Source of the DNA: Lachnospiraceae bacterium 10-1
GTDB lineage: Bacteria; Bacillota; Clostridia; Lachnospirales; Lachnospiraceae
Assembly (NCBI GenBank): GCA_000403495.2
Contig: KE159810.1
Span: 62,001-126,000, forward strand
Reading direction: 5' to 3'
DNA: 64,000 nucleotides
The position numbers and the translations under genes are program-made. Below, piece after piece: positions 1-64,000 of this stretch; position 1 is the first letter of the stretch; each line of letters opens with the position of its first letter. A model generated the notes under the pieces. The model did no database searches. It had not been told where the DNA came from and saw only the letters and a program-made list of their open reading frames with translations.

Positions 1-1591
1 GAATAGCGCGTGATACAGCCGAAACTGCCGCTTCCTGCCCGATTACCCGCTTATGGAGAATCTTTTCCAGCTTAAGCAGTCTTTCGCTTTCCTTTTCTGT
101 CAGCTTTTTCACAGGAACTTTTGTCCAGGAGGCTACTACTTCTGCAATTTCATTTTCTCCTACAGATAATCCGCTTTCCGCTTGTTCTTTTCGTATTTTC
201 TCCTTGGTTCTCTCATATTTCTTTATCAGCTTTTCCTGTTCTGCCCTGACAGAAGCTGCTTTTTCAAAATTCTGCGCCTTAAGGCACTGCTCCACTTCCT
301 CATCAATCTGTGAAATCCGATCTGCCATTTCCTTTAATTTTTCAGGCTTGTGCATATTTTTAAGCCGGAGGGCGGAAGCCGCCTCATCAATCAGATCAAT
401 TGCCTTATCCGGAAGATTTCTGTCATTAATATATCTCTGAGACAATTGTACCGCTGCCTGAATCGCCTCATCCGTAATAGTCACTTTATGGTGATCTTCA
501 TACTTAGGCGCCACACCCTTAAGGATATTTACTGCTTCCTGCACAGAAGGTTCTTCTACATAAACTGATTGAAAACGCCTCTCTAACGCAGCATCCTTTT
601 CCACATATTTATGATACTCTGCCACTGTAGTAGCCCCGATCAGCTGCAACTCTCCTCTTGCCAGTGAAGGCTTTAAAATGTTCGAAGCATCAATTGCCCC
701 CTCTGCACCGCCGGCTCCAATGATGGTATGCATCTCATCCAAAAAAAGAATTACATTTCCATCCTCCTGCACTTCACGTATTACTCTTTTAATTCTCTCT
801 TCAAATTCTCCCCTGTATTTTGATCCTGCAACCATTCCTGACAAATCAAGGGTAAGCAGTCTTTTATTCTGCACCGTAGAAGGCACTTCCCCTGCCACAA
901 TGCGAAGGGCAAGTCCCTCCACCACAGCAGTTTTTCCTACCCCTGGTTCTCCAATCAGACAGGGATTGTTTTTTGTCCTGCGGCTTAAAATTTCAATCAC
1001 CCGTTTAATTTCACTTTCTCTTCCAATCACAGGATCTAAGTTTCCTGCCGCTGCAAGCGCCGTAAGATCTCTGCTGTACTGTTCTAAGGTAGACGCCTGC
1101 CTGCTTTTTTTATTTTGTTTTTTACCCAGATCTTCCTTGTACAGCCCTCCGTTTTCTCCCATTGCCACCAGGGTATCTACATACAGTTTTTGAACAGACA
1201 TTCCCAGCGTGTTAAGCAGACGTACCGCTACGTTTTCTCCACTTTTCAATAAAGCCAGAAAAATATGCTCTGTTCCGGTTTTCTCAGCATCAAAACGATC
1301 TGCCTGTCTGTGTGCTTCCTCTAAAACCTCCTGGGCCCTGGGTGAATATCCTTCTCTCTCTTTTACAGATATTGTTATTTCCGGTACAATCAGTTCTTTT
1401 ATCATCTCCATGATTTTTTCTTCATCAGCACCATTTTCTTCCAGCACTCTGGCCGCAACTCCGGTCTTTTCCTTTAACAGTCCAACCAGAATATGCTCCG
1501 TCCCTATATAGCCGGCATACATCCTCCCTGCTGCCTTTTTTGCCAGCATTAACGCTGTCTTTGCTTTATCCGTAAAACCACCTGACTGCAT
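1..1591 (-). CDS. clpC: ATP-dependent Clp protease ATP-binding subunit ClpC (3' part cut by window edge)
   Basis: This is an AAA+ unfoldase of the Clp/Hsp100 family that feeds proteins to ClpP. About 530 codons are visible and the gene runs off the left edge. Translation begins MQSGGFTDKAKTALMLAKKA and continues into the paired Clp_N repeats (TEHILVGLLKE). The first AAA+ module follows with Walker A GEPGVGKTAVVEGLA, Walker B-like ILFLDEMHTIIGAGG and the sensor region GATTVAEYHKY. A UVR-like middle region (EVEQCLKAQNFEKAASVRAE) marks ClpC rather than ClpB or ClpX. The second AAA+ domain lies outside the window. The ATG at 1589-1591 sits one base after the GntR stop, so the two genes are translationally linked. 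The usual ctsR-mcsA-mcsB genes are not upstream here. Confidence 0.95.
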   Translation of the reverse strand, partial: MQSGGFTDKAKTALMLAKKAAGRMYAGYIGTEHILVGLLKEKTGVAARVLEENGADEEKIMEMIKELIVPEITISVKEREGYSPRAQEVLEEAHRQADRFDAEKTGTEHIFLALLKSGENVAVRLLNTLGMSVQKLYVDTLVAMGENGGLYKEDLGKKQNKKSRQASTLEQYSRDLTALAAAGNLDPVIGRESEIKRVIEILSRRTKNNPCLIGEPGVGKTAVVEGLALRIVAGEVPSTVQNKRLLTLDLSGMVAGSKYRGEFEERIKRVIREVQEDGNVILFLDEMHTIIGAGGAEGAIDASNILKPSLARGELQLIGATTVAEYHKYVEKDAALERRFQSVYVEEPSVQEAVNILKGVAPKYEDHHKVTITDEAIQAAVQLSQRYINDRNLPDKAIDLIDEAASALRLKNMHKPEKLKEMADRISQIDEEVEQCLKAQNFEKAASVRAEQEKLIKKYERTKEKIRKEQAESGLSVGENEIAEVVASWTKVPVKKLTEKESERLLKLEKILHKRVIGQEAAVSAVSRAI

Positions 1592-1592
1592 A

Positions 1593-1967
1593 TTAAGCTC
1601 CTCCAAACTCTCTATATACTTCGTCCACCACCCGGTACACTTCCTCCCTGGAAATCCCTTTACAAATTCCTTTTGCAAGAATTACCCGTAATTCATCATT
1701 CATTTCTTCAAGACATCTTAATTTATCAATGTCCAGTGCAATTACAGCTCCTTTTCTCCTATCTACCTTTAAAAAACCTTCCTGCTTTAACACAGTGTAA
1801 GCTTTGTTGACAGTGTGCATATTAATGCCGATATCATCCGCCAACTGTCTGACAGAGGGCAGTGCATCTCCTTCCTGAATCTGCTCTGTTGCAATTCCCA
1901 AAATAATCTGATTGCGCAGCTGCAGATAAAGCGCCTCACCGCTATTAAAATCTATTTCAATTATCAT
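1593..1967 (-). CDS. GntR-family (YtrA-like) transcriptional regulator upstream of clpC
   Basis: This small one-domain regulator has 124 residues. An N-terminal winged helix (ALYLQLRNQIILGIA, then DALPSVRQLADDIGINMHTV and NKAYTVLKQEGFL) matches the GntR family. A short helical tail follows, as in the YtrA subgroup. The ATG at 1965-1967 is preferred because AAAGGA lies 7 bases before it, whereas the ATG two codons upstream is almost on top of that site. The gene is immediately upstream of clpC, so it may control that operon. No ligand is predictable; YtrA-type regulators elsewhere control ABC or cell-envelope stress genes. Confidence 0.88.
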   Translation of the reverse strand: MIIEIDFNSGEALYLQLRNQIILGIATEQIQEGDALPSVRQLADDIGINMHTVNKAYTVLKQEGFLKVDRRKGAVIALDIDKLRCLEEMNDELRVILAKGICKGISREEVYRVVDEVYREFGGA

Positions 1968-2013
1968 GTGCATATCCTTTAAGAGGAATAGCTGACGCTA
2001 TTCCTCCTTATAC

Positions 2014-3408
2014 CTACAAGTCTTTATCATCCATGTTTAAAAATTCAAATTCAAATTCGTCATCATCTACCAAAAAGTTCTGGGGCTTTCTTGTCACCGG
2101 TTTCTTAGCCGGTTCCTTTTTCTCTGCTGCATATAACTCCCTGTCTTCCTTTGCACGGGGCCTGCCTGATCTTACAGGCCGCTCTGTGGTTCCTGAAGCA
2201 GCCGGTTTCTTCCTTCTGACTGGTGCAGCTTCCTCTTCCTCTATCTGCTTTTTGATACGTTTCTTTACAGGAGGTTCTTCCTCTTCTTCCGTACGCCTTT
2301 TCACACGTTTCTTCACAGGAACAGGCTCTTCCTCCTCTTCTTCTTCCTCTTCCTCGTCTTCTTCATATTCATAAGACAAATCTCTGACTTTAAAGATTAG
2401 TACCGTAATTACAATAAATAAAAGTACGATAACTGCGGCAAGTACAATAATAATTATTTTTCCATTCTTTATCTGTCCCTGCAGTTTTTCATTAGCTTCC
2501 ACCACTGCAAGAAGATTGCTAACGCTCTGCTGGTTTCCCGCTATATAGTTATTAAAAAAGTACTCATATTCACCGGCTTCATTTTGTTCATATACAATTT
2601 CATAATCTTTATGTTCTTCCTGCGGTGCTTCCGGAGGTGCCTCACCTTCACTCTCTTCAGGCGCAGCTTCTCCACCTTCCTCCGGTGTCTGCTCCGGATT
2701 TTCACCACCTTCTGTTCCTTCCAGATTTCCTTCCTCTTGTCCGCCTTCCTGACTTCCTTCACCAGCACCTTCACTGACACTTTCGCCGGAAGAAGGAGCA
2801 GTTAAAGAAGCAAGAACATATCCTTCTATTTTTCTTCCATTATAGTCGCAGGTAATCTGATACCATTTCTTTCCCTGGTTGTCATTTGCTTCTCCGATCA
2901 ATGTAACAGGTGTTCCATTAGGAAGAGAGGTTACCGTATCATGTTGTGTGGATGCCCCGGTACGTACTCTTACATTTGTCTGGGCACTGATCACCGCCTG
3001 CTGTTCTCCTATTGATGTAGGAACCGTGTCGGCAGGTTTTGCAGTACTTCCTTCATTATTTGCAAGTGTACTTGTATTTTCATTTACCGTAATTGTATCT
3101 GTAGTACTTACGCAGTCACTTCTGATATACCCATATCCGCCGCCTGAAATGGCAACTTTATACCATACAGTTCCCGAACTGTCTTTGACTGCTTCCAGAA
3201 TATCAATTTTTTTCCCTTTTACCGTACTTCCAACCACTTCACTATCCGTACTTGTTTCCTTACGAATATTAGCAGTTTCTGCTGTTATCGTTCCTTCAGC
3301 AGCCATACTGGTAAATGCGGTCATGTAAAATACAACTGCCATAAAAGCCACAGCAGCAGCTTTCCTGACCAAGCTGATTTTCTTTATCCGTGTACTTAAC
3401 TTCTTCAA
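2014..3408 (-). CDS. SH3-domain membrane protein with a charged C-terminal tail
   Basis: This is a 464-residue envelope protein of unknown specific role. A hydrophobic segment near residues 17-36 (AAAVAFMAVVFYMTAF) is a signal peptide or anchor. Two bacterial SH3 domains follow, at roughly 37-105 (TANIRKETSTDSEVVG) and 135-205 (QTNVRVRTGASTQHDTVTSL). Next come a Glu/Gly/Pro-rich linker and a membrane helix at about 315-340 (IIIIVLAAVIVLLFIVITV). The tail alternates long Glu runs with short basic blocks such as VKKRVKRR and VKKRIKK. SH3_3 domains commonly bind cell-wall peptides. The protein probably scans the wall outside and has the charged tail in the cytoplasm, which is an inference from the topology. 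It lies 12 bases after the zinc-ribbon gene and may be cotranscribed with it. Confidence 0.8.
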   Translation of the reverse strand: MKKLSTRIKKISLVRKAAAVAFMAVVFYMTAFTSMAAEGTITAETANIRKETSTDSEVVGSTVKGKKIDILEAVKDSSGTVWYKVAISGGGYGYIRSDCVSTTDTITVNENTSTLANNEGSTAKPADTVPTSIGEQQAVISAQTNVRVRTGASTQHDTVTSLPNGTPVTLIGEANDNQGKKWYQITCDYNGRKIEGYVLASLTAPSSGESVSEGAGEGSQEGGQEEGNLEGTEGGENPEQTPEEGGEAAPEESEGEAPPEAPQEEHKDYEIVYEQNEAGEYEYFFNNYIAGNQQSVSNLLAVVEANEKLQGQIKNGKIIIIVLAAVIVLLFIVITVLIFKVRDLSYEYEEDEEEEEEEEEEPVPVKKRVKRRTEEEEEPPVKKRIKKQIEEEEAAPVRRKKPAASGTTERPVRSGRPRAKEDRELYAAEKKEPAKKPVTRKPQNFLVDDDEFEFEFLNMDDKDL

Positions 3409-3420
3409 TTTGCTTTCTCC

Positions 3421-3891
3421 TTATCTATCTCTCGTAAAACGCTTGCTTCCACGTTCCCCGGTTGACGCTTCTCCATAGCCTGTCATTGTCATGCCCTTCT
3501 TCCTGTCTTCCCTTGCCTTTGCTTCCACATCTCTGTGATAGCTTTCCTCACATTTACTGCAAAGCCGGCCACTGGTTATACCTTCTCCGCATATTTCGCA
3601 TCTTAGGTACCCACCACGGTTATCAACGATCTCAAACCGCCTTTCCTTGATCATTTCCCGAATTGCCTTATGTGATACATCTGTGGCGCCAGATATCTCA
3701 GCTACATTTGCCCCCCTGTGCTTTTCCAGATAATTACGCACTTTTCCATAATCATCATACTCCAGCGCACCGCACTCTTCACATTTGTACTCGCCTATTC
3801 CCTTGTAGACCAAAACCCCACTGCATGCTTTGCATAAAGTAGGCCTTTCCAGTTCAGTTTGAAGCAGTTTTTTCCGCATTTTTTCTGCCAT
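3421..3891 (-). CDS. Zinc-ribbon protein with a helix-turn-helix-like centre
   Basis: This is a 156-residue soluble protein. An N-terminal zinc ribbon (CKACSGVLVYKG then CEECGALEY) is followed by a segment resembling a winged helix (GANVAEISGATDVSHKAIRE), a second zinc ribbon (CEICGEGITSGRLCSKCEES) and a basic C-terminus. The arrangement of two Cys4 knuckles around a DNA-binding-like helix resembles YvyF-type proteins of flagellar operons. No flagellar gene is visible here, so that link is only structural. AAGGGGG lies 8 bases before the ATG. The gene sits between purD and the SH3 protein. Confidence 0.7.
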   Translation of the reverse strand: MAEKMRKKLLQTELERPTLCKACSGVLVYKGIGEYKCEECGALEYDDYGKVRNYLEKHRGANVAEISGATDVSHKAIREMIKERRFEIVDNRGGYLRCEICGEGITSGRLCSKCEESYHRDVEAKAREDRKKGMTMTGYGEASTGERGSKRFTRDR

Positions 3892-3907
3892 GCACCCATC
3901 CCCCTTC

Positions 3908-5179
3908 TTATACTTCTTCGATTGCCTTTCCTATATCACAACGCATATATTTATTTTCAAAGTTTATCCATTGTACCGCTTCATAGGCATTTTTTCTTGC
4001 TTCCAGCAAATCCCTGCCCTTCGCAGTGATCCCAAGAACTCTTCCTCCATTTGTCACAATCCCCTGATCTGTCTTTTTCGTTCCTGCATGAAAACAGAAA
4101 CAGGAATCCTGTCCTTCAAATTTTTCAAGTCCTTCTATCAAAAAGCCCTTTTCATATTCTACAGGATACCCTTTTGAAGCTAAAACAACACAAACTGCCG
4201 CATTATCTTCAAACGAAAGATCAATCTGGTCCAGCGTCCCGTCAATGCATGCTTCCATCACTTCTATAATATCATTTTTCATACGGGGCAGCACTACCTG
4301 CGCCTCAGGATCTCCAAATCTGGCATTGTATTCAAGAACTCTGGGCCCATTTTCAGTCAGCATAAGTCCAAAAAAGATAATCCCCTTAAATTCTCTTCCT
4401 TCCGCTGCCATAGCGTCCACTGTTGCCTGATAAATGTTTTTCCTGCAAAATTCATCCACTTCTTTTGTATAAAATGGACTGGGAGAAAAAGTTCCCATTC
4501 CGCCGGTATTCAGCCCCTGATCTCCGTCCAGCGCCCGTTTATGATCCTGTGCGGAAGTCATGGTCTTAATTGTTTTACCATCCACATAGGAAAGGACAGA
4601 GACTTCTCTTCCTGTCATAAACTCTTCTATTACAAGGCGGTTGCCGGCAGTGCCAAACTGTTTATCCAGCATAATTGCCTTGACGCCTTCTTTTGCTTCT
4701 TTAAGATCCTGACAAATCAAAACTCCCTTTCCAAGGGCCAGACCGTCTGCCTTCAGCACAATAGGAAACCGGGCGCTTTCCAAATAACTTAAAGCTTCTT
4801 TTGCAGAATCAAAAGTTTCATATGCTGCTGTTGGAATATTGTATTTTTTCATAAGATCCTTGGAAAAAGCTTTGCTTCCCTCTAAAATTGCAGCATTTTT
4901 TCTAGGACCAAATGCACGAAGTCCTTCCTTTTCCAATTCATCAATTAATCCGCCTACTAATGGATCGTCCATGCCCACAATGGTAAGATCAATTTCTTTT
5001 TCCTTTGCAAAAGCGGTAATCTTGTCAAATTCCATTGCACCAATAGGCACACATTCCGCAATCAGACCAATTCCCGCATTCCCGGGCGCACAATAGATTT
5101 TACTTACTTTCGGGCTTTTTGCCACACTGGCAGCTATTGCATGCTCTCTGCCGCCGCTTCCCACTATCAGTATTTTCAT
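3908..5179 (-). CDS. purD: Phosphoribosylamine-glycine ligase
   Basis: PurD (GAR synthetase) joins glycine to 5-phosphoribosylamine using ATP, an early step of purine synthesis. The 423-residue length is normal. The N-terminal motif KILIVGSGGREHAIA is characteristic. An ATP-grasp fold follows, with RFPIVLKADGLALGKGV, a central GLNTGGMGTFSPSPF signature and RFGDPEAQVVLPRM near the metal site. It is the last gene of the purE-purM-purN-purD run and lies 43 bases after purN. No active-site residue looks missing. Confidence 0.97.
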   Translation of the reverse strand: MKILIVGSGGREHAIAASVAKSPKVSKIYCAPGNAGIGLIAECVPIGAMEFDKITAFAKEKEIDLTIVGMDDPLVGGLIDELEKEGLRAFGPRKNAAILEGSKAFSKDLMKKYNIPTAAYETFDSAKEALSYLESARFPIVLKADGLALGKGVLICQDLKEAKEGVKAIMLDKQFGTAGNRLVIEEFMTGREVSVLSYVDGKTIKTMTSAQDHKRALDGDQGLNTGGMGTFSPSPFYTKEVDEFCRKNIYQATVDAMAAEGREFKGIIFFGLMLTENGPRVLEYNARFGDPEAQVVLPRMKNDIIEVMEACIDGTLDQIDLSFEDNAAVCVVLASKGYPVEYEKGFLIEGLEKFEGQDSCFCFHAGTKKTDQGIVTNGGRVLGITAKGRDLLEARKNAYEAVQWINFENKYMRCDIGKAIEEV

Positions 5180-5222
5180 TTATTATGCCTCTCTTTCCAT
5201 ACACATCTTTATAAAACCGCAT

Positions 5223-5819
5223 TCACTTTTGATCTGCCTGTGCGATCTCATTAATAGCCTGTGGAAGAATCACCCATTCCGCCTGCTCCATAACCCTTCT
5301 TTGCAAAATCTCCGGCGTATCATCCTCTAATACTTCCACTGCTTTCTGCAGAATAATTCTTCCTGTGTCCGTTCCTTCATCCACATAGTGAACTGTTGCA
5401 CCGGTCACCTTAACCCCCCGCCGCAGTGCCTCCTTGTGTACCTTCAGCCCGTAAAAACCGGTTCCACAAAAAGAAGGAATTAACGAGGGATGAATGTTAA
5501 TAATCCTGTCACGATAGGTTTCAATCATTTTTTTCGGTAAAATCACAAGGAATCCGGCAAGAACAATTAAATCAGGATTTAATTCTATGACTTTGTCTAG
5601 AAACTTCTGATTAAATTCTTCTCTGTTTCCGCAATCTTTAGGAGAAATACAAAATGCCGGAATCCCTGCATTTTCCGCTCTTTTCAAAGCATAGGCCCCT
5701 GGATTATTACTAATAACACCTGTTATTTTTGTATTCTTAATTGTTTCATTGCTAATTCCATCTATAATCGCTTGAAGATTCGTTCCACCGCCTGAAACGC
5801 ATACTACAATATTCAGCAT
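5223..5819 (-). CDS. purN: Phosphoribosylglycinamide formyltransferase
   Basis: PurN transfers a formyl group from 10-formyltetrahydrofolate to GAR, the third step of purine synthesis. The protein has 198 residues. It begins [20 protein letters not shown], and contains [13 protein letters not shown] with the catalytic His and [11 protein letters not shown] with the catalytic Asp. The start overlaps the purM stop by 7 bases, which indicates translational coupling. The sequence appears complete. Confidence 0.97.
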
Positions 5820-6838
5820 ATGGCAACTCCTTTTTCTCCGGCTTCCACCCTGCCTGCCACATAAGCCTTTTCGCCGGCCGCCTCAATTGCTGCTATCGCC
5901 TTATCCACATCCGCCGGATCAAGGGCTAATACCATACCAAGCCCCATATTATAAGTATTATACATCATCTTTTCTTCCAGATTTCCCTTCTTCTGCATCA
6001 GTTCAAAAATTGCGGGAACAGGATAACTGTTTTTCTCAATCACGGCACGAACACCTTCCAGAAGCATTCTGGGTATATTTTCATAAAAGCCTCCACCTGT
6101 GATGTGGCTGCATCCCTTAACAGTAACGCCTGCTTCTTTTATGCTTTTTAACGCCTTCACATAAATCTTTGTAGGCGTCAGCAGTGTTTCCCCTAAAGTT
6201 GCGCCAAGTTCGTCATAATATGTATCGAGACTTTCCCTGGTCATATCAAATACTTTTCTTATCAAAGAAAATCCGTTACTGTGTACTCCGGAGGAAGCAA
6301 TTCCAACCAGAACATCCCCCGGTTTAATTGTTTCACCGGTAATCAGATTCTTTTCATCCACTACTCCTACTGCAAATCCCGCAAGATCATATTCCTCTTC
6401 CGGCATCAGTCCGGGGTGCTCTGCTGTCTCACCGCCAATCAGCGCTGCCCCTGACTGCTTACAGCCTTCCGCCACTCCTTTTACAATTGATGCAATCTTT
6501 TCAGGATAATTTTTACCACAGGCAATATAATCAAGGAAAAACAAAGGTTCCCCGCCTGCACATGCAATGTCGTTCACACACATTGCAACACAGTCAATTC
6601 CCACCGTATCATGCCGATCCATTATAAAAGCAAGTTTAATTTTCGTTCCCACACCGTCCGTACCTGAAACAAGCGCAGGTTTTTCCATATTTTTAATTGC
6701 TGAAAGAGAAAATGCTCCCGAAAATCCTCCCAAAGATCCCAGCACTTCCGGCCGCATTGTTTCCTTCACATACTTTTTCATTAATTCCACACTTAAATAG
6801 CCAGCTTCAATGTCAACTCCGGCATTCTTGTAATCCAT
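5813..6838 (-). CDS. purM: Phosphoribosylformylglycinamidine cyclo-ligase (AIR synthetase)
   Basis: PurM closes the imidazole ring to form AIR using ATP. The 341-residue protein starts [13 protein letters not shown] and carries the PurM/ThiL fold motifs [36 protein letters not shown] and [14 protein letters not shown]. The later [17 protein letters not shown] motif is also present. It follows purE by 32 bases and overlaps purN, so all four genes probably form one transcript. Confidence 0.97.
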
Positions 6839-6870
6839 TTTAAACTACCTGTTCCTTTCAAAAATTTATT

Positions 6871-7371
6871 TTAATAGTTCTTATATCCTACCTGACTTAA
6901 TCTTTCGTCCTTTTTCTGGACGCTCTCTTTCAGATTCCGGCTGTATTCCTTAAGCTTCGTTAAAAGCGCCTCGTCCGAAGTTGCCAGAATTTTAGCGGCA
7001 AGCAGTCCTGCATTTGCCCCGCCGTTAATGGCAACTGTGGCAACCGGAATTCCGGAAGGCATCTGAACAATCGAATAAAGCGAATCTCTTCCTCCAAGTG
7101 AAGTGGTATGCATGGGAATACCAATTACCGGCATGGGAAAAATCGCCGCGCACATCCCCGGCAGATGCGCCGCCATGCCTGCTCCTGCAATGATCACTTT
7201 AAATCCCTTTTCCTCAGCAGTTTTTGCATATTCAAAAAATACGTCGGGTTCTCTGTGGGCTGAAATAATCTTCATTTCAAAAGAAATTCCAAGTTCCGTA
7301 AGGACATCCGCCGCCTTTGCCATAACGGGCATATCCGAATCACTGCCCATCACAATTCCTACCTGTGCCAT
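6871..7371 (-). CDS. purE: N5-carboxyaminoimidazole ribonucleotide mutase (class I PurE)
   Basis: PurE moves the carboxyl group of N5-CAIR to give CAIR. The protein starts MAQVGIVMGSDSDMPVMAKA and has the SAHREPD motif that holds the nucleotide, plus AGMAAHLPGM. The ATG at 7369-7371 is chosen because GAAGGAG ends 5 bases before it. A start five codons upstream would place that ribosome site inside the gene. The mutase form requires PurK, which is not in this window. It is the first gene of the purine operon. Confidence 0.96.
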   Translation of the reverse strand: MAQVGIVMGSDSDMPVMAKAADVLTELGISFEMKIISAHREPDVFFEYAKTAEEKGFKVIIAGAGMAAHLPGMCAAIFPMPVIGIPMHTTSLGGRDSLYSIVQMPSGIPVATVAINGGANAGLLAAKILATSDEALLTKLKEYSRNLKESVQKKDERLSQVGYKNY

Positions 7372-7408
7372 AATTACTCCTTCCATTTTGTACCTTATAT
7401 TCTATAAC

Positions 7409-7438
7409 ATCATACTATAAAACACTGCCTTTCTGCAA
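7409..7438 (-). promoter_or_regulatory. Probable sigma-A promoter of the purE operon
   Basis: On the minus strand the sequence reads TTGCAG, an 18-base spacer, then TATGAT, ending about 37 bases before the purE ATG. No purine riboswitch or PurR-type box was recognised in this short leader. Confidence 0.55.
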
Positions 7439-7441
7439 CTG

Positions 7442-7465
7442 TTTATTCCCGCGGGGTATTTCACT
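7442..7465 (-). repeat. Collapsed copy of the intergenic element seen at 10.2 kb
   Basis: The minus strand reads TGAAATACCCCGC joined to GGGAATAAA. These are the two ends of the longer 10206-10306 element, joined at a shared CGC. The aminopeptidase stop codon lies inside it, just as the pyrE stop lies inside the longer copy. Confidence 0.6.
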
Positions 7466-9512
7466 CATCCAGCGGTGCATTAAGCTCTTCGCATCCGGCC
7501 AGCACAAATCTGCCTTCTTCTATGATTGTAATGACTCTTTCATCAGCAGTCACCACACTGACCTCTCCCAGTTCATCATAGGGTATGGTGATATCTGTAT
7601 GACAGTTAAAATATGCATTGCTGTCTTTTTCAAGTCTTTTTATGGAATATTCGTTGTCTCTGGCTATGATTTCCTTTCCATCCGGATTATAAACCTTCAC
7701 ATCCTCCGCGTGGGAATAGCAGGTGTCTCCCACTGCAAAGTGGGGCCCCGTCTTTTCTGCAATCAAAATGGGCAGTTTATCCTCTATTCCATATTTTCTG
7801 GCTGCCACAAAGGCTGTGGTATTGGTGCCAATGGCAAATTCTCCAAGAGGCAGGCTGTTATGATGATACAGCACATTATCCCTGATATATTTCCGGTTTT
7901 GTTCTGCGGTATCAAAATTGCTGCAGCCATAATCTGTAACCATGCCATCCTTTATGGTCAGATAAATATCCTTATACTCCAGCTCATTTAAATAAACTCT
8001 GCTTACATGCAATGTTCCTTCGGTTCCTGCAAGGACAGGAGATGTAAAGACTTCGCCCACGGGAATATTTACATCCGCCACACAGTTTTCAAAGTTTGTC
8101 TGCTTTTGGGGATCTTCTAAAGTGTGCAGCATAACTTTTAAATTGGTTTTATTTCCTTTCATCCCCTTTACCAGCACGTAACGCCCCTGATCTAAGGTAT
8201 CAATGATAATTTGCTGCATTCTCTGATAAAGCTGATAATCCAAAGTGTTAATACGGATCACCTCATCAAAGATCTTTGAAAAATCTTTTCCAATTTCAGG
8301 TACTGGAAAGGCAATGATAGTAAAGCTTCTTTCCTCTCCTTTAATATACCGGTTTTGTATTTCCCCTGACGCCGCCATATACTCAACAGTGAGTTTTTGT
8401 TGGCTTTCTGATAAATGGATGGCCGAAGGCTTATCTTTAAGAGCCACGGATTTTTCGCCAAATACCTCCATAACAGCAGGACCGCCAAAAACAGATGCCC
8501 GTTCTTTATATTTTTCAAAGCCTTCCTTAAGCGCCTCCAGGCGAACCTGAACCAGCCTTTTATCAAGAATTAAAGCCTGGTCATCCTTGTGGTCAAAATC
8601 GTACTGTTTGTTTGGAATTGTGCCATAGTATCCGTTGCGATTCATTCCCTTTCCCTGGAGAATGCTGGAAGCTGCCCGGTAAATCGTAGGCTCCAGCCCA
8701 ATTTTCCTAAAATTGTCCACTGCCTTTTTTATCATAGGCTCAAAGCCCAGGCAGTACCGGATATTAACCGTTTTCTTTTTTGAAATGTCTTTATTTCCCA
8801 CTTCAAAGCCAATTCGATATCCTTCCGTATAAGTGTCCGCCATTTTTTTAAGTGTCTCTTCCGGCAGGGAATTTAAATGCCTCCACGTTTCAATCTGGCT
8901 GTCTGTTATATATTCTCCAAAATAATAAAGATATCTGGGATCAGACAAGTCTCCTTCTATGATGCGGAGCGCAAAGTCTGACTCCGGACACAACATATCT
9001 AAAAGCTTCGTTTCCGCCGCATCCTTCGTGTAATCATTCACATACCAGTAAATAATTTCTTTTAAAGCTTCGCTGGAAGGCAGCACTTTATTTTCTTCCT
9101 GTTCACAGCAAAAAGAACCATAGACTTCCAGAAATAATTCCAGCCTTATTACCATTTCCTCTAATTTTCTTTCATATGCAAATGGAATGATGCTACGCAG
9201 TTCCGCATACAAAAAAGACAGAATTTTCCCGTACTCTTCTCCAAACAAAGACACACTTTTTTCAGGATTGGCATAGCTTTCTTCGTAATTTCCCGGAAGA
9301 ATCTCTTCATATAATTTATAGTTTCTTACCTTTAGTTCTTCAAGCGTCCCTTTACCAAGACCCCCCTCTATAATAAACTGATAATTATCACAGACCATAA
9401 GCAGAAATCCTGCTGCTTTTTTAAAGTAATCCTGATATGTCTGCATAAGCACATTTTCATTTTCTATTTTTTCGATACGCTCTTTCGCAAGTAAAAACCT
9501 TTCATCAATCAT
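7461..9512 (-). CDS. M29-family (thermophilic-type) aminopeptidase with a long N-terminal extension
   Basis: This is a predicted cytoplasmic metallo-aminopeptidase of 683 residues. The C-terminal part carries the M29 metal ligands: Glu in LAGTEGTLHVSR, Glu in LPLGEFAIGTNT, His in TGPHFAVGDTCYSH, and His-x-Asp in FNCHTDITIPYDE. Normal M29 enzymes have roughly 370-410 residues, so about 300 extra residues precede the catalytic core. That extension is mainly helical and charged, and I do not recognise it. The ATG at 9510-9512 is preferred because GGAAGG lies 9 bases before it. The upstream in-frame codons have no such site. Confidence 0.85.
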   Translation of the reverse strand: MIDERFLLAKERIEKIENENVLMQTYQDYFKKAAGFLLMVCDNYQFIIEGGLGKGTLEELKVRNYKLYEEILPGNYEESYANPEKSVSLFGEEYGKILSFLYAELRSIIPFAYERKLEEMVIRLELFLEVYGSFCCEQEENKVLPSSEALKEIIYWYVNDYTKDAAETKLLDMLCPESDFALRIIEGDLSDPRYLYYFGEYITDSQIETWRHLNSLPEETLKKMADTYTEGYRIGFEVGNKDISKKKTVNIRYCLGFEPMIKKAVDNFRKIGLEPTIYRAASSILQGKGMNRNGYYGTIPNKQYDFDHKDDQALILDKRLVQVRLEALKEGFEKYKERASVFGGPAVMEVFGEKSVALKDKPSAIHLSESQQKLTVEYMAASGEIQNRYIKGEERSFTIIAFPVPEIGKDFSKIFDEVIRINTLDYQLYQRMQQIIIDTLDQGRYVLVKGMKGNKTNLKVMLHTLEDPQKQTNFENCVADVNIPVGEVFTSPVLAGTEGTLHVSRVYLNELEYKDIYLTIKDGMVTDYGCSNFDTAEQNRKYIRDNVLYHHNSLPLGEFAIGTNTTAFVAARKYGIEDKLPILIAEKTGPHFAVGDTCYSHAEDVKVYNPDGKEIIARDNEYSIKRLEKDSNAYFNCHTDITIPYDELGEVSVVTADERVITIIEEGRFVLAGCEELNAPLDE

Positions 9513-9619
9513 TATATTCAACCTTCCCGTCATGCCGCCTGCGGCACAAACAATTTGTATGAAGAACCGCTTCCTTTGCGATTCTTCCATGTGAATATGA
9601 AGCTCTAACCAGAACCTTC

Positions 9620-9943
9620 TTAATCCAGGTAAGCGCCTGCATACAAAATAATGCTCAACATCCCAAATGCCACAACATTTGTAACAATCCCAAGCACAGT
9701 AAACATTTTAAATTTCTCACGCTCTATGGTGGACCATGCCCCTAAAATTATTCCTGTGATCATATAAATCACTGCCAAAACCGCCGCCGACGCATATCTT
9801 ACATTTACCTCTCCCTTATTTAAATAGGAAAGATAAATACTGCTTCCCAGTGTAATAATGGAAAGTACCCCGAAAACAGTTGACATGATCCCTCTTTTAG
9901 AATGGTGCTTTGTGGTAAAAATATAACCTTTTTTTCTAAACAT
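9620..9943 (-). CDS. Small membrane protein (DUF6142-like)
   Basis: This 107-residue protein begins with a basic segment (MFRKKGYIFTTKHHSKRG). Three hydrophobic helices follow near 22-42, 52-72 and 82-105. The pattern resembles small Lachnospiraceae membrane proteins of the DUF6142 type; the family name is from memory and unchecked. The ribosome site AAGAGA precedes the ATG. No function can be assigned. Confidence 0.65.
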   Translation of the reverse strand: MFRKKGYIFTTKHHSKRGIMSTVFGVLSIITLGSSIYLSYLNKGEVNVRYASAAVLAVIYMITGIILGAWSTIEREKFKMFTVLGIVTNVVAFGMLSIILYAGAYLD

Positions 9944-9992
9944 TTTGCCAATCTCTTTCTACTAAAATAACAGCTCAGCTCTTGTCATTCAT

Positions 9993-10024
9993 AAAAGGCA
10001 TCCCTGCTTCCAGAAATGCCCTTT
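9993..10024 (-). terminator. Probable terminator after the 50-residue membrane protein
   Basis: The minus strand forms AAGGGCAT...ATGCCTTTT with a 14-base loop, followed by TTTTAT. It lies just past the stop of the 10028-10180 gene. Confidence 0.5.
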
Positions 10025-10027
10025 CCG

Positions 10028-10180
10028 TTAAAATAAAATTTTCGACTTACCGGCCAATAATTTTGCGCCGCCTATAATCATCAGTATTCCGCAGACAATT
10101 CCCGTAACCAGTGTTACAACACCTACTGCGATACTCATTGCACCTGCTCCGTTCATGGTTTTATAAACTTTTTCTTCCAT
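10028..10180 (-). CDS. 50-residue membrane peptide
   Basis: The peptide starts MEEKVYKTMNGAGAMSIAVG and contains one long hydrophobic stretch with Gly and Val (VVTLVTGIVCGILMIIGGA). A basic KSK tail follows. The ATG at 10178-10180 has AAAGGAG seven bases upstream. An earlier in-frame start would run into the 10.2-kb repeat. The function is unknown. Confidence 0.6.
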   Translation of the reverse strand: MEEKVYKTMNGAGAMSIAVGVVTLVTGIVCGILMIIGGAKLLAGKSKILF

Positions 10181-10205
10181 GTGGATGCTCCTTTCATAAT
10201 CAGAA

Positions 10206-10306
10206 TTTATTCCCGCGAGCAATGAGTCAGGCGGCCGTACTTACACGGACAGTTGACGAATGCCGCGAGGTGTAATGCCCCATAGCCTGCTGCGGGGTAT
10301 TTCACT
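10206..10306 (-). repeat. Intergenic hairpin element, full-length short form
   Basis: Read on the minus strand, it starts with the pyrE stop (TGAAATACCCCGC) and ends CTCGCGGGAATAAA. Inside are the two 15-base blocks CGCGGCATTCGTCAA (10253-10267) and TGACTCATTGCTCGC (10215-10229), separated by 23 bases that can fold weakly (CCGT...ACGG). The same two blocks bracket a much larger hairpin set at 61799-61937. The pattern suggests a dispersed repeat family. Confidence 0.7.
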
Positions 10307-10976
10307 TTGCTCCATACTGCTCATAATATACATCAATTGCCTTTTTAAGCGTATCATCAATGTAAATCTGTCCCTTATAGGGCTTATTATAAAGATATTC
10401 CACAACCTCCTGCATATTCACGATAGCGTTGGCATCAAAACCGTATTTTTCCTTTATTTCTGCAAGGGCGCTTCTTTCTCCCTGCCCTTTCTCCATACGG
10501 TTTAAGGATACCATAAGTCCCTTAATCTCCACGTTGGCCTGCGCTTTAATGATCGGATAAGTTTCTTCTATTGATTTGCCGGAAGTGGTAACATCTTCAA
10601 TAATTACTACTCTGTCTCCGTCTTTTAACCTGCTGCCCAATAAAATACCGGTATCTCCGTGATCTTTTACTTCCTTGCGGTTAGAGCAATATCGAATTTC
10701 TTTTCCGTACAGCTCGCTGATTGCCATAGTTGCTGCTACCGATAAGGGAATTCCTTTATAGGCAGGTCCAAAGAGCACATCAAAATCAAGGCCATAGTTA
10801 TCATGGATTGCCTTTGCATAGTATTCGCCCAGTCTGCGAAGCTGTGTGCCGGTTACATATCCCCCCGCATTCATAAAAAAGGGAGATTTTCTTCCGCTCT
10901 TCAATGTAAATTCGCCAAATTTAAGTACCTGGCTGTCCACCATAAACTCAATAAACTCCTGCTTGTACTGTTCCAT
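10302..10976 (-). CDS. pyrE: Orotate phosphoribosyltransferase
   Basis: PyrE converts orotate and PRPP to orotidine 5'-phosphate. The 224-residue protein has the PRPP-binding loop DRVVIIEDVTTSGKSIEET, the orotate/phosphate segment FGPAYKGIPLSVA, and KSGRKSPFFMNAGGY near the N-terminus. The stop codon lies within the 10.2-kb repeat. A purine-rich GAGAGGAA site precedes the ATG. The next pyrimidine gene, pyrF, is about 11 kb away. Confidence 0.96.
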   Translation of the reverse strand: MEQYKQEFIEFMVDSQVLKFGEFTLKSGRKSPFFMNAGGYVTGTQLRRLGEYYAKAIHDNYGLDFDVLFGPAYKGIPLSVAATMAISELYGKEIRYCSNRKEVKDHGDTGILLGSRLKDGDRVVIIEDVTTSGKSIEETYPIIKAQANVEIKGLMVSLNRMEKGQGERSALAEIKEKYGFDANAIVNMQEVVEYLYNKPYKGQIYIDDTLKKAIDVYYEQYGAK

Positions 10977-11088
10977 TCTTCTATTCCTCTCTTTATGCCC
11001 TCTATCAAGACACAGGGTTAATCAAATTTCCTGTATGAATTCTTCCTAAGTTTACCATAAAGCAGAGACTTTTTCAATGAAACTTGGT

Positions 11089-11128
11089 AAAAATAAGGCA
11101 GAAACCGATTCTTCTTCCGGTTACTGCC
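11089..11128 (-). terminator. Rho-independent terminator of the two-component operon
   Basis: The minus strand forms GGCAGTAACCG / CGGTTTCTGCC, with one mismatch and a 10-base loop, followed by TTATTTTTACC. It lies 9 bases after the kinase stop. Confidence 0.8.
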
Positions 11129-11136
11129 CAAAATTT

Positions 11137-13593
11137 TTATTCTGCAATTCTAAAGGAAACCTTCACTACAAACAAATCAGCATCCGTCTCCCATAAAAAT
11201 TCCCCGCCACAGGCTTCCGTGAAGCTCTGGGCAATCGCCAGCCCCAGGCCGCTGCCGCCATCTGTGCGGCTCTCATCTCCTCTGGTAAACCGCTCGGCAA
11301 AATCTTTCTCCTTGTCCAGTTCCATCAAAGAAGCATTTTTCACGCTGGCAGATGCCATAACGCCTTTTGTCTGCAGTGTCACATACACCCTTGAACCAGC
11401 AAGAGAATATTGTATGGCATTCTGAAACAGGTTCTGAAATACCCGGTACATCCGCTGTCCGTCAGCCATAATCATCACTGGTGACTCAGGCAAATCTGTG
11501 CGGAAAGATACCTGACTTCCTTCAATCTGTTCTTCCATATCCGCCATTGTCTGGCACAGAAGCTTTCCAAAATCCAGCTTTTCCATATGCATGGGCAGTT
11601 CCCCGGAAGCTGCCTTGCTCACTGCAAAAACATCCTGCACCATGTTTTTCAGCCTCTGTGACTTTTCATCCAATATCTTTACATAGTCCTTTACATGCTC
11701 AGGCAGCTCTTCTTCCTGCTTTAAAAACTGTACATAGCTGATAATAGAAGTCAGAGGAGTCTTAATGTCATGGGATACATTTGCAATCAGTTCCACTTTC
11801 ATTTTCTGACTTTTCAATTGCTCTTCCACAGCTTCTTCAAGGCCATGACGGATGTCTTCAAGCTCCGCCATAACCTTTTGCAGATCATGACCGGCTGCTT
11901 TTCCCTCAATCCCCTGATAATTACCATTTCGAATTTCGCTGATGTATCCGGAAATTATTTCCATATCCTTAGCTGTCTCCATATTTTTTCTTCCCACAAA
12001 ATATGCCGTCAAAAGAAAAGCAGCCGCACCAAAAACAACCAAAACAAAAATCAATCTATTATTCCCGTACCCTCTTATCCGCCAAAAAATCATTCCCAGC
12101 AAAAGCAAAACATAACACGTCGCTCCAACAAATAGCGTGCTGTTTCTCAATGCCATTTTCCGGGCAGGCGGCCAGCTTAAGCTTTTAACCGAAAATGTAC
12201 TGTAAAGCTTTCCGCACAGGCTGCTGTTCCATATCTTTTTATTATATTTGAAATCATTAAAAACCAGATAAATTCCCCAGAACAGTACAATCCATGCAGC
12301 CGGATGGGCATTTTTCAATATCTCTTTCCCATATATAAAAAGATTTGTAAAGCCATATTCATAATAGTAGATTTCGCCCAGTTCCTGCCACAGGCCATAA
12401 TCCTGCTTGCTGCATTTAATAATAATAAATACAAAAAACAGTAGTCCTACCATCAAAAGCAGCTTGCCTTCCACCCAAATTTTTGCCTGAATGCCTGCAA
12501 TTTTCGCTCTCATTTCCCTTCTGCTTTTTCTGCCCGGAAATGCTGACAGCAGCAAAACCAGCCCAAGAATAAAGTATACTGCTTCCTTCTTCAAAATCTC
12601 TCGATTCTCCTGACAGTAATAATTCATCCAATACAGGGAATTATTATACTGCCCATTACCGCCGGTTCCATAACTTCCATCCAGGTACAGCACCGGCTCT
12701 TTAGCAGCAGCAAGAAAAATCTTAACCTTTTTCATGCCTTCATCCACCGGAAAATTCAGGTAGCCGGGAACATACCAGTTCCTTCTTTCGCCTGCTTCCT
12801 GCCATGAACTTTCCTCCCTGTAATAACCGTCCCCATAAATGTCCAGCTCTTTTCCGTCCTTAATAATCCTTACCTTTTCCCCATCAAAATACAGAAGGAA
12901 ATTGTAGCCCTTTGGCGCAGTCATATTGCCATCTCCAGATAAAAGATCTGTATTAGCGTACAGAACCTGATCTTCATATGAAATCAAATAGAGCAGATTC
13001 TTATCCCCTTTAATCCTTTCGTGATATTCTTGGGCAATTTTATCTTTCTCCTCTTGCGTAGGCTCTTTTAATCCATAACCCCGGCCGGCTCCCATTTCAC
13101 TTTGGATCATTTCCTGAAGATTTCTTATTTCTTCTTCATAAGCCTTCATCCTTTCAAGAGCGTCTTTCGCTTCCTCCCAGGCTCCTTCATTTTGAAGTCT
13201 ATCCCATTCTTCCTCCGTCTCCTCATAAATATCCACCATTTCATCCATACTGTCCTGCCAGGCTTCCCAGTCATAGTCCCATGTATCAGGTGCATCGCCC
13301 CAGCCTCCGTAATAATCGCTGCCCCAATAACCGTCCATGCCATAACCCCATGACTCTTTTAAACTGCCTCCTGCTGCCATAGTCAGAAAGTTCCAGAACC
13401 ATCCTGTGATATAATCCTGAAATCTGTAATTATTCTGGTAGTCTCCTGAAAACAGTTCATTCACCTGCCAAAGGCGCACGCTGCCCGGTTTATACTTCAT
13501 AATCCCCGCCATGCCTCCCAGCAACAGACTTGCGCCTAAAACAAAAAATAAAGTACTAATTGCATTTTTCCTGCTTTTCCATTTTGTATCCAA
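11137..13593 (-). CDS. Membrane sensor histidine kinase
   Basis: This 818-residue kinase is the partner of the response regulator that precedes it. A helix near residues 14-31 precedes a long extracytoplasmic region rich in Trp, Tyr and Gly, with an acidic coiled stretch around 130-190. Several more membrane helices lie between about 335 and 530. The HisKA box reads NVSHDIKTPLTSIISYVQFL with the phospho-accepting His. It is followed by an HATPase domain with a GGSGLGLAIAQSF G-box. The start appears to be TTG at 13593, overlapping the regulator by 38 bases behind AAGGTGG. The domain order resembles VanS-like kinases, but the sensor part is unusually large. The ligand is unknown. Confidence 0.88.
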   Translation of the reverse strand: MDTKWKSRKNAISTLFFVLGASLLLGGMAGIMKYKPGSVRLWQVNELFSGDYQNNYRFQDYITGWFWNFLTMAAGGSLKESWGYGMDGYWGSDYYGGWGDAPDTWDYDWEAWQDSMDEMVDIYEETEEEWDRLQNEGAWEEAKDALERMKAYEEEIRNLQEMIQSEMGAGRGYGLKEPTQEEKDKIAQEYHERIKGDKNLLYLISYEDQVLYANTDLLSGDGNMTAPKGYNFLLYFDGEKVRIIKDGKELDIYGDGYYREESSWQEAGERRNWYVPGYLNFPVDEGMKKVKIFLAAAKEPVLYLDGSYGTGGNGQYNNSLYWMNYYCQENREILKKEAVYFILGLVLLLSAFPGRKSRREMRAKIAGIQAKIWVEGKLLLMVGLLFFVFIIIKCSKQDYGLWQELGEIYYYEYGFTNLFIYGKEILKNAHPAAWIVLFWGIYLVFNDFKYNKKIWNSSLCGKLYSTFSVKSLSWPPARKMALRNSTLFVGATCYVLLLLGMIFWRIRGYGNNRLIFVLVVFGAAAFLLTAYFVGRKNMETAKDMEIISGYISEIRNGNYQGIEGKAAGHDLQKVMAELEDIRHGLEEAVEEQLKSQKMKVELIANVSHDIKTPLTSIISYVQFLKQEEELPEHVKDYVKILDEKSQRLKNMVQDVFAVSKAASGELPMHMEKLDFGKLLCQTMADMEEQIEGSQVSFRTDLPESPVMIMADGQRMYRVFQNLFQNAIQYSLAGSRVYVTLQTKGVMASASVKNASLMELDKEKDFAERFTRGDESRTDGGSGLGLAIAQSFTEACGGEFLWETDADLFVVKVSFRIAE

Positions 13594-14266
13594 TGCCCCA
13601 CACCACCTTTATATATTCTGGCTCTTTTGGATTCAGCTCCAGCTTTTCACGAATACGCCTGATATGAACCATGACAGTTTTTTCTGATGCAAAGGCCTCT
13701 TCCTCCCACACACGCCGGTAAATTTCCTCTGCCGGAAACACTCTGCCCAGATTCCGCATAAACAGCTCCACAATCTTTGTTTCTGTGGCGGTAAGTCTTA
13801 TTGCTTCTCCATCTGCATAAAGCACCCTTTCATCAGTCTTAAAAGATAAGCGGCCATTTACAATTTCGTCCTCTCCCCTTCTGGTATGAATGTCTCCCAG
13901 GCTGGTATATCTGCGCAGATGGCTCTTTACCCGGGCTGCCAGTTCCTGCGGATTATAGGGCTTGGCCACATAATCATCCGCGCCCATAGACAGGCCTAAC
14001 ACCTTATCACTATCCTCGCTTTTTGCACTTAAAACAATAATGGGAATATTTTGTTTTTCCCTGATACGCATCAGTGCAGAAAGCCCGTCCAGCTTCGGCA
14101 TCATCACATCAATAAGCACCAGCTTCACCGGATGGGTGGAAAGAATGTCCAGTGCCTGCAGCCCGTCATAGGCCTTCAGCACCTCATAGCCCTCTCCTTT
14201 CAGCAAAATACTGATGGCCTTTACAATCTCCCTGTCATCATCCACTACCAGTACACATTCACCCAT
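13556..14266 (-). CDS. OmpR-family response regulator
   Basis: This regulator has a receiver domain with acidic DDD in LVVDDDREIVKAISIL, the phosphorylated Asp in LVLIDVMMPKLDGL, and Lys in YVAKPYNPQELAARV. A winged-helix output domain follows (LTATETKIVELFMRN, then VMVHIRRIREKLE). The start is uncertain: the ATG at 14264-14266 has GGAAG 12 bases upstream, while an ATG nine codons earlier has no ribosome site. It is coupled to the histidine kinase. The pair resembles VanR/VanS. Confidence 0.9.
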   Translation of the reverse strand: MGECVLVVDDDREIVKAISILLKGEGYEVLKAYDGLQALDILSTHPVKLVLIDVMMPKLDGLSALMRIREKQNIPIIVLSAKSEDSDKVLGLSMGADDYVAKPYNPQELAARVKSHLRRYTSLGDIHTRRGEDEIVNGRLSFKTDERVLYADGEAIRLTATETKIVELFMRNLGRVFPAEEIYRRVWEEEAFASEKTVMVHIRRIREKLELNPKEPEYIKVVWGIGYKMEKQEKCN

Positions 14267-14387
14267 TCTCTTTTTTGTCTTCCTTTCTGTCATTTTTTAT
14301 AATCTGGCCAGGCAAATCTGCTGCCAGAAGCTTTCTCCTTGAGCTGATAAAAGCTTATCATTAGTTTTTTACAAAGTTCTCAGGACA

Positions 14388-14408
14388 TTTCTTACAATTT
14401 TCTTACAA
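14388..14408 (-). promoter_or_regulatory. Tandem direct repeats, probable response-regulator box
   Basis: The ten bases TTGTAAGAAA occur twice on the minus strand, 11 bases apart, about 120 bases before the regulator start. One-turn tandem repeats of this kind are typical OmpR/VanR sites, so autoregulation is likely. This is inferred from pattern alone. Confidence 0.5.
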
Positions 14409-14503
14409 ATTATAAGAAACAGTTCTCTTATCACCCCACTGCCAAAAAATATAAGGCTAAGACGTACGTATACTTCTTTGTGCTGCTCTGGTCATCATTT
14501 TTC

Positions 14504-15211
14504 CTATGTAAAGAGGATGTCGATAGGAAATTTTATTTGCATTGCCTGTGCTGCGCAGTGACAAATCACAAACTTTTTTGACCAAATGCGGTCAGCTAAT
14601 CCATAACCAACTTTTTTAGCATCTGCTTTAAATTCTTTTGGAACAGAGATTCCCGACGCTGATTTTGTATTTGTTAATGGTGGATGAAATAAGTGAAAGG
14701 AAATCCCATATTCTTCATTTTCTATTTTCAGGCACTTAGCCAATGATTCTATTGCCCCTTTAGAAGCAGCATATGGAGAAATGCTTGCAAAGCCGGTAAC
14801 TCCCACGCCTGAACTTGTAAATATAATACGCCCCTTTTTTGCTTTTCGCATATAGGGAAGAACCGTTTTGGCCAGTCGCAACGCTCCAAAATAATTCACA
14901 TCCATTACCTTTTGGTATACTTCATAACCGGTAACCTCTTCGCTTTCAAAGGTACACAAGCAGGCGTTGTGTATGGCAATATCAATATCTCCAAAACGCT
15001 CAACTGCCTGCCGGACTCCATTTGTAATGCCTGAAAGTTCCCGCGCATCTGCAATGACCGGCAGAACTGTATTTTTATATTTTTCTTCTAATGCTTCAAC
15101 AGCATCTGTCTGAATATCTAATACCGTTACATTATTTCCCAATTCTAACAGTCTTTCTACAAGATAATAACCAATTCCCTGATTTGCGCCTACAATCAAT
15201 ATATTTGCCAT
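14504..15211 (-). CDS. Short-chain dehydrogenase/reductase
   Basis: This is a 235-residue NAD(P)-dependent oxidoreductase of unknown substrate. The cofactor motif is ILIVGANQGIGYYLVERL, the structural motif is AIHNAC, and the catalytic set is Ser in IIFTSSGVGV with Tyr and Lys in SPYAASKGAIESLA. The ATG at 15209-15211 begins one base after the TetR stop, with GGGGG 9 bases upstream. The pair forms one operon, and the adjacent repressor probably controls it. Confidence 0.88.
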   Translation of the reverse strand: MANILIVGANQGIGYYLVERLLELGNNVTVLDIQTDAVEALEEKYKNTVLPVIADARELSGITNGVRQAVERFGDIDIAIHNACLCTFESEEVTGYEVYQKVMDVNYFGALRLAKTVLPYMRKAKKGRIIFTSSGVGVTGFASISPYAASKGAIESLAKCLKIENEEYGISFHLFHPPLTNTKSASGISVPKEFKADAKKVGYGLADRIWSKKFVICHCAAQAMQIKFPIDILFT

Positions 15212-15212
15212 A

Positions 15213-15824
15213 TTACTTATCCCCCAATTCACTAAAAAAATGATTTACATGTTTATATGCATTTTCCCGAAAGACTTGTTTGCATTCCTCTGTCAATGCC
15301 CCGGAAAAAAGCCAGCGCTGCATAAAAAGAAAAATCGGCGCATAAAATTTCACCGCTAAATAACTGCTGTCTTCTGTTTGAATCATTCCTGACATTGATA
15401 ACACAGAAAACACTTTTCCCTGAAAATTCAGAGGTTTATCAAATAACCAGTAATCATATATTTTTCTCATTTCATCGTTGTGCAAATGTTCAATGGAAAG
15501 CAGCCGCAGCATCTTATTACAGTATTCATCCATCAAATAGTTTTCAAAAAAACAGCCACAGGTCTTTCCATATAAATTCTCCCCGGAAGCATCCGGCAAA
15601 GCATTTACCCCCTGTTCTAACTGGCACATTAAATCTGTTGCTGTTGTTTCAAAACGCTGGAGAAGCTCGTTGAAAATGGACTGCTTATTTTTGAAATGAT
15701 AATAGACGGAGCTTTCCTTAATTCCTACACTTTTACAAATATCTCTGATAGAAACCGCAGAAAATCCTTTTTGAGAAAACAAGTCTAATGATACATCTAA
15801 TATTTTTTGTTTTGTTTCATTCAT
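15213..15824 (-). CDS. TetR-family repressor of the SDR operon
   Basis: The N-terminal DNA-binding domain (TKQKILDVSLDLFSQKG, then VSIRDICKSVGIKESSVYYH) is typical of the TetR family. The C-terminal helical domain should bind an inducer. GTG and ATG lie side by side at the start, and I take the ATG at 15822-15824, with GGGGG upstream. The two palindromes in its own promoter are the natural operators. It is the first gene of the TetR-SDR operon. Confidence 0.9.
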   Translation of the reverse strand: MNETKQKILDVSLDLFSQKGFSAVSIRDICKSVGIKESSVYYHFKNKQSIFNELLQRFETTATDLMCQLEQGVNALPDASGENLYGKTCGCFFENYLMDEYCNKMLRLLSIEHLHNDEMRKIYDYWLFDKPLNFQGKVFSVLSMSGMIQTEDSSYLAVKFYAPIFLFMQRWLFSGALTEECKQVFRENAYKHVNHFFSELGDK

Positions 15825-15838
15825 CACTTAACATCCCC

Positions 15839-15886
15839 CTAACAGTTGTTAGGCACTATTATATCTAACAACTGTTAGGGAGTCAA
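15839..15886 (-). promoter_or_regulatory. Promoter with two operator palindromes
   Basis: The minus strand has TTGACT (15881-15886), a 17-base spacer and a perfect TATAAT (15858-15863). One 14-base palindrome CTAACAGTTGTTAG lies in the spacer (15865-15878). A second lies just after the -10 (15839-15852). Their centres are 26 bases apart. Binding of the TetR protein to either would block RNA polymerase. Confidence 0.85.
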
Positions 15887-15920
15887 TCTATTTTTTTTAA
15901 TTTCAAAACACTACCTTGTT

Positions 15921-16397
15921 TCACCAGTTGTCATTTACAATAAATGTTTTTCCGCCATCAAAAGAATGAGCGTATATACTAAAGCATTCCGTCCCTCTGT
16001 CAATTTTATAAAACATTTCTGCTTTTGTATATTTTATAAAGTCAGACGGAAAAACATCACTATCTGGATAATTTACAAGAATATACGTAATTCTACAATT
16101 TTCTTTATCTACTAATGCATACTCATACATATCAGAAAAGCCATCGCATGTCAAATACGCCGGATATGCAAAGTCTTCCGCTTCATATAACACATAATTT
16201 GTAAACTTTTCCGCTTTACCATTTGTAATTGAACAGGAAATACCGCGCAGTCTTTCTATTTCAGCAGCATAATTTTTTTCAGAATATTCCGCCTGTAAAA
16301 TAATGTATCCATCACTGTCAAAAATCCCTGTATGCAAGTCAGATGCATTTTTTACATCCTCTCCTACTCTTTTATATTCATATACCCCTCTAGGCTG
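15921..16397 (-). pseudogene. Start-less gene remnant at the edge of the island
   Basis: An open frame of about 158 codons encodes a plausible soluble C-terminal portion (HTGIFDSDGYIILQAEYSEK ... KTFIVNDNW). It has no ATG or ribosome site. Upstream it is stopped by the TGA that ends the SLATT gene, and it is in the same frame as that gene. It is therefore probably the 3' end of an older gene whose front was lost or replaced when the island arrived. I do not recognise the family. Confidence 0.55.
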
Positions 16398-17051
16398 TCA
16401 ACTGTTTGACAATAAAAGATCCATATTAGATATAGTTCCTGTGAGCATAGAATATATTAAAAACCCTGTCGCAATAAATGGCAATAAGATAATAACCCCC
16501 TTTAGAAGTATACATACAATCATCTGTGCATAAAATTGAATAACCCTTAAATTACGTACTTTCTCTTTATTTTTGCTTGGAGAATACTCAAAAACATCAT
16601 AATATAACTTATCATAATTGTCTTCTGTTTCACTGGCTGCTAAATAACTATTAAATATTTCCCATTTTTCAAATAATTTTTCTTCAGATAAATTTACTAA
16701 TAAATCTGACTGTAAATTACGTAAATCAAGTATATTTGCTTCTAAATCTTTAGCCCGTGCAGCATATCTTTGCGAATTAAGATATGTAATGGATACTACC
16801 AGTATTATTGATATAATAGTTGCTATGAAACTAATAAATTTTTGATCAACTAAAAGACTCCAAATTGATAAACATGCTACAAAGCAAGAATACAAAATGT
16901 TTACATGCTGTATAAAAGATTCGCTCCTCAATAATCGTTTAGCCTTTGTCCCACGATAATTTATTGTATATTCCAGTTGATCAATCAAAATATCTTGTTC
17001 ATTTTTTAAATTAATCATCATAGTAGTTTTCTCTTTCACCATACCTCTCAT
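16398..17051 (-). CDS. SLATT-domain two-helix membrane protein
   Basis: This protein has about 217 residues. Two adjacent membrane helices lie near 50-68 (VNILYSCFVACLSIWSLL) and 73-92 (FIATIISIILVVSITYL). A helical segment with the SLATT-type YAARAKDLEANILDLRNLQ pattern follows, and a long hydrophobic segment lies near the C-terminus. SLATT proteins are predicted membrane effectors in nucleotide-dependent and other conflict systems, where they may form pores. It is the last gene of the helicase operon and lies 56 bases after the lipoprotein gene. The exact start is uncertain, because several ATG/GTG codons are crowded there. Confidence 0.7.
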   Translation of the reverse strand: MRGMVKEKTTMMINLKNEQDILIDQLEYTINYRGTKAKRLLRSESFIQHVNILYSCFVACLSIWSLLVDQKFISFIATIISIILVVSITYLNSQRYAARAKDLEANILDLRNLQSDLLVNLSEEKLFEKWEIFNSYLAASETEDNYDKLYYDVFEYSPSKNKEKVRNLRVIQFYAQMIVCILLKGVIILLPFIATGFLIYSMLTGTISNMDLLLSNS

Positions 17052-17107
17052 TTATTACTGTTTCTTAACAAGACAATAGTATTGCCAAAAAACAACAGAG
17101 CAGTACT

Positions 17108-17731
17108 CTAATACGTGTCCAGTTCTGTCAGAATTTCAAGGTTTGCCTTTTCATATTCATTAAATACGCTGTCACTAAAATCTTTACTGCTGCAGGTGAG
17201 ATTGTACCAGATACATCCCATAAAATAATTATACAAATCTGTATTTTTAAATATGTAGCCATGTCTTGCATAGATTTCATTTTTTGCCAGATGAATTACC
17301 AGCATGGGCTCGCGTTCAAATTCTTCCTTTGTGTAATACTTTCTATCAGTTTCAAACAAAGGTTCCATCAGGTTTGGAATGTCCCTGACTTCTCTGATAT
17401 TTTCCCAATAATCAATTATTTCTGAATAATAGGCGCTTGCCTTATAATACTGGCTCCGCTCATTGATTGCATCCATGATTTCCTCCTCCGTCCATGACGG
17501 ATCATAAACCCGCACATTACCAGTGCTGTCTTCTGCTACACCTTCTGACATAACCTGCTCATTTGTTTTTCCATCTAAAGGCCAGCCACTGTATTTGTCA
17601 AAATAACTTTCTTCTACCTCCTGTTCAGATGTTTCATTAACATTGTTTTGCTCCTCATTTTCACTGTCTTCTGAACAGCCGCATAAATTGACCAACATAA
17701 TTATCATAAAAACAACCACAATCTTTTTCAC
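17108..17731 (-). CDS. YARHG-domain lipoprotein
   Basis: The GTG at 17729-17731 has GGAGG seven bases upstream. It gives a lipoprotein signal (VKKIVVVFMIIMLVNLCGCS) with Cys as the lipid site. An acidic Asn/Glu linker follows. The C-terminal third carries a YARHG domain (LAKNEIYARHGYIF, then CIWYNLTCSSKDF), found in extracellular bacterial proteins and thought to bind peptidoglycan or peptides. Its place between a helicase operon and a SLATT gene is unusual. It could be a passenger or a surface part of the system. Confidence 0.75.
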   Translation of the reverse strand: MKKIVVVFMIIMLVNLCGCSEDSENEEQNNVNETSEQEVEESYFDKYSGWPLDGKTNEQVMSEGVAEDSTGNVRVYDPSWTEEEIMDAINERSQYYKASAYYSEIIDYWENIREVRDIPNLMEPLFETDRKYYTKEEFEREPMLVIHLAKNEIYARHGYIFKNTDLYNYFMGCIWYNLTCSSKDFSDSVFNEYEKANLEILTELDTY

Positions 17732-17762
17732 AGTACTGCCTCCACGCCTATTTTTATCCTTT

Positions 17763-18413
17763 TCAGACAAGATATTTACACTTCGTCTGTATATCCAGCA
17801 AATCTGTAAAGTCATTGATTGAGATTTTTTCTTTCAGTCCCAGTTTATATGTACATTTTGCGGAATAGTTAATATCTAAATGATGTGGCGGATGAAAATC
17901 ACCATTTACATGTTCCGGATCATAATCATAACGAATATATCCCAGTTCAAGAGAAAACATTCTCATAAGAAGCCCCCAACATCTTTCTATTTCGATGCCT
18001 GCATATTCTTCACCTTCCATATCATAATAAATGCTTTCAAGCATAGTTTCTACTGTTGAATTGATAAAATCTATTCTATCAAGAATAGTTCTCATCAATG
18101 ATATTTCCCTGTTATTCACTTCCATATCTAAAACAGGATCATATATTGCATATGAATCGTTTTCTTCTCTTTCTTCCAAAGAAAATGGAAAAAGAATCGA
18201 ATAATATTTATCTTGCATAAAATAAAATGCCCTGCTCATTTTACTGTTTCTTATAACAATTTTCGCCTTCTCATCTCCATTTAAAGGCATAGCAGCAACT
18301 AATATCTCAAGTGTATCTAACAGTAATAAAATGCAGTCTTTCTTTTCTCTGATCGGCTGAGAGATTTTATTACAATAAAATCTCCCAACGGGTACTTCAA
18401 TTGCACCTTTCAT
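17763..18413 (-). CDS. DUF2290-like protein of the helicase operon
   Basis: This is a 216-residue soluble protein without signal or membrane helices. The C-terminal half holds a conserved-looking block, IRYDYDPEHVNGDFHPPHHL, followed by DINYS and CTYKLGLKE. From memory this resembles DUF2290 proteins, which occur beside helicases; this was not checked. The start lies 10 bases after the helicase stop and uses GAGGAT, so the two are translationally coupled. The His-rich HPPHHLD motif could bind metal or act catalytically, but this is only a guess. Confidence 0.6.
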   Translation of the reverse strand: MKGAIEVPVGRFYCNKISQPIREKKDCILLLLDTLEILVAAMPLNGDEKAKIVIRNSKMSRAFYFMQDKYYSILFPFSLEEREENDSYAIYDPVLDMEVNNREISLMRTILDRIDFINSTVETMLESIYYDMEGEEYAGIEIERCWGLLMRMFSLELGYIRYDYDPEHVNGDFHPPHHLDINYSAKCTYKLGLKEKISINDFTDLLDIQTKCKYLV

Positions 18414-18423
18414 AACATTATCC

Positions 18424-20436
18424 TCAACCCATCATATTATAGTTTGTTACTATGATTTCGTGTATTTTATCTCTGTCCACTTCATCTTTACACATAATTC
18501 CCACTAACTTATGAAACTTTTCTCTTTGTCCTTTGTTAATATTCAATTCATCCAGAATTTCTTCTACAATTTCCCTCTGTGACTTATACACACTTGTTCT
18601 ATTAATAATTGCATTTTTCAAGCGGGCTTTTTCCTCCTCATCCGGTTCAAGAACATGAAGAAATCCATTTTTGTTCACCTCATTAACCCCATAAATAATT
18701 TCATCAATATTTTGAGATTCATCAGGTAAAATAAAGTATGAGGTAATAAATGATCTTGTAAGCATCATATAAATGGAATTTCTCGTCTGAAGGTTCCCTG
18801 TTAAACTATTTTGCATAAAGCAAATAACAAATGGGAATTCCAATCCTTTTACATTATTTCTGTTGCTTATAAATAAAGCCCCTTTCTTTTTTTCTTTTGT
18901 TTCATAACCAATGTTTACATCCCAGTTAAATTTCTCATTAATTGCCGCCTGAAGCCGATTCGCTAGAGAATAATTCATATTCAAATTTTCCAAAAACATA
19001 ATTCCAATGTCCTCGGCTTCTACTTTAGGATTTTCTTCACGTATTTTCTGAATAATTTCCATGATCTTACTAAAATAATCCCGCCTGCCAGATGGAATCA
19101 CCTCCAGGCTGCTAATGTTCACATTTCCCAGGTCTTCAAATCTTCTAAGTGGCTTTCTATAGAGGTCATAATAGCCCTGATACTTTCTGATATCATATCC
19201 GCAGTCACTCCATGCAGTGTCAGTAAGCCATCTTAATTTTCCATTTTTTTCAAACAGCCCCATACCTATTGCATGTGCACACATCAGCGTTTTAGGATCT
19301 GTTCGATAACATTTATTCAGTAAAAACTGCGGCTCTACTTTGCTGACATCCTCACTTTCAAATACATTCTGAAAAATATCTCCCGCAATATATACACATT
19401 TTCTTGTAACTTTACTGCACAAATCAAAAAAACTCTCTGAAAAATCCTGACTCTCGTCAATCAATATATAATCAAAGCAATATTCTAACTGGCCCAACTC
19501 CCGCAAATTTTCTAAAGCCCTTCGACAAACAGCATCAAATGTAGTATCATAGGAAAATCTTTCAAATGGAATTCCATAAAAATTGCAAATATAGCTGTAA
19601 ACTCCGGAATTACTGTTGCCTTTTGAGCCCCAACTACTCATTACCCATAATTTTTCTTCCCACTTTATCTGCTCCTGAACCTTCATAAAAGTAAAGAACT
19701 CTGGTATCCTTACCCTGAGATTTTCAGCAAGTATTTTATTATGACATGTAAAAGCAATCTTTACCTTATCATTCTTCGTATAAATTTCCTTGATCTTATG
19801 CAATAGCAATTCTGTCTTTCCAGTACCTGCAAGCCCTTGTATTATGATTCTTTTTTCTTTTGGCTCATTGTAAATAAACCTTGTCTGATCTCCGTCAAAA
19901 AGTACAATTTTTCTTTTGATTTTTTCTAAAATAGTTTCCGGATAATCTAAACCTGTTTTATCAATATTATTGATGCTTCCTGTTAAAAGAGAAATCAAAA
20001 ATTCTCCTTTTCTTTCATTTTCCTTTGTTGGCAGCTTAATTTTATCCAATACTTCATCAACGCTTAAATCCTTGATATCCACGTATTCCATCTGCTCAAC
20101 AAAATCATTTCTCCATTTTCGTGCTCTGCCTAAAATCTGGGTATAATTATATTTATCCGATAAATGGCTGGTATCTTCCAGGAAATCTTCTATAAAATCC
20201 TCAAAAGCATCCGCATTATTTCCATAATGAAGAAATAACAGTTTATGCTTTGGCACAAGAATCACTACTGCTTTCTCGTAAGAATAAGAATATTTTTTAT
20301 CACCAAGCGGATTATTCAGTATATATACCGGATTTCCACTTGGACTTTCCTCTGCATATTCCTGCAGTTTTTCAAAAAAATCATCTATTTCTGTTCCTGC
20401 CTCAAAACTTTTATAAAATAAACTTTTATCACTCAC
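18424..20436 (-). CDS. Superfamily 1 DNA/RNA helicase (DUF2075/UvrD-like)
   Basis: This helicase has about 670 residues. A roughly 190-residue N-terminal region precedes Walker A (IIQGLAGTGKTELLLHK). Motif II is YILIDESQDFSESFF, and late motifs NRNNVKGLEFPFVICFMQ and MMLTRSF show a full UvrD/DUF2075-type engine. A charged helical C-terminal segment of about 80 residues follows. The GTG at 20434-20436 is preferred because AAGGAG lies 7 bases upstream. The first in-frame ATG, at 20508, lacks a ribosome site. It leads the four-gene island operon. It is not a core RecD/PcrA gene and is most consistent with an accessory defence or DNA-processing system. Confidence 0.85.
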   Translation of the reverse strand: MSDKSLFYKSFEAGTEIDDFFEKLQEYAEESPSGNPVYILNNPLGDKKYSYSYEKAVVILVPKHKLLFLHYGNNADAFEDFIEDFLEDTSHLSDKYNYTQILGRARKWRNDFVEQMEYVDIKDLSVDEVLDKIKLPTKENERKGEFLISLLTGSINNIDKTGLDYPETILEKIKRKIVLFDGDQTRFIYNEPKEKRIIIQGLAGTGKTELLLHKIKEIYTKNDKVKIAFTCHNKILAENLRVRIPEFFTFMKVQEQIKWEEKLWVMSSWGSKGNSNSGVYSYICNFYGIPFERFSYDTTFDAVCRRALENLRELGQLEYCFDYILIDESQDFSESFFDLCSKVTRKCVYIAGDIFQNVFESEDVSKVEPQFLLNKCYRTDPKTLMCAHAIGMGLFEKNGKLRWLTDTAWSDCGYDIRKYQGYYDLYRKPLRRFEDLGNVNISSLEVIPSGRRDYFSKIMEIIQKIREENPKVEAEDIGIMFLENLNMNYSLANRLQAAINEKFNWDVNIGYETKEKKKGALFISNRNNVKGLEFPFVICFMQNSLTGNLQTRNSIYMMLTRSFITSYFILPDESQNIDEIIYGVNEVNKNGFLHVLEPDEEEKARLKNAIINRTSVYKSQREIVEEILDELNINKGQREKFHKLVGIMCKDEVDRDKIHEIIVTNYNMMG

Positions 20437-20665
20437 AACAACTCTCCTTGTTTTTATAGGGATTTTAATCTTCAAACTGAGTATAGCATGCGAACTGTAA
20501 TTTGTCACAAAGAATATTTGAATTCAGAATATTGAAATAAAAAATGCACAATACCAGATTTAGTATTTTCCAAATAAGAAAACACTACATAGACCACTTA
20601 TATATATAACAAAATTAAATTGTGTTGAATTTCTATACAATTTTTTCTACATTTACAAATAGAAG

Positions 20666-20722
20666 GCCGCAATCCATCAATACTCCAACTGTCATTATCG
20701 CTGGTTATTGATGAATTGCAGC
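20666..20722 (-). terminator. Long inverted repeat after the aldo/keto reductase
   Basis: A 17-base arm (GCCGCAATCCATCAATA on the plus strand) pairs almost perfectly with the sequence at 20706-20722, across a 23-base loop. It lies just past the reductase stop and before the island, so it may work as a terminator. The T-tract after it is weak. Confidence 0.5.
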
Positions 20723-20729
20723 ATTTTTC

Positions 20730-21860
20730 CTAACCATTTAGTCTTTTATTAAAGTCTGCCATTGCTTCCGAAATTTTAATCTGCTGGGGGCATACCGCCT
20801 CGCAGCTCCTGCAGCCAACGCAGGCGGACGGTTTCTTCTCATCCGGTACTGCCATCAAAGCCATAGGCGCTATAAATCCGCCCTCGGTAAAGCTGTGCTC
20901 ATTGTAGAGTTCCAAAAGCGCGGGAATATCCAGTCCCTTAGGGCAGTGGCTGGTGCAGTACCTGCACCCGGTACATGGCAGAACGCTTTTTTTCAGCATT
21001 GCATCTGCAATTCCAAGTAACGCATCCATTTCCTTCCCGTCAAGCGTTTTTTCCGTTTCAAAGGTTTTTACATTTTTCTGCATTTGTTCAAAATCAGACA
21101 TTCCCGAAAGAATCATGGTAACACCATCAAGGCTCTGCAAAAACCGGAATGCCCACGCAGGAATATCCTCATCCGGCCTGAGATCTGAAAGCACCTTTGC
21201 AGGTTCTTCTGGAAGTGAAGCAAGCTTTCCTCCGCGAAGAGGCTCCATTACCCATACTGGCAGATGATATTCTTTTAAAAGCTCTACCTTTCCCCTGGCG
21301 TCCTGAAACGTCCAATCCAGCCAGTTTAACTGAATCTGTCCAAATTCCATCTGCTCTCCATAAGCATCTAAAAAGCGTTTCATAACAGAACAGCTTCCAT
21401 GCGCCGAAAAACCAAGATGGCGTATCCGCCCGTTTTTCTTCTGTTTCACAAGATAATCAAAGATACCATACTTTGGATCAAGATAAGCGTCTATATTCAT
21501 TTCACAGACATTGTGGAATAAATAGAAATCAAAATATTCCGTACCACATTTTTCAAGCTGTTTTTCAAAAATTTCTTCAACCTTGTCCATATTGGAAAGG
21601 TCATACCCTGGAAACTTTGTTGCAAGATAATAGCTGTCCTTGGGATATTTTCCTAAAATACGCCCCATGACAATTTCCGACTGACCGTCATGATATCCCC
21701 ATGCTGTATCGTAATAATTTACTCCATTTTCCATCGCATAGGCAACCATTTTTTCTGTTGCCGCCTCATCAATATCCTCATAACTCTTTCCAACCGGCAG
21801 CCGCATGGCGCCCATTCCTAAAGCTGACAGTTCCAAATCCTGAAATTTTTTATAAATCAT
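20730..21860 (-). CDS. Aldo/keto reductase with C-terminal 4Fe-4S ferredoxin domain
   Basis: This 376-residue oxidoreductase has a TIM-barrel aldo/keto reductase domain (LGMGAMRLPVG, YDTAWGYHDGQSE with catalytic Asp and Tyr). The C-terminal extension has two cysteine clusters, CTGCRYCTSHCPKGL and CVGCRSCEAVCPQQI, which should bind iron-sulfur clusters. This class is common in anaerobic Clostridia; the substrate is unknown. The ATG at 21858-21860 follows AGGAGG at a good distance. It lies downstream of pyrF, possibly in the same transcript. Confidence 0.9.
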   Translation of the reverse strand: MIYKKFQDLELSALGMGAMRLPVGKSYEDIDEAATEKMVAYAMENGVNYYDTAWGYHDGQSEIVMGRILGKYPKDSYYLATKFPGYDLSNMDKVEEIFEKQLEKCGTEYFDFYLFHNVCEMNIDAYLDPKYGIFDYLVKQKKNGRIRHLGFSAHGSCSVMKRFLDAYGEQMEFGQIQLNWLDWTFQDARGKVELLKEYHLPVWVMEPLRGGKLASLPEEPAKVLSDLRPDEDIPAWAFRFLQSLDGVTMILSGMSDFEQMQKNVKTFETEKTLDGKEMDALLGIADAMLKKSVLPCTGCRYCTSHCPKGLDIPALLELYNEHSFTEGGFIAPMALMAVPDEKKPSACVGCRSCEAVCPQQIKISEAMADFNKRLNG

Positions 21861-21888
21861 CTCTGTTCCTCCTGTCAAATCAACCGTC

Positions 21889-22836
21889 TTACCTGTTTTC
21901 TAATGCACCCATGATATCTTTACGCATATCCTCCACTGCGGCTCTGGAAGCCTCCGCAAAATGCTCTGGTCCAAAGGAGGCATACTTTTCCTGCTGATAA
22001 GCTGCGATAATTCCTCTTGAAGAATTTACAATGGCTCCTAACCCGTCTTCATTAAAGAAATGCACAAGATCCGCGCCTTTGCCTCCCTGTGCGCCATAAC
22101 CAGGCACTAAAATATAGCTTTTGGGCATCAGCTTACGAAGAATCTTTCCCATCTCAGGGTAAGTGGCACCTACCACTGCACCAACGTAGCTGTAGGAATC
22201 TCCCATATGATCTTCGCCCCACTTTGCTACCATTTCACCAACGATCTCATAAAGCGGTTTGTTGTCCGCATCTGCAATCATACGGTCCTGAAACTCGCCG
22301 CTGCTGGGATTTGAAGTCTTAACAAGAACAAACACCCCTTTATTTTCCTCCTTACACACCTTAATAAAAGGCTTCACGCTGTCAGAACCCATGTAAGGAT
22401 TAAGGGTTGCAAAGTCTTCGTCAAACCCATAATAAGATTTGCTTCCCACCTGCACTTTTCCAAGGTGGCCTGCTGCATAAGCTTCCGAGGTAGAGCCAAT
22501 ATCACCTCTTTTAATATCGCCGATTACAATAAGACCTTTCTCTTTTGCATAATCAATGGTTTTCTTAAAGGTCATCACACCGGGAATGCCAAACTGCTCG
22601 TACATGGCAATCTGCGGCTTCACTGCCGGAACCACATCATAAATATTGTCAACAATCTCCTTGTTAAACTGCCAGATAGCTTCCGCTGCCCCCTCTAAAG
22701 TCTCTCCAAACTCATCAAATGCTTTTGTCTTTACCTGCTCCGGAACAAATTTCATCATGGGATCTAATCCAACCACAATAGGAGCACTTGTTTTTTTAAT
22801 TTTACTTACCAGTTGATTAATCATTTTAATAACCAT
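21889..22836 (-). CDS. pyrF: Orotidine 5'-phosphate decarboxylase
   Basis: PyrF makes UMP from OMP in the last pyrimidine step. The protein has about 315 residues, of the longer type. Motifs are IVVGLDPMMKFVP, the catalytic IVIGDIKRGDIGSTSEAYA with Asp-x-Lys-x-x-Asp, and ILVPGYGAQGG at the phosphate site. The start at 22834-22836 is chosen for GGAG six bases upstream; an ATG four codons later is also possible. The aldo/keto reductase follows it. Confidence 0.93.
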   Translation of the reverse strand: MVIKMINQLVSKIKKTSAPIVVGLDPMMKFVPEQVKTKAFDEFGETLEGAAEAIWQFNKEIVDNIYDVVPAVKPQIAMYEQFGIPGVMTFKKTIDYAKEKGLIVIGDIKRGDIGSTSEAYAAGHLGKVQVGSKSYYGFDEDFATLNPYMGSDSVKPFIKVCKEENKGVFVLVKTSNPSSGEFQDRMIADADNKPLYEIVGEMVAKWGEDHMGDSYSYVGAVVGATYPEMGKILRKLMPKSYILVPGYGAQGGKGADLVHFFNEDGLGAIVNSSRGIIAAYQQEKYASFGPEHFAEASRAAVEDMRKDIMGALENR

Positions 22837-22918
22837 TCCTTTCTCCGGCCCTTTGGACTTGGGCTGCAAACATAATATTCTCAAAACAAATGCATTTATC
22901 TGTGAAATAATTTATCTG

Positions 22919-25309
22919 TTATGCCATTGCCTTAAGGTTTTCCGAAAACTGCTTAATCCTTGATGCGTTTACATACTTTTTAAAAGAATCACCGTTTACC
23001 ACCACCAGGGCCGGTGCCTGCATTACACCATATTTTTGAGCCAGTTCTATATTTTCCTCCGCATCAATGGCCACATATTTATAATCCTTTAAATATGCCT
23101 TTGCAAGCTTGCAGTTAGGACAGGTTTTCGTGGTAAATAAATAGGCAATACTCTGCGGTGCCTCTATAGAAACCTCTGCCTTAGGCTTTTCGAAGTCTGA
23201 CAAGGTAACTATGCTTGTAACAGGGCGTTTTAAAACAGATTTGGAAATTTTATAAGTAGTGCGGTTGGCATATTCCTGAAGCTTGCCATCATTCCAGTTT
23301 TGCACCGGACGGTAATACCCTGTAATCCGGCTGTAAATTTCCGTTGTTTTTCCACAATGAGGGCATGTTCTCTGCTCTCCTGCCAGATAACCATGCTCCT
23401 TGCAAATGGAATAGGTAGGAGACAAGGTATAATAGGGCAGTTTATAGTTTTCCGCAATGGTTCTGATCAACTCGGCTGCTGCTTTCCAGTCAGGCATCTT
23501 TTCTCCTAAAAATGCATGGAACACTGTTCCTGAAGTGTAAAGCGTTTGCAGCTCATCCTGAATATCCAGCGCATCAAAAATATCTTCCGTATAATCTACC
23601 GGCAAGTGGGATGAATTGGTATAATACGGAGTATCTCCAAATTTCCCTGCCGTTTTGATGGAAGGCCATCTTTTTTTATCATGCTTTGCAAGACGATAAG
23701 TAGTACTTTCAGCAGGCGTTGCTTCAAGGTTATAAAGATCTCCATACTGCTCCTGATAATCTGAAAGTCTGTTGCGCATATGATTTAACACTTCTTTTGT
23801 AAATTCCTGAGTGCGTTTATCCGTCATATCTGACCGAAGCCAGTTCGCATTTAATCCCACCTCATTCATGCCGATTAATCCAATGGTTGAAAAGTGATTT
23901 TCAAAACTTCCCAGATAACGCTTCGTATAAGGATAAAGCCCTTCCTCCAGCAGCCTTGTAATCACGTCCCGTTTCATCTTAAGGGACCTTGCCGCCAGAT
24001 CCATCATCTTATTAAGACGCCTGAAAAAATCATCTTTATCCTGAGACAGATAAGCGATTCTCGGCATATTAATCGTAACGACGCCCACGCTTCCGGTACT
24101 TTCTCCCGAGCCAAAATACCCTCCGGTCTTTTTGCGCAGCTCTCGCAGATCAAGACGCAGACGGCAGCACATACTCCGCACATCACTGGGTTCCATATCA
24201 GAATTTATATAATTGGAAAAATACGGTGTTCCGTATTTTGCGGTCATCTCAAACAGCAATCTGTTATTTTCTGTATCCGACCAGTCAAAATCTCTGGTAA
24301 TGGAATAAGTAGGAATAGGATACTGGAACCCTCTTCCATTGGCATCTCCTTCGATCATAGTCTCAATAAATGCCTTATTTATCATATCCATTTCTTTTAT
24401 ACAGTCTTTGTACTTAAAATCCATTTCCCTTCCGCCTACAATTGCCGGAAGCTCCGCTAAATCTGCCGGCACAGTCCAGTCAAGGGTAATATTGGAAAAA
24501 GGCGCCTGGGTTCCCCATCGGCTGGGAGTATTTACCCCATAAATAAATGCCTCAATGCACTTTTTCACTTCCCTATAAGAAAGCTCATCCGCCTTTACAA
24601 AAGGAGCCAGATAAGTGTCAAAGGAAGAAAACGCCTGGGCCCCCGCCCATTCATTCTGCATAATTCCAAGGAAATTCACCATCTGGTTACACAGCACTGA
24701 TAAATGGGATGCAGGAGCTGAGGTAATCTTTCCTGTAATGCCCCCAAGTCCTTCCGTAATTAACTGCTTTAATGACCAGCCTGCGCAATATCCGGTGAGC
24801 ATGGCAAGATCATGAATATGTATATCTGCATTTCTGTGGGCTTCTGCAATCTCCTGATCGTAAATTTCAGAAAGCCAGTAATTGGCTGTAACTGCACCTG
24901 AATTGCTTAAAATAAGTCCCCCTACAGAATAAGTGACCGTAGAGTTTTCTTTTACTCTCCAGTCTTCTATCTTCACATAGCTGTTTACCACATCTTTATA
25001 ATCCAAAATAGTAGATTTCATGGTACGCATTTTTTCCCGCTGCTTACGGTATAAAATATATGCCTTTGCCGCCTCGGCATACCCAGTCTGCTCTAATACT
25101 TTCTCCACACTGTCCTGAATTTCTTCCACGTGAATACAGTCTTCTTTTACCTTTGACTGAAAATCCGCTGTCACCCGAAGCGCCAGTAAATCCACCACAT
25201 CATTGTTATATTGAACATCTGTGGCATTAAAGGCCTTCATTATGGCATCACTGATTTTGGTCAACGTAAAATCCGTTACGTCTCCTTCTCTTTTAATGAC
25301 CTGAAACAT
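22919..25309 (-). CDS. nrdD: Anaerobic ribonucleoside-triphosphate reductase with fused redoxin domain
   Basis: NrdD reduces ribonucleotides to deoxyribonucleotides using a glycyl radical. The 796-residue protein has an N-terminal ATP-cone (VIKREGDVTDFTLTKISDA), the NrdD barrel, a zinc-site region (CKEHGY and CPHCG) and the radical loop RITGYYRPVQNW. The last 80 residues form a small redoxin-like domain with TKTCPNCKLAKAYL and a cis-Pro-like QAPALVV, which probably supplies or shuttles electrons. NrdD activation needs NrdG, which is not visible. Two NrdR boxes lie upstream. Confidence 0.93.
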   Translation of the reverse strand: MFQVIKREGDVTDFTLTKISDAIMKAFNATDVQYNNDVVDLLALRVTADFQSKVKEDCIHVEEIQDSVEKVLEQTGYAEAAKAYILYRKQREKMRTMKSTILDYKDVVNSYVKIEDWRVKENSTVTYSVGGLILSNSGAVTANYWLSEIYDQEIAEAHRNADIHIHDLAMLTGYCAGWSLKQLITEGLGGITGKITSAPASHLSVLCNQMVNFLGIMQNEWAGAQAFSSFDTYLAPFVKADELSYREVKKCIEAFIYGVNTPSRWGTQAPFSNITLDWTVPADLAELPAIVGGREMDFKYKDCIKEMDMINKAFIETMIEGDANGRGFQYPIPTYSITRDFDWSDTENNRLLFEMTAKYGTPYFSNYINSDMEPSDVRSMCCRLRLDLRELRKKTGGYFGSGESTGSVGVVTINMPRIAYLSQDKDDFFRRLNKMMDLAARSLKMKRDVITRLLEEGLYPYTKRYLGSFENHFSTIGLIGMNEVGLNANWLRSDMTDKRTQEFTKEVLNHMRNRLSDYQEQYGDLYNLEATPAESTTYRLAKHDKKRWPSIKTAGKFGDTPYYTNSSHLPVDYTEDIFDALDIQDELQTLYTSGTVFHAFLGEKMPDWKAAAELIRTIAENYKLPYYTLSPTYSICKEHGYLAGEQRTCPHCGKTTEIYSRITGYYRPVQNWNDGKLQEYANRTTYKISKSVLKRPVTSIVTLSDFEKPKAEVSIEAPQSIAYLFTTKTCPNCKLAKAYLKDYKYVAIDAEENIELAQKYGVMQAPALVVVNGDSFKKYVNASRIKQFSENLKAMA

Positions 25310-25412
25310 TAATTACCCTCCAATTTTCATGATGCAGGCATTTCATCCGCATCATTTTGTATGTACACTTGAAAAAAGCAGTGTAACACACTAAAAAACA
25401 GTGTGTAGTAAA

Positions 25413-25495
25413 AGTGTAACATTGGGAAAAATAAAAGTCAACAAAAAACACAATATATTGTGTTAACATAATGTTGTTAACATAATATATTGTGC
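25413..25495 (-). promoter_or_regulatory. nrdD promoter with two NrdR boxes
   Basis: The minus strand has TTGACT (25436-25441), a 17-base spacer and TACACT (25413-25418). Two near-perfect 16-base palindromes, ACACAATATATTGTGT (25448-25463) and the related copy at 25480-25495, match the NrdR consensus. They start 32 bases apart, about three helical turns, as expected for paired NrdR sites. The boxes lie just upstream of the -35. Confidence 0.85.
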
Positions 25496-25550
25496 TGTTA
25501 TTTCACATAATCAGACCTTCAAAAAACGGATTGATTTCCTCTGCCTTCAG

Positions 25551-26597
25551 TTATCTTGTTTTTAAAAATATATATTCCCGCTTTGCTTCCTCATCATCAG
25601 GATAAGTCTTTAAATAGCTTTCCATAAGAACGGAGGCTTTCTTATAGTCCTTAAGTCTTTCATATGCAACAATTTCATTCATCTTAAGAACCTGCATCAT
25701 ACCATTTTCTTCTATATTCATGGCACTCTGAAATGCATTTAAAGCCCCCTCGTAGTCACCGGTCTGCATTCTGCAAAGTCCAAGCTGGTTTAACACCTGT
25801 GGGTTTGGTCCTACGCTGTCCAAATAGGTTTTATACACGCTGATGGCATAGTTGTTATCTCCCAGCGTCTCATAGGTCTTTCCTAAGAAGAGTACCGATT
25901 CAAATCCGCCTTCATCACGTGCTTTTTCCAAATAGGTTCTGGCATTTTCGTAGTCTTCCAGGTAATAGCAGATTCGGCCTTTTTCATAATTGGTCATGCC
26001 CTTTGTGCCTGCATCCATAGCCTTTTGCAGATATTCCTGTCCGGTTTCCTTATAACCTTCCGATGCCAAAATGCTGTAAATATCAATTATCCTGTCATAA
26101 TTGGAGGAATCTAATGCAGTTACCTTATCAAAGTTTTCCTTTGCGCTGTTTAAATTTCCCTGCTGGGTGTAAATCACTCCCCGCAGATAATAGGCGTCCT
26201 TTTCTTCCGGCTTCAACGCTATAATTGCATTGTATACATCCATTGCTTTTCCCACTTCTCCCAGCTTTATATAAGCAGTGGCCAGATAGTAGTTAATATC
26301 ATAATCTATATTTTTTATTCTTCCGTTGCTGCAGGCAAGCGCCCCTTCAAAAGCTGCCGCTGCCTCAGTGTACATGGTCTTTCCCATATAGGCAAGTCCT
26401 TCCCCGCGAAGAATAAGCCTCTCTTCCTCACCAGCCTGCCTTGCGGCCTCAAAACTGGCAAGTGCATTATCGTATTCCAATGCGGTTATTGCTTCCATGC
26501 CCACACTTAAATTCTCATTTTTATTCTGAAACCCGCAGCCAGCATTTCCTATAATAATTAAGGCTGCAAGCACTGCCATGCAAATTCTTTTTTTCAT
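25551..26597 (-). CDS. TPR-repeat lipoprotein
   Basis: This 348-residue protein has a lipoprotein signal (MKKRICMAVLAALIIIGNAG, then Cys as lipid site). A chain of tetratricopeptide repeats follows, recognisable in AITALEYDNALASFEAA, AFEGALA, KAMDVYNAIIALKPEEKDAY, QGNLNSAKENFDKV and GDYEGALNAFQSAMNIEE. TPRs build a protein-docking solenoid. The client is unknown, and the cluster gives no strong hint. It lies 33 bases after the rRNA methyltransferase gene. Confidence 0.85.
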   Translation of the reverse strand: MKKRICMAVLAALIIIGNAGCGFQNKNENLSVGMEAITALEYDNALASFEAARQAGEEERLILRGEGLAYMGKTMYTEAAAAFEGALACSNGRIKNIDYDINYYLATAYIKLGEVGKAMDVYNAIIALKPEEKDAYYLRGVIYTQQGNLNSAKENFDKVTALDSSNYDRIIDIYSILASEGYKETGQEYLQKAMDAGTKGMTNYEKGRICYYLEDYENARTYLEKARDEGGFESVLFLGKTYETLGDNNYAISVYKTYLDSVGPNPQVLNQLGLCRMQTGDYEGALNAFQSAMNIEENGMMQVLKMNEIVAYERLKDYKKASVLMESYLKTYPDDEEAKREYIFLKTR

Positions 26598-26630
26598 CCA
26601 GACAGCCCTGTCCTTTCCACAGTTATCCCC

Positions 26631-27965
26631 TTATTTTCTAAGTCCTTTTGGATAATGATTTTTCATTACGTTTCCGGCAAGCTTTCCCCAGCCCAGGCTA
26701 TATCCCTCCACCGTAATCAGATACCAGCCCTTTTCTCCCTCTGTCAAAAAAGTGTTTCCGGCTATATAGTCTGCTGCTTCATTTACGGAAAGCCCATAGC
26801 AGCAAACAGTCTCTTTTGGCTTTAATGCAAGGGCCAGTGCATGAGAAGGTTCAAACCGATTTTTCTTAAAGGTTCCCAAGTGAAGACCGGGACGCAGTAC
26901 CTTAAGTCCTTTTAAAGAAGGCGCCCCTTTGGGCAAAAGATAAAGCTGATCTCCCAGTTTAAAATATACGCCATTCAGATTTGTTTTTATGTACTGCTCC
27001 TTAAATGCAAGCCAATCCTTACAATCTTTTGGTGAAATACCTTTTTCTTCTCCATAAAGACTCTCTGCCTGAATTGGCTGATATCCTTCCTTTTTAAGGC
27101 TGGCAAGAAAATGCCCTTCTCCCTCCAGCTTATGGGGCCAAAGTCTTACAGCCTTTTCTAAAGGCGGCATTCCCGGCGCCATACCTGAAAATTTCTCTAC
27201 TTCCTCTATCTCAAATTCAGGGTGCATTTTCAAAAAGCCGCTTATAGTCTCTTCATTTTCTTCAGTAGAAAAAGTACAGGTAGAATAAACCATTCTTCCG
27301 CCCGGCCGGAGCATAACTGCAGCATTCTCCAAAATTTCCGCCTGCCTTTGGGCACACATCAGCACATTTTCACAGCTCCATTCTCTTACAGTCTCCTCAT
27401 TCTTGCGAAACATTCCTTCTCCTGAGCAGGGCGCATCCACTAAAATCCTGTCAAAGTACTCTGGAAAACGCTGCGCCAAAAAGGCCGGTTCATGGCTTAC
27501 TACCAGTGCATTTTTTATTCCCATGCGCTCTATATTTTCCGCCAGACTTTTTGCCCTTGAAGGATTGATTTCATTGCTGACAAGCAGTCCCTTTCCCTGC
27601 ATGGCATCTGCGATCTGGGTGCTCTTTCCGCCCGGTGCGGCGCATAAATCCAAAACCCGCTCTCCCGGCTGTGCGTCCAGATAAACTGCCGAAGCCATAG
27701 CACTTGCTTCCTGAATATAATAAGCCCCTGCTTCATGAAAAGGATGTTTCCCGGGACGGTCTTCTTCCTTATAATAATACCCATTTTCGGTCCAGGGAAC
27801 CTTTTTTGATAAAAATGATGTTTTTTTCTTTAATTCTTCAATTGTTCCCTTTTGCCTGTTTATGCGAAGAGAATATGCTTTCGTTTTTTCATATCCATCA
27901 AGAAATGCGGGATATTCTTCTCCCAGCATTCTCTGCATCCTGTCTAAAAACTGCCTTGGCAACAT
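26631..27965 (-). CDS. rsmF: RsmF-type 16S rRNA (cytosine-C5) methyltransferase
   Basis: This 444-residue enzyme uses S-adenosylmethionine to methylate ribosomal RNA cytosine. Motifs are VLDLCAAPGGKSTQIADAM (SAM loop), RILVDAPCSGEGMFRKN (motif IV with the release Cys) and YSTCTFSTEENEETI (motif VI with the catalytic Cys). A C-terminal RsmF-like domain follows (ADYIAGNTFLTEGEKGWYLI). The symbol rsmF is a family guess; RsmB is less likely because the N-terminal NusB-like domain is absent. Confidence 0.88.
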   Translation of the reverse strand: MLPRQFLDRMQRMLGEEYPAFLDGYEKTKAYSLRINRQKGTIEELKKKTSFLSKKVPWTENGYYYKEEDRPGKHPFHEAGAYYIQEASAMASAVYLDAQPGERVLDLCAAPGGKSTQIADAMQGKGLLVSNEINPSRAKSLAENIERMGIKNALVVSHEPAFLAQRFPEYFDRILVDAPCSGEGMFRKNEETVREWSCENVLMCAQRQAEILENAAVMLRPGGRMVYSTCTFSTEENEETISGFLKMHPEFEIEEVEKFSGMAPGMPPLEKAVRLWPHKLEGEGHFLASLKKEGYQPIQAESLYGEEKGISPKDCKDWLAFKEQYIKTNLNGVYFKLGDQLYLLPKGAPSLKGLKVLRPGLHLGTFKKNRFEPSHALALALKPKETVCCYGLSVNEAADYIAGNTFLTEGEKGWYLITVEGYSLGWGKLAGNVMKNHYPKGLRK

Positions 27966-28111
27966 GAATCTTTCTCTGCCTCCAAATTCTTACTAACTAT
28001 ATGATACATCTCATATTTTCTTTTCACACTCTCATCCGTCTTTATTATAACAATCTATGAATAAAGAGTAAAGGATTTATACGAATCAGCCTGCCCAGGC
28101 GCAGTCGATCA

Positions 28112-28169
28112 AATACCGGACAAATGTCCCAATTTGGGTATTGTCATTTCCAGTCTTTATTTCTATAAT
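28112..28169 (+). promoter_or_regulatory. Promoter and candidate operator of the MMPL operon
   Basis: TTGTCA (28141-28146), a 17-base spacer and a perfect TATAAT (28164-28169) lie just before the MMPL gene. Immediately upstream, AATACC (28112-28117) and GGTATT (28137-28142) are symmetric. They enclose GGACAAATGTCC and CCCAATTTGGG. The dyad overlaps the -35, so the operon's own TetR protein could bind here. Confidence 0.6.
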
Positions 28170-28202
28170 ATCTGACAAAGTTAAATGAAAGGGTTGATTG
28201 AA

Positions 28203-30677
28203 ATGCAAAAAGGAAAATCATCTCCTATGGAGAAGCTGGCTGCTTTTATTGTAGATAAGCGTAATTTATTTTTCCTTCTGTACATCTTCGCGTTAGTTTT
28301 CTGCTTTTTCTCAACAGAATGGGTTAAGGTGGAAAATGACATCACTACTTACCTGCCGGCAGAAACGGAAACCCGGCGCGGTCTTACCATTATGAATGAG
28401 GAATTTATCACCTATGGAACTGCAAAAGTAATGGTATCTAACATTTCCTATGACAAAGGACTTACCCTGCAGGATAAACTCTCTGAGATAAAAGGTGTGT
28501 CCAGCGTAGAATTTGACAATACCCAGGATCACTTTATAAATTCCTCTGCTTTGTTTGATATCACCTTTGACGGTACCGCTTCCGATGAAATCAGCGTGGA
28601 AGCCATGAATCATATTAAGGAGCTTCTTTCCGGATATGACACTTACATAAATACAGAGGTAGGCGAGGACACCGCTACCGCATTAAAAACGGAAATGCAG
28701 GTCATTATCGTGATTGCCGCTGTCATTATTATTGTTGTCCTCACCCTCACATCCCGCTCCTACGCAGAGGTTCCTGTTTTAATAGCCACCTTTGGCGTAG
28801 CAGCGCTTTTAAATATGGGTACTAATTTTCTCTGCGGCACAATATCCTTTATTTCAAACTCTGTAACAGTAGTGCTGCAGCTGGCCCTTGCCATTGATTA
28901 TGCCATTATTCTCTGCCACCGCTTCAGTGACGAGCATGAAACCATGCCTGCCAGAGAAGCCTGTATTGCAGCGCTGGCCAAGGCAATTCCGGAAATATCT
29001 TCTTCTTCCTTAACTACCATATCCGGCCTTGCAGCACTGGCATTTATGCATTTTGGCATTGGACTGGATCTTGCTACAGTATTAATTAAGGCAATCCTGT
29101 TAAGCCTTTTGTCCGTATTTACATTAATGCCTGGACTGCTGATGCTGTTCAGTAATCTGATTGATAAAACCCAGCACCGCAAACTCCTGCCGCGGATTAC
29201 ATTGATTGGAAAAATGGATGTGGCAACTCGCTTTATCGTACCGCCCATATTTGCTGTTGTTCTGATAATAGTCTGTATCTGGGCAAACAAGTGCCCCTAC
29301 TGCTACAGCTATACGGATTTAACTACCAGCAAACAGAGCGAAAGTCAGATTTCTTACCAGAAAATAAAAAGCACCTTTGGTACCAGCAATATGGTGGCTA
29401 TGGTCATTCCTTCCGGCAGTTATGATTCGGAAGCAGCTCTTTTAAAAACTCTGGAAAGCTATCCTGAAGTCAAATCCGCTATGGGGCTTGCCAATATAGA
29501 AGCTATGGATAGCTATGCCTTAACAGATGCCCTAAATCCAAGGGAATTTTCCGAGCTTGCAGGCATCGAATATGAGCTTGCCAAGCTTCTTTACTCTGCC
29601 TATGCGGTCAATGACGATCAATATGGACAGATTTTAAGCGGACTTGATCACTATCAGGTTCCTTTATTTGACATGTTTTTATTCCTGATGGATCAAATGG
29701 AAGCTGGAAACATCACTCTGGAAGGAGATATCCAAAATACTCTGGACGATCTTTTTGATCAGTTAAAAAAAGCAAAACTTCAATTACAGACAGATGAATA
29801 TTCCCGCCTCGTGGTTTATTTAAATCTTCCAGAAGAAAGTCAGGAAACCTTTGATTTTCTGAAAGTCATGCATAAAGAAGCTGCCCGCTATTATGAGGAT
29901 GAATCTGTATACGTTATTGGAAATTCCACCAGCGACTATGATTTATCTTCCTCCTTTGGACAGGATAATCTGCTGATCAGTATTTTATCAGCACTGTTTG
30001 TAATTATCATTCTGCTGTTTACCTTTAAGTCGGCAGGACTGCCGGTATTACTGATTTTGGTTATTCAGGGAAGTATCTGGATCAACTTTTCTTTCCCTTA
30101 CCTGCAAAACTCGCCCCTGTACTTTTTAAGCTACCTGATCGTAAACTCCATCCAGATGGGTGCCAATATTGATTATGCCATTGTAATTTCCAGCCATTAC
30201 AAAGATTTAAAGCAGGAAATGCATCCAAAACAGGCAATCATAGAAGCCCTGAACGAAGCCTTTCCCACTATTTTTACATCGGGCAGCATTCTTACAGTGG
30301 CTGGTGCATTGATCGGACAGATGACTACCAATCCAATTATTTCTGCAATTGGAAGCTGTTTAAGCAGAGGAACCATTATCTCCATTTTCCTTGTACTGGC
30401 AGTGCTTCCACAAATACTTGTATTTGGCGATAACATTATTGAGCATACAAGTTTTGAACTGAACAGAATTAATTTATCCTCCAAATCCTATTCTGGTCTT
30501 ATCCGGGTGCAGGGACACCTTCGCGGGCATGTAGACGGCGTTCTGGAAGGAAGCTTTTACGGCATTATCCGGGGTGACATGGATGCAGTAATTACCTCCG
30601 GCAAAGCTGTCTCATTAGAAGACCATAATAAAGATACTCTAACGGAAGGAAGTGACTTTGATGAACAGACCTCTTAA
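28203..30677 (+). CDS. MMPL/RND-family membrane exporter
   Basis: This is a large inner-membrane protein of about 824 residues with two MMPL halves. Each has one helix, an extracytoplasmic domain and a helix bundle. Signature segments are VVLQLALAIDYAIILCHRF in the first half and the matching SIQMGANIDYAIVISSHY in the second. MMPL proteins export lipids or hydrophobic compounds using the proton gradient. The start is ambiguous: the ATG at 28203 follows AAAGGG by 9 bases, while 28185 is also open. Its end overlaps the next gene. The substrate is unknown. Confidence 0.88.
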   Translation: MQKGKSSPMEKLAAFIVDKRNLFFLLYIFALVFCFFSTEWVKVENDITTYLPAETETRRGLTIMNEEFITYGTAKVMVSNISYDKGLTLQDKLSEIKGVSSVEFDNTQDHFINSSALFDITFDGTASDEISVEAMNHIKELLSGYDTYINTEVGEDTATALKTEMQVIIVIAAVIIIVVLTLTSRSYAEVPVLIATFGVAALLNMGTNFLCGTISFISNSVTVVLQLALAIDYAIILCHRFSDEHETMPAREACIAALAKAIPEISSSSLTTISGLAALAFMHFGIGLDLATVLIKAILLSLLSVFTLMPGLLMLFSNLIDKTQHRKLLPRITLIGKMDVATRFIVPPIFAVVLIIVCIWANKCPYCYSYTDLTTSKQSESQISYQKIKSTFGTSNMVAMVIPSGSYDSEAALLKTLESYPEVKSAMGLANIEAMDSYALTDALNPREFSELAGIEYELAKLLYSAYAVNDDQYGQILSGLDHYQVPLFDMFLFLMDQMEAGNITLEGDIQNTLDDLFDQLKKAKLQLQTDEYSRLVVYLNLPEESQETFDFLKVMHKEAARYYEDESVYVIGNSTSDYDLSSSFGQDNLLISILSALFVIIILLFTFKSAGLPVLLILVIQGSIWINFSFPYLQNSPLYFLSYLIVNSIQMGANIDYAIVISSHYKDLKQEMHPKQAIIEALNEAFPTIFTSGSILTVAGALIGQMTTNPIISAIGSCLSRGTIISIFLVLAVLPQILVFGDNIIEHTSFELNRINLSSKSYSGLIRVQGHLRGHVDGVLEGSFYGIIRGDMDAVITSGKAVSLEDHNKDTLTEGSDFDEQTS

Positions 30678-33600
30678 ATCTGCAATTCGTAAAACAGCTG
30701 TATTTTTATTGACTTTCATTGTGGCTTTTTCAGAGCCTGTGGCTGTTTTGGCGGCTTCTGAAAAAGAAGAATCCTCTTCTGAATATGATCTTACAGAAGC
30801 AGTTCATATTTCTACATTGGAGGATCTGATTTCCTTTGCGAAAAAATGTAACCTGGATACCTGGTCCCAAAATAAGATTTTTGTTTTGGATAATGATATT
30901 GATGTAAGTAATACAGATTTTGAACCCATTCCAACCTTTGGCGGCATTTTCCTGGGACAGGGGCATGTGATTAAGGGACTGTCTTTAAACAGTGGAAGTA
31001 ATTATATCGGCCTGTTCCGCTATGTGCAGGAGCAGGGGGAGATTCACCAGCTATCCGTATCCGGCACTGCCCAGGGGGAGAAAGGCCACTCCGGCCTGGC
31101 TCTTCTTGCAGGCTGCAACTATGGATATATAAATGAATGCAGTTCTTCCGGAAATGTAACCGGTGCAGACGAAGCCGGCAGCATTGCAGGCGTAAATGAG
31201 CTGACAGGTGTGATTGCCAACTGCTCTTCTAACGGCGTCGTATATGGCAGTCACTTGACAGGCGGCATTGCAGGCAATAATAAAGGCAGCATTTTAAGCA
31301 GTACCAACCACGCTTTCATTAATACAACCGCCTCCGACGAAGGAATTGATCTTTCCTCTCTCAAACTTGACGCTGCCATCAGCGATTTTCTCACCACGGA
31401 AAATGCTTCCTCCGTAACAGACGTGGGCGGCATTACAGGCTGCAATTCCGGCATTATAAAGGGCTGTATTAACAATGGCTCTATCGGCTATCAGCATGTT
31501 GGATACAATATAGGAGGAATCGCAGGGCGACAGACAGGCTACATAGAGGGCTGCATCAACTATGGACTTTTAAACGGACGTAAGGACGTGGGCGGCATTG
31601 CTGGACAAATGGAGCCCAGCAGTGAACTGGAATTTACTCAAAGTATCCTCTCACAGCTCAGTTCGGAGCTTGATACACTTCATCAGCTTCTTACCAGACT
31701 GAATGAGGATGCTTCCAACTCTTCTGCTTCTCTCACCGGACAGGTAGACATTTTGCTTGATTCCGTAGAAAATGCCCAGAATGCTGTGGATACCATTATG
31801 AATAATGCCAGCGGATACTTTGATGATTTTTCCAACCTGACGGACCTTACTGCGCTTCCTTCTCCCAAGCCTGTTTCTCTGGAGTTTTTAGATCAACTGC
31901 AGATGCCATCTTCGTCTCCATCTGCGGAACCTGAAAAAACGCCGGAAGCATCTGTAACACCGGAAGCAACTGCTGCGCCAGGTACAAACGCTCAGCCAGA
32001 AACAGGTGCAGCGTCAGATGCGGCTGCTTCTCCGGAAGCAAGTGCAACGCTGGAGCCGGCTGCTTCTCCGGAAACAGGCGCAACACCGAAACCGACCGTG
32101 TCCTCTGATTATACAAATGAAACCAGCATTCAGGAAGGACAGTTTACTCCCGCCCCTTTATACGCAGCGCCGGCAGGGTGCCGCCCAAAAGTGCTTTCAG
32201 CGCCCGAAGCTGCATCATCACCGGTTCCTGAATCTTCTCCCTCCCCTTCCTTCCAATGGCCCGAAAACTGGCCTTCCGTATCGGGAAATTCCATCAAAGA
32301 TGGCTTAAACGTTGACCGGAAGCAAATAGAGGAAGATATTAATAAAGTGCAGAATAATGTATATGAGGATGCTTCACAGGCATTAAATGACCTGCAGGGA
32401 AATGTTAAAAATCAGGCGTCTGTCATCAGTTCCCGCATTTCCTCATCCAAAGTGACATTAAATAACAGTTTTTCTGCCATTATCCTGGATATGCGGAAGC
32501 TGAATTCCATGCTTGACGAACAAGACCAGATCCTGCTGGATGATTTTCAGGCAATTGTAAATGAATTAAATGTAATTGGTAATCTGCTTACCAATCCAGA
32601 CCATACACATCCTGATGATATTTATGCTGATGTATCCGATGAAGATCAGCTTACGGATACTACGGGAAAAGTAATGAATTGTATCAATAATGGAAAAATA
32701 AATGGTGATCTTGATGTGGGCGGTATTGCAGGTTCTCTTTCACGTGAAAACACCCTGGATCCCGAAGGGGATTTTGATCTGGAAGACTATGATCTTTCTT
32801 TGAATTTCAGCTACAGGGAACGCCTTGTAATAAGGCAATGCAAAAATTATGGCAATGTCACTGGTAAAACAGATTATGTGGGCGGTATTGCAGGTGAAAT
32901 GAACCTGGGAAGTATTATGGAATGCTTAAGCAGCGGTCAGATTACCGGAAGCGGTGCAATGATCGGCGGTATTGCAGGATATAGTTCTTCTACCATCCGT
33001 TCAAGCAGCGCCAAATGCTCCTTAAAAGGGGATTATCAAATTGGCGGCATTGCAGGATATGGCACTAATATTTCCAACTGCTACAGCATGGTACAGATCA
33101 GTCAGGGAAATTACAACCTGGGTTCTATTGCAGGCAATGTTTCTTCTGATGCTGTAATCAGCAGTAATTACTTTGTAGAAGGCGGCTTTGCCGGTATTGA
33201 CGGAGTGAGTTATGGGGGGAAAGCTCAGCCCCTGTCCTATGAAGACTTTATGGCTTCACCAGATCTGCCTGATATTTTTAACAATATTTATCTTACCTTT
33301 ACCGCTGATGAAAAGCCTGTTGCAGTGGTCACTTTAAACTATGGCGACACCTTCCATTCCGATTCTCTGCCACAGGTTCCCGAAAAAGAAGGCTTTATTG
33401 GCAGCTGGCCTGACTTTGACCATACTTCTGTTACCTTTGACCAGACAATAGATGCCATTTATACTGAATATATCACTACGCTGGAAAGCCAGCAATTAAT
33501 TGGCAAGCGAGCCATAGTACTGATAGAGGGAATGTTTGCTCCTGGGGATACTTTTACTCTGACACAGACTGACAGTAAACCGGAATCTGCCTCATTTAAG

Positions 33601-33918
33601 TCCGAATGCTGGAAGATTTCCATTTCCAGTACCTGGAACGGTCCTTATATGATAAGATATCTTATTCCCTCCGGCATGACGCATCCACAAATAGAAGTTT
33701 TTGAAAAAGAAAGCTGGAAAAAACCTCAGGTTGAAACCAATGGAAGTTATTTCATTTTTTATTCAGACACACCTGAATTTACTTTCAGGTGCACAGACGC
33801 CCCCGCAGAACCCGGGCCAGGTACTTTAACTGTCATTTTTGTTTGTACGTCAGGAGTCATTCTCATCCTTTTACTTTTTTATTTCAAAAAGAGAAAGGGA
33901 CAAAAAAGAAAGGAATAA
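30661..33918 (+). CDS. Large GLUG-like repeat surface protein
   Basis: This is a protein of about 1085 residues with a signal peptide (AIRKTAVFLLTFIVAFSEPV) and many GLUG-type repeats in two blocks, roughly residues 90-330 and 680-850. Examples are DVGGIAGQ, HLTGGIAGNNKGSI and TDYVGGIAGEMNLGSIMECL. Between them lie helical stretches and a Pro/Ala/Ser/Glu-rich linker with TPEASVTPEATAAPGT-like motifs. A C-terminal membrane helix (LTVIFVCTSGVILILLLFYF) and a basic tail anchor it. GLUG-containing proteins are usually extracellular and adhesive. It overlaps the MMPL gene and is cotranscribed with it. The start at 30661 gives a clean signal; GTG at 30652 is the alternative. Confidence 0.8.
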   Translation: MNRPLKSAIRKTAVFLLTFIVAFSEPVAVLAASEKEESSSEYDLTEAVHISTLEDLISFAKKCNLDTWSQNKIFVLDNDIDVSNTDFEPIPTFGGIFLGQGHVIKGLSLNSGSNYIGLFRYVQEQGEIHQLSVSGTAQGEKGHSGLALLAGCNYGYINECSSSGNVTGADEAGSIAGVNELTGVIANCSSNGVVYGSHLTGGIAGNNKGSILSSTNHAFINTTASDEGIDLSSLKLDAAISDFLTTENASSVTDVGGITGCNSGIIKGCINNGSIGYQHVGYNIGGIAGRQTGYIEGCINYGLLNGRKDVGGIAGQMEPSSELEFTQSILSQLSSELDTLHQLLTRLNEDASNSSASLTGQVDILLDSVENAQNAVDTIMNNASGYFDDFSNLTDLTALPSPKPVSLEFLDQLQMPSSSPSAEPEKTPEASVTPEATAAPGTNAQPETGAASDAAASPEASATLEPAASPETGATPKPTVSSDYTNETSIQEGQFTPAPLYAAPAGCRPKVLSAPEAASSPVPESSPSPSFQWPENWPSVSGNSIKDGLNVDRKQIEEDINKVQNNVYEDASQALNDLQGNVKNQASVISSRISSSKVTLNNSFSAIILDMRKLNSMLDEQDQILLDDFQAIVNELNVIGNLLTNPDHTHPDDIYADVSDEDQLTDTTGKVMNCINNGKINGDLDVGGIAGSLSRENTLDPEGDFDLEDYDLSLNFSYRERLVIRQCKNYGNVTGKTDYVGGIAGEMNLGSIMECLSSGQITGSGAMIGGIAGYSSSTIRSSSAKCSLKGDYQIGGIAGYGTNISNCYSMVQISQGNYNLGSIAGNVSSDAVISSNYFVEGGFAGIDGVSYGGKAQPLSYEDFMASPDLPDIFNNIYLTFTADEKPVAVVTLNYGDTFHSDSLPQVPEKEGFIGSWPDFDHTSVTFDQTIDAIYTEYITTLESQQLIGKRAIVLIEGMFAPGDTFTLTQTDSKPESASFKSECWKISISSTWNGPYMIRYLIPSGMTHPQIEVFEKESWKKPQVETNGSYFIFYSDTPEFTFRCTDAPAEPGPGTLTVIFVCTSGVILILLLFYFKKRKGQKRKE

Positions 33919-33922
33919 CAGC

Positions 33923-34501
33923 ATGACACATGAAGATATTTCTCTGAATACAAAGCATATACTGGTAAACTCATTTAAAAAGTTTATGAAAAAGAAGCCC
34001 CTTTCAAAGATAACCATAAGTGAAATCTGCAATGACTGCGGAATGAATCGGAAAACTTTTTATTATCATTTTGAGGACATCAACGATATGCTGCACTGGA
34101 TGCTGGAACAGGAGGCGCTTATCGTAGTCAAGCAGTTTGACCTTCTCCACGATTATGAAGAGGTTGTCCGCTTTGTCATTGATTACGTTGATGCAAATGA
34201 CCATATATTGTGCTGCGTTTACGACGCTATGGGACGGGAAGGAATGAAGCGCTTTTTCCTCTCGGAATTTCATGATTCCATTACCATCATAATTGATGGA
34301 ATTGAAAACGCAATGAATGCTTCAATTTCTCAGAATTATAAACAGTTTTTATGTGATTTTTATACAAATGCACTCTCAGGAATGCTCCTTGACTGGTTTC
34401 TGGACCGGACTGACCGCACAAAAGAAGAAATGATAAGTTACCTTACGCTCACGGTAAAAACATCTCTGATCGGCGCTGTGTCAGCCGGAGTAAAGGGATA
34501 G
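33923..34501 (+). CDS. TetR-family regulator (DhaS-like) of the MMPL operon
   Basis: This 192-residue regulator has an N-terminal TetR DNA-binding domain (LSKITISEICNDCGMNRKTF, then YYHFEDINDMLHWML) and a helical ligand domain. The helix composition and C-terminus recall DhaS-like members. The ATG at 33923 has AAAGGA eight bases upstream. It lies four bases after the GLUG gene, so the three genes form one plus-strand operon. It is a natural candidate for binding the dyad at 28112-28142. Confidence 0.85.
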   Translation: MTHEDISLNTKHILVNSFKKFMKKKPLSKITISEICNDCGMNRKTFYYHFEDINDMLHWMLEQEALIVVKQFDLLHDYEEVVRFVIDYVDANDHILCCVYDAMGREGMKRFFLSEFHDSITIIIDGIENAMNASISQNYKQFLCDFYTNALSGMLLDWFLDRTDRTKEEMISYLTLTVKTSLIGAVSAGVKG

Positions 34502-34525
34502 CTCTCGGAAATCAAACCTCTTTTA

Positions 34526-34554
34526 TTGACAGGCTGCCAGACATGTGCTAAACT
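34526..34554 (+). promoter_or_regulatory. degV promoter
   Basis: TTGACA, a 17-base spacer and TAAACT precede the DegV gene by about 30 bases. This supports separate transcription from the MMPL operon. Confidence 0.75.
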
Positions 34555-34585
34555 CAACCTCTGTAAACGATACGGAGGTTAACAT

Positions 34586-35431
34586 ATGGCTATAAAAATT
34601 ATCACCGACTCAGCATCAGACATTACAGTTTCAAATCGTGAGGATTTGATTATTCTTCCTATTACCATAACTTTTCATGGCACAGAATATCAGGATGGAA
34701 TCAATTTATCACACAAAGAATTTTATGAAAAATTAATTGAAAGTGAAGAACTTCCCACCACCAGCCAGATTTCTCCTTATACCTTTGAGGAAGCAATCCG
34801 CAGGGTTTTGGCAGATGGGGATGAGCCTGTTATTATCACTTTATCCGGCAAACTCTCCGGCACTTATCAAAATGCATTTGTTGCCGCTTCGGAATTTGAG
34901 GAAAAGGTGTACGTAATTGACAGTGAAAACGTTGCAGTGGGGCAGCATGCACTGGTTGAATACGCTCTGCGCCTTAAGGATGAAGGGCTGGATGCCGCAT
35001 CCATTGCAGAGGAATTGAACAAGAGTAAAAAGAGAATACATACTATCGCTCTGCTGGACACTCTGGAATATTTGAAAAAAGGCGGACGCATTTCAAAGGC
35101 TGCCGCATTTACCGGAAGCGTCCTGTCCATCAAGCCTGTTGTAGGGGTGGTAAATGGCGAAGTGGCTGTCCTCGGAAAGGCAAGAGGCGCAAAACATGGG
35201 AATAACCTTTTAATCGAACAGATTGGTTTGTGTGGCGGTATTGATTTTGAAAAACCTTTTTCCCTGGGTTATACCGGATCAGACGATACTTTAATAAAGC
35301 AATATATTGAATACAGTAAATCGATTTGGGAAGGACATACTGATGAACTCCCCATCTCAACCATAGGAGGTACTATCGGCACTCATGTAGGCCCCGGTGC
35401 TGTTGCAGTCGCCTTCTTCTCTCCTGAGTAA
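34586..35431 (+). CDS. DegV-family fatty-acid-binding protein
   Basis: This 281-residue protein belongs to the DegV/FakB family, which holds a fatty acid for phosphorylation by FakA. Motifs are KIITDSASDIT, the central ITLSGKLSGTYQNA and the GGRISKAAAFTG segment. A strong CGGAGG site lies before the ATG. It is monocistronic, with a terminator. A stand-alone FakA-like fragment lies at 44.2 kb. Confidence 0.94.
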   Translation: MAIKIITDSASDITVSNREDLIILPITITFHGTEYQDGINLSHKEFYEKLIESEELPTTSQISPYTFEEAIRRVLADGDEPVIITLSGKLSGTYQNAFVAASEFEEKVYVIDSENVAVGQHALVEYALRLKDEGLDAASIAEELNKSKKRIHTIALLDTLEYLKKGGRISKAAAFTGSVLSIKPVVGVVNGEVAVLGKARGAKHGNNLLIEQIGLCGGIDFEKPFSLGYTGSDDTLIKQYIEYSKSIWEGHTDELPISTIGGTIGTHVGPGAVAVAFFSPE

Positions 35432-35460
35432 ATGATTAAAAACAATATTACACAAAAATT

Positions 35461-35490
35461 CATCCTGTCGTAAATGACAGGATGATTTTT
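35461..35490 (+). terminator. Terminator of degV
   Basis: A perfect 9-base stem CATCCTGTC / GACAGGATG with a 6-base loop is followed by ATTTTTG. It lies about 30 bases after the degV stop. Confidence 0.85.
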
Positions 35491-35497
35491 GTTTATA

Positions 35498-35698
35498 TCA
35501 ATTCTTACACAATGCGCCCAAATACTCATTTTCCTCTACAGGCTCCAGCCATTCATTGGAAGTCTCCTCTCCCGGAACCTCAACTGCCAGATGGGAAAAC
35601 CAGCTATATGGGGCGGCTCCATGCCAATGCTTTACACCAGCCGGAATGTTGACCACATCTCTGGAAAATAATTCCTGCGCCCTTATCCTTCCTGTACA
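35498..35698 (-). pseudogene. Cupin-domain protein, 3' fragment
   Basis: The minus strand encodes a clear cupin C-terminal part: QELFSRDVVNIPAGVKHWHG, then WFSHLAVEVPGEETSNEWLE and a stop. The metal-binding His residues are visible. The front half is missing, and an in-frame TGA blocks it upstream. Another frame there reads VWEFDVQEG, which suggests a frameshift plus truncation. It resembles cupins associated with carboxymuconolactone decarboxylase-like proteins. Confidence 0.75.
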
Positions 35699-35729
35699 TC
35701 AAACTCCCACACTCCACTCAGAGCTAATT

Positions 35730-35743
35730 AAAGTGTACACTTT
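35730..35743. promoter_or_regulatory. Perfect palindrome AAAGTGTACACTTT
   Basis: This 14-base dyad lies just upstream of the cupin remnant. It looks like an orphan operator, possibly from the lost cupin operon. The other bases of this stretch up to 35808 show no gene. Confidence 0.4.
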
Positions 35744-35808
35744 ATCTGCATCAAAACAGCATCATTTTTGCACCAAAGTTGCATCTTTTTACTTTATTTT
35801 ACTGCTTT

Positions 35809-36246
35809 CTACAACTGAAATTCCCCTGCCAGGTAATACCCTGACTCATTATCAGAAACACTTTTCACAATTCTATAATGTCCGGAAGCAAGCTTTCCAT
35901 AGGAAGAATCCCACCAGATCTCATAAGTCTCCGAAGTTCCTGCCGGAAGCCACAAGAGCTCCATCGTTACAGCGATTGCTTCCTTTGGTTCCACCTGATA
36001 CCACTTTCCATCCTTTTCCATCTGCAGGCTGTAATCTTGTCCAAAGCTGATATCTTTATCAGACTGGTTATCAATAGTATAAGCAACCCCTGTTTCAGAC
36101 ACTTTATCCTCATCCACAGTAAGCGATACGCCAGTTAATGTATTGACCTCATCCGTAAACTCTTCTCCCAACTTCTTCCCACAGCCGGCAAGAAGGAGTA
36201 TATTTAATCCCAAAACCATCATAAATATCATTTTGCTTTTTTTCAT
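35809..36246 (-). CDS. Small Ig-like lipoprotein
   Basis: This 145-residue lipoprotein has a signal (MKKSKMIFMMVLGLNILLLA, then Gly-Cys as lipid site). It continues as one beta-rich domain (TGVSLTVDEDKVSETGVAYT ... GHYRIVKSV) resembling bacterial immunoglobulin-like folds. The ATG at 36244-36246 has GGAGG upstream, inside the end of aspS. The stop of aspS is one base before it, so the two are coupled. The role is unknown. Confidence 0.7.
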   Translation of the reverse strand: MKKSKMIFMMVLGLNILLLAGCGKKLGEEFTDEVNTLTGVSLTVDEDKVSETGVAYTIDNQSDKDISFGQDYSLQMEKDGKWYQVEPKEAIAVTMELLWLPAGTSETYEIWWDSSYGKLASGHYRIVKSVSDNESGYYLAGEFQL

Positions 36247-36247
36247 A

Positions 36248-38023
36248 TCATCCTCCATACTGTGTTTCTTTAGGCAGATCAATCTTAATATGCACGTCAC
36301 GAAGCTGCTTTTCATCAACTGCCGAAGGCGCTCCCATCATAACATCCTGCGCTGTTTTATTCATAGGAAAAGGAATAATTTCTCTAATGCTGTCTTCTCC
36401 GGCAATCAGCATCACCATCCGGTCCACGCCAGGTGCAATTCCCGCGTGTGGAGGCGCACCATAACAGAATGCATTATACATAGCAGGAAACTTTGCTTTT
36501 ACATCATCTTCCGTAAGACCTACAATCTGGAATGCCTTTACCATAATTTCAGGATCATGATTTCTCACCGCACCGGAAGAAAGTTCCACCCCATTACATA
36601 CCAGATCATACTGATAAGCATAAATATCCAGCGGATCTTTATTTAAAAGTGCATCCATTCCTCCCTGGGGCATGGAAAAAGGATTATGGCAGAATTCCAG
36701 CTCTCCTGATTCTTCACCAATCTCATACATGGGGAAATCCACAATCCAGCAGAATTCATAACACTCCTGTTTCATATGGGCTTCACAGTTCATCCCCAGG
36801 AATTTCCGCAGCACACCGGCTGTTTTTTGGGCGTCCGTCTTTTTACCTGCTGTCAGTCCTACAAAATCACCGTTCTTTAAGCCAAGCGCCTCAATCACCT
36901 GCTCTTTTCTATCCTGTAAAAACTTGGAGATACCTCCTACAAAATCCCCATTTTCATCCAGCTTAAACCAATAAGCCTTCTGTCCGCTCTGCACTTCCAC
37001 ATCAGCGCAGATCTTATCAATCACCTTTCGGGTTGCTGTAAAGTGATCTACTACAACTGCCTTCACAGTCTGCCCCTCAAAAGGTTCAAAACCGCAGTCA
37101 TTCATACATTCCGTAGCATCCTGCACTAACAGATCTATTCGTAAATCCGGCTTATCAGAACCATATTTTTCCATTGCATCTTTATAGGAAATCCTTGCAA
37201 AGGGCGCACCAGATGCGGACTTATATTTGCCATATTTGGCAAAGATGGGTGGCAGCACGTCTTCTATTACCCCAAATACATCTTCCTGCGTTGCAAACGC
37301 CATTTCCATATCCAGCTGATAAAATTCTCCGGGAGAACGGTCTGCTCTGGCATCCTCATCCCGAAAACAAGGAGCCACCTGAAAATATCTGTCAAATCCG
37401 GATGTCATTAAAAGCTGTTTAAACTGCTGGGGAGCCTGGGGCAGTGCATAAAATTTCCCTGGATGATTTCTGGAAGGAACCAGATAATCCCTTGCTCCTT
37501 CCGGAGAAGAGCAGGTTAAAATGGGGGTGGTAATTTCCAGAAAGTCATGCTCAATCATGCTCTTTCTGATCTCTGCCACAATTTTACTCCGCAGTACAAT
37601 TTTTTCCTTTACCGCAGGATTTCTAAGATCCAAATATCTGTATTTTAATCTGGTGGCTTCATCTGCTTCCTTAGAACGGTTCACCTCAAAAGGAAGCTCA
37701 TTATAAATACATTTTCCCAAAACAGTGATTTCCTCAGGAACCACCTCAATTTCCCCTGTTTCAATCTGGGAATTTTTACTGGAACGCTCCCTCACCACAC
37801 CGGTAATGGAAAGGGTGGATTCATTATTGATTCCAGAAATCTTTGCCATCATTTCTTCCGTCTCAATCACTACCTGGGTTACGCCGTAAAAATCACGAAG
37901 GATCAAAAATCCAAGATTTTTGCTGACCTTCCGCATATTATCATACCAGCCTGTGATAGTTACCTTCTTACCAACATCGCTGATTCTTAACTGATTACAT
38001 GTATGGGTTCTTGACTGTACCAT
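36248..38023 (-). CDS. aspS: Aspartyl-tRNA synthetase
   Basis: AspS charges tRNA-Asp with aspartate. The 591-residue length fits the bacterial type. An N-terminal OB-fold begins MVQSRTHTCNQLRIS. Class II motif 2 is CFRDEDARADRSPGEFYQLD, and motif 3 is APPHAGIAPGVDRMVML. A GAD insertion domain lies between them. No missing element is seen. Confidence 0.97.
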   Translation of the reverse strand: MVQSRTHTCNQLRISDVGKKVTITGWYDNMRKVSKNLGFLILRDFYGVTQVVIETEEMMAKISGINNESTLSITGVVRERSSKNSQIETGEIEVVPEEITVLGKCIYNELPFEVNRSKEADEATRLKYRYLDLRNPAVKEKIVLRSKIVAEIRKSMIEHDFLEITTPILTCSSPEGARDYLVPSRNHPGKFYALPQAPQQFKQLLMTSGFDRYFQVAPCFRDEDARADRSPGEFYQLDMEMAFATQEDVFGVIEDVLPPIFAKYGKYKSASGAPFARISYKDAMEKYGSDKPDLRIDLLVQDATECMNDCGFEPFEGQTVKAVVVDHFTATRKVIDKICADVEVQSGQKAYWFKLDENGDFVGGISKFLQDRKEQVIEALGLKNGDFVGLTAGKKTDAQKTAGVLRKFLGMNCEAHMKQECYEFCWIVDFPMYEIGEESGELEFCHNPFSMPQGGMDALLNKDPLDIYAYQYDLVCNGVELSSGAVRNHDPEIMVKAFQIVGLTEDDVKAKFPAMYNAFCYGAPPHAGIAPGVDRMVMLIAGEDSIREIIPFPMNKTAQDVMMGAPSAVDEKQLRDVHIKIDLPKETQYGG

Positions 38024-38121
38024 AATCTACCTCATTTCTGCATTCTTTTCATATTGTATTTCTCTTTCACAAACGCTTATATTATACACGCTTTTCATCT
38101 GTTCCGCAATACGCCTGTTCA

Positions 38122-39699
38122 CTACATTAACGGAGCAACCGCTTTCATTAATCGTCCCACTAATTTTACCATCCATTTTTCTCTGCACACACTTTCTGTT
38201 GTAACCTGCCTGCATTTTGCAAGGGTAGACTGAAAATCTGCTTCAATTTCCTGAATACAGTCTGTCCGATACAAATAAGTAGCGCACTCAAAATGATGAT
38301 ATAAGCTGCGATAATCCAGATTGATCGTTCCCACCACTGCTTCCGCCTGGTCGCTGACAAATACCTTTGCATGGACAAACCCGGGGGTGTATTCATATAT
38401 TTTTACTCCTGACTCCAACAAAGATGCATAATGGGTTTTGGCTAATGCATACGGTATTGCCTTATCAGGAATTCCCGGCAGCACAAGTACTACCTCCACT
38501 CCCCTTTCAGCAGCAAATTTCAAGGCAGTTTCCATTTCTCCATCCAAAATCAGATATGGAGTCATAATGTGTACATAGGACAAAGATCTGTTCAAAATAT
38601 CCATGTACACCCTTTCTCCCAGCTTATCATCATCCAGCGGGCAGTCCCCATAGGGAATCACATAGCCTTTGGCCTTTTCCACGGGATAGGCAGGATATGA
38701 AAGGAAATCAACGGTTTCCTCTTTTATTTCATCTATTCCCCACATCTGAAGAAACATCAGGGTAAAGCTTCTGACAGCATCCCCTTTCAGCATGACAGCG
38801 GTATCTTTCCAATGACCGAACTTTTCTTTTTGATTAATATACTCATCTGCAAGGTTCACACCTCCGTTAAAAGCAGTATGTCCATCAATCACCAGTATTT
38901 TTCTGTGATCCCTATAATTGTAATGGGTGGATACAAAAGGCGACACATGGGCAAATACCTTACACTTAATCCCCAATGCTCTAAGCCGCCTGGGATAATC
39001 CCGGGGCAGCAGGGCAAATTCACAGCTTCCGTCATACATCACACGTACTTCTACTCCCTGAGCCGCTTTCTTTGCAAGGATTTCCAATACTCTGCCCCAC
39101 ATAAGTCCTTCATCCACAATAAAGTATTCCATAAAAATAAAATGCTTTGCTGCCTCAAGCTGCTTTAGCATCTCTTCAAACTTGTCTTCCCCTAAAGGAA
39201 AATAAGTAACCGCTGTATTTTCAAAAACCGGATGGCAGCCGCTTCTATGCATATAATGAGCCAGTGCCGCAACCCCCGGATTTTCCTTAGTCAAATGCTG
39301 CCTTACCTCTTCCTGCTGAGGTATGCACTCCTTAGAGGCTGTAATAATATAATTGATACGTGCCTTTAAAATTCTGTGTCCTATATCGCTTTGAGTATAC
39401 AAAAACAAAAGCACTCCAAACACAGGAAGCAGCATAATCACAATCAGCCATGTGATCTTTGCCGTAGGGTTCATTTTACTGTTTAGAAGATAAATTACCA
39501 TGATAAATGTGAGCACCACCGCTCCGCCAAAAATATGCGGCAGGAACTCTTCAAACCACTGAAAAATACTGAAAAGAAACAGAACCTGCAATATCAGTAA
39601 TAGTAAAATCAGCCCAAAGCGGCTGAATACGGCATGAATCATCCCTTTCTGCCCCTTTTTTAAAAGAAGAAGTCCTTTGTTTTTATAATCCTCTATCAT
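38122..39699 (-). CDS. cls: Cardiolipin synthase
   Basis: Cls condenses phosphatidylglycerol to cardiolipin in the membrane. The 525-residue protein has N-terminal helices around 25-45 (ILLLLILQVLFLFSIF) and 55-75, plus two phospholipase D HKD boxes. These are YRDHRKILVIDGHTAFNGG and VHAKVFVSDQAEAVVGTINL. Both active-site His and Lys residues are intact. It is monocistronic. Confidence 0.93.
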   Translation of the reverse strand: MIEDYKNKGLLLLKKGQKGMIHAVFSRFGLILLLLILQVLFLFSIFQWFEEFLPHIFGGAVVLTFIMVIYLLNSKMNPTAKITWLIVIMLLPVFGVLLFLYTQSDIGHRILKARINYIITASKECIPQQEEVRQHLTKENPGVAALAHYMHRSGCHPVFENTAVTYFPLGEDKFEEMLKQLEAAKHFIFMEYFIVDEGLMWGRVLEILAKKAAQGVEVRVMYDGSCEFALLPRDYPRRLRALGIKCKVFAHVSPFVSTHYNYRDHRKILVIDGHTAFNGGVNLADEYINQKEKFGHWKDTAVMLKGDAVRSFTLMFLQMWGIDEIKEETVDFLSYPAYPVEKAKGYVIPYGDCPLDDDKLGERVYMDILNRSLSYVHIMTPYLILDGEMETALKFAAERGVEVVLVLPGIPDKAIPYALAKTHYASLLESGVKIYEYTPGFVHAKVFVSDQAEAVVGTINLDYRSLYHHFECATYLYRTDCIQEIEADFQSTLAKCRQVTTESVCREKWMVKLVGRLMKAVAPLM

Positions 39700-39730
39700 A
39701 ACCGGTTCCCCCTATATTTCCCCTTCTGCA

Positions 39731-39859
39731 CTATAAACTCTGCCATAAAAGCATTTCATCATGAAATAAAGCTGAGAGTTTTCCCGTATCTTTCAGCCAT
39801 GAAAGATAGGACCGCACAGTACTGCCCACCAGAATATACGCTTCGTCTGACAGTATCAT
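39731..39859 (-). CDS. Possible 42-residue peptide after the Rrf2 gene
   Basis: The minus strand has an ATG at 39857-39859 and TAG at 39731-39733, encoding MILSDEAYILVGSTVRSYLS and further residues. It follows the Rrf2 stop by only 20 bases but lacks a ribosome site. It looks protein-like but is short, and could be a gene fragment. Confidence 0.25.
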   Translation of the reverse strand: MILSDEAYILVGSTVRSYLSWLKDTGKLSALFHDEMLLWQSL

Positions 39860-39879
39860 TGACTGGCTGAACTGTTGCG

Positions 39880-40314
39880 TCAAATCACATACTCATCCGC
39901 TTTTTCCTGCTGCCACAAGGCCATATCCGCCAGAGTAATATGATCCACCACTCCATTGATTGCTTCATTCAGCTTTTCCCATATCCGAATGGTTACACAA
40001 TCCTGTTTCCGTTCACACTCTATCCGGTCTTCTCCCACACAGCTAACCGGTGCAAGATCCCCTTCCGTTAAGCGCAAAATCATGCCTACTGTATACTCCG
40101 CCGGTTCCCGCTTTAAAATATAGCCTCCCTGCGCGCCTCTGATACTTCTTACATATCCTGCTTTATTTAATATGGAAATAATCTGCTCCAGATACTTTTC
40201 TGAAATCTGCTGCCGCCTGGCTATATCTTTCAGACTCACCGGCTCCCCCGTATTATAAACTGCCAAATCCAGCATCAACCGCAATGCATATCTTCCTTTT
40301 GTGGATATTTTCAT
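39880..40314 (-). CDS. Rrf2-family regulator (IscR-like)
   Basis: This 144-residue winged-helix regulator starts MKISTKGRYALRLMLDLAVY. It has the HTH ISEKYLEQIISILNKAGYVR, followed by GAQGGYILKR. Three Cys residues (C-x7-C-x5-C in SCVGEDRIECERKQDCV) match the iron-sulfur site of IscR-type proteins. It probably senses iron-sulfur status. The targets are not visible, and no isc/suf genes are next to it. Confidence 0.9.
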   Translation of the reverse strand: MKISTKGRYALRLMLDLAVYNTGEPVSLKDIARRQQISEKYLEQIISILNKAGYVRSIRGAQGGYILKREPAEYTVGMILRLTEGDLAPVSCVGEDRIECERKQDCVTIRIWEKLNEAINGVVDHITLADMALWQQEKADEYVI

Positions 40315-40487
40315 AGATTTTTCACTCTTACCTCATTTCCTCATTTTAATCCCATGCATATCGCAAGCATTGCCTGCTATACTGCTCAAATACGAAGTGT
40401 GAAAATTTATTTTCCACACTACTAATTCCGACTGCTTATATATGAATTGTATATTTTATGAAAAAAAAAGTCAAGTTTGTGAAAATG

Positions 40488-40496
40488 TGATATAAT
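40488..40496 (+). promoter_or_regulatory. Extended -10 promoter before the GNAT gene
   Basis: The nine bases TGATATAAT are an extended -10 for the GNAT gene, about 80 bases upstream. An imperfect dyad GTGTGAAAA/TTTTCCACAC also lies nearby, at about 40397-40420, between the divergent Rrf2 and GNAT genes. Confidence 0.55.
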
Positions 40497-40577
40497 TTTG
40501 TGTGGATTTGGCGACGAAGAATGAAAGCTCTATCCACGCTGGGCTACAGAATATTTTTTACCAGGGAGGGTATAATC

Positions 40578-41048
40578 ATGGAAATAAGACGTGCAAAAGA
40601 ACAGGACATGGATGGAATCAATCATCTGCTTATGCAGGTTTGTCTGGTACATCATAAGGGACGCCCGGATTTGTTTAAATATGGAGCAAAGAAGTACACT
40701 GATGAAGAGCTCCTAAACATTATTCAGGATGATATGCGCCCCATTTTTGTCGCAGTAGACGAAAAGAATGCTGTGCTGGGATATGCTTTCTGTATTTTCC
40801 AGCAGCATATAAATAATAATATTCTGACAGATATTAAAACTTTATACATAGATGATTTATGTGTGGACGAAGCCCTTCGCGGCCGGCATATCGGGAAAAA
40901 GCTTTACGAAGCAGTGCTTGATTTTGCACGGGCATCGAAATGCTATAACGTAACCTTAAACGTCTGGAGTTTAAATGAACCGGCCATGAAATTTTATCAA
41001 TCCTGCGGACTGAAACCGCAAAAAATAGGAATGGAAACCATTTTATAG
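40578..41048 (+). CDS. GNAT N-acetyltransferase
   Basis: This 156-residue acetyl-CoA transferase has the core LYIDDLCVDEALRGRHIGKK motif (RGRHIGKK pyrophosphate loop) and NVTLNVWSLNEPAMKFYQSC at the C-terminal strand. The ATG at 40578 has GGAGGG seven bases upstream. The acceptor is unknown. It ends within an inverted repeat that serves the opposite strand. Confidence 0.85.
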   Translation: MEIRRAKEQDMDGINHLLMQVCLVHHKGRPDLFKYGAKKYTDEELLNIIQDDMRPIFVAVDEKNAVLGYAFCIFQQHINNNILTDIKTLYIDDLCVDEALRGRHIGKKLYEAVLDFARASKCYNVTLNVWSLNEPAMKFYQSCGLKPQKIGMETIL

Positions 41049-41059
41049 TTTCCATTCCT
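41027..41059 (-). terminator. Terminator overlapping the end of the GNAT gene
   Basis: A perfect 12-base stem (AGGAATGGAAAC / GTTTCCATTCCT) with a 9-base loop is followed on the minus strand by TATTTTTTGC. It terminates the HD-hydrolase / DUF554-remnant transcript. It overlaps the last codons of the convergent GNAT gene. Confidence 0.8.
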
Positions 41060-41064
41060 GCCCG

Positions 41065-41240
41065 TTAAATAATCAAATCATAAAGAATCGGTATAATAAG
41101 CGCCGGAAGCATGTTGCCTACCTTAAATCTCTTTCCAAATGCAATATTGACTCCCACGCAGAAAATCAATGCAGCCCCATTCCAATCAGGCCGCCGCCAA
41201 TTACCGCCGCTGTATTGATAATCGTGCCAAGCCCTGTCAT
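41065..41240 (-). pseudogene. DUF554 membrane protein with large internal deletion
   Basis: The minus strand starts like DUF554 proteins (MTGLGTIINTAAVIGGGLIG), then hits a stop after about 25 codons. In another frame it resumes with the family's C-terminus (VGVNIAFGKRFKVGNMLPAL, IIPILYDLII, stop). Around 180 central residues are gone. The start ATG overlaps the HD gene's TGA as ATGA, which shows the genes were coupled. Confidence 0.75.
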
Positions 41241-41821
41241 AACCTGCTTATTTCTTCCTGAATCTGTTCTTCACAGGAGCGCATGGCAAGAATTGTCTTT
41301 TCAAACAGATCATTCAGCTCCCATCCCAGGTTTTCAGCTCCCTGTCTGATCACGTCACGAGAACACCCTGCTGCGAATTTTTTATCTTTAAACTTCTTTT
41401 TTATGCTGGAAGCCTCCATATCCATTACGCTTTTGGAGGGACGCATAAGCGCCGCCGCACCAATCAAACCGGTAAGCTCATCTACTGCAAAAAGAACCTT
41501 TTCCATTTCATGTTCCGGCTTTACATCGCAGCAAAGACCATAGCCATGCGAGCAAATGGAATGAATCATATCCTCCGATGCGCCGCCTTCTCTTAACAGT
41601 TCAGGCGCTTTTAAGCAGTGCTGCTCCGGATATAATTCAAAATCAATATCGTGTAAAAGACCTACATTCGCCCAATAATCCGCTTCATTTTCATACCCAA
41701 GCTCTTTTGCATACCAGCGCATAACTCCCTCTACCGTAAGCCCATGCTGAATATGAAAAGGCTCCTTATTATATTCCTTCAGCAAAGCAAACGCTTCTTC
41801 TCTTGTAAAATGATTCTCCAT
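41237..41821 (-). CDS. HD-domain phosphohydrolase
   Basis: This 194-residue protein begins MENHFTREEAFALLKEYN. It has the metal-binding HD motif in VGLLHDIDFE, with QHG upstream and further His residues in HSICSHGYG. It belongs to the HDIG/HD superfamily of phosphohydrolases; the substrate is not predictable. The ATG at 41819-41821 lies behind AAGGAGGAG. It is coupled to the broken DUF554 gene. Confidence 0.85.
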   Translation of the reverse strand: MENHFTREEAFALLKEYNKEPFHIQHGLTVEGVMRWYAKELGYENEADYWANVGLLHDIDFELYPEQHCLKAPELLREGGASEDMIHSICSHGYGLCCDVKPEHEMEKVLFAVDELTGLIGAAALMRPSKSVMDMEASSIKKKFKDKKFAAGCSRDVIRQGAENLGWELNDLFEKTILAMRSCEEQIQEEISRL

Positions 41822-42027
41822 TTTCCTTCTCCTCCTTAAAGCCATAATCATTCCACTTATCCCTGTCAGCCATAAACCAGACTTTTGATAAATATACATT
41901 TATCAAATTGAGACAGGGTTTTATCCTTCATCTGCATAATCATATCACACTGAAAGGGAATAGCAAGTGTCAGTTTGGCAGGATGGCCAATTTTCAGGTT
42001 CCGGGGAAATTGGCTGCCTTACCAACT

Positions 42028-42453
42028 TCAGCCCTGCCTGCTCTGGTAGATTTTAAGCTGTTCGTTAAACCGCATTGCGCTGGCTCTCTCCCCTATCCAT
42101 ACAAACACATAAACCAAAATAAATACCACTGCCACAGAGACTGCAAGAACAAAGAAAAAAAGAAAATCAGACAATGCTCCTGTCATATAATTAAGCCCCA
42201 AAACCAGCCCTTCTATCAAGAGCAAATGAAGGAATCGTCGAAACAGTACCTGGCGGATGCTTAATTCTTTTTTAGAATAATTTACAATGCTGAAAAGTAC
42301 AGACAAAAAACCAAAAAAAGGCGGTGAAAAGAAGGCCTCATACCCAAAGGTAAGCTGTGGAAAAAAAATCCTGCCAATGATTCCTTCCAGAATCGTAATA
42401 CAGGCAGTACATATAAAAAATGACATCATCATATCAACAAGTTTACTTTTCAT
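42028..42453 (-). CDS. DUF3021-family membrane protein
   Basis: This 141-residue protein starts MKSKLVDMMMSFFICTACIT and has four hydrophobic helices. DUF3021 proteins usually pair with a LytTR regulator, as here. The ATG at 42451-42453 has GGAGG eight bases upstream and overlaps the regulator gene by 11 bases. It may sense or transduce a membrane signal to that regulator. Confidence 0.8.
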   Translation of the reverse strand: MKSKLVDMMMSFFICTACITILEGIIGRIFFPQLTFGYEAFFSPPFFGFLSVLFSIVNYSKKELSIRQVLFRRFLHLLLIEGLVLGLNYMTGALSDFLFFFVLAVSVAVVFILVYVFVWIGERASAMRFNEQLKIYQSRQG

Positions 42454-42901
42454 CCCTTTCACCTCCCATAACAATTCTTTTTAATTCCGGAGCATATTGT
42501 CTGGAAATGATTACTTTTTCCCCATTTTTCATATGTGCAAAGAAACGTCCGTTTAATGCAGGGCTGATGCTATCAAGAAGCATCAAATTTAAAACCACTG
42601 ACTTGGAACACCGCACAAAGTGATAAGCCTTATAAAATTCTTCCACCTCATACAGCCGCATTTTCACCTGGCACACCTTTTCTTTTGTGTAGGCAAACAC
42701 CTTTTCATCCAAAGCCTCAAAGTAATAAACATCCTCCAGCCGAAAGCGGATCATTAACTGTTCCAGCGTGATTCCGGAAAGTTCTGTCCCCTTTAAAGAT
42801 GCATAGGCTTTTATATCTTCAATTTCCGGCGTAATATGAACACATTCAATAATTACCTGTTCCTTTTCCCTATCAGTAATTTTTCTGATGCTAACCTTCA
42901 T
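42443..42901 (-). CDS. LytTR DNA-binding regulator
   Basis: This 152-residue protein has a LytTR domain in its C-terminal two thirds (DVYYFEALDEKVFAYT, EVEEFYKAYHFVRCSKSVVL and NGRFFAHMKNGEKVIISRQY) and no receiver domain. LytTR/DUF3021 pairs are membrane-linked regulatory modules in Firmicutes, often autoregulated. The ATG at 42899-42901 follows AAGGAAGGAA. Confidence 0.88.
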   Translation of the reverse strand: MKVSIRKITDREKEQVIIECVHITPEIEDIKAYASLKGTELSGITLEQLMIRFRLEDVYYFEALDEKVFAYTKEKVCQVKMRLYEVEEFYKAYHFVRCSKSVVLNLMLLDSISPALNGRFFAHMKNGEKVIISRQYAPELKRIVMGGERDEK

Positions 42902-42944
42902 TCCATTTCCTTCCTTAATCATTATCTATGCTGCCGGCAGCACA

Positions 42945-44048
42945 TCAATATTCCGGTTCAATATCCAATTTACTGTTTCCTTTCAGATAATGGTCAAACC
43001 ACTCAAGTACAATTGCATTTACATTTTCCATGCAGCTTTTGGCATCCACTTCTCCTACTCCCATCAATTTGGCAAGTAAGGGAGAAGCAAGAGGCAGATC
43101 CGTAAAGTTCAAATGCCCCGTATCACGAAAGGCCACTGCCATGTAGTCTGCAGCGTGCTCGCCCACGTAAAAATTCACATATTGCCAGTCATGATGTTTC
43201 TCTTCAAAATCCTCCGGCATTTTTATCTCATCATACAGCCTTGCTCCAAAAACATCCAGTACCGGAACAGGATAAGGTTCCTTGTTATAAATTTCAATTC
43301 CGTTTTCAAATCCAGTATATTCCCCCAGCATGGTTCCTTCCAGATCTATCACTGCATCAATATCCGTTCTTTCTCTTCCAAGCGCTACGGAAGAAGCGCC
43401 TCCCATAGAATGCCCCATCAGGCCGATCTTATCAGCATCAATCAGGCAAAAGGGATCTTCCTCTCCCTTGTTTGCCTTTTCCAAAATGGTATCTAAAACA
43501 AAATTTTCATCTCCTGTGCGAAGCTCCATCCATGCAAGAGAGTTTTCATAAAACTGTCTTTCCAGCTCCGGATCATACCTCCCATTTCCAACAAATACAC
43601 TCTGCATAAATTCTTTATCTGCCAGAAAAACCTTCCCCTTCACATTTTTTACATACATGGCATGATATGTATGGCCTATGCTTGCCACCACATAACCATT
43701 TGAGGCCAGTTCCATACAAGTGGAATAATTACTGTCGATTACCCCAAATGCACCATGAGAAAAAATGACCAGCGGATAGCTGCCATCTTCCTCAGGATAC
43801 CAAAACTTTACCGTAAGCTCCCTGTTTTCTCCCGAATCCGTAAAAGCTTCCACCCTGTTTTCGTCCACCCAGGTATATTCCTTTATTAAAACCTTATGAT
43901 TTCCTGATACAGCCGGCGCATCATAAGGCGGAAACATGATAAATTTAAATAATATTCCAACAGCCACTGCTATAAGCAGAAAAATCAGCAATACCTTCAC
44001 CGGACGTTTCATCCTGCTTTTGCACTTTTCATCCTCTTTATCTTGCAT
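42945..44048 (-). CDS. Membrane-anchored alpha/beta hydrolase (PAF-acetylhydrolase-like)
   Basis: This protein has about 367 residues. An N-terminal membrane anchor (VLLIFLLIAVAVGILFKFIM) precedes an alpha/beta-hydrolase domain with LVIFSHGAFG (oxyanion region) and the nucleophile in KIGLMGHSMGGASSVALG. A late acid and His (RDTGHLNFTD) complete a likely triad. It resembles PAF-acetylhydrolase or chlorophyllase-type lipases. The ATG at 44046-44048 is preceded by GGAGGG. Confidence 0.88.
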   Translation of the reverse strand: MQDKEDEKCKSRMKRPVKVLLIFLLIAVAVGILFKFIMFPPYDAPAVSGNHKVLIKEYTWVDENRVEAFTDSGENRELTVKFWYPEEDGSYPLVIFSHGAFGVIDSNYSTCMELASNGYVVASIGHTYHAMYVKNVKGKVFLADKEFMQSVFVGNGRYDPELERQFYENSLAWMELRTGDENFVLDTILEKANKGEEDPFCLIDADKIGLMGHSMGGASSVALGRERTDIDAVIDLEGTMLGEYTGFENGIEIYNKEPYPVPVLDVFGARLYDEIKMPEDFEEKHHDWQYVNFYVGEHAADYMAVAFRDTGHLNFTDLPLASPLLAKLMGVGEVDAKSCMENVNAIVLEWFDHYLKGNSKLDIEPEY

Positions 44049-44158
44049 AAAAAATCCCTCCTTCATTTTATAAGGGTTACTCTAACACATTTCTGTACCC
44101 TATAAAATATCAGGAGGGATAAGTTACATTTTAAAAGGATAAGATGCCATTTTGAGAT

Positions 44159-44410
44159 TTACCCTTTTAATCCTCTGGACTGACGGTCCATGTCTTCCAC
44201 CACAATGTCATAGATCTCGCCTAATGTTGCACAGTACTCCAGCACCTTCCAAGGCTCATTGGTATGGAAATGAATTTTAATCAGTTCTTCATCTCCCACT
44301 GCCAAAAGACAGTCACCCTTAAAGTTTTCCGTGAAATACCGGGAAATCACATCTTCGTCCAAGTCTTCCCCTTCTATCAGCAATTGTGTGTCATATTTAA
44401 ATTCCAGCAT
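44159..44410 (-). CDS. Stand-alone FakA (YloV) C-terminal-like protein
   Basis: This 83-residue protein reads LLAVGDEELIKIHFHTNEPW, then KVLEYCATLGEIYDI. It matches the C-terminal part of the fatty-acid kinase FakA (GDDLIKVHVHTNEPGKVLEYA-like). The catalytic Dak domain is absent. It has its own AGGAG and ATG (44408-44410), so it is likely expressed. It may interact with DegV/FakB-type proteins; this is inference. The neighbours are transporters. Confidence 0.7.
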   Translation of the reverse strand: MLEFKYDTQLLIEGEDLDEDVISRYFTENFKGDCLLAVGDEELIKIHFHTNEPWKVLEYCATLGEIYDIVVEDMDRQSRGLKG

Positions 44411-44458
44411 AATTTTTCTCCTTTTCATTTACTGCTTTTTCTGGCAGCACATCAATCT

Positions 44459-45811
44459 TTACAAGCTCAATAAGAATACAATCAACACAACCACAGGTAA
44501 GACATAAGTCATATAAAGCTTCATCCAATTGGCAACCTTTAATCCCTTGCCCTGATTTGCTTCCGCAACCAGCTTATCCCAGCCCCATCCATAACGGCTG
44601 GTGGCAAACACTACATAAATCAAACTTCCAAGCGGAAGGAACAGGTTACTTACCAAAAAATCCTCCAGATCAAGTACAGTAGAGCCTGTACCTCTTGGCT
44701 GAAAACCGGATAATAAATTATAGCCCATTGCGCAGGGAAGAGACAATGCAATCATCAAAACAGCATTAATTCCACATGCCTTTTTCCTGGTCCACTTAAA
44801 TAAATCCATACAGCAGGAAATAATATTTTCAAACACTGCCAGTACCGTTGAAAAAGCAGCAAAAAACATAAATACAAAGAATAAGCTTCCCCATAGTCTT
44901 CCTGCCGGCATATGATTAAAAATATTTGGCAGAGTTACAAAAATAAGCCCCGGGCCGCTGTCCGGACTGACGCCATAGGCAAAACAGGCCGGGAAAATAA
45001 TAAGGCCTGAAACAAACGCTACAAAAGTGTCTAAAATTCCCACATTGACAGCTTCCCCCAAAAGTGCCCGCTCTCTTCCAATATAGCTGCCAAAAATTGC
45101 CATCGCACCAATTCCCAGACTAAGAGTGAAAAATGCCTGTGTCATTGCGCCAAGCATAACATTACCGACTCCAATTTCCATCATTCTGCCAAAATCCGGC
45201 AGCAGATAAAAGCGAAGTCCTTCTCCTGAACCCTCCAGCAAAAGACTGTTAACTGCCAAAACAACCATAATTATAAGCAAAGCTATCATCAAAAGCTTGC
45301 TCACTCTCTCCAGTCCCTTTTGCAATCCTATGGAGCAAATGCCAAACCCCAAGACGACTACAACCACCATAAACCCTATCATTCCGTAAGGATCAGCCAG
45401 CATATTTCCAAATACATTTCCTACTGCTGCTACATCCGTACCCTCAAAGGTTCCTCCTGCCATATAAAAAAAGTAGTGCAGCATCCATCCTGCCACCGTA
45501 GTATAAAACATCATTAAAAGATAATTGCCAGCCATAGCTGCATAACCATGCAGGTGCCACTTCTGCCCTGGCTTTTCCAATTCATTATATAACTTAACCG
45601 GACTTTTCCTTGATGCACGTCCCAGTGCAAATTCAATGGTCATTACAGGTATTCCCAAAACAATCAGAAAAAATAAGTAGCACAGTACAAATGCGCCTCC
45701 CCCATACTGTCCCACCATATACGGGAATTTCCAAACATTTCCTATGCCGATGGCACAGCCTGCACTAAGCAGAATAAATCCCAAACGACTTCCAAGACGT
45801 TCTCGTTCCAT
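44459..45811 (-). CDS. Neurotransmitter:sodium symporter (NSS/SNF family), first copy
   Basis: This 450-residue sodium-coupled transporter has an N-terminal LeuT-type ion/substrate motif, GFILLSAGCAIGIGNVWKFP, and about 11-12 membrane helices. The start at 45809-45811 follows GGAGGAAGG. Bacterial NSS proteins import amino acids or related compounds; the substrate is unknown. A second copy lies at 47.6 kb. Confidence 0.92.
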   Translation of the reverse strand: MERERLGSRLGFILLSAGCAIGIGNVWKFPYMVGQYGGGAFVLCYLFFLIVLGIPVMTIEFALGRASRKSPVKLYNELEKPGQKWHLHGYAAMAGNYLLMMFYTTVAGWMLHYFFYMAGGTFEGTDVAAVGNVFGNMLADPYGMIGFMVVVVVLGFGICSIGLQKGLERVSKLLMIALLIIMVVLAVNSLLLEGSGEGLRFYLLPDFGRMMEIGVGNVMLGAMTQAFFTLSLGIGAMAIFGSYIGRERALLGEAVNVGILDTFVAFVSGLIIFPACFAYGVSPDSGPGLIFVTLPNIFNHMPAGRLWGSLFFVFMFFAAFSTVLAVFENIISCCMDLFKWTRKKACGINAVLMIALSLPCAMGYNLLSGFQPRGTGSTVLDLEDFLVSNLFLPLGSLIYVVFATSRYGWGWDKLVAEANQGKGLKVANWMKLYMTYVLPVVVLIVFLLSL

Positions 45812-45871
45812 GCTTCCTTCCTCCAATTTACATTTTTATTCAACTTTATCATAATAGCATATAAATTTATA

Positions 45872-45900
45872 AAAAGGAAGGGGCTCTGATTCCCTTTCAA
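45872..45900 (-). terminator. Terminator after the ferritin-like gene
   Basis: The minus strand forms GAAAGGG / CCCCTTC, with one mismatch and an 8-base loop, and then CTTTTTAT. It lies just past the stop at 45904. Confidence 0.6.
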
Positions 45901-45903
45901 AAA

Positions 45904-46638
45904 TCAATTCTGTCTTCTGCTTCGTGCCAAATATACAGACTGGTGCAGGTATCCTAAATTTTCTTTAAAAAATCTGCAAAATCCGTACCCACCGGATAAA
46001 TAGACCTTTCGAAATGCTCCCCATACGAAAAGCAGTGTCCCTTCCATCAGCAGAATTCTTAAAAGCTTATCTTTCATGCTGTTTTCAAAGAAGCTTAAGG
46101 TATAAGACTGAAACATAATATGAGGTATTTCATCGTGCAGCATCTGTTCACAGATACTTTTCAGCGCGGGGGAATCTGTACTTTTTGCTAACGCATCATA
46201 GTACGTTAAAGCAATCATTTCTGCTGTTACCAAAACGGTAACCTCACCTTTGATTCCACCTGCCTTCCTTAATTTGCGAAATATCTGATCTAAAAATGAC
46301 CTGTCTTTGACCTCTACGCGATAGTAATCCATAAACTTTCTCAAATACGCGGAGTGCCAGTTTTCTTCCTTGACAAACCATTCCATAGCCTCACGGTATT
46401 CTTCCATCCCCGTCCGGCAGGCAAATTGATCCACCGCCTGCAAAAGGTACTTTCCGTCTGATCCTTCTCCCTTTTGAAACTCTCTTATAGAAGGAAAAAT
46501 CAACTTAGCTTCCTCCTCCGACAGCCCCTTTTCCTTAGAAAAGTCTATGGCTAATCTTTGGTCATTATTATGCGCAAACCAGCCGATCCACTCTCTATAT
46601 GTAAACTGATTCATTCTTGATTTTGCAAAACTGATCAT
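45904..46638 (-). CDS. Ferritin-like diiron-type protein
   Basis: This 244-residue helical protein has a diiron-like set of residues: Glu-x-x-His in VKEENWHSAYLRKF, Glu in VTAEMIALTYYDAL, and Asp-Glu-x-x-His in MLHDEIPHIMFQS. This fits the ferritin-like/rubrerythrin superfamily. It follows the PfkB kinase gene by 17 bases and may share its transcript. The substrate, perhaps oxygen or a metal, is not predicted. Confidence 0.7.
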   Translation of the reverse strand: MISFAKSRMNQFTYREWIGWFAHNNDQRLAIDFSKEKGLSEEEAKLIFPSIREFQKGEGSDGKYLLQAVDQFACRTGMEEYREAMEWFVKEENWHSAYLRKFMDYYRVEVKDRSFLDQIFRKLRKAGGIKGEVTVLVTAEMIALTYYDALAKSTDSPALKSICEQMLHDEIPHIMFQSYTLSFFENSMKDKLLRILLMEGTLLFVWGAFRKVYLSGGYGFCRFFKENLGYLHQSVYLARSRRQN

Positions 46639-46655
46639 AACTCTTTTCCCCCTTG

Positions 46656-47555
46656 CTAAAACACAATTTCCGCCGCCAGCTCCTCTATCTTTTGTTCATC
46701 GGCAAACCCATTGGCCGCACCGTCAAATCCTATTTTGTAAGAAGCAAAGATTTCCGCTTTTTTAAGCGCCTCTGTCACATCAGCCCCTTTTGCATAATAG
46801 TGAATAAATCCGCTAAACAGTGCATCTCCTGCTCCTACCGTATTGACTATCCTGCCGGTTTTGACAGCAGGGAAATCATAAAACTTTCCTTGCTTTTTCA
46901 CATACATTAATGCCCCTTTGCTTCCTTGTCCCAAAACTATTATTTCATTTCCGTAACGCTTTTCTATTTCCATAAGGAAATCTTCTGCATCCGTCCTTAT
47001 GGCTTCGTCGCTTAAAAACAAAATATCCGCACACTGCATAAAATCCATGTTGTATACATCTTCAATGTCACTTAGTACATGTACATCTGTTGCAATCAGC
47101 TTTCCATCCGCTTTTGCTTTTTTAAGAAGATTTCTGTTAAAATTGATGTTGCACGCCACAATCACATCACAATCCTGATACATTTCCCTTGGAAAGTCAA
47201 AAGACATATCCTGAATATCTTTTAGGTCACAATAAATCTGCCTTTTTCTTTCCCCATCATATAAAATAACAGAATTTGGCGTCTGTCTTAGCTGCTGCAT
47301 ATCCACGGTTTCTATGCCGATTGCTTCTATTTCCTTTCTCACATATTCTCCGCCAAAGTCGCTCCCTGTCATGGAAAGCAGCCTCACTTGATCACCAAGT
47401 GATTTTAAGGCTTTTGAAAGATTATAAGCTACACCTGCCACGTCGGTATTTACCCCAAAAAAAGGGTAATCTATAGGAAAATATGGAATAGGAAACTCCT
47501 TGATCTTTACAGTAGTCTCTGTATTGACTAACCCGGAAACCAAAATTTTGCTCAT
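46656..47555 (-). CDS. PfkB-family carbohydrate kinase
   Basis: This 299-residue sugar or nucleoside kinase begins MSKILVSGLVNTETTVKIKE. It has VDMQQLRQTPNSVILYDGE and the C-terminal signature GRIVNTVGAGDALFSGFIHY with the catalytic Asp. The substrate is not predictable; ribokinase-like sugars are possible. It lies between the NSS transporters and upstream of the ferritin-like gene. Confidence 0.88.
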   Translation of the reverse strand: MSKILVSGLVNTETTVKIKEFPIPYFPIDYPFFGVNTDVAGVAYNLSKALKSLGDQVRLLSMTGSDFGGEYVRKEIEAIGIETVDMQQLRQTPNSVILYDGERKRQIYCDLKDIQDMSFDFPREMYQDCDVIVACNINFNRNLLKKAKADGKLIATDVHVLSDIEDVYNMDFMQCADILFLSDEAIRTDAEDFLMEIEKRYGNEIIVLGQGSKGALMYVKKQGKFYDFPAVKTGRIVNTVGAGDALFSGFIHYYAKGADVTEALKKAEIFASYKIGFDGAANGFADEQKIEELAAEIVF

Positions 47556-47614
47556 GTGTCAATTCTCCTTATATAACACCGCTCCGGCCAAACTGCTGTC
47601 TCCGGATTTTACAC

Positions 47615-48967
47615 CTACATACTAATCCACCCAAGTACATTTGCAATGGAGCTGAGCAGAATAATTACTATACAAACAGGAGCTAAATACTTCATAAAAA
47701 AGAAATACATCTTTTTCCTTTTAAAGCCGGAGGACTGCTCTACTTCCTGTGCTATTTTGGAAAGCCCAACTACCCGGACGATCAAAAGGCAGGTTGCCAG
47801 TGCAGCTATCGGCATCATAACCGAATTTGTCATAAAATCAAAGAAATCGAGAATCGACATCCCAAGCAGTGAAACAAAATCAAGTACACCAAAGCCAAGG
47901 GCTGATGCCGAACCTAATAAAATAATGACAATTCCCATAAATGCCGCCGCCTTATGACGACTCCATCCAAACTGATCTTCAAAAGTGGAAACTCCTGATT
48001 CCGCCAGGGAAATTGCGCTGGTCAGTGCAGCAAGCAGTATCAGCAGGAAAAACATGATGCCTGCACCAGTCCCAAATCCCATACTTGCAAATACTTTCGG
48101 TATAGTAATAAACATCAGAGAAGGACCGGCTTTTAATGTGTCAGGATCGCCCCCTGAAAATGCAAAAACCGCTGGAATAATCATAAGCCCTGCCAGCATG
48201 GCAATTGCTGTGTCAAACACCTCCACCTGCGTAGTAGACTTTTCAATATCCACATCCTTTTGAAGATAAGAACCATAGGTATATAAAATTCCCATAGCAA
48301 TAGACAAAGAATAAAACATCTGCCCCATAGCGGCAACCACTGTCATCCAGGAAAAATTCTCCAGATTAGGAATCAGAAAATATTTCACCCCTTCCCATGC
48401 GCCTTTTCTCGTCATGGAATAACCTGCCACAAAAATGGCCAATATCACAAGCACCGGCATCATCACCTTGGAAACCCGCTCTACTCCCTGTTTTACCCCT
48501 GCAAAAAGTACAAACACTACTGCAAGGCTAAACAAGAGAAACCAAATTTCAGTCTGAAACCCATCCGTAATAAAATCAGTAAAATAAGTATCCTCGGCCA
48601 AAACTGCCGTACTTCCCCGCAGATATTCAAATAAATATTTAACCACCCAGCCGCCGATCACACTGTAATAGGGTACAATCAACATGGGAATTACCGCATT
48701 AATCCAGCCGCCAATTTTAAAAGGAAGCTTTTTTCCAAATGCCTGGAAGGCTCCAACCGGGCTTCTTTTTGTCATACGTCCTAACGCAGTTTCCGATACG
48801 ATCAGCGCATAGCCAAAGGTCAACATTAAAATAAGATAAACCAGCAGAAAAATGCCTCCGCCATATTTCGCTGCCAGATAAGGAAACCTCCAAATATTCC
48901 CAAGCCCTACTGCTGATCCGGCAACTGCTAAAACATATCCCACTTTTCCTGAAAAAGTACTGCGCAT
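47615..48967 (-). CDS. Neurotransmitter:sodium symporter (NSS/SNF family), second copy
   Basis: This 450-residue transporter carries the LeuT-type motif YVLAVAGSAVGLGNIWRFPY and roughly 11-12 helices. It differs clearly from the copy at 44.5 kb, so the two probably serve different solutes. It starts one base after the stop of the hybrid sigma/permease gene. Confidence 0.92.
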   Translation of the reverse strand: MRSTFSGKVGYVLAVAGSAVGLGNIWRFPYLAAKYGGGIFLLVYLILMLTFGYALIVSETALGRMTKRSPVGAFQAFGKKLPFKIGGWINAVIPMLIVPYYSVIGGWVVKYLFEYLRGSTAVLAEDTYFTDFITDGFQTEIWFLLFSLAVVFVLFAGVKQGVERVSKVMMPVLVILAIFVAGYSMTRKGAWEGVKYFLIPNLENFSWMTVVAAMGQMFYSLSIAMGILYTYGSYLQKDVDIEKSTTQVEVFDTAIAMLAGLMIIPAVFAFSGGDPDTLKAGPSLMFITIPKVFASMGFGTGAGIMFFLLILLAALTSAISLAESGVSTFEDQFGWSRHKAAAFMGIVIILLGSASALGFGVLDFVSLLGMSILDFFDFMTNSVMMPIAALATCLLIVRVVGLSKIAQEVEQSSGFKRKKMYFFFMKYLAPVCIVIILLSSIANVLGWISM

Positions 48968-48968
48968 T

Positions 48969-49490
48969 TTAAAAAAGCCTCCTGTGTATCATAATCATTG
49001 TTCTATCATACCATCTAATGCACACTCTTTCAAATGTTTTTACCTTTACAAATCCCTTCCGCGTAGAGATAAGAGCGGCTATTCCAATTGCTGTATAGAC
49101 TAGCACCACCATTTCCACATAAGGAATCACCCAGCCGCCCACTCTATAACTTACATAGGATCCCAGTATCTTTTTAAAATCCACCGCCCTTACGGGGAAC
49201 AAATAATTAATGTTATTCCATAACCCGCTATTTTTGCTCATGGGAAAGAAGGCCGGTCCAATCAGGACTGTCATTCCAATTGCCAGCATCGCTAAAGAAG
49301 ACCTGAACCTTGCAGAACAAAAAAGCAAAAAGTTTCTGGTCTTGCCTTCCTGCCGGTACCTGCCATAATGCTCAATAAAACTTACAAAAGTATCCTGACA
49401 AAGATCTTCCGCCAAGGCAGGACTTTCCACATGATGATAGCAATAACAGAAGATTTCGTCATAATACTTTCTTATGATTTTCTCAAGCAC
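48969..49490 (-). CDS. Hybrid gene: ECF sigma region 2 fused to the end of an ABC-2 permease
   Basis: The first ~55 residues are ECF sigma region 2 (MLEKIIRKYYDEIFCYCYHH, then DLCQDTFVSFIEHYGRYRQE). They are followed directly by a membrane segment that is not sigma: FRSSLAMLAIGMTVLIGPAF, YLFPVRAVDF and VIPYVEMVVLVYTAIGIAAL, ending in a basic tail. Sigma regions 3 and 4 are missing. The fusion point is near codon 56, at about 49322. It is most likely a deletion that joined an upstream sigma gene to the 3' end of a downstream ABC permease, so the product is probably non-functional. The GTG start has GAGGAGG upstream. Confidence 0.7.
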   Translation of the reverse strand: MLEKIIRKYYDEIFCYCYHHVESPALAEDLCQDTFVSFIEHYGRYRQEGKTRNFLLFCSARFRSSLAMLAIGMTVLIGPAFFPMSKNSGLWNNINYLFPVRAVDFKKILGSYVSYRVGGWVIPYVEMVVLVYTAIGIAALISTRKGFVKVKTFERVCIRWYDRTMIMIHRRLF

Positions 49491-49546
49491 AGAACCACCT
49501 CCTCTACCCTGTATAACGAAGGGCTTAATAAAAAAGTCAAAAAGAA

Positions 49547-50551
49547 CTAACTTTTCTTTTTCAGCCCTGCCAAAATTAATATACCGCCTGCTAAAACAGA
49601 CAAAATCAAAACCGTCAGCAAAATATTTCCGTTTAATGCTTCCAGCCGGTCTATGGTTCCACCTGTTATCATATCTGCATCAAAAATACTTCCACCCTGA
49701 TTTATTCCTGTCACCTTACAGATAACATCATTTGTAAATGCAGTATACACTCCGCCTGCTATCACAATCAGTCCTGACTTTATCAGCTTATCCATCTTAA
49801 AATATCTGCACACGACAAAAACAAACCAAGGCAGCCAGAGGCAATAGGTGGTAATGCAAAGCCCTGTATGCCAATAGAAATATTCTCCTTTTACAAAAAT
49901 TCCACAAGCTGCAATCAATAGATAAATCCATACGGTATCCCATATCATGACGACAAGCCCCTTTTTATTCTGTAAAAACCGGGGCAGCGGTATATTGCCC
50001 ACTACATAAGGCGCCAATAAAACAGATAGTCCAAGTATACTGCCTGCCGCCGCAACAAGAAACCAGCTTCCTCCGGTGTATATACAGCATGTCAACAGCA
50101 AAAAAAGCAGTGAACAGGTAAATCCAAAAATTGTCCAAATCCATTTTTTTCTCTCAGCCACTAACGGAAGTACCGTAATCGAAGCTACAAGAATTAAAGA
50201 TGCAAGCACAATAAAAAACCAATTAAGTGCATGACCAATCGCCAGATTACAAATCAAACATACAATTACCGGTACAAAAAGCACACCTGCTGTAATCATG
50301 CCTATCGTAACTGTTTTTCTTCTCTCTTTCTTTTCATGCGTGGTTAAAACATTATTTTTTTCTTTTATTAAAACCTCATCCACCTCATAATTTTTTAGCC
50401 TTTCCGCCATCTGTGCGCAGTTACAGCAATTTTTTAAATGCTCCTCTACTGCCTTTTGGCTGCTTTGACTGCATACACCATCCTGATAAAGGGGCAGCAA
50501 ATCCCGTATCAATTCACATTCATATTTTATTTCTTTCATTTTTACAATCAT
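49547..50551 (-). CDS. Zinc-finger anti-sigma-type membrane protein
   Basis: This 334-residue protein has an N-terminal zf-HC2 motif in which the metal ligands come from AVEEHLKNCCNCAQMAERL (His with two Cys). About eight membrane helices follow. It lies 13 bases after the ECF sigma gene, as expected for a membrane anti-sigma factor that holds the sigma inactive. The first ATG uses GGAAAGGAG. Confidence 0.8.
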   Translation of the reverse strand: MIVKMKEIKYECELIRDLLPLYQDGVCSQSSQKAVEEHLKNCCNCAQMAERLKNYEVDEVLIKEKNNVLTTHEKKERRKTVTIGMITAGVLFVPVIVCLICNLAIGHALNWFFIVLASLILVASITVLPLVAERKKWIWTIFGFTCSLLFLLLTCCIYTGGSWFLVAAAGSILGLSVLLAPYVVGNIPLPRFLQNKKGLVVMIWDTVWIYLLIAACGIFVKGEYFYWHTGLCITTYCLWLPWFVFVVCRYFKMDKLIKSGLIVIAGGVYTAFTNDVICKVTGINQGGSIFDADMITGGTIDRLEALNGNILLTVLILSVLAGGILILAGLKKKS

Positions 50552-50564
50552 ACTCCTTTCCTAC

Positions 50565-51044
50565 CTATAAAATTTTTTCCTGAATCTTCAGTCTTGCACG
50601 GTGATAGGTAACTCTCGCCCAGTTTTCCGATTTTCCAAAAATTAATCCGATATTTTGAAAAGACAATTCTCCAAATACACGCAGACTAAATACTTCTTTA
50701 TAAGGCTCCTCCATACTGTGAAGAATCTGATGAATCTGCAGGGAAGATTCTTTATCCAGCATCATATTCTCAATATTTCCTATTGCCGGTATTTCCTGAT
50801 CAAGACTTTCATTTTTATGCCTTTTCCTAAAGCTGTCCATACATAAGTTTTTGGCTATAGCACACAGCCATGTACACTCACTGGCTTCCCGTCTATAGCT
50901 GTTCTGATTCCTGACTGCCCGATAAAAGGTTTCCTGTGTAATCTCCTGTGCCTGTTCAGAATCTTTCACAAACGTCATTACATAAGAATAAACTTCCATA
51001 AAATAAGCCCGGTATATTTTTTCAAAACTGTTTTCCAAATCCAC
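50565..51044 (-). CDS. ECF-family RNA polymerase sigma factor
   Basis: This 159-residue extracytoplasmic-function sigma factor is intact. Region 2 is ENSFEKIYRAYFMEVYSYVM, then EITQETFYRAVRNQNSY. Region 4 is YKEVFSLRVFGELSFQNIGL, then ENWARVTYHRARLKIQEK. A GTG start lies behind AAGGAGG. It is coupled with the adjacent anti-sigma gene. A matching ECF promoter precedes it. Confidence 0.93.
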   Translation of the reverse strand: MDLENSFEKIYRAYFMEVYSYVMTFVKDSEQAQEITQETFYRAVRNQNSYRREASECTWLCAIAKNLCMDSFRKRHKNESLDQEIPAIGNIENMMLDKESSLQIHQILHSMEEPYKEVFSLRVFGELSFQNIGLIFGKSENWARVTYHRARLKIQEKIL

Positions 51045-51080
51045 GTGTCTGTCACCTCCTTCTTTGTTCTTTTATGGTTA

Positions 51081-51106
51081 GACGTATCAAATCTGTTTTC
51101 GTTACA
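51081..51106 (-). promoter_or_regulatory. ECF-type autoregulated promoter
   Basis: The minus strand reads TGTAAC (-35), a 16-base spacer and CGTC (-10), the pattern of SigW/SigM/SigX-type promoters. It lies about 40 bases before the sigma start, so the sigma factor probably activates its own operon. Confidence 0.7.
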
Positions 51107-51121
51107 AATTTTCACAAAAAA

Positions 51122-51154
51122 TGGGAGGCCGTTCATAAGCACGTCTTCCTCCCA
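51122..51154 (-). terminator. Terminator upstream of the ECF operon
   Basis: The minus strand forms TGGGAGG / CCTCCCA with a 19-base loop, then TTTTTT. It insulates the sigma operon from the broken genes upstream. Confidence 0.7.
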
Positions 51155-51240
51155 CTTAATCTTTTTAATTTGATTTAAAATAAGTTTCTGTTTCTAACAT
51201 AGTTGATCACATGCATTGCCTGTGTTTATTATAAAGCAGA

Positions 51241-51427
51241 TTATAAGAATTTCAAATCTTTTATATAAATCTGCCATGCCTGAAATCCATTTGCCGGCTC
51301 CGGAACCACAAACCCAAACTGCCTTAATGAAGCGCCGCTTATTACTTCACCAGGAGCAAATCCATAGGGTAAACGTTTTCCGGGATATTTTTCTTTAAAA
51401 TCCTCATTCAGTGAATAGGCATATAAT
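51241..51427 (-). pseudogene. Fragment of a C-terminal domain
   Basis: An open frame without a start reads YSLNEDFKEKYPGKRLPYGF, then FVVPEPANGFQAWQIYIKDL and a stop. It looks like the end of a beta-rich carbohydrate-related enzyme or a surface domain; I do not recognise it firmly. It touches the end of the ABC permease fragment, so it appears to be one side of a deletion. Confidence 0.5.
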
Positions 51428-51521
51428 TATTTATGATAAGATATATAATGCCGGGAATAAGCATTACATAAAAAGGAATATACTTTTTGATCTTTCTTAT
51501 TTTTCCATGCTTTATTTTCAT
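51408..51521 (-). pseudogene. N-terminal fragment of a sugar ABC permease
   Basis: This 37-codon ORF has a strong AGGAGG site and starts MKIKHGKIRKIKKYIPFYVM. LIPGIIYLIINNYMPI follows, which resembles the first helix of LplB/ProX-type sugar permeases. It stops immediately after. It is the other side of the deletion described for 51241-51427. Confidence 0.6.
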
Positions 51522-51700
51522 TGCAGCACCTCCTGTCAAAACGCCTATCATACTTTCTTTACATATAATAATAGTTTTGACATGGAGGAAACTCTATATA
51601 TTTTCTGCAATAATCTGTCACATATCTGATTTCATAATTTAAATAACTATTAGTCCGGCTAACAACCGGGAAAAGGCAGAAAGTTACGCGTAACAAAAAA

Positions 51701-51728
51701 CAGCGGAAAGCCCCCGGGCCTTCCGCTG
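51701..51728 (-). terminator. Terminator after the DUF2871 gene
   Basis: On the minus strand CAGCGGAA / TTCCGCTG, with a GC-rich 12-base loop, is followed by TTTTTTGTTAC. It lies about 20 bases past the gene's stop. Confidence 0.85.
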
Positions 51729-51749
51729 CTAAAATATGCCAGTTTCAAA

Positions 51750-52169
51750 TCATGCCTGTTCTGCCGATACTTTACACCTGATTTGCACAAGCAGAAGTAC
51801 CATACTGACTCCTGACAGGATATGTCCTATCCCGGCAAATCCGGAGATTGCCGCACTTATTCCGGAAGACAAGGCAGGTACCAGTACCTGGAGCACCCCT
51901 CGCACAACAAGCATCACTGAAGTCAGGTTCAGACCAATATGATAAACTGCCAGTACCCGCCTTGTTTTCTCACTGGTGAAGGAAAAGCTCTTTTCCAACA
52001 GAAGCAAAAGCAGAAAAAACACCATACCCAGCAAAAAATAATGGGTATGAACAACTGCAAGTGTAGTTTTTGCAGTAAAACCGTTAAACTTGGTAAACTC
52101 CCGGTAAAACACACCGCCAGCCATCGCAAGAATGGCGTACAGCAGAGCCGAATTTATATAGCGTTTCAT
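51750..52169 (-). CDS. DUF2871-family membrane protein
   Basis: This 139-residue protein starts MKRYINSALLYAILAMAGGV and has four helices. FYREFTKFNGFTAKTTLAVV and VHTHYFLLGMVFFLLLL are typical of DUF2871. The function is unknown. It follows the TetR-controlled membrane protein by 13 bases and is probably cotranscribed with it. Confidence 0.8.
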   Translation of the reverse strand: MKRYINSALLYAILAMAGGVFYREFTKFNGFTAKTTLAVVHTHYFLLGMVFFLLLLLLEKSFSFTSEKTRRVLAVYHIGLNLTSVMLVVRGVLQVLVPALSSGISAAISGFAGIGHILSGVSMVLLLVQIRCKVSAEQA

Positions 52170-52182
52170 AATTATACCTCCC

Positions 52183-52848
52183 TTACATACATTCCTGTTT
52201 CATAGCAAAATATCCAATGAGTACCGTCCACACATAAGCACAGGTTTTGGGTATCATCAGCATCCCTATCATGGGTATGGCATCTGCCCACAACACTACC
52301 GGGATGTAAAAACCAAAGCTCAGCACGATGGTCAGCCACATCCGGCTAAATGCCTTATCCCCGTGCTCCTTTGAACTGCGGTAAAACAATATGATGACCA
52401 ATAGCCCCAGCAGGGCAAAGGGGATATTTCGATAAATTCCCCAGGCGAGGGGTGCCCCGGCACTGAGCCACTGGTTCTGGGGCATCATGCACAGCGCAAT
52501 CCGCACACCGGCCAGACCATACACGATGGCGGTAAGGCCGCCTTGGCCGGTAATTTTATACCTCTGCCGCCAAACATAATAAAGCAGCACATAGAAAATC
52601 GTCATCGTGACTGAAGTAATCCACTTTCCAATGCCTAAAGAAACAGTATAATTCTCCAGACCAGTAGTGCACAGGGCAAGAGCGCGGGGAACCAGATGAA
52701 ACGAATCTCCCACCCCCAGCACAACTGCCATCCATCCAAACAGACCGAATTGGCGGTTTCCTTTACTGCCCCTGATCATTAATATTCCGATAGTAATAAC
52801 AGAAGTCAGATAGACAGCATCAAACAGGGTTTCTACAATTGCTTGCAT
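52183..52848 (-). CDS. Seven-helix membrane protein, unknown
   Basis: This 221-residue protein has about seven membrane helices and no recognised motif. An operator palindrome upstream and a DUF2871 partner downstream suggest it is part of a TetR-controlled membrane module. The RBS AAAGGAG fits the ATG at 52846-52848. Confidence 0.65.
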   Translation of the reverse strand: MQAIVETLFDAVYLTSVITIGILMIRGSKGNRQFGLFGWMAVVLGVGDSFHLVPRALALCTTGLENYTVSLGIGKWITSVTMTIFYVLLYYVWRQRYKITGQGGLTAIVYGLAGVRIALCMMPQNQWLSAGAPLAWGIYRNIPFALLGLLVIILFYRSSKEHGDKAFSRMWLTIVLSFGFYIPVVLWADAIPMIGMLMIPKTCAYVWTVLIGYFAMKQECM

Positions 52849-52865
52849 AGCTTATTCTCCTTTGG

Positions 52866-52878
52866 TGAACATTGTTCA
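52866..52878. promoter_or_regulatory. TetR operator before the membrane-protein operon
   Basis: The 13-base palindrome TGAACATTGTTCA lies 18 bases before the membrane protein's ATG. It matches the palindrome in the TetR gene's own promoter, except at its centre. TTGAAA with 17 bases to CATAAA lies next to it on the minus strand. Confidence 0.75.
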
Positions 52879-52915
52879 ATTTATGTTTTAAAAAATACCA
52901 CATTTCAATGGATTT

Positions 52916-53473
52916 TTAATAAAGGGTTCTGCGGACGATTTCCAGTACGGCAGTAGCATCATAATCTTCTCTCATCAATGCAGACAGCATCATGGAAAAC
53001 AAAACATCCGCAAATTTTTCGGCTGTAAACTGTTCCGTAAACGCATCAGTCCGAATCCTGGCATCCTGCTTTAAGACGAAGCACAGTCCATCTAAAATAT
53101 GCTGCCATGTCTGCTGCATTCTCCGTTTCCCATCAGATTTTTCCTCCTGCATAAACCCCAGAGAATGCATTGTAAAAAAGCCAGGATACTGTTTGCAGCC
53201 ATATTCCATCCGCTCGTACATCCATGTAATACAGGCCTGTGTATCCTGAAATACATCACTGTCTTCTGGGCGGTGGAAAATCTCACACCAGACACTTTCC
53301 ACTGTGGTGCATATAAGCGCAGCTTTAGAATCAAAATAATTATAAATGGATCCCACCGATACCCCACAGGCTATGGCGACAGAACGGATATTGACCGCAG
53401 ACCATCCCCGCTGCTGAATCAATTCCCGGCTGGTTTTTAAAATATCCTCTTTTGATGTCACAACTGTATTCAT
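52916..53473 (-). CDS. TetR-family repressor of the membrane-protein pair
   Basis: This 185-residue protein has a TetR HTH (SREL-type helix then GWSAVNIRSVAIACGVSVGS, IYNYFDSKAALI). A helical domain follows. The palindrome at 53489-53501 in its own promoter and a twin before the 52183 gene identify its probable targets. It begins at the ATG at 53471-53473. Confidence 0.88.
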   Translation of the reverse strand: MNTVVTSKEDILKTSRELIQQRGWSAVNIRSVAIACGVSVGSIYNYFDSKAALICTTVESVWCEIFHRPEDSDVFQDTQACITWMYERMEYGCKQYPGFFTMHSLGFMQEEKSDGKRRMQQTWQHILDGLCFVLKQDARIRTDAFTEQFTAEKFADVLFSMMLSALMREDYDATAVLEIVRRTLY

Positions 53474-53488
53474 TCAATCACCTCAATA

Positions 53489-53530
53489 TGAACAATGTTC
53501 ATTATAGTGAAATTACATGTCTATTGTCAA
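53489..53530 (-). promoter_or_regulatory. TetR promoter with operator
   Basis: TTGACA (53525-53530), an 18-base spacer and TATAAT (53501-53506) read on the minus strand. TGAACAATGTTCA (53489-53501) touches the -10 and would block transcription. Confidence 0.85.
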
Positions 53531-53869
53531 GTATTCCTATGGAAAATATAAAAATAAACATTTATCTGCTTTAATGCAGGCACTACATGTAAGTATGAAT
53601 CATCCATCTTCTGTGTCTCCATATATGCCTCCACTGATAAGAGAAATGTTGCGTTGGAAACTTTGCCGTCTGTATTAAACTGCAATACACTGCTTATTAC
53701 ATCTACCTTGTGCATGGATTGAATGTTAAAAGACCACAGAATGTAATTGCTAATGCTTTAAAAGTCGTCAGCATCTTAAAATTATTCCATACGGAGGATT
53801 CTGATCAGCGGAAAGCAAATCTGCATAAATAATCCTCTTTAATTTTCACCACTACCTGATGCAATTTAC

Positions 53870-54068
53870 TTAGTAGATTTTACTTTTATCCAATCCAAAA
53901 ATTCCATCAAAAATGACAGACACTTGTATGTCTGCCACTACATCAGATAATTCTTCTCCATAGATTGCGCTTCCTGTGAATAACAATTTTTCGTTTCTTC
54001 ACACAAATACATCATTTCATCAGTCAGATTCGTGCACCATTTTGACACCAATTTTTCTTCAAACTACA
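53870..54068 (-). pseudogene. Frameshifted remnant, possibly of a TetR C-terminus
   Basis: Two overlapping frames on the minus strand join. One reads FEEKLVSKWCTNLTDEMMYL and onward. The other reads YGEELSDVVADIQVSVIFDG, IFGLDKSKIY and stop. The shift lies near 53955 and there is no start. This resembles the helical end of a TetR-type regulator. The rest of 53716-54285 shows no convincing gene. Confidence 0.4.
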
Positions 54069-54285
54069 CCATTCTGCGATAAGTTATGATACTTCTCCTA
54101 AATTTGTTTCAGAAATGTTAATTGTGGAAATTTACCTTTGAGAAATAAGGATTGATATTATCAATATTATGCCATCTCAAAGATCGGCAAGGCTTTATTT
54201 TAAATTCTTGGAAATGCAATACGGGATGAATTTGGTTTGAATGTACTTTCATTGTTTTGTACAGCTGGGTGGTTTTCCTAAAACA

Positions 54286-54318
54286 ACACAGGGGCCTCCC
54301 TTTGGCAAGCCCCTGTGT
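54286..54318 (-). terminator. Terminator of the flavin reductase gene
   Basis: A perfect 10-base stem ACACAGGGGC / GCCCCTGTGT with a 13-base loop is followed on the minus strand by TGTTTTAGG. It lies directly past the stop at 54324. Confidence 0.85.
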
Positions 54319-54323
54319 TAGTA

Positions 54324-54890
54324 TTATTTTTTTAACTGTAGGCCGTCTTTAAAAGCTTCGCCCACTCTTTCTGCTACCTTGTAATAGCCATGCGTATAAG
54401 GATCAAAAGCGATTGCATTTACCAGGGACATATCAACCTTGTCACCAGCCATAACGCTTTCGTCTGCTGTTACATTTACTACCCTGCCAATGACGCCGCA
54501 TCCGTATTTTCCATCCTGATATTCAATAAACTCACACTCAAGACAGAGTGGGAATTCATTGATGACAGGAGCATCCACGGTTTCGGATTTACTTGCAGTT
54601 AGGCCGCTGTTCTCGAATTTGTCTGCAACCCTGTTACCTGATTCAACACCAAAATAGTCTGCTTCCACCACATGGGCGACATCAGCGATGCTTACCGTAA
54701 ACGCTCCCCTTTCCTTGATATTCTTTACTGTTTTATGTGTTTCCGTCAGGTTGAGCGCCACATTGCCCCTTTCCTGCATGGTCCCCCATGCGGCATTCAT
54801 AACATTAACACTGCCATCTTCATTGTAAGTAGCCACCATTAAAACTGGCATCGGAAAGATACCTTCTGTTATGCTGAGTTTCTTTCTCAT
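54324..54890 (-). CDS. Flavin reductase-family (FMN-binding split-barrel) protein
   Basis: This 188-residue protein starts MRKKLSITEGIFPMPVLMVA. GTMQERGNVALNLTETHKTV and AFTVSIADVAHVVEADYFG are typical of flavin-reductase-like, FMN-binding split barrels. The ATG at 54888-54890 has GAGG eight bases upstream. It is divergent from an HxlR regulator, which probably controls it. The electron acceptor is unknown. Confidence 0.88.
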   Translation of the reverse strand: MRKKLSITEGIFPMPVLMVATYNEDGSVNVMNAAWGTMQERGNVALNLTETHKTVKNIKERGAFTVSIADVAHVVEADYFGVESGNRVADKFENSGLTASKSETVDAPVINEFPLCLECEFIEYQDGKYGCGVIGRVVNVTADESVMAGDKVDMSLVNAIAFDPYTHGYYKVAERVGEAFKDGLQLKK

Positions 54891-54996
54891 TGCAATTACC
54901 TCATTTCTTGTTTTTATTGACATGATCTGCATCTATATATATAATTGTAACAGGTAACAGAAAAATCACAAGTACTATCTTAAAGGAAAGCGTAAA

Positions 54997-55329
54997 ATGA
55001 TAAAGAATTATATTGAAGAGGCAAATTTCGAGGATACAGGGTTCAGTTATACACTCTCCCTTATATCTGGTAAACACAAGATGGTCATACTTTACTGCCT
55101 GATGGAATTTGACGTTGTGAGGTTTAATGAGTTAAGGCGATATCTGAAAAACGTGTCAGACAAAACACTCAGCAACAATCTGAAAGAACTGGAGGCAGAC
55201 CAGCTTATCATCAGAAAGGAATACCCTCAGATACCACCGAAAGTTGAATACAGCCTGAGTGACAGGGGCAGATCCTTAATGACTGTTTTAGACCAATTAT
55301 GTATCTGGGGAGAAAATAATAGGGAATAG
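54997..55329 (+). CDS. HxlR-family transcriptional regulator
   Basis: This 110-residue winged helix (YTLSLISGKHKMVILYCLME, then VVRFNELRRYLKNVSDKTLS) matches the HxlR family. It lacks the N-terminal Cys seen in some redox-sensing HxlR members. The divergent flavin reductase gene is the likely target. The 106 bases between the two genes hold both promoters. Confidence 0.9.
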   Translation: MIKNYIEEANFEDTGFSYTLSLISGKHKMVILYCLMEFDVVRFNELRRYLKNVSDKTLSNNLKELEADQLIIRKEYPQIPPKVEYSLSDRGRSLMTVLDQLCIWGENNRE

Positions 55330-55339
55330 CTGTTTCCCG

Positions 55340-55945
55340 CTATGCCTTTGCATCAAAACCATTCTGTGAATTTTCCCCATTGACCATTTCTTCGCCCATC
55401 AGCGGAATCCCTCTCTTGGCATTTCCCCATGCCTCGTTATAAATCATGCACATTTCCGTTTGTCTGGAAGCCTCTGCATTGGTGGTATACATCGTCCACC
55501 CATTGTTGGAATAAGTCGCAACCATCTCCCCGTTCTTATCATAAAACTCTATGTAATCGCTGTTGCCTGATGGCAGTTTCTGATATTTCACTTTCCCTTC
55601 AAGCAGCGTTGCCACAAAGTCTATGGGCTTAAGCACATTCTGCCTGTTCTCTGAAACAGCTTTCAGCCCGGAAGTGATGATTCCTTTTCTGTCCGGGGAT
55701 ACCTCCGATGTGTAGCTTTTCATCAGCCTGTTAAACCCCTCCGATTTGTTCTGGAACTGCCCTTTCGCAAAATCCTCATAAGCCTGTTCCCTGATCTGCT
55801 TCCGGTAATCTTCATCACTGACACCGCTTTTCTTTTTTGAGAAAACATATTTATCATTAAAATCGGGCAGATGGATACCACCTATGCTTCCTGTTCCTGG
55901 AAAATATCTGTTCTGCAATGAACCATTGGACGAACTGACCTGCAT
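55340..55945 (-). CDS. Unknown protein, third gene of a small cluster
   Basis: This 201-residue protein has no signal peptide or helix. It has a Ser/Asn-rich start (MQVSSSNGSLQNRYFPGTGS) and a Tyr/Asp-rich centre. It ends convergently with the HxlR gene, 10 bases away. It sits 36 bases after the 180-residue gene and probably shares its transcript. No family is recognised. Confidence 0.6.
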   Translation of the reverse strand: MQVSSSNGSLQNRYFPGTGSIGGIHLPDFNDKYVFSKKKSGVSDEDYRKQIREQAYEDFAKGQFQNKSEGFNRLMKSYTSEVSPDRKGIITSGLKAVSENRQNVLKPIDFVATLLEGKVKYQKLPSGNSDYIEFYDKNGEMVATYSNNGWTMYTTNAEASRQTEMCMIYNEAWGNAKRGIPLMGEEMVNGENSQNGFDAKA

Positions 55946-55981
55946 TATTTCACCTTCTCCTTTACATTTGCTGCCATGAAA

Positions 55982-56524
55982 TTATTTCTTATTCATAAAA
56001 TCCCAATATACCTGCATACTGTACTGGTAATATGCAGCCGTCTTTTTCTGGCTAAGCAGTTTCATGTCACTTATTACATCCCTGAACATATCCATGAAAT
56101 CCCTCCGGTCATTCAGCCCCATGCTTCCGGTTTCCATTGGAAGTGAACTGAAACCGTTTTTCTTTTCCACACCCGTATAGGCTTCTAATGCCCTCATCTC
56201 CACGATTGTTGCAAACTTCGGATTAATCTTATTGATATGTATAGTCTGCTCAAATTCATCTCCATTCTCATCAACACCCTTTGCAATCACAGTAGGATCA
56301 TCCTGCGTCGAACCTTCTGCATATTTAATGTAAAAAGACAGTCCCGTTCCATTGCCTCCGGAATACAACATATCATCTGTTTTCATATAAACAATATGGC
56401 TTTTTTTAGCTGCCACGTTATTGACTTGTTCTGCAAAACTCTTTCCAGCCGCATTCTGCTGTGTCCTTCTTACTCCATATCCTGCCGCCTGGCAGCCTGC
56501 TGCTCCTACTCCGTTAATGCTCAT
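55982..56524 (-). CDS. Unknown protein, second gene of the cluster (DUF6033-like?)
   Basis: This 180-residue protein starts MSINGVGAAGCQAAGYGVRR, with FAEQVNNVAAKKSHIVYMKT following. Leaderless proteins with this kind of Gly/Tyr/Ala-rich start are known from Lachnospiraceae clusters (DUF6033-type), but this is from memory. The role is unknown. Confidence 0.6.
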   Translation of the reverse strand: MSINGVGAAGCQAAGYGVRRTQQNAAGKSFAEQVNNVAAKKSHIVYMKTDDMLYSGGNGTGLSFYIKYAEGSTQDDPTVIAKGVDENGDEFEQTIHINKINPKFATIVEMRALEAYTGVEKKNGFSSLPMETGSMGLNDRRDFMDMFRDVISDMKLLSQKKTAAYYQYSMQVYWDFMNKK

Positions 56525-56586
56525 TTTCCTAATCCTCCATATTCTTTGTTATTGCGCCTCTTTGTCATTTCGCCATATCTGCTCCC

Positions 56587-57882
56587 TCATAATAAATCCA
56601 GGCAGTTAGAGCCTGCCTCCTCATATCTTACTTTGTAACCTGACAGCCCCTCCATTCCATATGCCTGCGCATAGTCATAGAGCATCAGTATATCATCCCT
56701 TAACTGCTCATATCTGCCATTGCTCTCCTGTGAATTCAATAACTGACACAGATTTTCCGGAAGCCCGCTGATCTTTCCATTCCCATCCACTGATATATCA
56801 TTCCATGAATACTGACCTTTTGTTGCTTTTTCAAGAAAGCTCGTAGTCGTCTTGTAAGCATTGATCCGGTTGTATTCTGCTGTGGAATAATCTGACGCCT
56901 GCATATGGGACTCCCATAGTTCATCCGAAAACTGTTCCTCAATCACATCCGCAGCCTTCCGCTTTTCTTCCTCCGAAAGCTCCCCAATAACAGTTATCTT
57001 CCCATAGATATCCATCTCTATGGCATACTCTTTCCCCTGCACGTCAATCCCTGCTTTTTCCAATGCTTCCTGCATTTTCGGGAACAAAGTGTTTTTCAGT
57101 CTGCCATTGGCCGCCGCCCGCTCATAATCATGCAGATTCGCAAAAATTTTTAGGTAAGCCTCCTCCCGTTTATCCAGGATTTCTCCAGATGCCTTCTTCT
57201 CCAGCAGTTCTTCCACGCTTTCTTTACCCGTATAGCGTTCATCTTCCGTCAGGGAATCATACTGCTTTCTATGCAGTCTTTCGATCTCACTGTCATAATC
57301 CTGTCCACTGTTCACTTTCTCCTGCTTCTGGTACTTTTCTTCCATAATACGGATACGATAAGGCTCTTTTGTATCCACATTCCCGCCATCGTGATTTTCC
57401 ACTCTGATGGTATACCGATTTGATTCGTCCCAATCCGGCAGGGTAAGTACCTTACTACCATCACCGTTATTTTTCGCTATCCCTATCTGGTTTCCTTTCG
57501 CATCGTAAACTACAAGATCATAATCACAGCCTTCCGGGATATTTTCCAGCCGAACTGTTACTTTTGTCCCTATGCCCATCATCTCATAAAAGCTCTTTTG
57601 GGCATAGGAAAATGAATAGCAGTCTACATCTCCGTTTGATTCCAATTTTCCTTCCAGATAGCTGTCCCTGTTCTGCAATAATATCCCAAGATCATATGTA
57701 CTAAAATATCTGTCTGCCTTGTCATCATATTTGGTTTTCTGACGATAGCTGTCATTCTTATTTTCACAGTTTTCTATCAAAATAGTCTGCCCGTTCAGCT
57801 CCTTCATGGGAGAGGCGAACCCTCTGTTCCCATAATGACCGCCATTGATCAAAGGGCTGATGATGTAATGTGTATAGTTCAT
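56587..57882 (-). CDS. Unknown protein with a PPC-like domain, first gene of the cluster
   Basis: This 431-residue protein has no signal peptide. Residues ~80-185 (KLESNGDVDCYSFSYAQKSF, GTKVTVRLENIPEGCDYDLV, VYDAKGNQIG, YTIRVENHDGG) resemble a bacterial pre-peptidase C-terminal domain. The rest is charged and helical. It leads the three-gene run down to 55340. The exported or surface role is a guess. Confidence 0.65.
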   Translation of the reverse strand: MNYTHYIISPLINGGHYGNRGFASPMKELNGQTILIENCENKNDSYRQKTKYDDKADRYFSTYDLGILLQNRDSYLEGKLESNGDVDCYSFSYAQKSFYEMMGIGTKVTVRLENIPEGCDYDLVVYDAKGNQIGIAKNNGDGSKVLTLPDWDESNRYTIRVENHDGGNVDTKEPYRIRIMEEKYQKQEKVNSGQDYDSEIERLHRKQYDSLTEDERYTGKESVEELLEKKASGEILDKREEAYLKIFANLHDYERAAANGRLKNTLFPKMQEALEKAGIDVQGKEYAIEMDIYGKITVIGELSEEEKRKAADVIEEQFSDELWESHMQASDYSTAEYNRINAYKTTTSFLEKATKGQYSWNDISVDGNGKISGLPENLCQLLNSQESNGRYEQLRDDILMLYDYAQAYGMEGLSGYKVRYEEAGSNCLDLL

Positions 57883-58024
57883 TTCTTAATATCCTGCCTT
57901 TCTGTTGTCACTTAATTTATCGGCAGATTTTTCTGTTATTTTGAAATGTAAGGAACGAAAGGCATATAAAATGAAATGAAAGACATAAATGCAGAGAACA
58001 AATCTAAAGTTTTTATTTACTTAA

Positions 58025-58407
58025 GTGACAAAAATAGACATTCCTGACCAAAAAATTGCTAAAAACAAAGACCTTTACTACGATGCCATCGATCAGGCAC
58101 AGAATGGATGGTACGAAGGCACTGAGGACGCTGTTCCATTTATCAAATATCTTCTTGGAACTATTCTTGTAGCCTATAAGGATTTTGAAGACCGCTTTGC
58201 ACTTGTTGAGACCAAACTGCCTGCTCTGGAAACAGTAAGACGTGCTACGATGAATAAAATCAGTCGTTTTACCAAGCAGAATATTCGTGAACTTTGTCGA
58301 TCTCTCAGCATAAGCTCCATCGAGGCGCTCTCCGTAAGTTGGCAGCCTACGGCGAACTTAAGAGAGAAGGCTCTGGGAAAAATATCTGCTATTACAGATT
58401 GAAGTGA
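58025..58407 (+). pseudogene. Fic-family protein, frameshifted C-terminal part
   Basis: The frame reads NKDLYYDAIDQAQNGWYEGT, AVPFIKYLLGTILVAYKDFE and FTKQNIRELCRSLSISSIEA. That is the Fic C-terminal helix set and winged helix. At about 58333 a single-base loss shifts the frame, and RKLAAYGELKREGSGKNICY continues in the next frame to a TGA at 58407. The Fic catalytic part (HPFxDGN) is missing. This is a doubly damaged remnant. Confidence 0.75.
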
Positions 58408-58412
58408 TTTTG

Positions 58413-58580
58413 ATGGGTATCTTATCCGGCATATTCAAGACGAGAGATAAGCCCGAAAACAGAACATGGGGCAGTGCCTGCACCTTTTATATCCAAAATA
58501 AAGAGTTCGAAACACATATCTGTCTCTTTAATAAAAATAACTTAGCGGAACCTCAGTGTATAAGGTTCCGCTATTTATAA
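58413..58580 (+). pseudogene. Phage portal protein, N-terminal fragment
   Basis: The ORF starts MGILSGIFKTRDKPENRTWG with SACTFY following. It resembles the start of HK97-type portal proteins (MGLLSRIFKSRDKP-like). The family match stops at about residue 25, and then an unrelated frame ends at 58580. It is likely a fragment of a lost prophage. Confidence 0.5.
58544..58572 (-). terminator. Terminator of the prfA operon
   Basis: A perfect 9-base stem AGCGGAACC / GGTTCCGCT with an 11-base loop is followed on the minus strand by AAGTTATTTTTATT. It lies past prfA. Confidence 0.7.
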
Positions 58581-58667
58581 TTCATCTTTACAAGTTTTGC
58601 TGCCTTGGTCGAAACCGACCAGGCAATTTAGTTCTCATTCATCTTTACAAGTTTTGCTGCCTGGTCG
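58580..58667. repeat. Direct duplication of the 3' end of prfA (att-like)
   Basis: The 25-base block ATTCATCTTTACAAGTTTTG plus CTGCC occurs at 58580-58604 and at 58637-58661. The second copy is the prfA C-terminus. Each is followed by a TGGTCG run, with one extra T in the first copy. This resembles attL/attR left by an element inserted in the 3' end of prfA. Confidence 0.65.
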
Positions 58668-59704
58668 GCGGCAATGCATGCATCGATGATTTCCTGAATA
58701 TCCCCGTTCATAATTTTATCCAGTTTATAAAGGGTAAGACCAATTCTGTGGTCTGTCACCCGTCCCTGGGGAAAATTGTAGGTGCGGATCTTTTCAGATC
58801 GGTCGCCTGTTCCAATCTGACTTCTTCTCATCTCAGCCTCTGCGTCATGTCTCTGCTGCTGTTCTATGTCGTAAAGCTTTGCCTTTAAAAGGGCAAACGC
58901 TTTTGCTTTGTTCTGAAGCTGTGATTTTTCTGTCTGGCTATACACTACAATACCAGTGGGATAATGTGTCAAACGTACCGCAGAATCAGTGGTATTGACA
59001 CACTGTCCTCCGTTTCCGGAAGCACGCATTACATCAATTCGTATATCCTTATCTTCAATCACAATATCAATATCATCATCCACTTCAGGCATAACTGCCA
59101 CACTAATGGTAGATGTGTGAATCCGCCCGCCGCTTTCTGTTTCCGGAACTCTTTGCACACGATGAACGCCGCTTTCATACTTCATTTTGGAATATGCACC
59201 CTGTCCAATAATAGTAAACTGCACTTCTTTCATACCGCCAATACCGATTTCATCCACATTCATGGTTTCCACCCGCCAGCGCTGGCCTTCCGCATAGTGC
59301 ACGTACATCCGGTAAATTTCTGCTGCAAAAAGCGCCGCTTCATCGCCTCCTGCACCAGCTCTTATTTCAATAATAACATTCTTGTCATCATTAGGATCCT
59401 TGGGCAGAAGTAATATCTTTAATTCCTGTTCCAACTCTTCAATACGCTTCTTAGCTACATTTAGCTCTTCCTTCAGCATTTCACGCATTTCATCGTCAGA
59501 TTCTTCCTCCAGCATAGCCAGGGAATCCTCCACATCCTGACCTGCTTTTTTATATTCCTTATATGCCTCCACAATAGGTGTAAGATCGCTTTGCTCTTTC
59601 ATTAGTTTTCTGAAACGCTGCTGATCATTTGCCACCGTAGGCTCGTTTAATTCACTCAAAATCTCTTCAAAACGGATTAAAAGATCTTCTAATTTATCAA
59701 ACAT
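58628..59704 (-). CDS. prfA: Peptide chain release factor 1
   Basis: RF1 releases the finished protein at UAA and UAG stops. The 358-residue protein has the GGQ motif in [20 protein letters not shown] and a PAT-like stop-reading region. The ATG at 59702-59704 has AGAGGAA upstream. It follows prmC, whose product methylates the GGQ Gln. The last bases of the gene are duplicated outside it. Confidence 0.97.
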
Positions 59705-59750
59705 GATTCCTCTCATTCCGCCGCGTATGCAGCCATTTAATCAGTAAACC

Positions 59751-60584
59751 TTACCCTGTATATACTCCGGATACTACCCGGTCCAGTCCGGATAAATCTT
59801 TGCAGACTGCCACCTCCTGATACCCTGCCTGCCTCATATAATGACTTACCTCCACCGCCTGCTGACAGCCAATTTCAAAAAAGAGCATACCGCCGGGGTA
59901 TAGATAATCACCTGCCTGCTTTATAATTTCACGATAAAAGTAAAGTCCATCCTTTCCTCCATCCAAGGCCATGCGTGGATCATGTTCCCGCACTTCTTCC
60001 ATCAAAGTCGGAATCTCTTCACTTGAAATATAAGGCGGATTGGAAACAATAATTTCATATCTGCCTGCTACATTTTCAAACAAATTACTTTGTATAAATT
60101 CCGCACTTATTCCAAGCGACCTGGCATTTTCTTCCGCTACCAAAAGAGCCTTTTCTGACAGGTCACATCCTGTTCCCAGGCAGTCATTGGAATACTTTAA
60201 AAGACTCAGCAAAATGCAGCCTGAACCGGTACACATATCCAAAATGCGCATGCCATCATGAAGATTCCTCATAACCTCTTCCACTAACGTTTCCGTATCC
60301 TGCCTTGGAATCAATACATCCGGAGTTACTTTAAAATGAAGCCCCATAAACTCCTGATATCCTAAAATATGTTGAAGTGGAATATGATGACTCCGCTTTT
60401 CAATATAGTTTACATAACAATTATAATTTTCCTCTGACACGGAATTATTTCCATGTACCAGAAGGTAATTTCTATCCGTTCCACAAACTTCTTCCAGAAG
60501 CAGGCGAGCATCCAGCAATGCTTCATCGATCTGTGCTTCCTTTAGCCTTTCTACTCCCAGTCGGTACAACGTTTCATATTCCAT
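59751..60584 (-). CDS. prmC: Release factor glutamine methyltransferase
   Basis: PrmC methylates the Gln of the GGQ motif in RF1/RF2. It has about 277 residues and carries ILDMCTGSGCILLSLLKYSN (SAM site) and EIIVSNPPYISSEEIPTL, whose NPPY motif is the Gln pocket. The start at 60582-60584 overlaps the end of the DUF1385 gene. The normal GGAGG lies rather far upstream, so the start is approximate. Confidence 0.95.
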   Translation of the reverse strand: MEYETLYRLGVERLKEAQIDEALLDARLLLEEVCGTDRNYLLVHGNNSVSEENYNCYVNYIEKRSHHIPLQHILGYQEFMGLHFKVTPDVLIPRQDTETLVEEVMRNLHDGMRILDMCTGSGCILLSLLKYSNDCLGTGCDLSEKALLVAEENARSLGISAEFIQSNLFENVAGRYEIIVSNPPYISSEEIPTLMEEVREHDPRMALDGGKDGLYFYREIIKQAGDYLYPGGMLFFEIGCQQAVEVSHYMRQAGYQEVAVCKDLSGLDRVVSGVYTG

Positions 60585-61596
60585 CGTCAGGTAGTTCTGC
60601 CTCCTTAGAATCTTTTTCTGCCCCATCATCCATCCAGGAGTCGTCCACTTCATACCCAAAGGTTTCCTTCAAATACTCCTTCCAGTCAAACACTGCCTCC
60701 ACCGACTTAATTGCCACCTCAACCATACTTTCATCCGGTTCCTTGGTAGTAAGCCGCTGTAACAACATTCCCGGTGCCGAAATAATTTTTACTAAAATAT
60801 TGTCAGTTCTTCCTGCAAGACGGATAATTTCATAAGAAATTCCTGCAATTACCGGAATCAACGCAATACGCAGCATTATCCTAAGTGCTGCATTATCCAC
60901 TCTGATAAAGAAAAATAATACAATACTTACAAACATGACAAAAAACATAAAGCTGGTTCCACAGCGTTTATGAATTCTGGAACTTCTCATTACATTATGC
61001 ACCGTAAGCGGTCTTCCCTTTTCAATACAATTAATGCATTTATGCTCCGCCCCGTGATATTGATACAGCCTGTGAATATCTTTCATAAGGCTGATTCCCA
61101 CCACGTAGGCAAAGAAAATCAATATTCTGATTATGCCTTCTATAATTACCAATAAAGAGGCATTTCTTATATATCCAACTAAAAAAGAGGAAATAAAATA
61201 GGGCAGTAAAATGAAAATGCCCACAGCCAGTAAAACAGAAATCACTGTTGTGATTCCCATAAGTACATTTTCCCCTCTGCCGCCTGACATTTTATCAAGC
61301 GCTTTATCCAGTTTAGTTTCCTTAGCCTGTTCATCCTCATAAAAGGAAGCTGAATAATTAAGTGTTTTCATTCCCAGCCTGAGAGAATCTATAAAATTGA
61401 AAATTCCTCTGATAAACGGAGTTTTGGTAAGTATATTTCCATGCATACAGCCATGAAATACTTCCATCTCAACTTCTATTTCTCCATTTGGTTTTCTGAT
61501 GGCTACCGCATAGTCATCTTTATTTTTCATCATAACGCCCTCTAAAACGGCCTGTCCGCCGATTCCGGATGAGCGGCTGCGTCTTTTCTTTTTCAC
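60574..61596 (-). CDS. DUF1385-family membrane protein
   Basis: This 340-residue protein has several membrane helices around 110-220. Family motifs are GGQAVLEGVMMKN and HRLYQYHGAEHKCINCIEKG. It is commonly next to prmC/prfA and rpmE in Clostridia. The start is GTG (61594-61596), behind GGAGCAAGG. Its function is unknown; the location suggests a link to translation or envelope. The start region is duplicated upstream. Confidence 0.9.
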   Translation of the reverse strand: MKKKRRSRSSGIGGQAVLEGVMMKNKDDYAVAIRKPNGEIEVEMEVFHGCMHGNILTKTPFIRGIFNFIDSLRLGMKTLNYSASFYEDEQAKETKLDKALDKMSGGRGENVLMGITTVISVLLAVGIFILLPYFISSFLVGYIRNASLLVIIEGIIRILIFFAYVVGISLMKDIHRLYQYHGAEHKCINCIEKGRPLTVHNVMRSSRIHKRCGTSFMFFVMFVSIVLFFFIRVDNAALRIMLRIALIPVIAGISYEIIRLAGRTDNILVKIISAPGMLLQRLTTKEPDESMVEVAIKSVEAVFDWKEYLKETFGYEVDDSWMDDGAEKDSKEAELPDDGI

Positions 61597-61695
61597 CCTT
61601 GCTCCAATCCGCCCGCTTTTGCGGGCTATCTAATCAGGGAGGTTGAATGCTTTTCCTTTCAACCTTGCTCCTATCTGCCCGCTTTAGCGGACCAT
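61594..61695 (-). repeat. Duplication of the DUF1385 ribosome-site region
   Basis: Two ~35-base blocks, 61594-61629 and 61660-61695, share CCTTGCTCC, GCCCGCTTT and a short hairpin. The nearer one holds the true GTG. The further one gives a TTG start with its own GGAGCAAGG and a 10-codon peptide ending at 61630. A stem AGGTTGAA / TTCAACCT lies between the two. Confidence 0.6.
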
Positions 61696-61760
61696 ATTCT
61701 AAAAGATAATTGCGTAGCAATTAAAGTATGCGTAATAGTAAAATGACCGGTAAGCACAGG

Positions 61761-61937
61761 AAATATAAATACGCATAACTGCGCATTTATATTTCTGCCG
61801 CGGCATTCGTCAAATGTGGATGCTTGCGCATCCACTTCGCAGCGTAAGCGCTCATGTAATTGCATGCGAGCATGCATTACATGGTCCCTTACGCTGCTGC
61901 GCGTATGCAGAGCATACGCGCTTGACTCATTGCTCGC
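61761..61937 (+). repeat. Long hairpin-rich intergenic element
   Basis: The region starts with a 14-base inverted repeat (AAATATAAATACGC / GCGCATTTATATTT at 61761-61794). The element proper runs between CGCGGCATTCGTCAA (61799-61813) and TGACTCATTGCTCGC (61923-61937). Three stems lie inside: GTGGATGC / GCATCCAC; GCAGCGTAAG / CTTACGCTGC, enclosing CATGTAAT...; and CGCGTATGC / GCATACGCG. The ends match the element at 10.2 kb. Confidence 0.75.
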
Positions 61938-61944
61938 ACAAAAT

Positions 61945-61972
61945 AAGGTTGAGATGTGACCACCCCAACCTT
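61945..61972 (-). terminator. Probable terminator of rpmE
   Basis: The minus strand forms AAGGTTG / CAACCTT with a 14-base loop, then ATTTTGTG. It lies just after the rpmE stop. Confidence 0.6.
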
Positions 61973-61983
61973 TTCCTGCAAAA

Positions 61984-62190
61984 TTATTTGCTTTCTACAC
62001 CGTACTTCTTGTTAAACTTATCAATACGTCCATCAGCTCTTGCAGCTTTCTGCTGGCCTGTGTAGAATGAATGGCATTTAGAACAAACTTCAACGTGAAT
62101 ATCTTTTTTAGTTGAACCTGTTACAAATGTATTACCACAGTTGCAAGTTACAGTTGCCTGATAAAACTCAGGATGAATTCCTTCTTTCAT
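61984..62190 (-). CDS. rpmE: 50S ribosomal protein L31
   Basis: This 68-residue protein is L31. It begins [20 protein letters not shown] and has the zinc-binding Cys set (CNCG and [10 protein letters not shown]), making it the zinc-carrying form. It leads its own promoter (62256-62284). Confidence 0.97.
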
Positions 62191-62255
62191 GCTTTCACCT
62201 CTCTATAATAACTTAATAATTATGTCTTCATGCACTAATCTGAAACAGCTTTTTT

Positions 62256-62284
62256 ATTATATCATAGCTTATCCTATCATGCAA
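62256..62284 (-). promoter_or_regulatory. rpmE promoter
   Basis: The minus strand has TTGCAT, a 17-base spacer and TGATATAAT, a perfect extended -10. It lies about 65 bases upstream of the rpmE ATG. Confidence 0.8.
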
Positions 62285-62290
62285 GCATTT

Positions 62291-63754
62291 TTAAAACCAT
62301 TTTATTTTTTTTATCATATTTACAACTTCCTGATTATTTCTGGTCTTTGCAAAGATATCAAGAATTTTGTCTACGGATTCCTCAGGCTTTAATCCATTCA
62401 GGCTCTTACGCATAATATTCATTGCTTCCAGTTCATCCTGAGCAAGGAGCAGATCCTCTCTTCTGGTTCCGGATTTTGGAATGTCAATGGCTGGAAACAT
62501 TCTTCTTTCCGAAAGCTTCCGGTCAAGTACAAGCTCCATATTTCCAGTTCCTTTAAACTCCTCATAAACCACATCATCCATCTTGCTTCCGGTATCCACC
62601 AGTGCTGTCGCAAGAATTGTAAGGGAACCGCCTTCCCGCATGTTTCTTGCTGCACCAAAAAATCGTTTTGGCATATGTAATGCTGCCGGATCAAGACCAC
62701 CGGATAAGGTACGCCCGCTTGGCGGCACTGTCTGGTTATAAGCTCTGGTCAGCCTTGTGATGCTGTCGATCAGTATCATTACATCTTTCTTATGCTCTAC
62801 TAAGCGTTTTCCCCTCTCAATTACCATTTCCGAAACACGTTTATGATGTTCAGGCAATTCGTCAAAAGTAGAATAAATAACCTCCACATTAGGTCCTTCA
62901 ATTGCTTCTTTAATGTCTGTAACTTCCTCGGGGCGTTCATCTATTAAAAGAATAATCAAATGTACTTCCGGTGCATTGCGTTTTACAGATTTGGCTACAT
63001 CTTTAAGCAAAGTTGTTTTACCTGCTTTAGGCGGCGATACAATCATACCACGCTGGCCTTTTCCCACTGGACTAATCAGATCCATAATTCTCATGGCAAC
63101 ACTGGCACCCGGCATTTCCAAATGAAGTCTTTCATTGGGAAAAATAGGCGTCATATCTTCAAAGTTGCATCTCCTGGCAGCCACCTCCGGTGTATACCCA
63201 TTAATGCTTTTTACATAAAGCAGCGCCGCAAACTTTTCCCCCTGAGTTCTAACGCGGGTATTTCCCTCTAAAATATCTCCTGTCTTCAGCCCGAATCTTC
63301 TAATCTGACTGGGCGCTACATATACATCATGATCTCCGGGCAGATAATTTTCACAGCGAATAAATCCATATCCATCCGGCATAACTTCCAAAATACCGCT
63401 GGCAGCAATACCGCTGTCTAATTCTACCGGAAACTTGTCCTCATCAGCTTTCGGTTCTTCTACACGTCCTTCTGTCCGTTCCGGTTTATATTCTGCTCTC
63501 TCTGTTCTGGCCTCTCTAACATTTCCTTCCTTTTCAGGACGGTCATTTCTCCCTTCCGGCTTTCCTGACATAGCAGGTTTTACCGAAACGGGCTTCGGTG
63601 TGACATTTTTTCCTTCTGCCTTTTCCTTTTCATCCTCTGCAAGCATCAACTCTACGATTTGTGCTTTTTTCATCGTTGATGTGCCTTTTAGTCCTCTGGC
63701 TTTTGCAATTGCCTTTAAATCCGCAAGCGCCAAAGACTCATACTTTTCTCTCAT
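62291..63754 (-). CDS. rho: Transcription termination factor Rho
   Basis: Rho is a hexameric RNA helicase that ends transcripts. The 487-residue protein has an N-terminal Rho_N helix ([20 protein letters not shown]) and a charged, low-complexity insertion. An RNA-binding cold-shock fold follows ([17 protein letters not shown]). The ATPase has Walker [17 protein letters not shown] and [15 protein letters not shown]. The start at 63752-63754 is chosen for GGAGG five bases upstream. Confidence 0.97.
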
Positions 63755-63766
63755 AAAATCCTCCAT

Positions 63767-64000
63767 CTTCTTATAGTCACATTGTATTACACTAAATCTA
63801 CTAAATCTTCAGGTTTTCTTTCGGGAATTTATTACGATTTGTTATCTGAAATGTTTATACACAGAGATTATACAACATAATCATAAAAATAGAAAGTTTT
63901 TTCTGTTATATATATCTGAAAATATTATAGATATTAATGCATATGATTAATCCCATCAGTGCCATAAAAAGTTTGTCTACCGTTTCATTTTCAATTTTTT
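63767..64000. other. AT-rich region before rho
   Basis: No gene is seen in this 234-base stretch. It is AT-rich and should contain the rho promoter and leader. No clear -35/-10 or hairpin stands out. Confidence 0.4.

Follow-up and report, generated by a model that had tools for sequence, protein, structure and literature searches.

A 95-bp segment at the pyrE stop codon and a longer hairpin array behind rpmE, both in the 64,000-nucleotide stretch of the Lachnospiraceae bacterium 10-1 genome analyzed here (the window), are two copies of an element that is highly probably a non-autonomous IS200/IS605-type (HUH, single-tyrosine) mobile element, i.e., a PATE or MITE. The pyrE copy (copy 1) would be a recent insertion and the rpmE copy (copy 2) an older one, and the enzyme that moves them is one that we infer. 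The elements are about 90-125 bp long, carry no genes, and have one hairpin per end. They form a family of real mobile elements that is of a known kind and undescribed in the searched sources; neither the 15-mer nor a description of such an element family was found in the searched open-access literature.

Two copies with conserved arms in the window

The initial annotation had noted two 15-bp blocks recurring at 10.2 and 61.8 kb in opposite orientation, separated by 23 and 109 bases and lying 3' of genes, and each of these observations was reproduced. All four blocks are exact, they recur jointly and in the same order in both copies, and the three stems described between the blocks of copy 2 are seen in the fold (Table 1). 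By simple 4^15 arithmetic, any one 15-mer would be expected to recur exactly ~1e-4 times within 64 kb. The conserved parts of copy 1 extend beyond the 15-mers to the left hairpin (~10268-10306) and to the end at which GGG abuts AATAAA (10206-10214).

Table 1 Features of the two element copies and their neighboring genes (window positions).
Feature	Position	Strand	Evidence
Block CGCGGCATTCGTCAA, exact, copies 1 and 2	10253..10267; 61799..61813	-; +	
Block TGACTCATTGCTCGC, exact, copies 1 and 2	10215..10229; 61923..61937	-; +	
Complete 95-bp element of copy 1, at the pyrE stop codon	10212..10306	-	Empty site in the sister species (G018); model R1, 79.8 bits
Hexamer targeted by copy 1, AATAAA (plus strand, TTTATT), already in the empty site, unduplicated	10206..10211	-	
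Copy 1 core hairpin: conserved arms (the two blocks), variable inner hairpin	10215..10267	-	
Copy 1 outer hairpin, (A)GTGAAATACCCCGC..GGGGCATTACAC, counterpart of the family's terminal hairpin	10271..10306	-	Fold
Copy 2 outer hairpin, AT-rich; boundary uncertain, without the canonical AGTCAA end	61760..61795	+	Fold
Copy 2 core: conserved arms with 109 nt between; common to G018 at the same site	61799..61937	+	
Copy 2 stem A, GTGGATGC/GCATCCAC, counterpart of the usual inner hairpin	61816..61835	+	Fold
Copy 2 stem B, extra; 4 of 9 pairs differ on both sides from G018, 0 broken	61839..61897	+	
Copy 2 stem C, extra, GCGCGTATGC/GCATACGCGC	61899..61921	+	Fold
pyrE; stop codon now within the copy 1 element	10302..10976	-	
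rpmE (ribosomal protein L31); copy 2 just past the rpmE terminator	61984..62190	-	

Copy 2 is common to this genome and G018 and is absent from the other genus members whose rpmE site was read. Because its outer hairpin is AT-rich, no TTTGACT end is recognizable, and model R1 gives it only 14 bits, its membership of the family is based on the exactness of both arms, the order in which they occur, and the inner stem A. The two genomes do not differ on the terminator side or, outside the loop, in stem C, and the paired changes in stem B could stem from a single templated event or from strong constraint. Downstream of rpmE, genus mates (L250, L246, L256, and L263) carry another short repeat, ATAAGGATGRCTCGCGAAGCGTGGCATCC (or AAGCTGACTCGCGGAGCG), singly or in tandem.

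The notion of a modular repeat that gains or loses hairpins was borne out: the interior keeps its complementarity while differing in length and sequence, two stems are added in copy 2, and some cores are in tandem. The tandem arrays (L274, 1404-1542; L021, about 1500) have a ~69-bp period, with no usual outer hairpin between the cores.

Precise insertion next to a preexisting hexamer

At the pyrE locus, this genome reads GGAGCAA, the 95 bp, and then AATAAATTCTG, whereas the sister species has the empty site GGAGCAAAATAAATTCTG; the other pyrE loci retrieved from the genus are likewise without the insert. The gene ends in GCA AAG TGA with the insert and in GCA AAA TAA without it, so that pyrE encodes the same end here and in G018. 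Copy 1 inserted at the stop codon of pyrE, probably recently.

The same was seen in the congener richest in copies (G027), where three sites (s25, s3, and s10) have precise empty counterparts in G031/G032/G025/G009, and a fourth (s4) is more diverged. The joined flanks match intact empty sites in relatives, e.g., TTAATTAA joined directly to AATGAATTTTG, with 97% identity over 139 bp. The empty sites already carry TTTATT or TTCATT, and the hexamer is not duplicated. Among 195 copies, a count that takes in the near-identical G027 copies, the right hexamer was AATAAA in 128 and AATCAA in 20; viewed on the transposing strand, TTTATT and TTGATT dominate as the 5' neighbor. Information falls to ~0 past the hexamer, and the left flank is near random (maximum 0.24 bits), so there is no target duplication. 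Judged from the orthologous empty sites, insertion is precise, duplicates no target bases, and lies directly 5' of AATAAA/AATGAA.

Complete elements fold with a subterminal hairpin at each end. The lack of duplication, the position 3' of TTTATT/TTGATT on one strand, and the hairpin ends together make up an IS200/IS605 pattern. As to guide sequences complementary to the cleavage sites, a GTCAA at the 5' base of the outer-end (RE) hairpin could pair with the terminal TTGAC, and the LE equivalent is ambiguous by sequence. Two of the three sets of loci had the GC-skew bias expected for insertion into the lagging-strand template (78:39, p=0.0004; 27:11, p=0.014); it was seen neither in the G027 set nor with an ORF-direction proxy, and the loci are non-independent.

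These observations can be combined into the following model. The transposing strand runs from TTTATT into CCCGCGAGC, the core hairpin, the terminal hairpin, and the final TTTGACT. A Y1 transposase related to ISDra2 TnpA would act in trans on single-stranded DNA, excise the element as a single-strand circle, and insert it 3' of a TTKATT-like site. Copy 2 would be an older, diverged insertion behind rpmE, whose interior acquired extra hairpins.

A large family within Lachnospiraceae

The initial annotation held that absence of the 15-mers from the rest of the genome or from relatives would refute its idea. In the 4.57-Mb genome the exact pair occurs at these two places only; every other near-match differs at 2 or more bases, and reversed control patterns gave such matches about as often. 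Relatives carry many copies, so the idea was not refuted. An early reading of the pair as a two-copy curiosity, based on the exact 15-mer search of this genome, was overturned by a covariance model and a pattern with Y=C/T, which revealed a large family. Its members commonly read AGTCAAATACCCCGC, a loop, GCGGGGTATTTGACCCTCGCGGCATTCGYCAA, the inner hairpin, and TTGRCTCATTGCTCGCGGG, with AATAAA coming next.

With Y/R allowed at the covarying position (Y/R pattern), at least 120 genome-contig stretches matched, and those listed are mostly labeled as Lachnospiraceae or its genera. Model R1 matched 70 of 150 sampled Lachnospiraceae genera (one genome per genus, E<=1e-3), several of them with at least 34 matches each. 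Within the genus of strain 10-1, 29 of 37 genomes matched, with 0 to 59 copies per genome (maximum in G027). Only four genomes of a class-wide sample (n = 196) matched, two of them non-Lachnospiraceae, and the family is almost absent beyond Lachnospiraceae. One viral contig (IMG/VR) matched the Y/R pattern, the phage search returned a single partial match of 51 bases, and no carriage was found in the plasmids searched.

Compensatory change in the core hairpin

The Y and R positions covary (67 C-G, 14 T-A, and 5 others). In an alignment of 38 core hairpins, 94% of cells were paired, and 85 cells had changed on both sides compared with 25 in shuffles, none of 500 shuffles reaching 85. The invariance of the arms is partly a product of the search pattern. 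Compensatory change in the core hairpin is strong. In a further reading, the core end would be part of a separate transposition system restricted to Lachnospiraceae, and its hairpin arms would be renewed by templated rewriting, with both arms changing together in single events. We consider this unlikely; if true, the element diversifies its terminal structure while its folding is kept.

A recent burst and a candidate transposase

Of the 59 copies in G027, about 24 are near-identical and mostly 124 bp long, and several congeners have 0-1 copies, indicating that the burst is recent. Together with the precise empty sites and the target specificity, it upholds the earlier suggestion of mobility. 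Two mini-elements in G027 (L204, reverse complement 1222-1289; L195, reverse complement about 1460-1526) have the same core end and another outer hairpin, AAACCAGC..AGCTGGTT, as if IS200-type elements had exchanged ends.

The G027 genome has a frameshifted Y1 gene, 3' of which lies ATACCCCGCAGCTTGCTGCGTTACAAGTTTGATGCCCCGTCAGCTTGCTGCGGGGTATTTGACT, identical at 64/64 bp to the outer end (RE) of several burst copies. An intact candidate Y1 protein (154 aa) is encoded at L312/L415. The G027 match could be a truncated element that happens to adjoin the gene. This is the less likely reading: in other genomes a homologous CGGGGTAGTTGATT-ending hairpin lies 3' of the genes related to this Y1, and no such hairpin is seen at the remaining Y1 loci compared (about 30% identity). 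The RE motif accompanies nearly all Y1 loci of this linked subfamily (it is missing in the truncated L203) and none of the more distant Y1 loci compared. The best PDB match of the subfamily is 2xm3 (2e-21), which we take to be ISDra2 TnpA, and it also matches NCBIfam IS200/IS605. On these sequence grounds, a Y1 enzyme of IS200/IS605 type seems the most likely mover. Other IS200-type Y1 elements of the genus were rejected as the source, as their end hairpins differ.

The LE of the linked Y1 elements differs from the core end of the element. At the loci examined, the conserved core end lies beside no Y1 gene apart from two exceptions, i.e., one unrelated RAYT-like neighbor and one burst copy inserted into an IS200-type Y1 gene (L371 2032-2084, G027 C71). 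Since this conserved other end was found beside no transposase, we infer the mover only. Few genomes of the family have the linked subfamily (2 of 299 at a strict cut-off of 1e-30), and many element-carrying genomes lack it, including that of strain 10-1, a PF01797 search of which gave no match. Both the orphan core end and these genomes would suit mobilization by another enzyme that shares the target rule by chance, be it a different HUH protein, a recombinase of folded single-stranded DNA, or one that reverse-transcribes the element into its target. The 64/64 identity of the outer end behind the G027 Y1 gene and the tie between the end motif and one Y1 subfamily make such an enzyme improbable.

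REPINs, moved by RAYTs (REP-associated tyrosine transposases), are miniature palindromic mobile DNA dependent on a Y1-type enzyme. A REP/REPIN-like repeat moved by a RAYT, not by an IS200-type TnpA, would explain why the element is palindromic, intergenic, and of high and variable copy number, and one copy does lie ~200 bp upstream of a RAYT-like Y1 gene in G178. However, a different palindrome, AAAAGGGACTGACCCCTTTT, flanks the RAYT-like genes of G112 and G178; the PF01797 search of the genus returned nothing as long as the RAYT-like genes; and the consensus has no GTAG tag, CGTC occurring only in the minority Y=T form and within the stem. We regard this reading as very unlikely and rejected a RAYT as the mover, as the RAYT-like genes carry their own palindrome. 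Those genes (L322 and L324, in G112 and G178; ~260 aa) adjoin the AAAAGGGACTGACCCCTTTT palindromes, which are a separate REP-like family of Lachnospiraceae, and one RAYT-like Y1 gene that was scanned fell just under the NCBIfam REP_Tyr_transpos cut-off. By eye, none of the integron attC boxes GTTRRRY / RYYYAAC is present in the conserved arms.

The proposal of a regulatory RNA family was not supported. A vertically inherited cis-acting RNA (terminator, riboregulator, or mRNA stabilizer) would account for the strong hairpins, the compensatory changes, and the copies behind or within terminators, but as the primary explanation it is contradicted by the clean empty sites, and with near-identical dispersed copies in G027, unrelated neighbor genes, all relative gene orientations, and 0 to 59 copies within one genus, it is extremely unlikely. 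Neither the window nor the element loci had an Rfam match above the gathering score (a mir-599 match in L105 was far below its own), and no consistent 5'-UTR or 3'-terminator position was seen with crude gene calling. The same crude caller placed 37 of 131 copies within ORFs; many of these ORFs were short and are likely to be spurious. Secondary effects on transcripts are possible. In L056, L152, L016, and L023, copies apparently lie inside an intrinsic terminator (CCTTGC..GATA, the element, then ATCAGCAAGGTTTTT), at the same site in several genomes.

Significance and relation to known systems

Lachnospiraceae are an abundant group of gut bacteria, and the IS200/IS605-like elements described here supply their genomes with small insertions that are both recent and precise. 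Copies at stop codons, terminators, and leaders could pass for regulatory RNAs. Because copy number ranges from 0 to 59 within a single genus, empty sites are clean, and there is a candidate transposase, the elements offer a convenient natural system for studying how IS200/IS605 derivatives multiply and how hairpins change sequence while remaining complementary.

Pneumococcal BOX elements have conserved ends and a variable number of inner modules, and the present element resembles them in this layout, in a different host. The likeness to REPIN/RAYT systems (PMC3116915) is that of miniature palindromic mobile DNA dependent on a Y1-type enzyme; unlike them, our element has no GTAG tag, and the RAYT genes seen go with a different palindrome. 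ISDra2 of Deinococcus, which inserts 3' of TTGAT (PMC2806898), is similar in its target and its subterminal hairpin ends, and its transposase is presumably the best PDB match of the linked Y1 subfamily; the element here has no genes and uses TTTATT/TTGATT as target. Closest in kind are the PATEs and MITEs of IS200/IS605, e.g., the PATE-like element of Halanaerobium (PMC7290912), which are also short, retain only hairpin ends, are expected to cause no duplication, and presumably depend on TnpA in trans. Unlike these, the present family has a core end for which no matching IS end was found and an inner hairpin of high variability, and, as a single family, it occurs in about half of the genera sampled from a bacterial family.
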